From an uncultured Lachnospiraceae bacterium (lineage in GTDB: Bacteria; Bacillota; Clostridia; Lachnospirales; Lachnospiraceae): 41,116 nt of DNA. Below the pieces are notes generated by a model. It did no database searches, was not told the origin of the DNA, and saw only the letters and a list, made by a program, of their open reading frames with translations. Below are positions 1 through 41,116 of the stretch, piece after piece (within the stretch, counting starts at the first letter, position 1; the number at the start of each line of letters is the position of its first letter). The stretch spans positions 1 to 41,116 of the forward strand of contig CALWCS010000102.1 in NCBI GenBank assembly GCA_944376425.1, read 5' to 3'. Both the position numbers and the translations under genes were made by a program.

Positions 1-950
1 GTGAGGAAATTTTGACGATTCAGGCACTTGGTCTTAAGAAAAGACTGGAACACACAAACTGTCAAAATGCCGTTGTGGGTATCTCAGGAGGACTGGATTC
101 TACTTTGGCACTTCTGGTGACGGCAAAGGCATTTGATATGCTGAAAATAGAACGGAAGAACATTCTTGCCGTGACAATGCCATGCTTTGGCACGACAGAC
201 CGTACTTATACAAATGCATGTGAGATGGCACAGAAACTAGGAGTACAGTTAAAAGAAGTCGATATCAAAAATGCAGTGTACCAGCATTTTTCTGATATTG
301 GACAAGATTTTAAAAACCATGATGTAACTTTTGAGAACAGCCAGGCAAGAGAAAGAACACAGGTATTGATGGATCTTGCAAACCAAAATGGCGCCCTTGT
401 CGTTGGAACAGGCGATATGTCGGAACTTGCCTTAGGATGGGCCACTTACAATGGAGATCATATGTCAATGTATGGCGTCAATGCTTCGATCCCTAAAACA
501 CTGGTGCGCCATCTGGTACGCTATTATGCGGATACATGCGGAAATGAAACATTATCGGAAATTTTATCAGACGTTTTAGACACGCCGGTCAGTCCGGAGC
601 TTCTTCCGCCAAGAGACGGTGAGATTGCACAGAAAACAGAAGACCTTGTCGGTCCTTATGAACTGCATGATTTCTTTTTGTATTATATTCTGCGTTTTGG
701 CTATGAACCGGCAAAGGTTTACCGTGTGGCAAAAAAAGCGTTTGAAGGCGTCTATGAAAAAGAAACTATTTTGAAATGGCTAGAGACATTTTACAGAAGA
801 TTTTTCTCACAGCAGTTTAAGCGTTCCTGCCTGCCGGACGGTCCAAAGGTGGGATCAGTCGCTGTCTCACCACGGGGAGATTTAAGAATGCCAAGTGATG
901 CTTCGGCAAAATTATGGCTCGATCAGCTTTCTGAACTGGAGGCGGAATAG
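1..950 (+). CDS. nadE: Glutamine-dependent NAD(+) synthetase, C-terminal part (5' truncated by window edge)
   Basis: This is the ligase domain that amidates deamido-NAD to NAD using ATP and ammonia, the last step of NAD synthesis. The frame is open from base 3 with no start in the window, so the gene begins upstream; the TTG at 12 is internal. The P-loop of ATP pyrophosphatases is seen as SGGLDS near visible residue 25, followed by the family stretch [15 protein letters not shown] and a conserved [10 protein letters not shown]. About 315 residues are visible. Glutamine-dependent NadE proteins are roughly twice this long, with an N-terminal nitrilase-type glutaminase domain, so that domain should lie just outside the window. 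The gene ends at a strong terminator and converges on the next gene. The fold is certain; the presence of the glutaminase half is inferred. Confidence 0.93.
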
Positions 951-1008
951 GAATCTCTCTGAGCATTTCTGATTCATAGAAGACGAAAGTTTCTGAGAAT
1001 CAAAGAAA

Positions 1009-1045
1009 GGATGCCGAAGAAGAGAGAATTTTTCGGCATCCTTTT
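1009..1045. terminator. Bidirectional intrinsic terminator between nadE and the convergent gene
   Basis: A perfect 10-bp stem (1009-1018 with 1032-1041) is followed by TTTT on the plus strand and preceded by an A-rich run, so it can terminate transcription from both sides. It lies between two convergent genes. Confidence 0.85.
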
Positions 1046-1088
1046 ATGTTTTGACTTTTCTGAGGAGTACGATAAAGAAAACGGAGAG

Positions 1089-1535
1089 CTAAATGTCACC
1101 TTCGGCAAGGGTGAGAGCTTCTGAGATGGCTTCAATCAGTATTTGGGATGTATATTGGGTCTCAGAAGAATAAGTAATATTTTCCAGCGACTGATTTTGA
1201 CAGATCTGAGAAGCAATGGTATCGAGCGTAGGGCTGACGAGCGGATACATCGCAGCGACCGTATCACTGAGATTAACAAGACGGATAGAGTTGATGTGAT
1301 TTTCATCTACGACAACTTCTACATCGACGGCATTTCCGCCCAGACTGACGGGTGAAGTATAGACACCTGCAATATATTTTGGCACAGAGGTATTGTCTTT
1401 GCCAGGTGTTTCTTTGGCGGCTGGAAGAAACATAAAGAACAGCAGAACAAGCAGGATGATTCCCAGCACTGCAAAGATTGCAGTATAGATAATTTCACGC
1501 ATCCGAAAGACCAGAATCTTAGTTTTTGCACTCAT
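1089..1535 (-). CDS. Membrane-anchored conserved hypothetical protein
   Basis: The 148-residue product has a short basic N-terminus, one hydrophobic helix (about residues 15-38), and an outside domain of about 110 residues. The domain has alternating strands (YIAGVYTS, VDVEVVVDENHINSIRLVNLS) and a C-terminal helical segment. The strand pattern is reminiscent of small FMN-binding-type extracellular domains, but I see no threonine flavinylation motif and do not claim a cofactor. The ATG at 1535 is chosen over 1541 because the GGGGG ribosome binding site lies at a normal distance only from 1535. It is a single gene convergent with nadE. Function unknown. Confidence 0.7.
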   Translation of the reverse strand: MSAKTKILVFRMREIIYTAIFAVLGIILLVLLFFMFLPAAKETPGKDNTSVPKYIAGVYTSPVSLGGNAVDVEVVVDENHINSIRLVNLSDTVAAMYPLVSPTLDTIASQICQNQSLENITYSSETQYTSQILIEAISEALTLAEGDI

Positions 1536-1664
1536 CTGCATGCCCCCTTATTTTTATTTTCTATATTGTATGACAAAAAGAAAAGGATTATTCACAGCCA
1601 CAGAGCATTTCAAGCCAGCGTGATTTTGAAGAAGGGACAAAAGAGCAGGATATAAGGGACTGGC

Positions 1665-1693
1665 TTGTATTTTAGAGAGAATAATGGTATGAT
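1665..1693 (+). promoter_or_regulatory. Sigma-A promoter for degV
   Basis: TTGTAT (1665-1670), a 17-base spacer and TATGAT (1688-1693) lie about 25 bases before the degV start codon, leaving a short leader. Confidence 0.6.
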
Positions 1694-1718
1694 GGGGAAA
1701 ATCTGAAAGGAGAGGAAT

Positions 1719-2588
1719 ATGGGAGAATATATCATTACAACAGACAATATGAGTGATCTGCCAAAAGAGTATTTAGAAGAACGGCACATAAAGACATGTT
1801 CTTTGAACTATATGTTAGAAGGGGAAACCTATACAAGCAAAAATGGGATGGACAGCCATGAGTTCTATGAAAAAATGAGAAACGGATCAATGCCTACTAC
1901 GTCTCAGATTAATCCGGAAGAAGCAAAAAAAGATTTGATGGAATTTCTAAAAGAAGGAAAAGACATTATTCATATTGCATTTTCCAGCGGATTGAGCGGA
2001 ACGTATAATAGTATGCAGATGGCGGCTAGAGAACTGAAGGAAGAAGGATGTGGACATAAAATTACGATTATCGATTCGTTGAGCGCGTCTTTAGGAGAAG
2101 GACTTCTGGTTCACAAAGCTTTAGAACAGCAGAAGAAGGGACTAGGATATGATGAGCTTGTAAAATGGATCGAAGATCACAAATTAAATATCTGCCATAA
2201 TTTTACAGTAGATGATCTGTTTCATCTTTACCGCGGCGGAAGGGTTTCAAAGACGACGGCAATTTTGGGAACGATGATAAAAATTAAGCCAGTTCTTCAT
2301 GTGGATAATGAAGGACATTTAATTAATGTCTCAAAGGCACATGGAAGGAAAAAGGCACTTGCCGAACTGGTCGCAAGCATGGAACGCCAGATCGGAAGTT
2401 ACCGCGGAAAAAATGATATTGTTTTTATCAGTCATGGAGACTGTATGGAAGATGCTAATTTTGTGAAAAGACAGATCGAAGAAAAATTTGGAATTCAAAA
2501 TTTTTTAATTAATTACGTCGGACCGACAATCGGAGCTCATTCAGGACCGGGAACGGTTGCTTTGTTTTATATGGGAGATGTCAGATAA
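1719..2588 (+). CDS. DegV family fatty-acid-binding protein
   Basis: DegV proteins (FakB type in some Firmicutes) bind one fatty acid in the cytoplasm and present it to the FakA kinase for phosphorylation. The 289-residue product has the usual family length. It opens with the strand IITTDNMSDLP, has the conserved SSGLSGTYNSMQMA segment near residue 90 that forms the acyl carboxylate site, and IDSLSASLGEG near residue 127. The C-terminal GPTIGAHSGPGTVALFY is the family's closing motif. It starts at ATG after AGGAGAGG and has its own promoter. No fakA gene lies nearby, so the link to fatty-acid incorporation is from family knowledge only. Confidence 0.92.
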   Translation: MGEYIITTDNMSDLPKEYLEERHIKTCSLNYMLEGETYTSKNGMDSHEFYEKMRNGSMPTTSQINPEEAKKDLMEFLKEGKDIIHIAFSSGLSGTYNSMQMAARELKEEGCGHKITIIDSLSASLGEGLLVHKALEQQKKGLGYDELVKWIEDHKLNICHNFTVDDLFHLYRGGRVSKTTAILGTMIKIKPVLHVDNEGHLINVSKAHGRKKALAELVASMERQIGSYRGKNDIVFISHGDCMEDANFVKRQIEEKFGIQNFLINYVGPTIGAHSGPGTVALFYMGDVR

Positions 2589-2622
2589 AAAACGTAATTG
2601 AAATTTCTGTCTGTTGATTTGC

Positions 2623-3540
2623 TCACTGTCTGTTTCCGGATTTGGGAAAGCCAAAAAATCCCCATGAAAATTTTTTATCCAAGAATGGGAACAATGCAAT
2701 TGCCCAAAGTACGATAAGAAAGTAACGGAGTCCGCCAAGAAGCAGTCCATCGCCGGCAAACCATTTCAAGCCAAATTCAAGAACAGCAGTGACTGTCAGT
2801 CCTAAAAAAAGTTTTTGAATTTGCTTATTGAGAGGTACTTTATTTTCAAAATTAACGCAGGTATGTTCCAAATACCAGGCAAGTGCAAATCCCAGACCCG
2901 CACCGGCAGCTTTACAGGCATCGGCAGCATAATCGGATGGAATCAGTTCCTGATTTAGAAAAAGCAGTGCCACTCCAGCCGTAAAAAGAGAACAAATTCC
3001 TAAAATGCATGAGACAAAAGCAGCAGAGACAGAATGCTTTTCTAGCGGAACACGGATGCGTGAAATGACGAATGCAATCAATAACGTCAAAATCATAGAT
3101 ACGAAAACATCTTTTGGAGTATGAACACCGAGATACATTCTGGAAAAACCAACCATGACAAACAAAAAGACGCAGACAATCCGCTGCCACGGTTTTTTTA
3201 GATAAAGTGCAAGTGTCCCGAACAAAGCTGTACTGGTCTGTGTATGCCCACTCGGGAAGGAGTAGCCTGTAGCAGCCGAAACAGCAGAAGCTACGGGGCT
3301 AAACTGGGGATCGATTACCCAGGGACGCGGAACGCGGAATACGATTTTTAAAATCTGAACGAAAAGACCTGAGACGAAAAAGGTAAGTCCAATCTGGTAG
3401 GCAAGCTTTTTGTTCAAACACCAGTAAATCAGACATAAAATCAGAATGATAAAAAGTTCTTGTCCGAAATACGTGAAAAACTGAAAAATTTTTTCGCCGG
3501 CAGGTGTTCGGTATTCTGCCAAAAAACGCAAAAAATCCAT
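2623..3540 (-). CDS. PAP2-family membrane phosphatase
   Basis: This is an integral membrane acid phosphatase of the PAP2 superfamily. It probably acts on a lipid phosphate or pyrophosphate (phosphatidic acid, undecaprenyl pyrophosphate or similar) at the outer face of the membrane. All three signature motifs are present: K65-x6-R72P73, PSGH at residues 96-99, and SR-x5-H at residues 133-140 (SRMYLGVH). The 305-residue protein has several hydrophobic helices, including two or three beyond the catalytic core at the C-terminus. The ATG at 3540 follows AAGGAGAAAG. It is transcribed alone, convergent with degV. Substrate cannot be told from sequence. Confidence 0.88.
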   Translation of the reverse strand: MDFLRFLAEYRTPAGEKIFQFFTYFGQELFIILILCLIYWCLNKKLAYQIGLTFFVSGLFVQILKIVFRVPRPWVIDPQFSPVASAVSAATGYSFPSGHTQTSTALFGTLALYLKKPWQRIVCVFLFVMVGFSRMYLGVHTPKDVFVSMILTLLIAFVISRIRVPLEKHSVSAAFVSCILGICSLFTAGVALLFLNQELIPSDYAADACKAAGAGLGFALAWYLEHTCVNFENKVPLNKQIQKLFLGLTVTAVLEFGLKWFAGDGLLLGGLRYFLIVLWAIALFPFLDKKFSWGFFGFPKSGNRQ

Positions 3541-3620
3541 AAACTTTCTCCTTACTTTTTTATTCTTCCTGTTGCAGACGCATACAAAAATGCAAAATTT
3601 GATAAATCATATTTTGGAAA

Positions 3621-3641
3621 TCATTTACAAGAAGTAAATGA
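3621..3641. repeat. 8-bp inverted repeat upstream of the PAP2 gene
   Basis: TCATTTAC, a 5-base spacer and GTAAATGA form a perfect palindrome in the 271-base divergent gap between the PAP2 gene and the repeat lipoprotein. It could be an operator for either gene. Nothing else distinct was seen in this gap. Confidence 0.35.
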
Positions 3642-3811
3642 ATGATACCACAAAATACAGACAAAATAAAGGAACAAGATTTTTACATTTTCTGAAATTT
3701 TCAAAGAAAAAAATTTTAGATTTTATGTATAGAAAAAAGACAGATGCACATATTACTAAAAAGCGTCTGGATGCTTCTCATATATAAAGATCAAAGACAG
3801 GAGGAAATTTC

Positions 3812-4225
3812 ATGAAAAGACGAAAATTATGTTTGGCAGGATGTCTTGCTGCTGTGTGTATGCTGGGACTGTCAGGATGTGGAAATGAGGATTCTGATAA
3901 AACAACAGAAAAAATGTCAACTTCAACGGAAAGTGAGACAATAAGAGAAGAAGAGACAAGAAAAGAGGAGAGCGAAACTGCGGCAGAAACAAATACAGAG
4001 GAAACAGGAGTTCTGGAAGATCTGGGAGAAGGGATAAAAGATGGAGTAGAAGATGCCGGAGAAGGGATAAAAGACGGAGTAGAAGACATCGGAGAAGGAA
4101 TAGAAAATGGAATGGAAGATATGGAAGACGGCATGAAAGACAGCGCAGAAGATGCACAGACAGAGATGAAAAACAGAACGACTTCTCATGTAACGAAGAA
4201 TGGCATGGTCGAGAGTATACAGTAA
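3812..4225 (+). CDS. Small lipoprotein with four 11-residue repeats
   Basis: The 137-residue product has a type II signal peptide with lipobox LSGC, lipidated cysteine C23. A Ser/Thr/Glu-rich linker follows (about residues 24-70). Residues 72-115 hold four tandem 11-residue units, GEGIKDGVEDA, GEGIKDGVEDI, GEGIENGMEDM and EDGMKDSAEDA. Each has hydrophobic residues at the same places and many acidic ones, as expected for an amphipathic hendecad helix. The underlying DNA repeats have a 33-base period (4025-4156). The ATG follows AGGAGG. The product is probably tethered to the outer membrane face of the cell and strongly acidic. I do not recognise the family; similar hendecad repeats occur in YtxH and LEA-like stress proteins. 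Confidence 0.8.
   Translation: MKRRKLCLAGCLAAVCMLGLSGCGNEDSDKTTEKMSTSTESETIREEETRKEESETAAETNTEETGVLEDLGEGIKDGVEDAGEGIKDGVEDIGEGIENGMEDMEDGMKDSAEDAQTEMKNRTTSHVTKNGMVESIQ
4025..4156 (+). repeat. Four tandem 33-bp coding repeats
   Basis: Units at 4025-4057, 4058-4090, 4091-4123 and 4124-4156 encode the 11-residue repeats of the lipoprotein. The first two are nearly identical, the last two diverged. Copy number could change by slippage without breaking the frame. Confidence 0.85.
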
Positions 4226-4233
4226 TATGATAT

Positions 4234-4284
4234 CTGAAAAGGCAGAAAATTTTGTTTTATTTTCGAAATTTTCTGCCTTTTCAG
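4234..4284 (+). terminator. Long hairpin terminator after the repeat lipoprotein
   Basis: A 19-bp stem (4234-4252 with 4266-4284) begins 8 bases after the lipoprotein stop codon. Its 3' arm contains a T-rich stretch. The hisA -10 box (TATAAT, 4301-4306) follows directly. Confidence 0.75.
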
Positions 4285-4340
4285 ATTTAGAAAAGTTTGT
4301 TATAATAATAAAAAATAAGGTGAAAGAGGGGTTGGAGATC

Positions 4341-5120
4341 ATGCATTTTCGACCGTGTATTGACATACATAACGGAAAAGTAAAGCAGATCGTAGGAGGA
4401 AGCTTAAAAGATGAGCAAGACCAGGCAAAAGAAAATTTTGTGACAGATCAAAATGCCGAAGAGTTTGCAGAATTTTATAAAAAGGACGGATTAAGAGGAG
4501 GACACATTATCTTACTCAATTCCGTTTCTTCTCCTTATTACGCTGCCACACAGAAACAGGCACTTCAAGCGTTGAGAGCCTGGAAGGGCGGTATGCAGAT
4601 TGGCGGAGGGATCAATGATGAAAATGCAGAATTTTATCTGGACGCAGGGGCATCCCATGTGATTGTTACATCTTTTGTTTTTCAAAATGGAAGAATTCAT
4701 TACGAAAATCTGGAAAAACTTAAACAAAGAACAGGAAAAGAACGCCTTGTTCTGGATTTAAGTTGCCGGAAAAAAGACGGAAACTATTATATTGTGACGG
4801 ATCGATGGCAGAAATTTACCCAGGTGGCTCTTTCGACAGAAGTACTCAACGAGCTGGCTGGATTTTGTGCAGAATTTTTGATTCATGCAGTGGATGTAGA
4901 AGGCAAAACGCAGGGGATCGAAAGGGAACTGGTAAAAATGCTGGGGGAATGGGGAAGAATTCCTGTCACATATGCTGGAGGAGTCGCAACGTTTGAAGAT
5001 CTGGAAAAGTTAAAGCGGGAAGGAAGAGATAAGATCGATGTGACAATCGGCAGTGCCCTGGATTTATTTGGAGGAACCATGTCGTACAGAGAAGTTTTAA
5101 AATTGTGTGAAAAATATTAA
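4341..5120 (+). CDS. hisA: Phosphoribosylformimino-AICAR ribotide isomerase, eukaryotic-type HisA
   Basis: This predicted TIM-barrel enzyme isomerises ProFAR to PRFAR, the fourth step of histidine synthesis. The 259-residue product matches the yeast His6 pattern rather than usual bacterial HisA: CIDIHNGKVKQIVGG at the N-terminus, IGGGIND, HVIVTSFVF, LDLSCRKKDG, EFLIHAVDVEG, YAGGV and GSALDLFGG. The general acid/base pair corresponds to the Asp of CIDIHNG and the Asp of the HAVDVEG strand. The ATG at 4341 is used because it follows AGAGGGG and starts the conserved domain; the frame is open further upstream through the terminator, which cannot be coding. No other his gene is within the window, and a -10 box sits right upstream, so it is transcribed alone. 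Confidence 0.87.
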   Translation: MHFRPCIDIHNGKVKQIVGGSLKDEQDQAKENFVTDQNAEEFAEFYKKDGLRGGHIILLNSVSSPYYAATQKQALQALRAWKGGMQIGGGINDENAEFYLDAGASHVIVTSFVFQNGRIHYENLEKLKQRTGKERLVLDLSCRKKDGNYYIVTDRWQKFTQVALSTEVLNELAGFCAEFLIHAVDVEGKTQGIERELVKMLGEWGRIPVTYAGGVATFEDLEKLKREGRDKIDVTIGSALDLFGGTMSYREVLKLCEKY

Positions 5121-5157
5121 AAAAAACAAAAAAAATAAAAAAGCTTAGAAAATTGTA

Positions 5158-5185
5158 TTGAAAAGTACAGAGAATATGATATAAT
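5158..5185 (+). promoter_or_regulatory. Sigma-A promoter for hpf
   Basis: TTGAAA (5158-5163), a 16-base spacer and TATAAT (5180-5185) lie 56 bases before the hpf start codon. Confidence 0.65.
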
Positions 5186-5241
5186 CAATTTATAGTAAAT
5201 CACCTGCTTTACTATGAAAAAACAATGAAGGGGTGTTTAAT

Positions 5242-5769
5242 ATGCGTTATACGATCAGCGGAAAAAACATTGATATTACAGAAGGTTTAAGAAATGCGAT
5301 TACAGAAAAACTGGGAAAGCTGGAACGGTATTTTACTCCTGATACGGAGGTCATTGTCACATTAAGTGTTGAAAAAGAAAGACAGAAAATAGAAGTTACG
5401 ATTCCGGTAAAAGGAAATATTATTCGCTCGGAACAGGTAAGCAATGATATGTATGTATCGATTGATCTGGTAGAAGAGGTTATTGAAAGACAGCTGCGCA
5501 AATATAAACATAAAATTATTGAAAAACATAAAGAAGGCGGAATTTTCCAACCCGAATTTATGGAAAAAGAAGAAGAAGATCCTCAGGAAATCAAGATTAT
5601 CCGCACAAAGCATTTTGGAATTAAACCGATGTATCCGGAAGATGCCTGCGTGCAGATGGAACTGCTCGGACATAATTTCTTCGTATTCTGCAATGCAGAG
5701 ACGGAGGAAGTTAACGTAGTCTATAAGAGAAAAGGAAACACATACGGACTGATTGAACCGGAATTCTAA
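5242..5769 (+). CDS. hpf: Ribosome hibernation promoting factor, long form
   Basis: HPF binds the small ribosomal subunit in slow growth and, in its long form, joins two 70S ribosomes into inactive 100S dimers. The 175-residue protein has the N-terminal ribosome-binding domain (about residues 1-100, MRYTISGKNIDITEGLR start) and a C-terminal dimerisation domain from about residue 120 (IIRTKHFGIKPMYPEDA to VVYKRKGNTYGLIEPEF). The ATG at 5242 is preferred to the in-frame GTG at 5233, because GAAGGGG ends at 5233 and would overlap the GTG. It stands two genes upstream of secA, a common Firmicutes order. It has its own promoter and terminator. Confidence 0.95.
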   Translation: MRYTISGKNIDITEGLRNAITEKLGKLERYFTPDTEVIVTLSVEKERQKIEVTIPVKGNIIRSEQVSNDMYVSIDLVEEVIERQLRKYKHKIIEKHKEGGIFQPEFMEKEEEDPQEIKIIRTKHFGIKPMYPEDACVQMELLGHNFFVFCNAETEEVNVVYKRKGNTYGLIEPEF

Positions 5770-5788
5770 AACATAAAAATGAAAAAGA

Positions 5789-5818
5789 TCCCCGCCTTAA
5801 AACAGCGGGGAGTTTTTT
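5789..5818 (+). terminator. Intrinsic terminator after hpf
   Basis: A 7-bp GC-rich stem (TCCCCGC 5789-5795 with GCGGGGA 5805-5811) is followed by a run of six T. Confidence 0.9.
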
Positions 5819-5845
5819 GCGTACTAAAAAAGAACGGGAGAATTT

Positions 5846-6445
5846 ATGACAGGAAAAACACATTTAGTGATGGGAGAAGCGGCGGCTCTGACCGTTATGC
5901 AGCCTGTCGGATGGCAAGAAGTAGCATGGTGTCTGGGAGCGGCGGCAATCGGAGCGGTAATTTGCGATATTGATATCGACAGTTCCAATGCACATAAAAA
6001 AGTCGAAGCAGCGGTAATCATTTGTACCGTTGCAGTCATCCTTTTAGGACTTGCAGAATGGAAATTCCAGCTGGGAATTACACAGGAAATGATACAAAGA
6101 CGTGATATATGGCCTAAAATTGCAGGAGGAGCAGGGCTTTTTATTCTATGTATTTTTGGAAAAGAACAGCCGCATCGTTCCTTTATGCATTCACTGCTTG
6201 CCGTTTGTCTTTTTTCAGGATTAGTATATCTTATACTTCCGGAAGCGGCGGGGTATTTTGCGGTGGCGATGAGTTCCCACCTTGTTTTAGACATTTTTAA
6301 TAAAAAAGATATTCGCCTGTGGTATCCATTTTCAGGAGGCGTTTCTTTAAAACTGTGCAGGGCAGATGGTGCGGTAAATCAGATCCTGTTTTACGTCGGA
6401 TGTGCCGCGGCAGGAATTTTGACTGTAATCGGTCTGATGAGATAA
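5846..6445 (+). CDS. YdjM-like (LexA-binding-type) membrane-bound putative metal-dependent hydrolase
   Basis: The 199-residue polytopic membrane protein has the family's N-terminal TGKTHLVMGEAAAL, the central HRSFMHSLLA histidine motif near residue 112, and a C-terminal SSHLVLDIFNKKDIRLWYPF segment. The conserved histidines and aspartate are thought to form a metal site facing the membrane. Three to five hydrophobic helices are visible. In E. coli ydjM is SOS-induced; no LexA box is recognisable here and the biochemical role is unknown. It lies between the hpf terminator and the secA promoter, so it is probably transcribed by readthrough or a weak promoter that I could not identify. Confidence 0.82.
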   Translation: MTGKTHLVMGEAAALTVMQPVGWQEVAWCLGAAAIGAVICDIDIDSSNAHKKVEAAVIICTVAVILLGLAEWKFQLGITQEMIQRRDIWPKIAGGAGLFILCIFGKEQPHRSFMHSLLAVCLFSGLVYLILPEAAGYFAVAMSSHLVLDIFNKKDIRLWYPFSGGVSLKLCRADGAVNQILFYVGCAAAGILTVIGLMR

Positions 6446-6824
6446 TATGATATTAGGATGACAAGATGATATTTTTTATAATTTGAATGAAAAATATAAC
6501 TTTGGAACCCGGCTGCCGCAACATGACAGTCGACAGAGAAAGAAGAAAAAATAAGAAATATACGTTGAGAAGTCAAAAAAATTTTATTGTGTTCATCGAT
6601 GGAAAGTGTTACAATAGAGAACAGAATTTGTTTTTAACACCAAGAAAGATCGGAATCGTCAAAGACTCAGACGAAGAAGATGAAAAAAATTCCAGCCGGT
6701 TTTATCAGACGAGAGAAGACTTAGGAGCGAGTCTTAAAACAGGAGAAAAGACGGGATGGAAAGAAAAAGCGGCAGAGCAGATGAGCAATCGGCTTTGACT
6801 AGAACGGAAATAGGAGAAAGTGAC
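6446..6824 (+). other. secA upstream region: promoter and long leader
   Basis: This 379-base gap holds a promoter, TTGTGT (6587-6592), 17 bases, TACAAT (6610-6615), giving a secA leader of about 200 bases. The leader is purine-rich. I see no clear hairpin or riboswitch. An open frame at 6487-6798 runs through it but begins before the promoter, has no ribosome binding site and no signal sequence, so I do not call it a gene. Confidence 0.55.
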
Positions 6825-9395
6825 ATGAAGTTTGTTGAGAAAGTATTTGGGACTCATAGTGCCAGAGAGCTGAAGAGAATTATGCCTTTGGTAAACAAGA
6901 TCGAAGAACTGCGTCCGACTATGCAGGCACTTAGCGACGCAGAACTGAGAGGAAAAACAGAGGAGTATAAAAAGAGACTGAAGCAAGGTGAGACATTGGA
7001 TGATCTGCTGCCTGAGGCATTCGCAACAGTAAGAGAAGCGGCAAAGCGTGTCTTAAATATGGAACATTATCAAGTACAGTTAATCGGAGGAATTATCCTG
7101 CATCAGGGACGTATCGCAGAGATGAGAACAGGTGAAGGAAAGACGCTCGTATCTACGACGCCGGCTTACCTGAATGCACTGTCAGGGCGTGGAGTTCATA
7201 TTGTAACGGTCAATGATTATCTTGCAAAACGTGACGCTGAGTGGATGGGAAAAGTTCATGAATTTTTAGGACTGACGGTAGGCGTTGTCTTAAATGACAT
7301 GGATAACGATGCGAGAAGAAAAGCATATGCCTGCGACATTACGTATGTGACAAACAACGAACTGGGATTTGATTATTTAAGAGACAACATGGTAATTTAT
7401 AAAGAGCAGCTAGTGCAAAGAGATCTTGCTTATGCGATCATCGATGAGGTAGACTCTGTATTGATCGATGAGGCAAGAACACCTCTGATTATTTCCGGAC
7501 AGAGCGGAAAATCAACAAAGCTGTATGAAGTGTGTGATATTTTGGCGAGACAGCTAGAGAGAGGCGAGGCAAGCGGCGAAGTGACAAAAATGTCAGCACT
7601 GATGGGAGAAGAGATCACAGAGACAGGCGATTTTATCGTCAACGAAAAAGATAAGATTGTCAGCCTGACACAGGACGGCATTAAGAAAGTAGAGAAATTT
7701 TTCAATATCGAAAACCTTGCGGATGCAGAAAACTTGGAAATCCAGCATAATATAGATCTTGCGCTGCGAGCTCATAACCTGATGTTCCGCGATAAAGATT
7801 ATGTAGTAAAAGACGACGAGGTTTTAATTGTCGATGAGTTTACGGGGCGTATTATGCCGGGAAGAAGATATTCCGACGGACTGCACCAGGCAATTGAGGC
7901 AAAAGAGCATGTAAAGGTAAAAAGAGAAAGTAAAACGCTTGCCACAATTACCTTCCAGAATTTCTTTAACAAGTATGAAAAGAAATGTGGTATGACAGGT
8001 ACAGCACTTACAGAGGAAAAAGAATTCCGTGAAATTTATGGAATGGACGTTGTAGAAATTCCAACTAACCGTCCGGTTATCCGAAAAGACTTAGATGATG
8101 CTGTTTACATGACAAAGAAAGAAAAATTCCATGCCGTAGTAGAAGCGATCAAAGAAGCTCATGATAAGGGACAACCGGTGCTGGTAGGTACGATTACGAT
8201 TGAAATTTCCGAAATGCTAAGCGGCATGTTAAAGAAACAGGGAATTCCGCATAAAGTCTTAAATGCAAAATTCCATGAGTTAGAGGCTGAGATTGTAGCA
8301 GATGCAGGTATTCATGGAGCTGTTACAATTGCGACAAACATGGCTGGACGTGGTACTGATATTAAGCTGGATGAAAAAGCGAAGGAATGCGGAGGATTAA
8401 AGATCATCGGTACAGAGCGCCATGAGTCAAGACGTATTGACAATCAGCTAAGAGGTCGTTCGGGACGTCAGGGAGACCCTGGAGAATCCAGATTCTACCT
8501 TTCACTGGAAGATGATCTGATGAGACTGTTCGGTTCTGAAAAACTGATGGGAATCTTTAAATCTCTGGGCGTAAAGGAAAACGAACAGATCGAGCATAAA
8601 ATGCTGAGCAGCGCGATTGAAAAAGCACAGATGAAGATTGAAAGCAACAACTATGGTATCCGTAAAAATCTGTTGGAATATGATCAGGTAAACAATGAAC
8701 AGCGTGAGATTATCTATAAAGAGAGACGCCGTGTTCTTGACGGAGAAAATATGAGAGATTCGATCTACAAGATGATCAACGACTGTGTGGATCGCTATGT
8801 AGATATGTGCATTACTCATGATCAGGATAAAAAGGATTGGAATCTGAAAGAACTCAATATGGTTATGCTGCGGATTATTCCGATGAAACCGATCACGGAA
8901 GAAGATATTCAGGATATCAAGAAAAAAGAGGAATTTAGACAGTATCTGAAAGAAAAAGCAGTAAAATTATATGAAGAAAAAGAAGCACAATTCCCAGAAG
9001 CAGAAAAACTGCGTGAACTGGAGCGTGTCATTCTTCTGAAAGTCATTGACCGTAAATGGATGGATCACATTGACGATATGGAACAGCTGCGTCAGGGTAT
9101 CGGACTTCAGGCTTATGGACAAAAAGATCCGAAAATCGAGTACAAAATGCAAGCTTATGACATGTTTAATGAAATGTCTGCTGCAATTCAGGAAGAAACG
9201 ATTCAGCTTCTGTATCATGTAAGACTGGAAGAGAAGGTAGAAAGAGAAGAAGTTGCAAAAGTGACAGGAACGAATAAAGATGAAAGTCTTGCGAAAGCAC
9301 CTAAAAAACGGGAAGAAAATAAGGTGTATCCAAATGATCCGTGTCCATGCGGAAGCGGAAAGAAATATAAACAGTGCTGTGGAAGAAAAAAATAA
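6825..9395 (+). CDS. secA: Preprotein translocase ATPase SecA
   Basis: SecA is the motor that drives unfolded preproteins through SecYEG. The 856-residue product has all expected parts: Walker A MRTGEGKT near residue 105, the DEAD-type [15 protein letters not shown] near residue 205, the second helicase half with [12 protein letters not shown] and [13 protein letters not shown], the helical scaffold, and a C-terminal zinc motif [13 protein letters not shown] that binds SecB or ribosomes in other species. The ATG at 6825 is chosen because AGGAG lies 8 bases upstream and the product begins [12 protein letters not shown] as in relatives; the longer start at 6756 would add 23 poorly conserved residues. 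It is followed after 18 bases by prfB and is probably co-transcribed with it. Confidence 0.97.
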
Positions 9396-9413
9396 AAAAG
9401 GAAGGTGAAGCGA

Positions 9414-10536
9414 ATGGTAGAGTTAGACCAGTTTAAATATACACTCGGCACATACGAGAAACCATTAGTGGAAGTGAGGGATTCACTTTGACCTGGTAAA
9501 TAAAGAGCAAAAAATCCAGGAATTAGAAAGAAAAATGGAAGAACCGGGCTTTTGGGACAATCCGGAACAGTCTCAGGAATCGATGAAAACGCTAAAAAGC
9601 CTGAAAGATGATATTGAAATTTATCATCAGTTAAAGCAGAAATATGAGGATATTGAAACTCTGATAGCGATGGGATATGAAGAGAATGATTCTTCTTTGA
9701 TTCCCGAGATTCAAAAAGAATTGGATGATTTTATCGATATGTATGAAGGAATCCGGGTAAAAACGCTGCTTTCCGGTGAATACGATAAAGATAATGCTAT
9801 TGTCACACTTCATGCAGGAGCCGGCGGAACAGAATCTTGTGACTGGGCTGGAATGCTGTACCGAATGTATACAAGATGGGCTGAGAAAAAAGGATATCAG
9901 GTAGAGGTTTTGGATTATCTGGACGGTGAAGAAGCAGGAATTAAATCTGTGACTTTTCAGGTCAATGGAGAGAATGCATACGGTTATCTGAAGTCAGAAA
10001 AAGGTGTCCATCGTCTGGTTCGAATTTCGCCATTCAATGCAGCAGGAAAAAGACAGACGTCATTTGTATCGTGTGATGTAATGCCGGATATCGAAGAAAA
10101 TATTGATATCGAAATCAGAGATGAGGACATTCGGGTAGACACGTATCGTTCCAGCGGTGCCGGCGGTCAGCATATCAATAAAACTTCCTCGGCAGTTCGT
10201 ATCACTCATTTGCCGACGAATATCGTAGTGCAGTGTCAAAATGAGCGATCCCAGCACATGAACAAAGATAAGGCAATGCAGATGCTCAAGGCAAAGCTGT
10301 ATCTGATGGAGCAGCAGAAAAATGCGGAAAAACTTTCTGATATCCGAGGGGAAGTGACGGATAACGGATGGGGAAATCAGATTCGTTCTTATGTTCTTCA
10401 GCCATATACAATGGTCAAAGACCATCGCACCGGTGCAGAGACAGGAAATACAGATCAGGTACTAGATGGCGGAATTGATCTGTTCATGAATGCTTATTTG
10501 AAATGGCTGACACTGGGAGGAAAAAAAGAAGAATAA
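9414..10536 (+). CDS. prfB: Peptide chain release factor 2, expressed by programmed +1 frameshift
   Basis: RF2 ends translation at UGA and UAA codons. The gene starts at ATG 9414. After 25 codons the zero frame meets an in-frame TGA (9489-9491) in the context CTT TGA C. Skipping the T at 9489 gives GAC CTG and an open frame to 10536, a 373-residue protein of normal RF2 size. This is the classic autoregulatory site: low RF2 lets the ribosome pause at UGA and slip. An internal Shine-Dalgarno-like AGGGA (9477-9481) precedes the slip codon as in other bacteria. The protein has the SPF codon-recognition tripeptide (VRISPFNAAG) and the catalytic GGQ loop (SSGAGGQHINKT). An open-frame search that ignores frameshifting finds only the part from 9535. 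Confidence 0.96.
9477..9492 (+). promoter_or_regulatory. RF2 programmed frameshift site
   Basis: AGGGA (9477-9481) acts as internal Shine-Dalgarno, followed by CTT (9486-9488), TGA (9489-9491) and C (9492). The UGAC stop context is weak, which favours slippage when RF2 is scarce. Confidence 0.93.
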
Positions 10537-10547
10537 ATGGTAGAAAG

Positions 10548-10583
10548 AGCAGACATCTTACCGAATAGGGATGTCTGCTTTTT
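10548..10583 (+). terminator. Intrinsic terminator after prfB
   Basis: A perfect 10-bp stem (10548-10557 with 10570-10579), 12-base loop, and T run at 10579-10583. Confidence 0.92.
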
Positions 10584-10607
10584 AAATTTATAACAGACAA
10601 AAAAGAC

Positions 10608-10636
10608 TTGCGTGAAAGAAGCAAATGTGGTACGAT
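10608..10636 (+). promoter_or_regulatory. Promoter for the thrR-hom-apgM-lysC operon
   Basis: TTGCGT (10608-10613), a 17-base spacer and TACGAT (10631-10636) lie 54 bases before the first gene. Confidence 0.6.
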
Positions 10637-10690
10637 CTTCCTTGTGAAAACAGATGTATCTCTGGTGCAAACACGGAGGAGGAGCTTATA

Positions 10691-11134
10691 ATGGAGGAAA
10701 AAAGCAAATATTTTGTTGTGAAACAGAAAGCGGTTCCGGAAGTACTGTTAAAAGTGGTAGAGGCGAAAAGATTGTTGGAATCAGAAAAGGTAGAAACGGT
10801 GCAGGAGGCAACGGAACGAACCGGAATCAGTCGCAGTTCTTTTTATAAATATAAAGATGACATTTTTCCTTTTCATCAAAATGCAAAAGGAAAGACGATC
10901 ACTTTTGTCATTCAGATGGATGATGAGCCGGGACTGCTTTCAGATGTATTGAAGATTGTTGCAGAGTTTCGAGCTAATATTCTGACAATTCATCAGAGTA
11001 TTCCGATCAATGGGATTGCTTCTCTTACTTTAAGCGTGGAAGTACTGCCAAATACGGGAGACATTTCTGAGATGATTGAAAAGATCGAAAATAAATCAGG
11101 TGTGCATTACCTGAAAATTCTAGCTAGGGAGTGA
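10691..11134 (+). CDS. ACT-domain regulator of the UPF0735 / ThrR (former PheB) family
   Basis: The 147-residue protein has an N-terminal segment with a helix-turn-helix look (VQEATERTGISRSSFYKYKDDIFPF, about residues 35-60) and a C-terminal ACT domain (about residues 70-145, FVIQMDDEPGLLSDVLKIVAE). In Bacillus subtilis a family member, ThrR, represses threonine-pathway genes, and here the gene sits directly before homoserine dehydrogenase, which fits local control by a pathway amino acid. The ATG at 10691 follows GGAGGAG; the frame is open to 10625 but that start has no ribosome binding site and overlaps the promoter. It ends 8 bases before hom. Confidence 0.87.
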   Translation: MEEKSKYFVVKQKAVPEVLLKVVEAKRLLESEKVETVQEATERTGISRSSFYKYKDDIFPFHQNAKGKTITFVIQMDDEPGLLSDVLKIVAEFRANILTIHQSIPINGIASLTLSVEVLPNTGDISEMIEKIENKSGVHYLKILARE

Positions 11135-11142
11135 AAAGAAAA

Positions 11143-12363
11143 ATGATTCAGATTGCAGTATTAGGATATGGCACAGTAGGATCAGGCGTGGTGGAAGTGC
11201 TCAATACAAATAAAGATACCATTGCCAAAAAAGCAGGAGAGGAAATCCAGGTAAAATATGTGCTGGATCTTCGGGACTTTCCAGGAGATCCGATTCAGGA
11301 AAAGGTTGTCCATGACTTTGAGATCATTGTAAACGATCCAACGATTCGTGTCGTGGCAGAAGTAATGGGGGGAGTAGAGCCGGCTTATACTTTTACAAAA
11401 AGAGCGCTTCTTGCCGGAAAAAGTGTCTGCACTTCCAATAAAGAATTAGTAGCAAGACATGGAGCAGAATTGTTAAAAATTGCGAAAGAAAATCATGTCA
11501 ATTATCTGTTTGAGGCAAGCTGCGGAGGCGGTATTCCGATTATCCGTCCGCTGAACTCTTCTTTGACAGGAGATCAGATTGATGAGATTACAGGTATCCT
11601 CAATGGAACAACGAATTATATCTTGACAAAAATGATTCAGGAGGGATCTGAATTTGATGAGGCACTCAAAGAAGCACAGGAGAAAGGATATGCAGAGAGA
11701 AATCCAGAGGCAGATGTAGAAGGACATGATGCATGCCGTAAGATTGCAATCTTATCTTCTTTAGCATTTGGAAAACAGGTAAATTTTGAAGATGTCTATA
11801 CAGAGGGAATTACAAAGATTTCCGCATCAGATATTAAATATGCAAAGGCAATGGATGATTCGATTAAACTGTTAGCAAGCAGCAAACGGGTTGGAGATGA
11901 TGTATATGCTATGGTTTCTCCTGTTTTAGTCGGAAAAGAAGATCCGCTTTTTAGCGTCAATGGCGTTTTTAATGCAATTTTTGTACATGGAAATATGCTA
12001 GGAGATGCAATGTTTTATGGAAGCGGTGCCGGAAAACTGCCGACGGCAAGTGCCGTTGTCGGTGACATTGTAGATGAGGCAAAAAGCGGAAGCAGAAATG
12101 TAATGGCATCTTGGAGCGAAGAAAAACTGGACCTTTCTGACATTAAAACCTCCAGAAAGAAATTTTTTGTGCGTGTTTATGGAGAATTAGAAAAAGAGTT
12201 AGAGAAAATCGAGGCGATATTCGGTCCGGTAGAGCCTATCGTATTAGAAGAGCTTGCCGGAGAATTTGGATTTGTCACAGAAGAAATGACAGAAGCGGAA
12301 TTTGAAGAAAAAGAAAGAAAATACGGTACACTGATCAGCCGTATCCGCATTCGGAATTTATAA
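11143..12363 (+). CDS. hom: Homoserine dehydrogenase
   Basis: It reduces aspartate semialdehyde to homoserine with NAD(P)H, the branch point to threonine and methionine. The 406-residue product has the Rossmann motif GYGTVGSGV at the N-terminus, the catalytic region SCGGGIPIIRPLNSSLTGDQ and GILNGTTNYILTKM, and NPEADVEGHDACRKIAILSS. A C-terminal stretch of about 75 residues (from KKFFVRVYGELE) is an ACT-like regulatory domain, so threonine feedback is likely. ATG 11143 matches the family N-terminus and has AGGGAG upstream. A GTG at 11131 in the same frame overlaps the previous stop and is less likely. Confidence 0.95.
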   Translation: MIQIAVLGYGTVGSGVVEVLNTNKDTIAKKAGEEIQVKYVLDLRDFPGDPIQEKVVHDFEIIVNDPTIRVVAEVMGGVEPAYTFTKRALLAGKSVCTSNKELVARHGAELLKIAKENHVNYLFEASCGGGIPIIRPLNSSLTGDQIDEITGILNGTTNYILTKMIQEGSEFDEALKEAQEKGYAERNPEADVEGHDACRKIAILSSLAFGKQVNFEDVYTEGITKISASDIKYAKAMDDSIKLLASSKRVGDDVYAMVSPVLVGKEDPLFSVNGVFNAIFVHGNMLGDAMFYGSGAGKLPTASAVVGDIVDEAKSGSRNVMASWSEEKLDLSDIKTSRKKFFVRVYGELEKELEKIEAIFGPVEPIVLEELAGEFGFVTEEMTEAEFEEKERKYGTLISRIRIRNL

Positions 12364-12445
12364 AAGCGATGAATACAAAGAATTTTTTCAATGAAAGTTT
12401 TTTAACAGTGACAGAAAATGGATTTTTTCAGATGGAGGAAGAAAA

Positions 12446-13645
12446 ATGAAATATATCGTGGTTTTAGGAGATGGAATGGCAGACGAGCCGATTGAGGCTC
12501 TAGGCGGAAAAACACCGCTTGCCTATGCAGTGACAAAGACACTTGATGAGCTTGCGCCAAAGTCGGAGATTGGTCTTTTGCATACGATTCCGGAAGGGAT
12601 GAAACCAGGAAGTGACACGGCAAACCTTGCAGTTTTGGGATATGATCCAAGAAAATATTATTCGGGACGTTCTCCTTTAGAAGCACTAAGCATTGGGGTT
12701 CCAATGAAAGATACTGATATTGCGCTGCGGTGCAATCTTGTTACCCTTTCGGAAGAGGAACCGTATGAGGAGAAGACAATGATAGATCACAGTTCAGGAG
12801 AGATCAGCACAGAAGATGCGGCAGTCTTGCTGGAAGCAGTGAAAAAAGAACTGCAAAGTGAGACGTATCAGTTTTACACAGGAACGAGCTATCGGCACTG
12901 TCTGATTTGGAATGGAGGAGAAGTCGTAGAGCTTGCTCAGCCGCATGATATTCTGGAGAGAAAAATTGCACAGTATCTCCCAAAAGATCCTGTCCTGCGG
13001 CAGATGCAGATCAAAAGCTACGAAATATTAAAAGATCATCCAATCAATGCAGAGCGAAGAAAAAAAGGATTAAATCCTGCAAACAGCTGCTGGTTCTGGG
13101 GAGCCGGGACAAAACCGTCTCTGTCTTCTTTTGAAGAAAAAAACCATAAAAAAGGCGTGATGATTTCAGCCGTAGACCTGCTAAAAGGAATTGCAGTCGG
13201 TGCCGGAATGAAAAACATAATGGTAGAAGGAGCAAACGGTGGACTCCATACAAATTATGAGGGAAAAGCAAAAGCAGCAGTCGATGCACTTTTAAATGAC
13301 GGATATGATTTTGCCTATATCCATGTGGAAGCGCCGGATGAGATGGGACATCAAGGAAGCGTGGAGCGGAAAGTACAGGCAATTGAATACTTAGATGATA
13401 AAGTGATTCGTTATGTAAAAGAAAAAATGGATGCTTCGGGGGAAGCCTACCGTCTGCTGGTATTGCCAGATCATCCAACGCCGATTCGGGTGCGCACACA
13501 TACATCTGATCCAGTTCCGTATCTTTTATATGACAATACAGTTGAAAAACATGAACAGTGGCTTTATAATGAGGCAGAGGCAAAGAAAAGTGGAAATGAT
13601 ATCGCAGAAGGATACAAAATGATCGACCATCTGTTTGAGGTATAA
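12446..13645 (+). CDS. ApgM-like alkaline-phosphatase-superfamily enzyme, probable homoserine kinase
   Basis: The 399-residue product belongs to the archaeal-type cofactor-independent phosphoglycerate mutase family: VLGDGMADEP at the N-terminus with the metal-binding Asp, GSDTANLAVLGYDP near residue 54 with the nucleophilic Ser, the YSGRSPLEALSIG segment, then HVEAPDEMGHQG near residue 292 and LPDHPTPIRVRTHT near residue 345 with the other metal ligands. A bacterial subgroup has been proposed, and in Bacteroides reported, to be homoserine kinase. Its place between homoserine dehydrogenase and aspartokinase, with no thrB in the window, supports that role over glycolysis. Family membership is seen; the substrate is inferred from context. 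Confidence 0.82.
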   Translation: MKYIVVLGDGMADEPIEALGGKTPLAYAVTKTLDELAPKSEIGLLHTIPEGMKPGSDTANLAVLGYDPRKYYSGRSPLEALSIGVPMKDTDIALRCNLVTLSEEEPYEEKTMIDHSSGEISTEDAAVLLEAVKKELQSETYQFYTGTSYRHCLIWNGGEVVELAQPHDILERKIAQYLPKDPVLRQMQIKSYEILKDHPINAERRKKGLNPANSCWFWGAGTKPSLSSFEEKNHKKGVMISAVDLLKGIAVGAGMKNIMVEGANGGLHTNYEGKAKAAVDALLNDGYDFAYIHVEAPDEMGHQGSVERKVQAIEYLDDKVIRYVKEKMDASGEAYRLLVLPDHPTPIRVRTHTSDPVPYLLYDNTVEKHEQWLYNEAEAKKSGNDIAEGYKMIDHLFEV

Positions 13646-13718
13646 CGTCAAAAAATGAGTCTGATGTCAGAAAATGTACAGAAACCAAAAGATTCCTTCT
13701 GCCTAACAGGAGGAAAAA

Positions 13719-14928
13719 ATGCTGATAGTAAAAAAATTTGGGGGGTACTTCCGTCGGCGATAAAGAACGGATTTTCCGTGTGGCAAGGCGGTGTATGGAA
13801 GATTATCAGAAGGGACATGACGTGATCGTTGTCTTGTCTGCGATGGGAAAGACAACGGACGAGCTGATTGCAAAAGCACATGAAATCAATCCGGAAGCTT
13901 CTAAAAGAGAGATGGATATGCTTCTGACAACAGGAGAACAGACTTCGGCCGCTTTGATGGCTATGGCGATAGGGGCACTAGGAGTGCCGGCAATTTCCCT
14001 GAATGCGTTTCAGGTTCCAATGCATACAACATCCAGATATGGAAATGCGAGATTAAAGGCAATTGACACTGAAAGAATCCAACATGAATTAGAGGAACGC
14101 AAAATTGTAATTGTGACAGGATTTCAGGGAATCAATCGATATGAAGATTATACGACGCTTGGAAGAGGCGGATCAGATACCACTGCTGTGGCACTCGCCG
14201 CAGTCTTTCACGCAGATGCGTGTGAGATTTATACCGATGTAGACGGTATTTATACGGCAGATCCAAGAATCGTAAAAAACGCAAGAAAGCTAAAAGAAAT
14301 TACATACGATGAAATGCTGGATCTTGCCACGGCGGGAGCCGGTGTACTGCATAACCGTTCAGTGGAAATGGCAAAAAAATATGGAGTGACACTTGTAGTG
14401 CGTTCCAGTTTAAACAATTCAGAAGGCACAGCGGTCAAGGAGGAAGTAGATGTGGAAAAAATGTTGGTGAGCGGAGTCGCCCTTGATAAAAAAGCGGCGA
14501 GAATTTCTGTGATGGGATTAAAAGATGAACCGGGAATCGCATTTCGGCTCTTTCAGATTCTTGCTAAAAATAATATCAATGTAGACATTATTTTACAGTC
14601 TATCGGAAGGGAAAATACAAAAGATATCTCTTTTACTGTGCAAGAAGAAGAGGCAGAAGAAGTTATTTCCCTTCTGGAGCAGAATAAAACAAAAATTACT
14701 GCAAAAGAGATTACATGCCAAAAAGAAGTGGCAAAAGTTTCGATCGTAGGAGCAGGCATGATGTCAAATCCGGGAGTTGCCGCAAAGATGTTTGAGGCAT
14801 TATACAGCAGCGGAATCAATATCAACATGATTTCGACATCGGAGATTCGGATTACTGTTTTAGTGGATATCAAAGATGGCGAGAGAGCAATGAAGGCAAT
14901 TCACGATGCTTTCGAACTGTCAGAATAA
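13719..14928 (+). CDS. lysC: Aspartate kinase with an apparent frameshift near its start
   Basis: Aspartokinase phosphorylates aspartate, the first step to lysine, threonine and methionine. The natural start is ATG 13719 after AGGAGG, reading MLIVKKFGG, but a run of six G (13740-13745) puts the next codons out of frame and a stop follows in a few codons. With five G the frame would continue ...FGGTSVGDKERIF... to 14928, a 402-residue protein of normal length. The body has GRGGSDTTAVALAA, the ITYDEML segment and two C-terminal ACT domains (about residues 265-400, including ISVMGLKDEPGIA and VSIVGAGMMSNPGVA), so it is lysine/threonine sensitive in type. The downstream frame is only open from a TTG at 13738 that has no ribosome binding site. 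Either a base-call error or a true lesion. Confidence 0.88.
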
Positions 14929-14938
14929 ATGAGATTTC

Positions 14939-14967
14939 TTGACAATCATCAGAAAATATTTTATAAT
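14939..14967 (+). promoter_or_regulatory. Full-consensus sigma-A promoter of the ZTP riboswitch
   Basis: TTGACA (14939-14944), exactly 17 bases, TATAAT (14962-14967): every base matches consensus. It starts 11 bases after the lysC stop codon and reads into the riboswitch, with a predicted start near 14974. Confidence 0.88.
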
Positions 14968-14973
14968 AAAAAA

Positions 14974-15091
14974 AATAAAGAGAGCTTTTATTGCTGATGG
15001 AATAAAATGTGGAAATAACACAGTGTGATAAAAGTTCTGAACAAGCCGACCATCTGGGCAATATTTGTTTTTACAAATATTGCCCTTTTTT
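14974..15091 (+). promoter_or_regulatory. ZTP (pfl-type) riboswitch with intrinsic terminator
   Basis: A leader RNA with the layout of the ZTP/ZMP-sensing pfl motif. P1 pairs 14981-14991 with 15028-15038 (11 bp, one G-U). Inside it, CTGATGGAA carries GATGG (14996-15000), which pairs with CCATC (15050-15054) outside P1 to form the pseudoknot. P2 is TGTG (15008-15011) with CACA (15019-15022). The 3' strand reads GCCGACCATCTGGGCA, with the CTGGGCA end that is most conserved in this class. GGGC of that motif is also the base of the terminator stem (15056-15068 with 15073-15085, then TTTTTT), so binding of ZTP would prevent termination and turn the downstream operon on. The pairing is seen; class is by recall of the consensus. 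Confidence 0.83.
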
Positions 15092-15096
15092 CTATA

Positions 15097-15126
15097 TTGA
15101 TATTTCAAAATACAATCTTTTATAAA
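15097..15126 (+). promoter_or_regulatory. Possible second promoter after the riboswitch terminator
   Basis: TTGATA (15097-15102), an 18-base spacer and TATAAA (15121-15126). If active it would bypass the riboswitch. It is weaker than the upstream promoter. The remaining 170 bases to the start codon show no other element. Confidence 0.35.
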
Positions 15127-15295
15127 AACAGGAAAATCCTCTGAGAATGGATCAACTCCAGTGAAAACACAGAGAGCAAGAGCGGCTTGTCATATGAGAA
15201 ATTCTTTCGATGGAATCCTGACATAAAAGATAGAAAGATGAGTAAAAAAGACACAAAGAACAAAAAATTATTTTTTTGACAAGGAGGAGGATATT

Positions 15296-17134
15296 GTGAG
15301 CAGATTGAGTATTGTCACTCAGAACAAAGCGCAAAAGACAGTGGAAGAACTGTATAAAGATCTGGAAAGACGGATCAGCGCAAGCCCGTCAGGACTTTGT
15401 CCGGTCGATCTGGCTGCTTCATTTTTGAAACTGTGCCATGCGCAGTCCTGCGGAAAATGCGTTCCGTGCAGAGTCGGATTAGGACAACTGGAAAAGTTAA
15501 TGGAAAAAGTTTTAGACGGAGAAGCACAGTTAGATACGATCACGTTGATTGAAAAGACGGCTAAAAACATTTTCTATTCGGCAGACTGTGCGATTGGATA
15601 TGAAGCCGCAAAAATGGTATTAAAAGGAATTAAAGGATTCCGAGATGACTTTGAAGAGCATATTTTAAGAGGAAGATGCAAGATGGAGTTAAATCAGCCC
15701 GTACCATGTGTTTCACAATGTCCGGCAGGAGTAGATATTCCCGGATATATTGCCCTTGTGGCAGAAGGAAGATATGGAGATGCGGTACGCCTGATTCGAA
15801 AAGACAATCCGCTTCCGGCTGTCTGTGGGCTGATCTGTGAGCATCCATGTGAAGTCAGATGCCGCAGAACTTTGATTGATGATCCGGTTAATATTCGCGG
15901 ACTGAAACGATTTGCAGTAGATCATGCAGGTGAGGTTCCGCTTCCTGTCCCGGCAGTTTCAACCGGAAAGAAGATTGCTGTAATCGGAGGAGGACCAGGA
16001 GGAATCAGTGCAGCTTATTATCTTGCCTTGATGGGACATGACGTTACTATTTTTGAACAGAGAAAGAAACTAGGCGGGATGCTGCGTTATGGTATTCCAA
16101 ATTATCGTCTGCCAAGAGAAATTTTGGATCAGGAGATTAAACATCTTTTAAGCATCGGTATTCATGTAAAGACAGAAATAACCGTAGGAGAAAATCCAAG
16201 TATCGTAGATTTAAGAAAAGAATACGATGCCGTCTACATTGCAATTGGAGCACAGACAGACCGAAAAATCGGGATGGAAGGAGAGGATGCCAAAGGTGTG
16301 ATTTCCGCAGTGGAAATGCTTAGAAGCATTGGAGATGAAGAAATGCCTGACTTTGCAGGAAAAGACATTATTGTGATAGGCGGCGGAAATGTAGCAATGG
16401 ATGTGGCACGTTCAGCAATTCGTCTTGGAGCAAAGAGACTGAGAATTGCTTACAGAAGAAGAGCCGCTGACATGACGGCAATGCAGGAAGAAGTAGAAGG
16501 AGCTGTGGCGGAAGGATGCGAGCTGCTCGATCTGCATGCTCCTCTTAGAATTGAGAAGGATCAAGAGGGAAACGTAGCAGCGCTCTGGGTAAAACCTCAG
16601 ATTATCGGTCCGGTACAAAACGGCAGACCGATACCGATGGATTCTGAACAAGAAGATCTGCGTCTTGCATGTGATCTTGTCATTGTAGCGATTGGACAGG
16701 GAATTGAGTCAAAAGCATTTGCAGAACAAGGAATTCCGGTAAAACGAGGTGTGATTGATGCATTGGGATGGAGCGGCATCAATACAAAAGATATTACAGG
16801 AGTATTTGCCGGCGGAGACTGCGTGACCGGACCGGCAACTGTTATCCGTGCGATTGCGGCAGGAAAAGTGGCAGCAGCAAATATTGACGATTATCTTGGA
16901 TATCATCACACGATTTCTTCCGATGTTGAAATCCCGGAAGTACGGCTAGATGACAGAAAGAGCTGTGCAAGAGTTAATATGAGAGAACGCCAGGCATCAG
17001 AACGGGCAAAAGATTTTCAGCTGATAGAGCAGGGAATGACGTTAGAAGAAGCCAATCAAGAAGCAAGACGTTGCCTGCGCTGCGATCATTTTGGGTTTGG
17101 CTGTCTGAAAGGAGGCAGAGTAGAAAAATGGTAA
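15296..17134 (+). CDS. Iron-sulfur flavoprotein: NuoF C-terminal 4Fe-4S domain fused to a GltD-like NAD(P)H oxidoreductase
   Basis: The 612-residue product is the likely electron-exchange partner of the following hydrogenase. Domains in order: a NuoF-type 4Fe-4S domain (about residues 35-120) with SCGKCVPCR and a fourth Cys in SADCAIG; a GltD/dihydropyrimidine-dehydrogenase type Fe-S domain (about 135-210) with CVSQCPAGVDIPGY and CGLICEHPCEVRCRR; an FAD-binding Rossmann fold, IGGGPGGISAAYY (about 229); an NAD(P)-binding fold, IGGGNVAMDVARSA (about 361); and a C-terminal Cys pair RRCLRCDHFG. It lacks the FMN/NADH core of true NuoF or HydB. GTG 15296 follows AAGGAGGAGG. The stop overlaps the hydrogenase start, so the two are translationally coupled. 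It is not a classical glutamate synthase small subunit, since no GltB is present. Confidence 0.85.
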   Translation: MSRLSIVTQNKAQKTVEELYKDLERRISASPSGLCPVDLAASFLKLCHAQSCGKCVPCRVGLGQLEKLMEKVLDGEAQLDTITLIEKTAKNIFYSADCAIGYEAAKMVLKGIKGFRDDFEEHILRGRCKMELNQPVPCVSQCPAGVDIPGYIALVAEGRYGDAVRLIRKDNPLPAVCGLICEHPCEVRCRRTLIDDPVNIRGLKRFAVDHAGEVPLPVPAVSTGKKIAVIGGGPGGISAAYYLALMGHDVTIFEQRKKLGGMLRYGIPNYRLPREILDQEIKHLLSIGIHVKTEITVGENPSIVDLRKEYDAVYIAIGAQTDRKIGMEGEDAKGVISAVEMLRSIGDEEMPDFAGKDIIVIGGGNVAMDVARSAIRLGAKRLRIAYRRRAADMTAMQEEVEGAVAEGCELLDLHAPLRIEKDQEGNVAALWVKPQIIGPVQNGRPIPMDSEQEDLRLACDLVIVAIGQGIESKAFAEQGIPVKRGVIDALGWSGINTKDITGVFAGGDCVTGPATVIRAIAAGKVAAANIDDYLGYHHTISSDVEIPEVRLDDRKSCARVNMRERQASERAKDFQLIEQGMTLEEANQEARRCLRCDHFGFGCLKGGRVEKW

Positions 17135-18864
17135 AGATAACAATCAATGGAAGACAGATAGAAGCAAAAGAGGGAATGACGATTTTAGATGCTGCAGCCA
17201 GCGCCGGAATTTTGATCCCAACACTGTGTTATTTAAGAGACATCAACGAGATTGGAGCCTGCCGCGTCTGTATGGTAGAAGTAGAAGGATGTGCAAAACT
17301 GGTTACTGCATGCAACAACAAAATATGGGACGGCATGGTAGTTTACACGAATAGTCCGAAAGTCAGAGAGAGCCGGAGAAACAATGTGGAACTGATTTTA
17401 TCTCAGCATGATTGTCAGTGCGCAACGTGTGTCAGAAGCGGAAACTGTACTCTTCAGACGATCGCAAATGATCTTGGAATTTTAGATCTGCCGTTTGAAA
17501 AAGAGCTGCCTAAGACAAAATGGCCGATGGATTTTCCGCTGATTCGAGATGCCAAGAAATGTATCAAATGTATGAGATGCGTTCAGATCTGTGATAAAAT
17601 TCAGGGATTAAATATCTGGGATGTGGCGGGAACAGGCTCTAGAACAACGGTAGACGTGTCAAAAAACAGAAAGATTCAAGATGCAGACTGCGCTCTTTGC
17701 GGACAGTGCATCACACACTGTCCGGTAGGAGCACTTCGAGAGAGAGACGATATTCAAAAAGTACTGGATGTTTTGGCAGATCCGGAAAAAATTACAATTG
17801 TACAGATGGCGCCTGCCATTCGAACAGCTTGGGGAGAATCACTGGGGCTTTCCAGAGAATTCGCAACGGCAAAGAGGTTAGTCGCTGCGCTTAGACAGAT
17901 CGGATTTCAGTATATTTTTGATACCACATTTGGAGCTGATTTAACGATTATGGAAGAAGGAAGTGAATTTCTGGAGAAAATCAAAAACGAAGAAAATGAG
18001 AAATTTCCAATGTTTACTTCTTGCTGCCCAGGATGGGTACGGTTTATGAAGTCTCAGTATCCGGACATGGCTGATCAGCTTTCAACGGCAAAATCACCAC
18101 AGCAGATGTTTGGAGCAATTGCTAAGTCGTATTATGCCAAACTTCTCAATGTAGAACCGGAAAAAATTTGCTCGATTTCTATTATGCCATGTATCGCCAA
18201 AAAGCAGGAAGCGGCATTGCCTACGATGAACAGCGCAGGGGCAGGACAGGATGTAGATATTGTATTGACAACAAGAGAGATTGTGCGTTTAATCCGTTCA
18301 GAACATATTTTGGTGGAGAATCTAAAAGAAGAAGAATTTGATATGCCGCTTGGAATGGGATCCGGAGCCGGAGTGATTTTTGGAGCGACAGGCGGAGTGA
18401 TGGAGGCAGCACTGAGAAGCGCCTACTATCTTTTAACTGGCAGAAATCCAGATCCAGATTCATTTAGCAAAGTACGCGGAATGGATGGCTGGAAAGAAGC
18501 AGAATTTAATCTTGCCGGGAAAACGGTAAAAGTAGCGATTGCAAGCGGACTTGGAAACACGAGAAGACTGATGAAGGCGATTCGCAAAGGAAAAGTTTCC
18601 TACCATTTTGTAGAAATTATGGCCTGTCCGGGCGGATGCGTCGGAGGCGGAGGACAGCCGATCAAAGATGGAAAAGAATTCGCAAAAGAGAGAGGCAGCG
18701 TTTTGTATGGGCTGGACAAGGTCAATCATCTGCGCTTCTCACATGAGAATCTTGCGGTACAGAAATGTTATCAGGATTATTTAGGAGAGCCATTGTCGCA
18801 TCTTGCGCATGAGCTGCTTCATACCGACCACCATGCATGGAAAATGCCTGGAGAAGAAAAATAG
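17128..18864 (+). CDS. [FeFe] hydrogenase, multi-cluster (M3-type) catalytic subunit
   Basis: It interconverts protons and H2 with an H-cluster in the cytoplasm. All three H-cluster motifs are present: TSCCPGW (residues 297-303), MPCIAKKQE (from M353) and EIMACPGGCVGGG (from E496). Upstream accessory clusters are a plant-type [2Fe-2S] domain (C34, C45, C48, C62), a His-Cys3 motif (HDCQCATCVRSGNC), and two 4Fe-4S motifs (CIKCMRCVQIC and CALCGQCITHC). Length 578 residues fits the M3 form. The ATG at 17128 overlaps the previous gene by 7 bases. With a GltD-like partner and no NuoE-like subunit, the pair resembles the glutamate-synthase-linked group A2 of hydrogenase classification rather than the trimeric bifurcating type. 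Maturases HydE, HydF and HydG are not in the window. Confidence 0.95.
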   Translation: MVKITINGRQIEAKEGMTILDAAASAGILIPTLCYLRDINEIGACRVCMVEVEGCAKLVTACNNKIWDGMVVYTNSPKVRESRRNNVELILSQHDCQCATCVRSGNCTLQTIANDLGILDLPFEKELPKTKWPMDFPLIRDAKKCIKCMRCVQICDKIQGLNIWDVAGTGSRTTVDVSKNRKIQDADCALCGQCITHCPVGALRERDDIQKVLDVLADPEKITIVQMAPAIRTAWGESLGLSREFATAKRLVAALRQIGFQYIFDTTFGADLTIMEEGSEFLEKIKNEENEKFPMFTSCCPGWVRFMKSQYPDMADQLSTAKSPQQMFGAIAKSYYAKLLNVEPEKICSISIMPCIAKKQEAALPTMNSAGAGQDVDIVLTTREIVRLIRSEHILVENLKEEEFDMPLGMGSGAGVIFGATGGVMEAALRSAYYLLTGRNPDPDSFSKVRGMDGWKEAEFNLAGKTVKVAIASGLGNTRRLMKAIRKGKVSYHFVEIMACPGGCVGGGGQPIKDGKEFAKERGSVLYGLDKVNHLRFSHENLAVQKCYQDYLGEPLSHLAHELLHTDHHAWKMPGEEK

Positions 18865-19196
18865 TCCTTGTAATGTTTAGCGGATAGGAAAGATTTTTGT
18901 TTCGAGATACAGTAAGGAGAAAACTTCCTCTTACCATAGAAGAGATGCTTACAGAGTTTGCGTCAACAATAAAAAGAATAGAAATTGTACAAATGTGACT
19001 AAAATGTGATCAAAACCTGAAGAAAACCTGAAATATATTGTAAAAAATAGATAAAAAAGTGCGAAAGGTTCTTATAGGGAGCGAATGGAATAGAGTGGAA
19101 ATTGACGAAAAATGGAAAAAGAAAATATAATAAATGCACAAGAAGGGAAAAATCAGGGAGAATGAGTGAGCGAAAGGTAAGAAAAGGAGGATCAAT
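18865..19196 (+). other. Gap between the hydrogenase operon and the first GH3 gene
   Basis: 332 bases without a gene. No convincing terminator follows the hydrogenase; only a weak bulged stem near 18912-18935 without a T run. The right end carries the GH3 promoter. Nothing else was recognised. Confidence 0.5.
19102..19131 (+). promoter_or_regulatory. Promoter of the first GH3 gene
   Basis: TTGACG (19102-19107), an 18-base spacer and TATAAT (19126-19131). The same boxes, spacing and an A-rich start of the spacer occur before the second GH3 gene. Confidence 0.72.
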
Positions 19197-22100
19197 ATGA
19201 ATCGAAACAGAAAGAGAATGTCCGCTAAGGTGGTAAGCGCAGTATTGGCAGGGAGCATGATTTTATCAAGTATGACAGTCTTGGCATCTGAACTCCAAAA
19301 GGGACAGGCAAATGAGTACACACAGGCAAACTTAGAGAATGCAGAAAACGGCACAGGGCTTGGAACAGTCTACGAAGAGGGAACCTTCAGCATCGATACA
19401 GATTATGATGATGAAAGTTTTTATAATAATGTAGACTCAGAAGATACGACGTTTCCGGAGTCCTATCCCAAAGATAATATGGAGCCGATGGATGATGAAA
19501 CATTAGAGGCAACAATCGATGCACTGATGAAGACAATGACGTTTGAAGAGAAGATTAATCTAGTTTCCATGAATACAGATCCGGAAGGACGTTCTGGAGT
19601 CGGATATATCATCGGTGTTCCAAGACTTGGTGTACCGGAAAGCCGGATGCACGACGGACCGTCAGGAATCAGCACTGGAAATCAGGATGCAGATACGTAT
19701 GTTGAGACAACCAATATGCCACTGCAGCTGACGACTTCTATGACCTGGAGTACAGAGCTTGCCTATGAATACGGTGCGGCACTTGGAAAAGAACACGTAT
19801 CGACAGGCTCAGGATGGCAGCTGGGAATGCAGATGGATTTGGCACGTACAGTACACTGGGCAAGAGCAAAAGACACGTTTGGCGAGGACTATTATCTGAC
19901 GTCTCTTCTTGCGGTTGCACAGACACAGGGACTTCAGGAAAACGGCGGTATTGCAATGGCAAAACATATCGGAGCTTATGCGACAGACGGCGATACTTCC
20001 CTTTGGGTAGAAGTAGATGAGCAGACTCTCCATACAGCATATTTATATCCGTTTGAATCGGCGGCAAAAGAAGCAACACTTGCCTCGATTATGGGAACTT
20101 ACAACCGTCTGAACGGTTTCTATACTTCCTCAAATTCTTATCTGCAGATTGATGTTCTGCGCGATATGTGGAATTGGCAAGGCGCTATGGTTCCAGACTG
20201 GGGTGCAAACCAGGAATTCTCTATGAGTCTGGGAACTACGATTTCACAGGATAACGCAGAAAGCGTAGAAGCGGCATTTCGTTCCGCTGCTTCTCAGGGA
20301 ATCTTAACAATTGAAGATTTAGACGCGGCAGCAAGGACAACGCTGTATGCATACGGCGTCAGCGGTTATTTAAATTTAGTGGAAATCGATGAAAATGGAT
20401 ATGCCAAAGAAGAACCAGGGCGTACAGAACCGATTAAATTTGAAAGAACATATGAAGAAGACCGCGAAGCAGGACTTTATGAAGAAAATAATGAAGTAGC
20501 AAAAGAGATTGCAGAAAAGGGAATCGTATTATTAAAAAATGAAGATGATACTTTGCCTTTAACCGAAGAAGACTATACAGGCGATAACTCCGTTGCGTTA
20601 ATTGGATACGGTGCGGTCAATCTGATTGGAGGAACAGGAGGAGAACGTTCCTTTGGCGTCTTAGAATATATGACAACTCCATATGAATCTATGGTAGAAA
20701 TTGCAGGAGAAGATGCGAATATTACGACCGCAATTTTGAATAATGTTCATGGAACCGATATTCCTGCTGAACTTGTATATCAAAGCGAAGACGGAAGTGA
20801 AAATGGATGGGTACGCACAAATGGAATTTTGTCAGAAGATGTGGTAGAACAGCAGGCAATGGGACCGGATGCTGCAACTTCTGCAGATGCGACTCCGGCA
20901 GAACCAGTGGAAAATCCGGGAACGGAGACAGGCAGTCTGGTGGCTGTGGAAGAGGAAGTCTATCTGACAACGGGACAGAGAGATTTTAAAAATGCCGAAG
21001 ACGGAACGGCCATGACAGGAGACGAAGCATATACTTGGACTGGATATGTAGAAGCGCCCGAATCTGGAGAGTATTCCTTTGTCATTCAGTCAAATGGAGG
21101 AACTGCAAATGTAAAGATTATTGCAGACGGTGAAGAATTGACTGCTACAGTATCAGACGGAGTATCTTGGGACTACTATACAACAGAAGGATTGAATTAC
21201 TCTACGGTAAACGCAACTTTGGAAGCAGGACAACGATATCAAGTCGTTGTGACAGCACAGCATACCTCTGCTTATCGCGATCAGGGCGTAAAACTGACAT
21301 GGATCCTGCCGTCTCAGGAAGAGACTGACATGGAAAATGCATTAAAAGCAGCAGCAGAAAATGACACCGTTGTTATGTTTACAAGAACGGGTGCAACAGG
21401 ACACGGACCAGTATTCCAGACAGATTTCGATATCTCCCTCGATGAAATAGAAGAGATCAAAGCGGTACAGCAGGCAGCAAAAGAAAATGGAAATAAATTT
21501 GTACTTGTTGTATTTGGACGCTCTGGCTTTTCATTTGAAGGAGACTGGCTGGATGATACCGATGCACTGTTAGTGCCATTCTATGCAGGTCAGTCGGCAG
21601 GAACTGCACTTGCAGAAATTTTGACCGGAGTGGTAAATCCAAGTGCGAAACTGACCGTAACACTGCCAAAGACAAATGCAGACACGTTGCTGACATATGG
21701 ATATTATGATAATCCGGACTCTGAGACCAATTACAATACAGAGCGTGCCGGAGACCAGTCTCAGTCGGAATATACGGCATATTATACAGAAGGATTAAAC
21801 TTCGGATACCGCTGGTATGATGCAGAAGATGTAGAGCCACAGTATGCATTCGGATATGGGCTTTCTTACACAACGTTTGAATACAGTGATTACAGCGTAA
21901 CAGTAAACGACGACCATACCATCGATGTCAGCGTGACGATCACAAATACAGGAGACGTGACAGGCGACGAAATTGTACAGGTATATTTAGGAGCGGCAGA
22001 GGTTCCGGAAGGTGTCCAAATGGTAGAAAAACAGCTTGCAGCATTTGCAAGAGTAGAAGATATTGAACCTGGGGAGAGTAAGACTGCTACAATGCAGATC

Positions 22101-22262
22101 AGTGAGAGAATGCTGTCGTATTGGGATTCTAGCCTGGAACTGATAGAAAGAGAGGATGGAACAAAAGATAAATGGGTTCTTGCGACAGGAGACAGAGACG
22201 TAATGATCGGATCTTCTTCCGATAACCTGACGTATACAGAGACAGTTACGATTACAGAATAA
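19197..22262 (+). CDS. Secreted GH3 family glycoside hydrolase with PA14 domain (copy 1)
   Basis: Predicted extracellular beta-glycosidase (beta-glucosidase or related) of 1021 residues. An N-terminal Sec signal peptide (MNRNRKRMS, then a hydrophobic core ending near VLAS) is followed by the GH3 TIM barrel (about 75-400) with KHIGAY and the nucleophile in MVPDWGA (D334), a second alpha/beta domain (LLKNEDDTLPL, FAGQ-type FYAGQSAGTALAEILTG) into which a PA14 domain is inserted (about 594-712, WTGYVEAPESGEYSF), and a C-terminal fibronectin III-like domain (about 897-1010). PA14 in GH3 enzymes shapes the substrate pocket. No wall-anchor motif is visible. It has its own promoter and AAGGAGG site. 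A close paralogue lies 2.2 kb downstream. Exact sugar specificity cannot be read. Confidence 0.93.
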   Translation: MNRNRKRMSAKVVSAVLAGSMILSSMTVLASELQKGQANEYTQANLENAENGTGLGTVYEEGTFSIDTDYDDESFYNNVDSEDTTFPESYPKDNMEPMDDETLEATIDALMKTMTFEEKINLVSMNTDPEGRSGVGYIIGVPRLGVPESRMHDGPSGISTGNQDADTYVETTNMPLQLTTSMTWSTELAYEYGAALGKEHVSTGSGWQLGMQMDLARTVHWARAKDTFGEDYYLTSLLAVAQTQGLQENGGIAMAKHIGAYATDGDTSLWVEVDEQTLHTAYLYPFESAAKEATLASIMGTYNRLNGFYTSSNSYLQIDVLRDMWNWQGAMVPDWGANQEFSMSLGTTISQDNAESVEAAFRSAASQGILTIEDLDAAARTTLYAYGVSGYLNLVEIDENGYAKEEPGRTEPIKFERTYEEDREAGLYEENNEVAKEIAEKGIVLLKNEDDTLPLTEEDYTGDNSVALIGYGAVNLIGGTGGERSFGVLEYMTTPYESMVEIAGEDANITTAILNNVHGTDIPAELVYQSEDGSENGWVRTNGILSEDVVEQQAMGPDAATSADATPAEPVENPGTETGSLVAVEEEVYLTTGQRDFKNAEDGTAMTGDEAYTWTGYVEAPESGEYSFVIQSNGGTANVKIIADGEELTATVSDGVSWDYYTTEGLNYSTVNATLEAGQRYQVVVTAQHTSAYRDQGVKLTWILPSQEETDMENALKAAAENDTVVMFTRTGATGHGPVFQTDFDISLDEIEEIKAVQQAAKENGNKFVLVVFGRSGFSFEGDWLDDTDALLVPFYAGQSAGTALAEILTGVVNPSAKLTVTLPKTNADTLLTYGYYDNPDSETNYNTERAGDQSQSEYTAYYTEGLNFGYRWYDAEDVEPQYAFGYGLSYTTFEYSDYSVTVNDDHTIDVSVTITNTGDVTGDEIVQVYLGAAEVPEGVQMVEKQLAAFARVEDIEPGESKTATMQISERMLSYWDSSLELIEREDGTKDKWVLATGDRDVMIGSSSDNLTYTETVTITE

Positions 22263-22310
22263 ATAAAAAGGTAACAGAAAAAGAGACTTGAAAATGATCT
22301 AAAATAGCGG

Positions 22311-22377
22311 AAAATATGCTCCCTTTTAGGCAGATGGGCAAAAGGATATAACCCACTGCTTGAAGGGAGCATATTTT
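22311..22377. terminator. Long hairpin terminator between GH3 copy 1 and the convergent YczE-like gene
   Basis: A perfect 15-bp stem (22311-22325 with 22363-22377) starts with AAAA and ends with TTTT, so it works in both directions. The 37-base loop can itself pair (GCAG...CTGC, TGGG...CCCA). Confidence 0.82.
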
Positions 22378-22412
22378 ATGACTAAAACAAGAAACAACGA
22401 AAAAATACAGAT

Positions 22413-23066
22413 TCAGACCTTGACGGTATTGATTGACTTTTGAACCGAAAGATCTCTCATAAACGGTCGCGAAACATATTTGTCGAATAAAGAGATAAAA
22501 GGACCAAGTGCAAAGAGACAGATCAATGTTCCAATTCCTAAATGACCGCCAATTCGCCAGCAGATTACGCCACACAGACCGTCGACAGAAATTCTGCACA
22601 GGAAATACGGCATTTTTGTATACTTACATAACAAAATTGCAAGACTGTCATACGGAGCAATTCCAAGCCCGGCGGTCTGATACAGAGATACGCCCAGACT
22701 CATGACGAGAGTTCCGATTAAAACCCACAGAAGCTGCATAAAAAAAGTTCCAGGTGTTCCGAAAATGCGCTCTAAAAAATAACAGCAAACGGTGACAATA
22801 TAACCGCAACCGATTCCGTTTACGAAGGTTCCTATCCCGATGTAAGTTCTTCCCAAAAAAAATTCCACTGCAAAATAGACTAGATTTGATAACAGTACAA
22901 TGGTGCTAAAAGGAAATAATGTTATTTCTGCAATTCGAAACAGCATGGCATTGCCAGAGTCAGTCCCCATTCCCGATTGACGGAATATGGCAATACCAGC
23001 AGACAGAATGATAACGCCTGCAACCATCCCAAAAATTTTTCTTTTTGTAATCATTCTGCTATCCAT
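22413..23066 (-). CDS. YczE/YitT-like multipass membrane protein
   Basis: The 217-residue product is very hydrophobic with about five helices. It carries the family-like features GIAIFRQSGMGTDSGNAM near the N-terminus and SLYQTAGLGIAPYDSLAILLC near residue 130, two related half-repeats with a G-[ML]-G-x-x-[AP] turn. Relatives such as B. subtilis YczE are integral membrane proteins of unknown transport role. It is divergent from the AraC gene with a 201-base shared upstream region, so the regulator may control it. RBS AGAGAGG precedes ATG 23066. Whether it moves a sugar or an aglycone of the neighbouring GH3 enzymes is unknown. Confidence 0.75.
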   Translation of the reverse strand: MDSRMITKRKIFGMVAGVIILSAGIAIFRQSGMGTDSGNAMLFRIAEITLFPFSTIVLLSNLVYFAVEFFLGRTYIGIGTFVNGIGCGYIVTVCCYFLERIFGTPGTFFMQLLWVLIGTLVMSLGVSLYQTAGLGIAPYDSLAILLCKYTKMPYFLCRISVDGLCGVICWRIGGHLGIGTLICLFALGPFISLFDKYVSRPFMRDLSVQKSINTVKV

Positions 23067-23267
23067 ATTGATATCCTCTCTTTCGTATCATATTGTTTTC
23101 ACTATTTATTGGTGATATTATAAAAGAAAATATAGTTCTTAGCAATGATTATAATGCCGTCAATTCATGACAAATATGCTGATGATATTAGAATAGAACC
23201 AAAAGCCATGAAGTAATCTGTGTGGCATCATAGGTCAAAAGGTCATGTTGAAAAAAGGAGTGACAAA

Positions 23268-24227
23268 ATGAAAAAACAGGAACTGGAACTGGTTGCACAT
23301 GAAATTCTTCCCGGGCTGCGTTTCTATGTGACGCGGCTTAAGTACTGTGAGCTTCATTTACATATTGATGCAGAATTTTGCCTCGTTTTGGACGGATCAG
23401 GGAAAATACACACGATGCAGAAGGATACACCGATAAAAAAGGGAGATTTTTTTTACTTTAATTCTCTGGAAGCCCATGAAGTTACAGCTGTTTCTGATAA
23501 AATGCTGATCTTTGGGGTACAGTATTCTCCGGCAATTTTGAATATATGCGATACTGAGCTTATGAGACTTCGAGTGACAGAGATGATTCCGACAAAATGT
23601 TTAAAAAAAGCCGGCATCTATGAGTATCTGTCTGATCTGATGATAGAAGCTGGGATTACTTATTTTAAAAAAGAGAATTTATTTGCTCTGCATTGTATGA
23701 GCCTGATCAATGAAATCCTCTATCTGTTTCTAAACTGTGTGCCCGTGATCGATTCCCGCTCTTATGATAATCAGTCTTACAAGCTTCGAATGAATCGCCT
23801 AAAGAGGCTGCTGACATATATTGATGAGCATTATATGGAGCGGCTGACAATCAAAGAGCTGGCAAAGACGGAACATTTGTCGGTTTCCCGCCTGTCTCAT
23901 TTTTTTCAGGAAATGCTGCAGATGTCATTTCAGACTTATCTGTCACAAAAACGATTCAGCCGTGCCTGCGAACTTCTTGCTGATCCTGCCTGTACTGTGA
24001 CGAGGGCAGCTGAAGAAAGCGGTTTTTCTTCCACGAGATATCTAAATCAGATGATGTACAGACATTTGAATATGTCTGCGATGGAATATCATTATTTTCA
24101 TAAGGGAAATTTAGGCGCACTCCATTATTCCGGACGGCAGGATTATTTGTGTACTGCTGAGCAAGCCAGGGAAATATTAGAACAATATTCTGCCGGAAAA
24201 TCAGATTTTTTGCATTGTCTGGAGTGA
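23268..24227 (+). CDS. AraC family transcriptional regulator
   Basis: The 319-residue product has an N-terminal cupin-like ligand domain (about residues 10-90, with HIDAEFCLVLDGSGKIH and KKGDFFYFNSLEAHEV) and a C-terminal double helix-turn-helix (about 185-285, LTIKELAKTEHLSVSRLSHFFQ and VTRAAEESGFSSTRYLNQMMYRHL). About 35 residues follow the DNA-binding part. ATG 23268 follows AAAGGAG; the frame is open to 23220 but without a binding site. It lies between the two GH3 paralogues and divergent from the membrane protein, so it is the likely sugar-responsive activator of this locus. That target set is inferred from position only. Confidence 0.92.
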   Translation: MKKQELELVAHEILPGLRFYVTRLKYCELHLHIDAEFCLVLDGSGKIHTMQKDTPIKKGDFFYFNSLEAHEVTAVSDKMLIFGVQYSPAILNICDTELMRLRVTEMIPTKCLKKAGIYEYLSDLMIEAGITYFKKENLFALHCMSLINEILYLFLNCVPVIDSRSYDNQSYKLRMNRLKRLLTYIDEHYMERLTIKELAKTEHLSVSRLSHFFQEMLQMSFQTYLSQKRFSRACELLADPACTVTRAAEESGFSSTRYLNQMMYRHLNMSAMEYHYFHKGNLGALHYSGRQDYLCTAEQAREILEQYSAGKSDFLHCLE

Positions 24228-24265
24228 AATGACCAAAAAACGGAGTGAACGGCATTTTAGATAAA

Positions 24266-24295
24266 TTGACGAAAAAATAGAAAATTTTATATAAT
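24266..24295 (+). promoter_or_regulatory. Promoter of the second GH3 gene
   Basis: TTGACG (24266-24271), an 18-base spacer and TATAAT (24290-24295), matching the promoter of GH3 copy 1. The leader is about 145 bases, longer than for copy 1, with no clear structure. Confidence 0.72.
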
Positions 24296-24447
24296 CAAAT
24301 CATCATAAGTAATAATTTTTCGGCTAATAACAAACAGCGCGTTAAGCGGGGGCAAAGAACAGGCTGTTTGAAAACAATGCAGGATTTATGAAAATGATCT
24401 GTATGGAAAATTGGCATGGAAAAAGATAAGAGAAAGGGGATTTGAAA

Positions 24448-27400
24448 ATGAATCGTAACAGAAAAGCATTGACAAAAAAAGTGATGGGTGCTGTACTGGC
24501 GGGAAGTATGGTACTTTCTAGCATGACAGTATTTGCAGAAGGACTTCAGGAAGGACAGGCAAACGAATATACACAGGCAAATATTGAAAATGCACAAAAT
24601 GGCACAGGACTTGGAACCGTTTATCCGGAAGGAACATTCAGTGTAAATACAGATTTTGACGATCCAAGTTTTTATACACAGGTAGATCCTGAAGATACTA
24701 CCTTCCCTGAAGTTTATCCAAAGGATCAGATGACTCCGATGGATGATGAAACTTTGACAAAAACAATCGATGCCTTGATCAAAACAATGACTTTTGAGGA
24801 AAAAATCAATTTGGTATCGATGAACACAGACCCGGAAAATCGTTCCGGCGTTGGATATATTACAGGTGTTCCAAGACTTGGCGTACCGGAAAGCCGTATG
24901 CATGACGGTCCATCCGGAATCAGTACAGCAACACAGAGTTCTGATTCTTATGTAGAGACGACAAATATGCCACTGCAGCTGACGACTTCTATGACCTGGA
25001 GTACGGATCTTGTGTACGCATACGGCGAAGCACTTGGAAAAGAACACGTATCGACAGGCTCAGGATGGCAGCTGGGTATGCAGATGGATTTAGCAAGAAC
25101 ACCGCACTGGGCAAGAGCAAAGGACTCTTTTGGAGAAGACTACTATCTGACTTCCAGATTAACGGTTGCAGAGACACAGGGTCTTCAGGAACACGGCGGT
25201 ATCGCGATGGCAAAACACATCGGCGCTTACGGTACAGACGGAGATACTTCTCTTTGGCTGGAAGTAGATGAACAGACGCTTCATACCGCATATTTATATC
25301 CATTTGAGACAGCGGCAAAAGAGGCGAGAGTGGCTTCTATCATGGGAACTTACAACCGTCTGAATGGATTTTATACTTCCTCAAATTCCTATTTGCAAAT
25401 AGAAGTTCTGCGTGATATGTGGAACTGGCAGGGAGCTATGGTTCCAGACTGGGGCGCAAACAAAGAATTTTCCATGAGTCTTGGAACAACGATTTCTCAG
25501 GACAATGCAGAATCAATCGAATCAAGTTTCCGCTCAGCGGCATCACAGGGCATCATGACAATTGAAGATTTAGATGCAGCAGCAAGAACAACACTGTATG
25601 CATACGGTGTCAGCGGATACTTAAATCTGGTAGAAATTGACGAAAACGGATATGCAAAAGAAGAGCCGGGACGCACAGAACCAATTCGATTTGAAAGAAC
25701 ATACGAGGAAGATCGTGCAGCAGGACTTTATGAAGAAAACAATGAAGTGGCAAAAGAAATTGCAGAAAAGGGTATTGTATTGCTGAAGAATGAAGATGAT
25801 ACACTTCCTTTGACAAGTGAAGATTATACAGGCGACAACTCAGTTGCACTGATTGGATATGGGGCAGTGAATCTGGTAGGCGGAACAGGAGGAGAGCGTT
25901 CCTTTGGTGTTCTGGAATATATGACAACTCCATATGAATCTATGGTAGAGATTGCAGGAGAAGATGCCAATATCACAGCAGCAATTTTAAACAATGTTCA
26001 TGGAACGGATATTCCTGCGGAACTTGTATTCCAAAGCGAAGATGGTTCTGAAAACGGATGGGTACGCACAAATGGAATTCTGTCAGAAGATGTGGTAGAA
26101 CAAAGAGGATTCGGCGGACCTGGCGGTCCGGGAGGTCCACAGGCAGAAGCGGAAACAGAAGAAACAGAAGCACCAGAACCGATTGAAAATCCTGGAACAG
26201 AACTGGGAAGTCAAGTAGGTATCGAAGAAAGCATTCATCTGACGACAGGAAAGAGAGATTTCAAGAATGCCGAAGAAGGAAACGCTCTGACAGGAGAGGA
26301 AGCATATACTTGGACAGGATATGTAGAAGCGCCGGAATCCGGAGAATATTCGTTTGTAATTCAGACAAACGGCGGAAATGCAAATGTAAAAATTAGTGGA
26401 GCCGGAGAAGAAGATATTACGGCAAGCGCATCTGATGGAGTATCTTGGGATTATTATACAACAGAAGGATTGAATTACTCTACAGCAACTGCAACGTTAG
26501 AGGCAGGACAGAGATATAAAGTCGTTGTGACAGCACAGCATACTTCCTCTTACCGTGATCAAGGTGTAAAACTGACATGGATTTTACCATCTCAGGAAGA
26601 AACAGATATGGCAAATGCTCTGACAGCAGCAGCAGAAAATGACACTGTTGTTATGTTCACAAGAACAGGAGCAACAGGACACGGACCGGTATTCCAGACA
26701 GACTTTGACATTTCTCTTGACGAGATTGAACAGATCAAAGCCGTACAGCAGGCAGCAAAAGAAAACGGAAATAAATTTGTCCTTGTCGTATTTGGACGTT
26801 CCGGATTCTCATTTGAAGGTGACTGGTTAGATGATACAGATGCATTGCTCGTACCATTCTATGCAGGACAGTCTGCCGGAACGGCAATAGCAGAATTGTT
26901 GACAGGTGTTGTAAACCCAAGTGCAAAATTGACCATGACGCTTCCAAAGACAAATGCGGATACGTTGTTGACATATGGATATTATGATAATCCGGATGCC
27001 GAGACAAATTACAATACAGAGCGTGCCGGTGATCAGTCACAGTCAGAATACACCGCACATTATACAGAAGGATTAAACTTCGGATACCGCTGGTATGACG
27101 CAGAAGATGTAGAACCACAGTACGCATTTGGATATGGTCTGTCCTATACAACCTTTGAATACAGTGATTATGAAGTGACCGTAAACGATGATCATACCAT
27201 CGATGTCAGTGTGACAGTGACAAACACAGGCGACGTAAAAGGTGATGAAATCGTTCAGGTATATTTAGGAGCAGCAGAAGTTCCGGAAGGCGTTCAGATG
27301 GCAGAAAAACAGCTTGCAGCATTTGCAAGAGTAGAAGACATTGAGCCGGGAGAAAGCAAAACAGCTACAATGCAGATCAACGAAAGAATGCTGTCTTACT

Positions 27401-27537
27401 GGGATGCAAGTCTTGAATTGATTGAGAGAGAAGACGGAACAAAAGATAAATGGGTACTTGCGACAGGAGACCGCGATGTGATGGTTGGATCTTCTTCAGA
27501 CAATCTGCTTTACACAGAGACAGTAACTATTGAATAA
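24448..27537 (+). CDS. Secreted GH3 family glycoside hydrolase with PA14 domain (copy 2)
   Basis: Paralogue of the gene at 19197 with the same layout: signal peptide (MNRNRKALTKKVMG, cleavage near VFA-EG), GH3 barrel with nucleophile D334 in MVPDWGA, inserted PA14 domain, and fibronectin III-like end; 1029 residues. The two proteins are identical over most aligned positions. The clearest difference is the linker before the PA14 domain (about residues 551-585), which here is Gly/Pro then Glu rich (GFGGPGGPGGPQ) and in copy 1 is Ala/Thr/Pro rich. ATG 24448 follows AAAGGGGA and lines up with copy 1; a TTG two codons upstream is ignored. The second copy may have a different preference or simply raise dosage. 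Confidence 0.93.
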   Translation: MNRNRKALTKKVMGAVLAGSMVLSSMTVFAEGLQEGQANEYTQANIENAQNGTGLGTVYPEGTFSVNTDFDDPSFYTQVDPEDTTFPEVYPKDQMTPMDDETLTKTIDALIKTMTFEEKINLVSMNTDPENRSGVGYITGVPRLGVPESRMHDGPSGISTATQSSDSYVETTNMPLQLTTSMTWSTDLVYAYGEALGKEHVSTGSGWQLGMQMDLARTPHWARAKDSFGEDYYLTSRLTVAETQGLQEHGGIAMAKHIGAYGTDGDTSLWLEVDEQTLHTAYLYPFETAAKEARVASIMGTYNRLNGFYTSSNSYLQIEVLRDMWNWQGAMVPDWGANKEFSMSLGTTISQDNAESIESSFRSAASQGIMTIEDLDAAARTTLYAYGVSGYLNLVEIDENGYAKEEPGRTEPIRFERTYEEDRAAGLYEENNEVAKEIAEKGIVLLKNEDDTLPLTSEDYTGDNSVALIGYGAVNLVGGTGGERSFGVLEYMTTPYESMVEIAGEDANITAAILNNVHGTDIPAELVFQSEDGSENGWVRTNGILSEDVVEQRGFGGPGGPGGPQAEAETEETEAPEPIENPGTELGSQVGIEESIHLTTGKRDFKNAEEGNALTGEEAYTWTGYVEAPESGEYSFVIQTNGGNANVKISGAGEEDITASASDGVSWDYYTTEGLNYSTATATLEAGQRYKVVVTAQHTSSYRDQGVKLTWILPSQEETDMANALTAAAENDTVVMFTRTGATGHGPVFQTDFDISLDEIEQIKAVQQAAKENGNKFVLVVFGRSGFSFEGDWLDDTDALLVPFYAGQSAGTAIAELLTGVVNPSAKLTMTLPKTNADTLLTYGYYDNPDAETNYNTERAGDQSQSEYTAHYTEGLNFGYRWYDAEDVEPQYAFGYGLSYTTFEYSDYEVTVNDDHTIDVSVTVTNTGDVKGDEIVQVYLGAAEVPEGVQMAEKQLAAFARVEDIEPGESKTATMQINERMLSYWDASLELIEREDGTKDKWVLATGDRDVMVGSSSDNLLYTETVTIE

Positions 27538-27596
27538 AAAATAGAGATAAGAAATCGTTCAGATAAAAATCCTAATCTAAAAAGTTCAAATCGAAA

Positions 27597-27634
27597 TATA
27601 GCGCCACCGGCTTTTTAAAGTCGGTGGCGCTATA
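27597..27634. terminator. Hairpin between GH3 copy 2 and the convergent esterase
   Basis: A 13-bp stem, GC-rich at the core (GCGCCACCG 27601-27609 with CGGTGGCGC 27622-27630), can extend into its loop by CTTT/AAAG. There is no long T run on either side, so it is a likely but not classical shared terminator. Confidence 0.7.
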
Positions 27635-27666
27635 TGTTCAAAGAAAAAATTTATCATGTCTCAAAA

Positions 27667-29244
27667 TTACTGTACTAATACTGGAAGTACAAGTGCAGAC
27701 GGTTCGCCTTCTTCTGTCACAGGCGTCAGATGAAGCATTGCTTTTCCAGCCTGATTTACAGAGGTAGAAAGAGTCCAGTAGCAATATCCATCTTCACCTT
27801 CTTCTGTCTGAGAGGTAATAGGCAGTTCTGTTCCATCTTCCATAGCCAGCACATAACCGCTCACATCTTCAGATGCTTTGATCGTAATTGTAATTTCTTC
27901 TCCTTTTTTGGCTTCCATCGTATATTCCTGGATAAAGCTGCCTTTTTTATGATAGTCGATTTCCTGCGGCGTAAGCTGCGGTTCATTATCCTGATTTAAA
28001 ACAATCAGCTCTCCCGTCTCGGTATCTCGTGCATACTGTGACATAAAGTTCCAAGATGCCTGAGCCATAGACTGAGTCATCCAGTGAATCATTCCGTCTA
28101 CATTAATAATTTTAATCATATTGACGCCGTCTTCATTATAAAAATCAGCAGTATAAAATGCAGTTCCATCATAATACTGAGTATAAATTTCATCTGCTTC
28201 CAGTCCAAGCATTTTCTGAGCATAGTCATCCGTTGTATTCACAATTTCTTGACATTCTTCTAAGGTCACTTCACGGTCAATACCATTGATTTCAAACCAA
28301 CGATTCAGTGCATTCGGCGAGTCTTCACCGGTAACATCGTATCCGTAGGGAAGTTTAATCCGCATTTCATGTTCACCGTCCAACTGAAGAATCGGTGTCT
28401 CATTGAGTGCGTCCCATTCTTCCTCTGCAAAGGAATAGGTTTCTCCCTGGCGAATTCCACCCAGGTTATGACCTCCTACCGTAATAGAAGCAAACATATT
28501 TGGATGTTTTACTGCCTCTCTGACCGTAGAACGTCCTCCCAGAGAATATCCTGCAGCATAGATTCTGCTTTCATCGATCGGATATTCTTCACGAAGGATC
28601 TCCATGATACGATCAACTTCAGCATCGAGCGTGGTACCTTCTTCTTCATCGCCGGAACCGCCGTTTTGGGCCCAAGGCATCACACAGATAAAGCCTTCCT
28701 TGGCTGCAAGCTGTGCATACCCATAAGTTTCAGCAGCATAAATCGGGTTGTTTCCGCCATGGAACACAAACAGAACAGGGTATGTTTTATCTGCGTTTTC
28801 TTCTTCATACGCTTCCATTGGAGTAAACGTCGCCCATTTATGGTCTTTGTCGTCAAAATCGTGCATCTCTTTTCGAATTCCCAGACTCTCCCAGTATTCA
28901 TACTCTTGTGCACCGTATTCATCTGAATAGAGAATAAAGTTCTTAGAAGTACTTATAATACTTTCGCCCAAAGGACTGTTTACAAGAGCATCAAAATCAA
29001 ATTCGGTACCGTCTGCTGCCGTACCGCCCATTTGGCTGTGATGATCAGCAAGACATCCGTAGCTGTCCCAAGTAAAGCTTTCTGTCGGAACGTACCACAA
29101 ATATTTATCTTCGTAATCGTATACCTGTACCTCATCCTGCGAGCTGGCTTCTTCGGCATAGACCGGAAAAGCGGTGCTCACTGTCATCACAGCTGCGATA
29201 CATGCAACGGCAGCCTTTTTTAAATAGTTATTTGTTTTCTTCAT
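27667..29244 (-). CDS. Secreted alpha/beta-hydrolase, esterase (PHB depolymerase/CE1-like)
   Basis: The 525-residue product has a Sec signal peptide (to about VYA, residue 30), a leading beta-rich region, then an alpha/beta hydrolase core: FVFHGGNNP (oxyanion HGG at 162-164), CVMPWAQNGGSGDEE, and the nucleophile elbow AAGYSLGGRST with S234. A histidine in INVDGMIHWMTQSM is a candidate for the catalytic His. A C-terminal beta domain of about 95 residues follows (from EYTMEAKKGEEITI), perhaps a binding module. RBS AGGAGGG precedes ATG 29244. Convergent with the GH3 gene; it could remove acyl groups from the same plant-derived substrates, which is inference. Confidence 0.85.
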   Translation of the reverse strand: MKKTNNYLKKAAVACIAAVMTVSTAFPVYAEEASSQDEVQVYDYEDKYLWYVPTESFTWDSYGCLADHHSQMGGTAADGTEFDFDALVNSPLGESIISTSKNFILYSDEYGAQEYEYWESLGIRKEMHDFDDKDHKWATFTPMEAYEEENADKTYPVLFVFHGGNNPIYAAETYGYAQLAAKEGFICVMPWAQNGGSGDEEEGTTLDAEVDRIMEILREEYPIDESRIYAAGYSLGGRSTVREAVKHPNMFASITVGGHNLGGIRQGETYSFAEEEWDALNETPILQLDGEHEMRIKLPYGYDVTGEDSPNALNRWFEINGIDREVTLEECQEIVNTTDDYAQKMLGLEADEIYTQYYDGTAFYTADFYNEDGVNMIKIINVDGMIHWMTQSMAQASWNFMSQYARDTETGELIVLNQDNEPQLTPQEIDYHKKGSFIQEYTMEAKKGEEITITIKASEDVSGYVLAMEDGTELPITSQTEEGEDGYCYWTLSTSVNQAGKAMLHLTPVTEEGEPSALVLPVLVQ

Positions 29245-29274
29245 GTTCTTACCCTCCTAAATCTTATAAGTTTT

Positions 29275-29294
29275 GAACATATGGCATCATGTTC
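29275..29294. promoter_or_regulatory. Candidate operator in the esterase leader
   Basis: GAACAT, an 8-base spacer and ATGTTC form a perfect inverted repeat just downstream of the predicted transcription start (near 29301, minus strand). A bound repressor there would block initiation. Confidence 0.45.
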
Positions 29295-29307
29295 TTAAGA
29301 TGACTTG

Positions 29308-29336
29308 ATTATATAAAACATCAAATGGAGGGTCAA
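29308..29336 (-). promoter_or_regulatory. Promoter of the esterase gene
   Basis: On the minus strand TTGACC (29336-29331), a 17-base spacer and TATAAT (29313-29308), 64 bases before the start codon. Confidence 0.8.
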
Positions 29337-29433
29337 TAAAACCGGGGCATCTGCGTAATTTTACCGTGTTTTTCGTAAGAAAACCAGAAAGAATATAAAA
29401 ATGGAAAAGAAAGAAACGAGGAATCTTAAAGTT

Positions 29434-30174
29434 TTAAAATTCCACGGTATCCATCTTGGGGGGAAGTTCTCCGTTTAACTCGCGGTAAAACATTGCTGTT
29501 GTACAGGAAATATAAGGGATTACCCAGAGAATTCCAATAAAACAGGTCAGCACAGAAAGCAGAAGGAGCCCAAAAAAACTAATATAAATATAAAAAAGCC
29601 GGATTTTGTTCCCCTTCATTATCTGAAAACTAGCTGCAAGAAGCTGTCGGATATTCATTTCCGGGTGATCGATATAGAAATAGTAACACATAGAAAGAGC
29701 AAGCATACAAATAACAGCGACAATGAAACATGCGATAGAGGCAAAAACAAGGAGCAGCGCAAGAAAAACGTGGCTGCTTAAAGCCTCGCTAAGCTGGAGC
29801 GATAGGATCGAGCTGAGAGGAAACTCCAACAGCAGGAAAATAACGCTGTAAATAAGAGAGAGAATCAAAGCCTTATCAGCCTGATAACGGAAAGCATAAA
29901 AAAGGTCAGAAATCCGTATTACCCATCCGCGAGTCATGGCAAGAAAACAGTAGGAAAGCCCGGCTGATATCATCATAGATAGCAGAAAGATCAAAAAGTT
30001 TCCAAGCAAGCTGATGAGATTGAAACTTAAAAAATCAGAAAAAAATCGAAGATTAATTGAATACAGAAAAAAATTGATCGCAAAATAGGCAATCACCAGC
30101 TCAACGGCAAGAGTGTAACGTCCCTCAAGACTCTCTCTTGCCATTGCTTTTAATTCGGCGGAAGAACGCTTCAT
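29434..30174 (-). CDS. DUF975 family integral membrane protein
   Basis: The 246-residue product starts MKRSSAELKAMARESLEGRYT, typical of DUF975 proteins, and has about six hydrophobic helices with a cytoplasmic loop carrying HPEMNIRQLLAASFQIMKGNKIR. The family is common in Clostridia and has no known function. It follows the next gene upstream on the same strand after 106 bases. That gap holds a nested inverted repeat (30210-30215 with 30236-30241, and 30218-30224 with 30226-30232) without a T run. Confidence 0.82.
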   Translation of the reverse strand: MKRSSAELKAMARESLEGRYTLAVELVIAYFAINFFLYSINLRFFSDFLSFNLISLLGNFLIFLLSMMISAGLSYCFLAMTRGWVIRISDLFYAFRYQADKALILSLIYSVIFLLLEFPLSSILSLQLSEALSSHVFLALLLVFASIACFIVAVICMLALSMCYYFYIDHPEMNIRQLLAASFQIMKGNKIRLFYIYISFFGLLLLSVLTCFIGILWVIPYISCTTAMFYRELNGELPPKMDTVEF

Positions 30175-30280
30175 TTAAAAATTCACACTCCATTCTTTTA
30201 TAGTTGGCGGCAGCCGAAAAGACAGTGTCTTTGTTGGCTGCAGAAAACAGAAACGATGTCATAAAAGTCTTGCAATAAAT

Positions 30281-30829
30281 TTAGATCATATCGCTTGGCT
30301 GCTGCGAAGGCGGTTCCGGAGACATCGGGTAAGGCATGCTGCGCGGAGAATCTCCGAAAAGATCATCGATCAAATCACCGTAGTCATCGGAATTGTCATA
30401 AAAGCGATCATATGGATCGGATCCTGAAAAAGGATCGCTTTCTTCAGAATACCAAAAATCTTCCAGATAAGAATCGGGATCTTCTAAAGCACGTTCCAGT
30501 TCCCGTTCAAAGGTTTCTGAGATCAGATCCCAGTTTCGATAGACAAAAGAAGTAAAAGAGACGGTTCCGACAATAAGAGAGACCGCGGAAATTAAGATAC
30601 TGACTTTTGCCATTTTGCTGACTTTCATTCGAGAACCCTTCGAAAGAAGCGCAAATAAAATAGACAGACCAATCGGTACCACAGTGAAAGGGAAATAACT
30701 GATAAAAAAGAAAGAAATAACGGCTAAAACGAAAGCAGCTATCTCCATGCCGGATCTGGGAGGAGAAAACGGCTTTTCGTCCCAGCCACGCTGAAAATCA
30801 GGACCTTCCTGATATTGCTGATCATCCAT
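30281..30829 (-). CDS. Hypothetical membrane protein with two helices and acidic tail
   Basis: The 182-residue product has a polar N-terminus (MDDQQYQEGPDFQRGWDEKPF), two hydrophobic helices (about residues 28-65 and 72-95) joined by a basic loop SKGSRMKVSKMAK, and a long acidic tail rich in Asp, Ser and Tyr that ends in a Pro/Ser-rich stretch. The helix pair resembles small DUF4190-type membrane modules. The start at 30829 is used because AGGAG lies at a normal distance; the frame is open for 20 more codons without a site. Function unknown. Confidence 0.72.
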   Translation of the reverse strand: MDDQQYQEGPDFQRGWDEKPFSPPRSGMEIAAFVLAVISFFFISYFPFTVVPIGLSILFALLSKGSRMKVSKMAKVSILISAVSLIVGTVSFTSFVYRNWDLISETFERELERALEDPDSYLEDFWYSEESDPFSGSDPYDRFYDNSDDYGDLIDDLFGDSPRSMPYPMSPEPPSQQPSDMI

Positions 30830-31244
30830 AGACGGCAAACTCCTTTCAAAAAATAATAGCTGTTGGACAACTATGAAAAATGATAGCATAGAAATGAAGG
30901 AAAAACAAGAATTTCCTCGAAATGGGTAGGATAAACTTATAAGATTACAAAAAATAGGCAGAATACCGTAAAATTTGCAGTTTGAGCCGTATACTCCAGG
31001 AAAACGTATGTTGAATGGTTTATATTTTAAAATCAGCGCGATTCGGTACTTAAAAGGGTAACAGGTTATATACTATCTTACGAAACGAAAATGATCTGAA
31101 AAAAGACATAATAGGGAAAAGACAGAGATTAGAAAAAATGGTATTGTAAATTTATTGAAGATAAGATATGATACTTTTCAAGTATCCTATCCTCTGGTCA
31201 ACAAAAAAGGGGACAAAATTTCAACAAAAAGAAGGAGAAAGTAG
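30830..31244. other. Divergent gap before tex
   Basis: 415 bases without a gene. The right end has a promoter for tex, TTGTAA (31144-31149), 17 bases, TATGAT (31167-31172), giving a leader of about 65 bases. No riboswitch, repeat or RNA gene was recognised in the rest. Confidence 0.5.
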
Positions 31245-33506
31245 ATGGATATTAACAGACGATTAAAAGAAGAGTTAAATGTAGAACTCTGGCAGATAGA
31301 TGCAGCGGTGAAGCTGATTGACGAAGGAAATACCATTCCTTTTATTTCTCGTTACCGAAAAGAGGCAACGGGAGCACTTAACGATGAAGTACTGCGAAAA
31401 CTGTATGAACGGCTGAACTATTTAAGAAATCTGGAGGAAAAGAAAACACAGGTGCTTTCCAGTATCGAAGAACAGGGAAAACTGACAGAAGAATTGAAAG
31501 CACAGATTTTAGAGGCAGAGACACTTGTAGTGGTAGAAGATTTATATCGTCCGTATCGTCCAAAGAGAAGAACAAGAGCGACAATCGCAAAAGAAAAAGG
31601 ATTGGAACCACTGGCAGAGCTGATCTTGCTTCAGATGACACAAAACACGCTGAAACAAGAAGCAGCTGCTTTCTTATCAGAAGAAAAAGAAGTCAAAACA
31701 GAAGAAGAGGCAATTGCAGGTGCGTGTGATATTTTGGCGGAATTGATTTCTGATGAGGCGGACTACCGTATCTATATCAGAAAACTGACGGAACAAGAAG
31801 GTGTGATTTCCTCAAGTGCAAAAGATGAAAAAGCAGAATCTGTCTATGATAAATACTATCAATACGAAGAACCGGTTTCAAAGATTGCCGGACACAGAGT
31901 ACTTGCTTTAAATCGCGGAGAAAAGGAAAAGTTTCTAAATGTCAAAATCATTGCACCGGAAGAACGAATTTTACGTTACCTGGAAAAAAAGGTGATTAAA
32001 AATGAGAATCCGAATACAACACCTGTATTAAAAGCAGTGATTGACGACAGTTATCATCGTCTGATTCAACCGGCGATTGAAAGAGAAATCCGCAACGAAC
32101 TGACAGAAAAAGCAGAGGACGGATCGATTACAGTATTTGGAGAAAATCTAAAACAACTGTTTATGCAGCCTCCGATTGCGGGAAAAGTAGTTCTTGGATG
32201 GGATCCTGCGTTTCGGACGGGATGTAAACTTGCAGTGGTAGATGAGACGGGAAAAGTGCTGGATACTACAGTTATTTATCCGACAGCTCCTACGAATGAC
32301 GCAAAAATCCGTGCGGCAAAAGATACGATGAAAGATTTGATTGAGAAATATCATATCAATCTGATTTCACTTGGAAACGGAACAGCCTCAAGAGAATCCG
32401 AGATGGTGATTGCAGATTTCCTAAAAGAGAGTAAACTTCCAGTTCAGTATGTTATTGTAAACGAAGCAGGTGCTTCTGTCTACTCGGCAAGCAAACTGGC
32501 CACAGAAGAGTTTCCCAATTTTGATGTGGGACAAAGAAGCGCAGCATCGATTGCAAGAAGACTTCAGGATCCACTGGCAGAGCTTGTAAAGATTGAACCA
32601 AAATCGATCGGAGTGGGACAGTATCAGCACGATATGAATCAGAAGAAACTAGGAGAAGCATTGTCAGGAGTGGTGGAAGACTGCGTCAATAAAGTAGGCG
32701 TAGACTTAAATACGGCAAGTGCATCTTTGCTGGAATATATTTCCGGAATCTCAAAGACAGTAGCCAAAAATATTGTTGCATACCGAGAAGAAAATGGAAG
32801 ATTTGCAAATAGAAGACAGCTTTTAAAAGTCGCAAAATTAGGACCAAAAGCCTTTGAACAGTGTGCGGGATTTTTGCGCATACCGGGCGGAGAAAATCCA
32901 TTGGATGCGACGAGCGTCCATCCGGAAAGCTATGATGCCACAAAAAAGCTGCTAGAGAAATTAGGATATGAGCCGGCTGATATAGAAGCAGGAAACTTGA
33001 GTGAAATTTCAAAAAAAATAAATGATTACGCCGGTCTTGCAAAAGAACTGGGAATCGGAGAGATGACACTGCGCGATATTGTAAAAGAGCTGGAAAAACC
33101 AGGGCGTGATCCGCGTGACGAGATGCCCAAGCCGATTTTAAGAAGTGATGTTTTAGATATGAAGGATCTAAAAGAAGGAATGATTTTAAAAGGAACCGTG
33201 CGCAATGTCATTGATTTTGGCGCTTTTGTGGATATTGGGGTTCATCAGGACGGACTGGTCCATATTTCCGAGATGTCTGAGGACAAGTTTGTGAAACATC
33301 CGTTAGACGCTGTGAGTGTGGGTGACATTGTAAATGTCAGAATTTTAAGCGTTGATCTCCAAAAGAAGAGAATTGCGTTGAGCATGAAACTGGATGAGAC
33401 GAAAAAGAACGGTTCAAAGGAAAAGAGAGAACAGAAAAAAGAAAGAAGAAAAGAGAAAAAAGAGCTCGATATCAGCAAGCTGGCAAAAAACTGGAATCTT
33501 CGATAA
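31245..33506 (+). CDS. tex: Tex-family S1 RNA-binding protein (accessory transcription factor)
   Basis: Tex binds nucleic acid and influences transcription in diverse bacteria. The 753-residue product has the full set of domains: helical N-terminal Tex region with IPFISRYRKEATG (about residue 31) and DLYRPYRPKRRTRATIAKE (about 97), a YqgF-type RNase H-like fold (about 316-450, LGWDPAFRTGCKLAVVDE), a helix-hairpin-helix region (about 485-565, YISGISKTVAKNIVAYR), and an S1 domain (about 641-715, KGTVRNVIDFGAFVDIGV). A Lys/Glu-rich tail ends the protein. ATG follows AAGGAG. It is transcribed alone. Confidence 0.95.
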   Translation: MDINRRLKEELNVELWQIDAAVKLIDEGNTIPFISRYRKEATGALNDEVLRKLYERLNYLRNLEEKKTQVLSSIEEQGKLTEELKAQILEAETLVVVEDLYRPYRPKRRTRATIAKEKGLEPLAELILLQMTQNTLKQEAAAFLSEEKEVKTEEEAIAGACDILAELISDEADYRIYIRKLTEQEGVISSSAKDEKAESVYDKYYQYEEPVSKIAGHRVLALNRGEKEKFLNVKIIAPEERILRYLEKKVIKNENPNTTPVLKAVIDDSYHRLIQPAIEREIRNELTEKAEDGSITVFGENLKQLFMQPPIAGKVVLGWDPAFRTGCKLAVVDETGKVLDTTVIYPTAPTNDAKIRAAKDTMKDLIEKYHINLISLGNGTASRESEMVIADFLKESKLPVQYVIVNEAGASVYSASKLATEEFPNFDVGQRSAASIARRLQDPLAELVKIEPKSIGVGQYQHDMNQKKLGEALSGVVEDCVNKVGVDLNTASASLLEYISGISKTVAKNIVAYREENGRFANRRQLLKVAKLGPKAFEQCAGFLRIPGGENPLDATSVHPESYDATKKLLEKLGYEPADIEAGNLSEISKKINDYAGLAKELGIGEMTLRDIVKELEKPGRDPRDEMPKPILRSDVLDMKDLKEGMILKGTVRNVIDFGAFVDIGVHQDGLVHISEMSEDKFVKHPLDAVSVGDIVNVRILSVDLQKKRIALSMKLDETKKNGSKEKREQKKERRKEKKELDISKLAKNWNLR

Positions 33507-33548
33507 AAGTAAAAGGAAAAAATTGGAAAAAACTGTCTGAAAAAATAC

Positions 33549-33577
33549 TTGAATCCTATATAAGAAAAGCATATAAT
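33549..33577 (+). promoter_or_regulatory. Promoter of the FMN riboswitch-ribU unit
   Basis: TTGAAT (33549-33554), 17-base spacer, TATAAT (33572-33577), with transcription predicted to start near 33584, just before the aptamer. Confidence 0.75.
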
Positions 33578-33597
33578 AAGGAACGAACAAAGAAAAT

Positions 33598-33734
33598 TCT
33601 TCGGGGCAGGGTGGAATTCCCTACCGGCGGTAAAGTCCGCGAACCGCAAAAGCGGTTGATCCGGTGACTTCTGGCAAAAGATATGATATGGAAGAATTCC
33701 GGAACCGACAGTATAGTCTGGATGAGAGAAGAAA
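33598..33734 (+). promoter_or_regulatory. FMN riboswitch (RFN element)
   Basis: The conserved parts of the FMN aptamer appear in order: TCGGGGCAGGGTGGAATTCC, CTACCGGCGGTAAAGTCCGC, a variable hairpin CCGCAAAAGCGG, TGATCCGGTG, then AATTCCGGAACCGACAGT and GTCTGGATGAGAGAAGA, which closes on the start. It senses FMN and would turn the downstream riboflavin transporter off when FMN is high. Confidence 0.96.
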
Positions 33735-33769
33735 GATCGTACATGATATTCAGAAACGTATGGAAAAAG

Positions 33770-33800
33770 CCTCCTTGGAATTTTTTAGGAGGTTTTTCTT
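33770..33800 (+). terminator. Terminator of the FMN riboswitch expression platform
   Basis: CCTCCT (33770-33775) pairs with AGGAGG (33787-33792) and is followed by TTTTTCTTTT. It lies 36 bases after the aptamer, as in termination-type FMN switches. Confidence 0.85.
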
Positions 33801-33906
33801 TTACGCAGGAAAGCAGATCGCTTTTCGGGTCATGTGCTTGTCTCTTTTTTCTCCAAAATCAGAAAAACACAAAAAAGTGTAAGAAAGAAAAGGAGAAGAG
33901 AAGAAT

Positions 33907-34533
33907 ATGAGCAGTAATACACAGACAGCAACAAAATTTACCGGAAAAAATAATATTCGGACAATGGTACAGATCGGTATGTTAGGGGCCGTAGCAATGA
34001 TTTTGATGTCTTTTGAAATACCGCTTTGGTTTGCACCCCCGTTTTACAAGATTGATCTGAGTGAACTTCCTGTTATGATCGGATGTTTTGCAATGGGACC
34101 TGCGGCAGGCGCGTTGATTGAATTTGTTAAAGTGATTCTGCATATGGCAATCCGGGGAACTACGACAGCAGGAGTTGGAGATCTTGCAAACTTTTTGATC
34201 GGATGTGCTCTGATTGTACCGGCAGGATTGATTTATAAAAAAGTACGTACCAAAAAAGGGGCAATGATAGGAATGACCGTTGGAACTATAGTTATGACAG
34301 TACTTGGATGTGTGATCAATGCCTGGATATTGCTTCCGTTTTATGCGACGGCATCTGGAATGCCGCTGGATGCACTGATTCAGATGGGAACCGCTATCAA
34401 TGCCGGAATTCAAGATATCTTCACATTTGTGATGTTTGCAGTTGCACCGGTTAATATTTTAAAAGGAGAGCTGGTCTCTGTCCTGACATTACTGTTATAT
34501 AAAAATATTCGTCCGATTTTGCAAAGAGCATAG
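33907..34533 (+). CDS. ribU: Riboflavin ECF transporter S component RibU
   Basis: RibU is the membrane protein that binds riboflavin and, with the shared EcfAA'T energising module, imports it. The 208-residue product has about six hydrophobic helices. N-terminal IRTMVQIGMLGAVAMILMSF and PPFYKIDLSELPVMIG match the RibU pattern, and HMAIRGTTTAGVGDLANFLIG is the family's conserved loop. The FMN riboswitch directly upstream confirms the substrate. RBS AAAGGAG. The ECF module is not in this window. Confidence 0.94.
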   Translation: MSSNTQTATKFTGKNNIRTMVQIGMLGAVAMILMSFEIPLWFAPPFYKIDLSELPVMIGCFAMGPAAGALIEFVKVILHMAIRGTTTAGVGDLANFLIGCALIVPAGLIYKKVRTKKGAMIGMTVGTIVMTVLGCVINAWILLPFYATASGMPLDALIQMGTAINAGIQDIFTFVMFAVAPVNILKGELVSVLTLLLYKNIRPILQRA

Positions 34534-34605
34534 CACTTGACAAAAAACAGATCAGATCATGGCTGAAAAACAAGGAAAATACACCATAGGTAAGGAGAAT
34601 GGAAT

Positions 34606-35214
34606 ATGCCGACAATCAAGAAGATTTCAAAGTTGACGGACAATAAACATTTAAATTTATATCAGCTTGACGCAGTTAACAAAGTAGGAAGAGAGTTTCC
34701 TTATTTTGTTGCTTCCAGAGCAAAAAAAACAGAGGATTTAAAAATCAGTACGAAAAACCAAACTCCGGATGGAGTGATCATTTACAGTATCTGTAAAGAA
34801 GAACAGGATAAAGTGGTGCTGGTTCGTCAGTATCGGTATTCTTTGGATGACTATATCTATGAATTTCCGGCAGGTCTGGTAGAAGATGGGGAAGAATTTA
34901 AAAGAGCTGCTGTAAGAGAGCTAAAAGAAGAGACTGGTTTGGATTTAGAGCCGATTGATGTAGATCCGATGTATGAGAAACCATATTTTACAACGATTGG
35001 AATGACGGATGAATGCTGCGCTACAGTATATGGATATGCTTCTGGAGAAGTGTCCAAAAAAGGGCAAGAAGACAGTGAAGAGATTGAAATTGTGCTTGCT
35101 GATCGTGCAGAGGTCAGAAGAATTTTAAAAGAAGAACGTGTGGCGATTATGTGCGCGTATATGCTGATGCATTTTTTAAAGGAAGAAAAAGATCCATTTT
35201 CATTTTTAAAATAA
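34606..35214 (+). CDS. NUDIX hydrolase, ADP-ribose pyrophosphatase-like
   Basis: The 202-residue product cleaves a nucleoside diphosphate linked to another group, most likely ADP-ribose, to AMP and ribose phosphate. The NUDIX box is complete: GLVEDGEEFKRAAVRELKEE followed by TGL, with the metal-binding RExxEE near residue 105. VRQYRYSLDDYIYEFPAG just before the box is typical of ADP-ribose pyrophosphatases. It starts at ATG after AAGGAG. It lies 72 bases after ribU without a clear terminator between, so it may share its transcript. Confidence 0.9.
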   Translation: MPTIKKISKLTDNKHLNLYQLDAVNKVGREFPYFVASRAKKTEDLKISTKNQTPDGVIIYSICKEEQDKVVLVRQYRYSLDDYIYEFPAGLVEDGEEFKRAAVRELKEETGLDLEPIDVDPMYEKPYFTTIGMTDECCATVYGYASGEVSKKGQEDSEEIEIVLADRAEVRRILKEERVAIMCAYMLMHFLKEEKDPFSFLK

Positions 35215-35223
35215 AATCAAAAG

Positions 35224-35426
35224 TTGAAGGAAACGAGGGTACTCAAAAACGGTAAACTGACAGACAGGGAAGAGTTTGAAGTACTCTTTTTTCGTATGAT
35301 TGGGAAAGACTGGCTGCGCTAAAGCGCAAAATATTTTCCGATGAAACAAAGTACTTTGCAGGATATGTACTTGCAAAGGTTCGTTTGGAACAGAGAAAGA
35401 GAAGTAAAAAGAAAAACAGGGGATAG
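35224..35426 (+). pseudogene. Possible frameshifted small ORF between the NUDIX gene and tsaE
   Basis: Two adjoining frames look protein-like. The first reads ...LKNGKLTDREEFEVLFF and stops at 35322. The other continues SYDWERLAALKRKIFS, then AGYVLAKVRLEQRKRSK, to a stop at 35426. One more T in the T run at 35287-35292 would join them. A weak start (TTG 35224), no ribosome binding site and a small terminator-like stem in the same place (35271-35275 with 35283-35287, then T) speak against a gene. Uncertain. Confidence 0.28.
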
Positions 35427-35444
35427 GAGGTATCCGATAAAAAG

Positions 35445-35870
35445 ATGATCATTGAGACAAACAGCGAAAAGGAAACATTTGAACTTGGAAAAAAGATAGG
35501 ACGGCAGGCAAAAGCAGGAGAAATTTACACACTGGATGGAGACTTAGGCGTAGGAAAGACGATTTTTACAAAGGGAGTCGCAGCAGGACTTGGAATAGAA
35601 GAACCGGTAAGCAGTCCTACTTTTACGATTGTTCAAATTTATGAGGAAGGCAGAATGCCGTTTTATCACTTTGACGTATACCGAATTGGAGATCCAGAAG
35701 AGATGGAGGAGATCGGATATGAAGATTATTTTTTTGGAGAAGGAGTTTGCATGATCGAATGGGCAAACCTGATAGAAGAACTGCTGCCGGAACATGTAAT
35801 TCGGGTGAAGATTGAGAAAGATTTGGAAAAAGGATTTGACTATAGAAAGATTTGTATTGGGGAGGCATAA
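35445..35870 (+). CDS. tsaE: tRNA threonylcarbamoyladenosine synthesis ATPase TsaE
   Basis: TsaE is the ATPase of the TsaBDE complex that makes t6A at position 37 of ANN-decoding tRNAs. The 141-residue product has Walker A GDLGVGKTIFTKG (about residue 33), the SSPTFTIVQIYEE switch segment (about residue 53), HFDVYRI (about residue 75) and IEWAN (about residue 105), all diagnostic. RBS AGGAGG lies 14 bases upstream. It ends 3 bases before tsaB, so the two form an operon. Confidence 0.96.
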   Translation: MIIETNSEKETFELGKKIGRQAKAGEIYTLDGDLGVGKTIFTKGVAAGLGIEEPVSSPTFTIVQIYEEGRMPFYHFDVYRIGDPEEMEEIGYEDYFFGEGVCMIEWANLIEELLPEHVIRVKIEKDLEKGFDYRKICIGEA

Positions 35871-35873
35871 AAA

Positions 35874-36587
35874 ATGAAGATATTAGCGCTTGACAGTTCT
35901 GGGCTGGTGGCATCGGTCGCAGTCGTAGAGGATGATAATCTGATTGCCGAGTATACGGTAAATTATAAAAAGACACATTCTCAGACATTGCTTCCGATGC
36001 TGGATGAGATTGTAAAAATGACAGAGCTGGATTTAGACACGATTGATGCAGTGGCAGTAGCGGCAGGACCGGGATCGTTTACCGGGCTTAGAATCGGATC
36101 CGCAACTGCGAAAGGATTGGGACTTGCCCTGAAGAAACCGCTGATTGGCGTTCCGACACTGGAAGGACTTGCTTATAATCTATATAATACGAAAGGCTTG
36201 ATCTGTCCGTTGATGGATGCGAGAAGGAATCAGGTTTATACAGGAATTTATGAATTTGATCATTCGCAATTTCGAACGGTAAAAGAACAGACGGCAACAG
36301 CAATTGAAAAGATTATGGAGGAAATCAATAAAATAGGAAAAGAAGTGACATTCCTGGGAGATGGCGTGAAAGTTTATCAAGGTGTCATAGAGCAGCTTTG
36401 CAGCGTGCCTTATACGTTTGCTCCGCCGCATGTAAACAAGCAAAGAGCCGGAGCGATTGCCGCGCTTGCAAAAGAATATTTAAAACAAGGCAAGACAGAA
36501 GATCCGAAAGATCATAAACCGGAATATCTTCGTCTGTCTCAGGCAGAGAGAGAGCGTATGGAAAAAGAGCAAAAACAAGGGGCTTAA
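35874..36587 (+). CDS. tsaB: tRNA t6A synthesis protein TsaB
   Basis: TsaB is the inactive ASKHA-fold partner that dimerises with TsaD in t6A synthesis. The 237-residue product starts MKILALDSSGLVASVAVVED, has the HSQTLLPMLDE segment (about residue 38), and the AAGPGSFTGLRIG signature (about residue 62) of the family. GGAGG precedes the ATG. It is followed 6 bases later by rimI, the usual partner in Firmicutes. Confidence 0.95.
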   Translation: MKILALDSSGLVASVAVVEDDNLIAEYTVNYKKTHSQTLLPMLDEIVKMTELDLDTIDAVAVAAGPGSFTGLRIGSATAKGLGLALKKPLIGVPTLEGLAYNLYNTKGLICPLMDARRNQVYTGIYEFDHSQFRTVKEQTATAIEKIMEEINKIGKEVTFLGDGVKVYQGVIEQLCSVPYTFAPPHVNKQRAGAIAALAKEYLKQGKTEDPKDHKPEYLRLSQAERERMEKEQKQGA

Positions 36588-36593
36588 TGTGGG

Positions 36594-37028
36594 ATGGAAA
36601 AGATCAGAGAAATGAGAGAGGAAGATCTTGATCAGGTTGCACAGCTGGAAGAAGAAACTTTTTCGATGCCGTGGAGCCGGCAAAGTCTGTTTTCTTTTTT
36701 GAAGCGAGAGGACACTGTGTTTCTGGTAACGGAAAAAGAAGAAGAAATCTTGGGATACTGCGGATATCTGCAGGTGTTCGATGAGGCGGATATTTTAAAC
36801 GTAGCAGTAAAAGAAAAATATCGGGGACGCCATATCGGTACAGATATGATAGAAAAGCTGATAGAGACAGGAAAAAAGAACGGGATTTCTCAATTTACCT
36901 TAGAAGTGCGCCAAAGCAATCTGAGAGCCATTCATATCTATGAAAAAGCAGGTTTTGTCTCAGTGGGAATACGAAAAAATTTTTATGAAAAGCCGGCAGA
37001 AAATGCAGTAATTATGCGGAGACAGTGA
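36594..37028 (+). CDS. rimI: Ribosomal protein S18 alanine N-acetyltransferase (GNAT family)
   Basis: The 144-residue GNAT protein acetylates a protein N-terminus, by family that of ribosomal protein S18. The acetyl-CoA loop is VKEKYRGRHIGTDMIEKL (about residues 79-95) and LEVRQSNLRAIHIYEKAGF (about 104-122) is the conserved C-terminal motif. Its position after tsaB matches the RimI branch rather than a general GNAT. Start ATG 36594 has only a distant AGGGG, so expression probably depends on coupling with tsaB. Confidence 0.9.
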   Translation: MEKIREMREEDLDQVAQLEEETFSMPWSRQSLFSFLKREDTVFLVTEKEEEILGYCGYLQVFDEADILNVAVKEKYRGRHIGTDMIEKLIETGKKNGISQFTLEVRQSNLRAIHIYEKAGFVSVGIRKNFYEKPAENAVIMRRQ

Positions 37029-37029
37029 A

Positions 37030-37076
37030 AAAGAAAGAGAATGACAGCTTTTAAAAGATGGAATTCTCTTTCTTTT
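37030..37076 (+). terminator. Intrinsic terminator after rimI
   Basis: A perfect 13-bp A/T-rich stem (37030-37042 with 37063-37075), 20-base loop, then TATTT. It ends the tsaE-tsaB-rimI operon. Confidence 0.8.
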
Positions 37077-37147
37077 ATTTCCCAGTAGTTTTTTCGACAC
37101 AGTTCGCTATATAATGGAGGCAAGCAAAAAGAAAGAAGAGGGACGAC

Positions 37148-37393
37148 ATGAAAAAATATGAAAAAAATAAGATAAAAGAAGTCGTATGCAATCGCTGCGG
37201 AAAGCGGATCGCTGTAGAACACGGAATTGCAGAAGAAGAAGTTTTTCATGTAGAAAAGCGATGGGGATATTTTTCAAAAAAAGATATGAAAAAAGATTCG
37301 TTTGATCTGTGCGAAAAATGTTATGATGAGGTGACTGCTGAATTTGTAATTCCAGTAGAAACGAAAGAAGAGATTGAATTTTTTCCGTGTTAG
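37148..37393 (+). CDS. Small zinc-ribbon-like hypothetical protein
   Basis: The 81-residue product has two CxxC pairs, CNRC at residues 14-17 and CEKC in FDLCEKCYDEV near residue 56, as in a small zinc ribbon that binds one metal. The middle is charged and likely helical or stranded (GYFSKKDMKKDSF). RBS AAGAGGG precedes the ATG, and a TATAAT (37110-37115) may be its -10 box. It lies alone between the rimI terminator and rnz. I do not recognise the family; a nucleic-acid or protein binding role is a guess from the fold. Confidence 0.72.
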   Translation: MKKYEKNKIKEVVCNRCGKRIAVEHGIAEEEVFHVEKRWGYFSKKDMKKDSFDLCEKCYDEVTAEFVIPVETKEEIEFFPC

Positions 37394-37421
37394 AAGAGAA
37401 ATACAGAAATGGTCATGCGGG

Positions 37422-37450
37422 TTGTGAGAACGTAGAAATTGTGTTAAAAT
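37422..37450 (+). promoter_or_regulatory. Promoter of rnz-tsaD
   Basis: TTGTGA (37422-37427), 17-base spacer, TAAAAT (37445-37450). The leader that follows carries a strong hairpin. Confidence 0.55.
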
Positions 37451-37490
37451 AAAAAAATACCATTTGCTCAAAAAGATGTGAGCGAAGGCG

Positions 37491-37534
37491 GAGAGGAGAC
37501 GAGAAAATGCAAGAAGCCCAAAAGGTCTCCTCTC
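37491..37534 (+). promoter_or_regulatory. Stem-loop in the rnz leader
   Basis: A perfect 10-bp stem (GAGAGGAGAC 37491-37500 with GTCTCCTCTC 37525-37534) and 24-base loop that holds an in-frame ATG (37507). It has no T run, so it is not a terminator. The stem also hides an AGGAG sequence that could otherwise serve that ATG. Confidence 0.5.
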
Positions 37535-37587
37535 TGAATTTTCATGAAAATCGATACAAAAAGCGGAGCAACAGACAAGGAGGAAGA

Positions 37588-38499
37588 ATGTTAGATATTT
37601 GTTTATTAGGGACAGGAGGAATGATGCCTCTTCCGAGAAGATGGCTGACTGCAATGATGGCAAGATTTAACGGAAGCAGTCTGCTGATTGATTGCGGCGA
37701 GGGAACACAAGTGGCGATTAAAGAGAAAGGATGGAGTTTTAAGCCGATTGATACGATCTGTTTTACTCACTATCACGGAGATCATATCAGCGGACTTCCG
37801 GGACTTTTGCTGACGATGGGAAACGCAGATCGGACAGAACCTTTGACTTTAATTGGACCAAAAGGTCTAGAACGGGTAGTCAATGCGCTTCGTGTCATTG
37901 CTCCGGAACTGCCTTTTCCAATTATCTTTCAAGAGATTCAGGGAATCGAGCAGAATTTTGAACAAAATGGATATCGGATTAAGGCTTTTAAAGTAAATCA
38001 TAATGTCCTGTGTTATGGTTATACGATTGAGATTGACCGTGCCGGAAAGTTTGATGTGGATCGTGCAAAAGAACAAAAAATACCGCTGAAATACTGGAAT
38101 CCTCTGCAAAAGGGAATAACAATAGAAGAAGAGGGAAAGGTGTATACTCCCGATATGGTACTTGGAGCGCCCAGAAAAGGAATTAAAGTGACGTATTGCA
38201 CAGATACAAGACCGGTCAATGCCATTGCAGAAAATGCGAAAGGTTCTGATTTGTTTATCTGTGAAGGAATGTATGGGGAGCCGGGAAAAGAAGAGAAAGC
38301 AGTAGGATATAAACATATGACATTTAAAGAAGCTGCATATCTGGCAAAAGCAGCAGATGTAAAGGAAATGTGGCTGACACATTACAGTCCCTCTCTGACC
38401 AGACCAGAAGAGTTTATGGATGAAGTAAGAGAGATCTTTCCAAATAGTTTTCCGGGAAAAGATGGAAAAACAGTAGAACTGGATTTTGAAGAGGATTAA
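37588..38499 (+). CDS. rnz: Ribonuclease Z
   Basis: RNase Z removes the 3' trailer of tRNA precursors, needed where CCA is not encoded, as in both tRNA genes of this window. The 303-residue product is the short form, starting MLDICLLGTGGMMPLPRRW, with the metal site FTHYHGDHISGLPGL (about residue 51), a second metal region CTDTRPV and EGMYGE (about 208-230), and MWLTHYSPSL (about residue 267). ATG 37588 follows AAGGAGG and matches relatives. The same frame is open from ATG 37507, which would add 27 basic residues. It stops 3 bases before tsaD. Confidence 0.94.
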   Translation: MLDICLLGTGGMMPLPRRWLTAMMARFNGSSLLIDCGEGTQVAIKEKGWSFKPIDTICFTHYHGDHISGLPGLLLTMGNADRTEPLTLIGPKGLERVVNALRVIAPELPFPIIFQEIQGIEQNFEQNGYRIKAFKVNHNVLCYGYTIEIDRAGKFDVDRAKEQKIPLKYWNPLQKGITIEEEGKVYTPDMVLGAPRKGIKVTYCTDTRPVNAIAENAKGSDLFICEGMYGEPGKEEKAVGYKHMTFKEAAYLAKAADVKEMWLTHYSPSLTRPEEFMDEVREIFPNSFPGKDGKTVELDFEED

Positions 38500-38502
38500 A
38501 CA

Positions 38503-39528
38503 ATGGAGAAAAAAGATATTTTAATTTTAGGGATAGAGAGTTCCTGTGACGAAACAGCAGCAGCTGTGGTGAAAAATGGGCGCGAAGTGCTGTCAAATGT
38601 GATTTCTTCACAGATAGAACTACATAAGCTGTATGGCGGCGTTGTGCCGGAGATTGCATCGAGAAAACATATTGAAAAAATTAATCAGGTAATCGAAGAG
38701 GCGCTGAAAACAGCACAGGTAACATTGGAAGATCTGGATGCAGTAGGAGTTACGTACGGACCGGGACTGGTAGGAGCCCTATTGGTTGGGGTTTCGGCAG
38801 CAAAAGCAATCAGTTATGCGAAAAAGCTTCCTCTGATAGGGGTTCATCATATAGAAGGACACATTTCAGCAAATTATATTGAAAACAAAGAACTAAAACC
38901 GCCGTTTGTCTGTCTGGTTGTTTCAGGAGGTCATACGCATCTGGTGATCGTAAGAGATTACGGCAAATATGAGATTATCGGAAAGACGAGAGATGATGCG
39001 GCAGGCGAAGCGTATGATAAAGTCGCAAGAGCAATCGGACTGGGATATCCAGGCGGACCGAAAATTGACAAACTTTCAAAAGAGGGAGATCCGGAGGCAA
39101 TTAAGTTTCCAAAAGCGAAAATAGAAGGCGCTCCGTATGATTTTAGTTTCAGCGGCTTAAAATCAGCTGTTTTAAATTATTTAAACGGAGCACGTATGAA
39201 GGGAGAAAAGGTCAAAGATGCAGATGTTGCGGCATCTTTTCAAAAGGCAGTCTGTGAAGTATTGGTAGAACACGCCGTGGGAGCCGCAAAAGAATATGGA
39301 TTTCAAAAACTGGCAATTGCAGGAGGAGTGGCTTCGAATTCAACGCTTCGTACAATGATGGAGAAAGCATGTAAAGAAAATAATATTTTATTTTACCATC
39401 CGTCTCCTATTTTCTGTACGGATAATGCAGCGATGATCGGCGCAGCAGCATACTATGAATTTCTCGCAGGAACACGCCATGGCTGGGACCTCAATGCAGT
39501 GCCGAATCTGAAATTAGGAGAACGCTAA
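38503..39528 (+). CDS. tsaD: tRNA N6-threonylcarbamoyladenosine transferase TsaD
   Basis: TsaD transfers the threonylcarbamoyl group from TC-AMP to A37 of tRNA. The 341-residue product is full length, with [18 protein letters not shown] at the N-terminus, [11 protein letters not shown], the metal-binding [10 protein letters not shown] (about residues 111-120), [26 protein letters not shown] and [11 protein letters not shown]. Together with tsaE and tsaB about 2 kb upstream the whole TsaBDE complex is encoded here; the TC-AMP maker TsaC is not in the window. Coupled to rnz. Confidence 0.96.
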
Positions 39529-39728
39529 GATACCGTTTTGTCTGTGCAGCTGCGGCAAAAACCTATGACTGAAATGACTGTCCAGCCTCAGGCACGGTAT
39601 CCATCTTTGATGATTTAAAAGGATAGAACATTTCGCATCAAAGAAAGATAGCCGGCATGTTTGAGATGGACGGAAACATTGAAATAATGAAAGAAAACTA
39701 TATCGTATCAGAAAGGAAAGGACAGAAG
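39529..39728. other. Structured gap between tsaD and ispD
   Basis: A 200-base region with two inverted repeats: GATACC (39529-39534) with GGTATC (39596-39601), supported inside by GTGC (39544-39547) with GCAC (39592-39595); and TCTTTGATG (39604-39612) with CATCAAAGA (39636-39644). Neither is followed by a T run, so they are not plain terminators. A direct repeat ATGACTG lies in the first loop. It could be a structured RNA or an intergenic repeat element. Confidence 0.45.
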
Positions 39729-40421
39729 ATGGCAAAAAAGAATCATATAGCCATTGTGCTGGCGGCAGGAAAAGGAAGACGAATGCACAGCGATATCCAA
39801 AAACAGTATTTGCCGATTCATGGAAAACCTGTTTTATTTTATTCTTTAAATGTATTGGAACAATGTCCATTTATAGAAGAAATTGTTTTGGTAACGGGAG
39901 AGGGAGAAGAAAGATACTGCGAAGATGAAATCGTAAAACGATATCATTTTCAGAAAGTAAAGAAAATTGTGTGCGGCGGCAGGGAAAGATATCATTCTGT
40001 GTATGCAGGCATTCAGGCAGTGGGTCAGTGTGATTATCTCTATATTCACGATGGTGCGAGACCATTTTTGACCATGGAGATTCTGGAACGGGGAAGAAAA
40101 GCGGCACAAGAGTACGGAAGCTGCGCAGTAGGAATGCCGGTAAAAGATACGATAAAAATAGCAGATGAGACGGGATTTGTAATTTCAACGCCGCCGCGGG
40201 AAAAATTGTGGATGATCCAGACACCGCAGATTTTTGAATACAATTTGATTAGAGAAGCATATGAAAAATTGATGTGTTCTAATCAAGAAGGCATTACAGA
40301 TGATGCAATGGTAGTAGAAACCATGATGGGAAAAAAAGTAAAATTAGTGGAAGGAAGCTATCAAAATATTAAGATTACGACGCCGGAAGATTTAAGGATT
40401 GCAGAGATATTTTCGAAATAA
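39729..40421 (+). CDS. ispD: 2-C-methyl-D-erythritol 4-phosphate cytidylyltransferase
   Basis: IspD joins CTP and methylerythritol phosphate in the non-mevalonate isoprenoid pathway. The 230-residue product has the nucleotide-binding loop VLAAGKGRRMHSDIQKQY (about residues 9-26), GGRERYHSVYAGI (about residue 79), HDGARPFL (about residue 105), and WMIQTPQIFEY (about residue 160). ATG 39729 follows AAGGAAAGGA and starts the conserved fold; the frame is open for 24 codons upstream without support. No other isoprenoid gene is present. A/T-rich sequence and a tRNA promoter follow. Confidence 0.94.
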   Translation: MAKKNHIAIVLAAGKGRRMHSDIQKQYLPIHGKPVLFYSLNVLEQCPFIEEIVLVTGEGEERYCEDEIVKRYHFQKVKKIVCGGRERYHSVYAGIQAVGQCDYLYIHDGARPFLTMEILERGRKAAQEYGSCAVGMPVKDTIKIADETGFVISTPPREKLWMIQTPQIFEYNLIREAYEKLMCSNQEGITDDAMVVETMMGKKVKLVEGSYQNIKITTPEDLRIAEIFSK

Positions 40422-40452
40422 TAAAAAAATTGGAAAAATTTCAAAAAAAGTG

Positions 40453-40481
40453 TTGACAGATGGAAAACGGAATGATATTAT
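40453..40481 (+). promoter_or_regulatory. Promoter of the tRNA-Ser pair
   Basis: TTGACA (40453-40458), 17-base spacer, TATTAT (40476-40481), 51 bases before the first tRNA. Confidence 0.72.
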
Positions 40482-40532
40482 ATTTCTTGCATTGAGCGCA
40501 GCAAAAAAATAGAATAAGCTCATATGTCAGAT

Positions 40533-40618
40533 GGAGAGGTATCGAAGCGGTCATAACGAGGCGGTCTTGAAAACCGTTTGTCCGAAAGGGCGCGTGGGTT
40601 CGAATCCCACCCTCTCCG
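40533..40618 (+). tRNA. tRNA-Ser (anticodon TGA)
   Basis: The acceptor stem pairs GGAGAGG with CCTCTCC, the anticodon loop CTTGAAA gives TGA, a long variable arm is present as expected for serine, and GTTCGAATC forms the T loop. CCA is not encoded after the discriminator G. Confidence 0.96.
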
Positions 40619-40676
40619 TTTAAAATAAAATGAATTGTATTTAAAAATTGAATATTAAAATAAATTCAGGCATTGT

Positions 40677-40765
40677 GGAGAAGTACCCAAGTGGTTGAAG
40701 GGGCTCCCCTGGAAAGGGAGTAGGTCGTTAGTAGCGGTGCGAGGGTTCAAATCCCTCCTTCTCCG
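40677..40765 (+). tRNA. tRNA-Ser (anticodon GGA)
   Basis: The acceptor stem pairs GGAGAAG with CTTCTCC, the anticodon loop CTGGAAA gives GGA, with a long variable arm and T loop GTTCAAATC. No encoded CCA. A small hairpin (40766-40772 with 40780-40786) follows at once and may help end the transcript. Confidence 0.96.
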
Positions 40766-40792
40766 TTTGATCTGAAAAAGATCAAATACAGA

Positions 40793-40821
40793 TTGACAAA
40801 TCAGAAGATTTGTGATAGAAT
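40793..40821 (+). promoter_or_regulatory. rrn promoter P1
   Basis: TTGACA (40793-40798), 17-base spacer, TAGAAT (40816-40821), about 250 bases before 16S rRNA. Confidence 0.75.
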
Positions 40822-40878
40822 CAGAAAGCTGTCGAAAAAGTTGCAAGAACTTCGAAAAAAAGAAAATAAAAAAAGTTC

Positions 40879-40907
40879 TTGACAAAATAAGTCAAAAGCG
40901 ATATAAT
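40879..40907 (+). promoter_or_regulatory. rrn promoter P2
   Basis: TTGACA (40879-40884), 17-base spacer, TATAAT (40902-40907): full consensus. It lies 86 bases after P1, a tandem arrangement usual for rRNA operons. The leader to 41071 is untranslated. Confidence 0.85.
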
Positions 40908-41071
40908 ACAAAAGCTGTTGCGAAAGACGGACAGCAAAGAACCTTGATAACTGAACAGTAAAACAACCTTGAAAATTCGAAAGAGTAAGAGAACGTGTGA
41001 AAACACAACCTAAAACAGTAAGAACGGGAAAGATAGCCAAGTGTTATCATGACCGGAATCAAACAAACAGA

Positions 41072-41116
<45 letters not shown>

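Follow-up and report, generated by a model that had tools for sequence, protein, structure and literature searches.

An ON-type transcriptional riboswitch of the ZTP class very probably controls (with a probability of about 0.85, as judged from sequence comparison) a two-gene operon for a putatively NADP-linked, A2-like [FeFe] hydrogenase in an uncultured Lachnospiraceae bacterium; positions 1–41,116 of its contig CALWCS010000102.1 are called here the window. ZTP riboswitches switch on purine and folate one-carbon genes when 10-formyl-THF is short, and the present case appears to be a known RNA class at a new address. The association of this riboswitch with a hydrogenase was not found in open PMC text, where a single paper names both and has its hydrogenases behind tungsten-cofactor RNAs; an earlier mention in the gene tables of the 2015 class paper is possible.

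The leader and its aptamer in the window

The leader lies between lysC, which ends at 14928, and a 612-codon gene. The following features were located in it and in the operon.

14939–14967, plus strand: sigma-A type promoter, TTGACA-17-TATAAT, matching the consensus at 12/12 positions and equalled by 0/200 shuffles
14980–15066, plus strand: ZTP/ZMP riboswitch aptamer (RF01750), 35.3 bits over the full model and 69.3 bits with R1, a covariance model made without the pseudoknot from these hydrogenase leaders, the window leader included
14981–14991, plus strand: P1 5′ arm, pairing with 15028–15038; two-sided changes in 8/10 scored pairs, 90% paired
14996–15000, plus strand: pseudoknot 5′ strand GATGG; 97% paired, two-sided changes in 3/5 pairs
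15008–15022, plus strand: P2 hairpin TGTG...CACA, from folding; 83% of alignment cells paired
15028–15038, plus strand: P1 3′ arm, from alignment covariation
15045–15059, plus strand: P3, GCC 15045–15047 with GGC 15057–15059, plus the conserved CTGGGC end (15054–15059), from the Rfam match and alignment
15050–15054, plus strand: pseudoknot 3′ strand CCATC, from alignment covariation
15056–15091, plus strand: intrinsic terminator with U tract (hairpin 15056–15085), its 5′ arm sharing GGGC 15056–15059 with the aptamer; from folding and a terminator search
15281–15290, plus strand: ribosome-binding site AAGGAGGAGG, read from the sequence
15296–17134, plus strand: 612-aa flavoprotein with a NuoF C-terminal 4Fe-4S domain and a Fer4_20/GltD-NfnL-like FAD and NADP(H) module, from domain and structure-sequence matches
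17128–18864, plus strand: [FeFe] hydrogenase HydA, 578 aa, with Fer2 and NuoG-type clusters, from domain matches and H-cluster motifs

The match to the ZMP-ZTP aptamer was obtained in a local Rfam scan, in which all 86 model positions were aligned (E 2.7e-4). Its score is just under the RF01750 gathering cut-off of 39 bits, and a whole-window Rfam scan at that cut-off left the element unlisted, whereas the local scan recovered it. An earlier reading of this DNA from its letters alone (the sequence-only reading) had proposed a comparison with the Rfam ZTP/pfl model, and the outcome was this full-length match at a score slightly short of the cut-off. The P1 and P3 stems, the pseudoknot between J1/2 and the P3 loop, and the CTGGGC core that define the class structurally are all present. 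Rfam alignment and folding located each element which that reading had named, namely an 11-bp P1 (with one G-U pair), a small P2, the GATGG/CCATC pseudoknot and the CTGGGC end, and the leader as a whole folds far better than its own shuffles (z = -4.75). The full-consensus promoter that it had noticed was not equalled in any of the shuffles, and the gap of about 200 bases that it had remarked before the first gene corresponds to 15092–15280, an untranslated leader with no recognised features. The terminator is strong, with 13 bp.

Orthologous leaders and their descent

A species-genome collection was scanned with the 612-aa protein and 80 loci were kept. As the sequence-only reading had suggested might be surveyed, a ZTP leader was found directly before the same gene pair at 17 other loci, with its CTGGGC end 58–217 bases 5′ of the start codon, in Paralachnospira, Choladousia, Pullilachnospira, Blautia and relatives. 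One carrier, Blautia sp. An81 (L066), is a named strain. Fifteen of these 17 leaders were over the Rfam cut-off (44.6–59.3 bits), the remaining two scoring 35.8 and 20.1, and this series of orthologues removes the doubt raised by the sub-cut-off score of the window copy. An alignment of 15 distinct leaders shows pairing in 85% of its cells and two-sided changes at 14 pairs (P1 8/10, pseudoknot 3/5), measures that were reached by at most 1/500 shuffles. The common pseudoknot form in this group is GACGG/CCGTC, and the GATGG/CCATC of the window is one of the compensatory forms; the earlier claim that both strands had changed together, as covariation, was confirmed across the 15 leaders by 97% paired cells and three two-sided pairs. 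The central claim of that reading, a ZTP riboswitch in front of an [FeFe] hydrogenase operon, is supported by the full-length Rfam match, the orthologous leaders and covariation. Moreover, the terminator that it had described as sharing GGGC with the aptamer end recurs throughout, since in 18/18 leaders the 3′ GGGC of the aptamer also opens the terminator 5′ arm, and a promoter matching at 10/12 positions, with TTGAC[AC], precedes nearly all orthologous leaders, the exception being L048.

Applied to the remaining 63 loci, R1 found nothing beyond a decayed leader in L049 (32 bits), with CCGGGGC in place of CTGGGC. The protein tree unites L049 with the 18 ZTP-bearing rows (support 82) and sets beside them a group of 13 that have no ZTP leader; the simplest reading is one gain followed by decay in one lineage. 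This sister group keeps the gene pair and acetyl-CoA synthase without the leader; the hydrogenase therefore does not depend on ZTP control, and the idea that Wood-Ljungdahl genes alone explain such control was rejected on the same ground.

Weak and decayed ZTP leaders before the hydrogenase pair were observed at L048:3795-3879 and L049:3350-3434. Acetyl-CoA synthase was present in 18/20 genomes. The two exceptions, G066 and G067, are the genomes with these leaders, and neither CdhC/acetyl-CoA synthase nor any other clear ZTP element was found in them. Leader decay accompanies the absence of this enzyme in a single lineage only, and the coincidence is anecdotal. Loss of AICAR transformylase was rejected as its cause, purH being present in both genomes; fhs is also present in both, matched in G067 as a fragment only. 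Among the three genomes of the window's genus, the hydrogenase pair occurs only in the window's genome, and in G002 (L164) the apgM-lysC order, found in the window at 12446–14928, is kept without the pair, so gain or loss of the operon took place inside this genus.

The aptamers of this group differ from the usual RF01750 form at one J1/2 base (window 14993), which is a G facing U, not the usual A, in every hydrogenase leader read. The same G was observed in leaders of formate/nitrite transporter (FNT) and DUF1576 genes, while A is kept in purine leaders and fhs leaders are mixed; the G is possibly a natural variant of the ZTP aptamer. With R1, the fhs leader of the window genome scores 62 bits and its purO leader 33.5, on which basis an fhs leader may have been the source from which the hydrogenase leader was copied.

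The operon proteins and the one-carbon regulon

The hydrogenase subunit has complete H-cluster motifs L1, L2 and L3 (TSCCPGW, MPCIAKKQE and EIMACPGGCVGGGGQP) and matches PF02906 with 318.6 bits. In its flavoprotein partner, the NuoF-type C-terminal 4Fe-4S domain is PF10589, and the best solved relatives are chains of PDB 9n5u (NfnA), 9bov and 8oh5 (303–346 bits). The motif GGGNxAMDxAR...YRR, found in 54/54 orthologues scored, would be of the NADP type by comparison with the GltD/NfnL family, and NADP(H) specificity is predicted for the partner from such motifs; against this, the NCBIfam name for the subunit is NADH-dependent A6. By gene architecture the pair would be a group A2-like hydrogenase, with the reservation that its GltD-like partner lies upstream and the HydDB rule concerns the downstream gene. 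In Tissierellia, and likewise in some Lachnospiraceae that have no ZTP leader, the pair has an NMT1/THI5-like ABC transporter as its neighbour (L075, L077, L080-L085, L053, L070, L074).

As in the glutamate-synthase-linked group A2 of HydDB, HydA adjoins a GltD-domain protein and a domain search found no NuoF flavin domain in the operon proteins; here, however, the GltD-like gene precedes hydA, and its product includes a 4Fe-4S domain of the NuoF type. The GltD/NfnL-like FAD and NADP(H) module with N-terminal 4Fe-4S clusters is shared with NfnL/NfnA, Stn and the NADP-type bifurcating complexes represented by the three PDB entries above, but here it is fused to the NuoF-type cluster domain and paired with HydA, with neither a NuoF flavin domain nor a molybdopterin subunit. 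The HydA of the bifurcating hydrogenase HydABC (group A3) has the same cluster domains, whereas the present operon is without HydB (FMN/NADH-binding) and HydC. As for the RNA, P1, P2, P3, the pseudoknot and the CTGGGC end are those of the ZTP/ZMP class (pfl motif), and the terminator overlaps P3 as in known ON switches; the difference lies downstream, where a hydrogenase and a flavoprotein take the place of purH, fhs, pfl, glyA or folD.

Two further ZTP elements over the cut-off were found in the window genome, one preceding a PurO-type IMP cyclohydrolase and the other a formate-tetrahydrofolate ligase (fhs), of which the contig reaches only the beginning. The contig with acetyl-CoA synthase (C143) bears another fhs start, and since no ZTP element was found there, the ZTP-controlled fhs is not the copy beside acetyl-CoA synthase. 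Further ZTP elements of the ZTP-bearing genomes stand before fhs, before purH, or before purO together with AICAR transformylase. An FNT gene (PF01226) lies directly behind a ZTP riboswitch in G061 (L126), and in G063 (L132) a gene like it comes after fhs; a DUF1576 membrane protein, which may be a transporter of formate or of some other purine or one-carbon compound, is encoded directly behind ZTP riboswitches in G062 and G064 (L130, L137) and behind fhs in L162. Because the same genomes put fhs, purH/purO, FNT and DUF1576 genes behind ZTP switches, the hydrogenase can be placed in a one-carbon regulon. PFL was not among the ZTP targets at the sites read, and it was not found in four genomes, which as MAGs are possibly incomplete.

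A possible role for the hydrogenase and its alternatives

The ON switch described in Thermosinus carboxydivorans (PMC7337938) has the same GGGC-overlap layout. With GGGC common to aptamer and terminator, P3 with the pseudoknot and the terminator are mutually exclusive, and therefore ligand should favour readthrough; from its riboswitch class, the leader would be expected to respond to ZMP/ZTP. In the absence of these ligands, the aptamer's 3′ GGGC would pair downstream to form the terminator, and transcription would end near 15091. A shortage of 10-formyl-THF would let ZMP and ZTP accumulate and bind the P3/pseudoknot core, and the bound core would hold GGGC in P3, allowing the polymerase to proceed into the hydrogenase genes.

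The metabolic setting of the carriers bears on what such control could serve. A Molybdopterin-family protein (PF00384) was absent from 20/20 genomes searched, the window's included, with controls positive in 11/14, so the carriers look formate-dehydrogenase-less; since many of these genomes are MAGs, the absences are soft. Gut Blautia were likewise reported to be without formate dehydrogenase (PMC12773636, PMC11338639). In B. luti, formate is an electron acceptor that enters the methyl branch (PMC12773636), and therefore formyl-THF is claimed by both this branch and purine synthesis. On this view the carriers are acetogens lacking formate dehydrogenase, and their folate methyl branch uses up both formyl-THF and reductant. 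The induced hydrogenase would re-oxidise NADPH and release H2, lowering the reductive drain; NADPH oxidation would pull FolD towards formyl-THF from serine, and H2 release would substitute as an electron sink for the formate-reducing branch, stalled when formate is short. That the hydrogenase vents NADPH as H2 when 10-formyl-THF is short is a tentative proposal, with chances somewhat below even. The wider proposition, that ZTP governs H2 production in gut acetogens without formate dehydrogenase, the A2-like enzyme being a reductant valve that protects 10-formyl-THF from reduction in the Wood-Ljungdahl methyl branch, is more doubtful.

The opposite direction of electron flow, in which the enzyme would oxidise H2 and, at times of folate and purine shortage, feed their synthesis with NADPH (or reduced ferredoxin), is rather unlikely. 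HydDB lists [FeFe] hydrogenases of this architecture as proposed to reduce NAD(P) with H2, and H2 is usable by gut acetogens (PMC12773636); however, by pathway reasoning, extra NADPH would drive the FolD and methyl-branch reactions at the expense of 10-formyl-THF, and this is the very metabolite that is short at high ZTP. Direct formate supply, with the hydrogenase as part of a hydrogen-dependent CO2 reductase or a formate-hydrogen lyase, is very improbable. It would suit the presence of fhs and a formate transporter in the same regulon, and hydrogenases linked to formate dehydrogenase do exist (group A4, HydDB), but the survey of Molybdopterin-family proteins found no partner for an A4/HDCR enzyme in the 20 genomes, on which account it was rejected, and gene neighbourhoods showed no HycB or formate dehydrogenase gene adjoining the pair. 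Without formate dehydrogenase, H2/CO2 and formate are not interconvertible by the usual enzymes. The sequence-only reading had suggested that H2 turnover sets redox or formate supply; its riboswitch before the hydrogenase/flavoprotein operon is supported, and proves to be conserved in a clade, while direct formate supply finds no support, and the NADP-type GltD/NfnL motifs of the flavoprotein suggest redox-setting as the better half of the idea.

It is also improbable that the window leader is decayed or bypassed, with transcription of the operon starting at a promoter 3′ of the terminator. The window copy does belong to the lowest-scoring leaders of the group, leaders do decay in the lineage of L048 and L049, and a promoter-like TTGATA-18-TATAAA (10/12) lies at 15097–15126, which the sequence-only reading had feared could bypass the switch. 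This site is no better than about 1/10 of shuffles (equalled in 31/300), and in several orthologues only 23–45 nt follow the terminator, hardly space for a second promoter; the full-consensus promoter 5′ of the window aptamer, its invariant core with the compensatory pseudoknot change and the strong terminator argue for a working riboswitch.

Group A2 [FeFe] hydrogenases were listed with an undetermined role (PMC5037454), were called functionally unresolved in the rumen (PMC6776011) and, as of 2025, were said to need study in the human gut (PMC12578642). A clade-conserved, ligand-specific riboswitch would name the condition that wants the enzyme, 10-formyl-THF shortage. The question of the hydrogenase's role thereby becomes open to direct test, and gut H2 output would be linked to folate and purine status and so to the effects of antifolate drugs. 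If the enzyme does act as a reductant valve, an A2-type hydrogenase would acquire a physiological role, and a redox enzyme would join the folate, purine and formate genes for which this regulon is known.

Elsewhere in the window, an ordinary FMN riboswitch (33593–33737, 107.6 bits) precedes the substrate-specific component of an ECF transporter (33907–34533). Two similar GH3-family glycosidases with PA14 domains, of about 1,020–1,030 aa each, are encoded at 19197–22262 and 24442–27537, and between them lies a gene resembling an AraC-type regulator (23220–24227).
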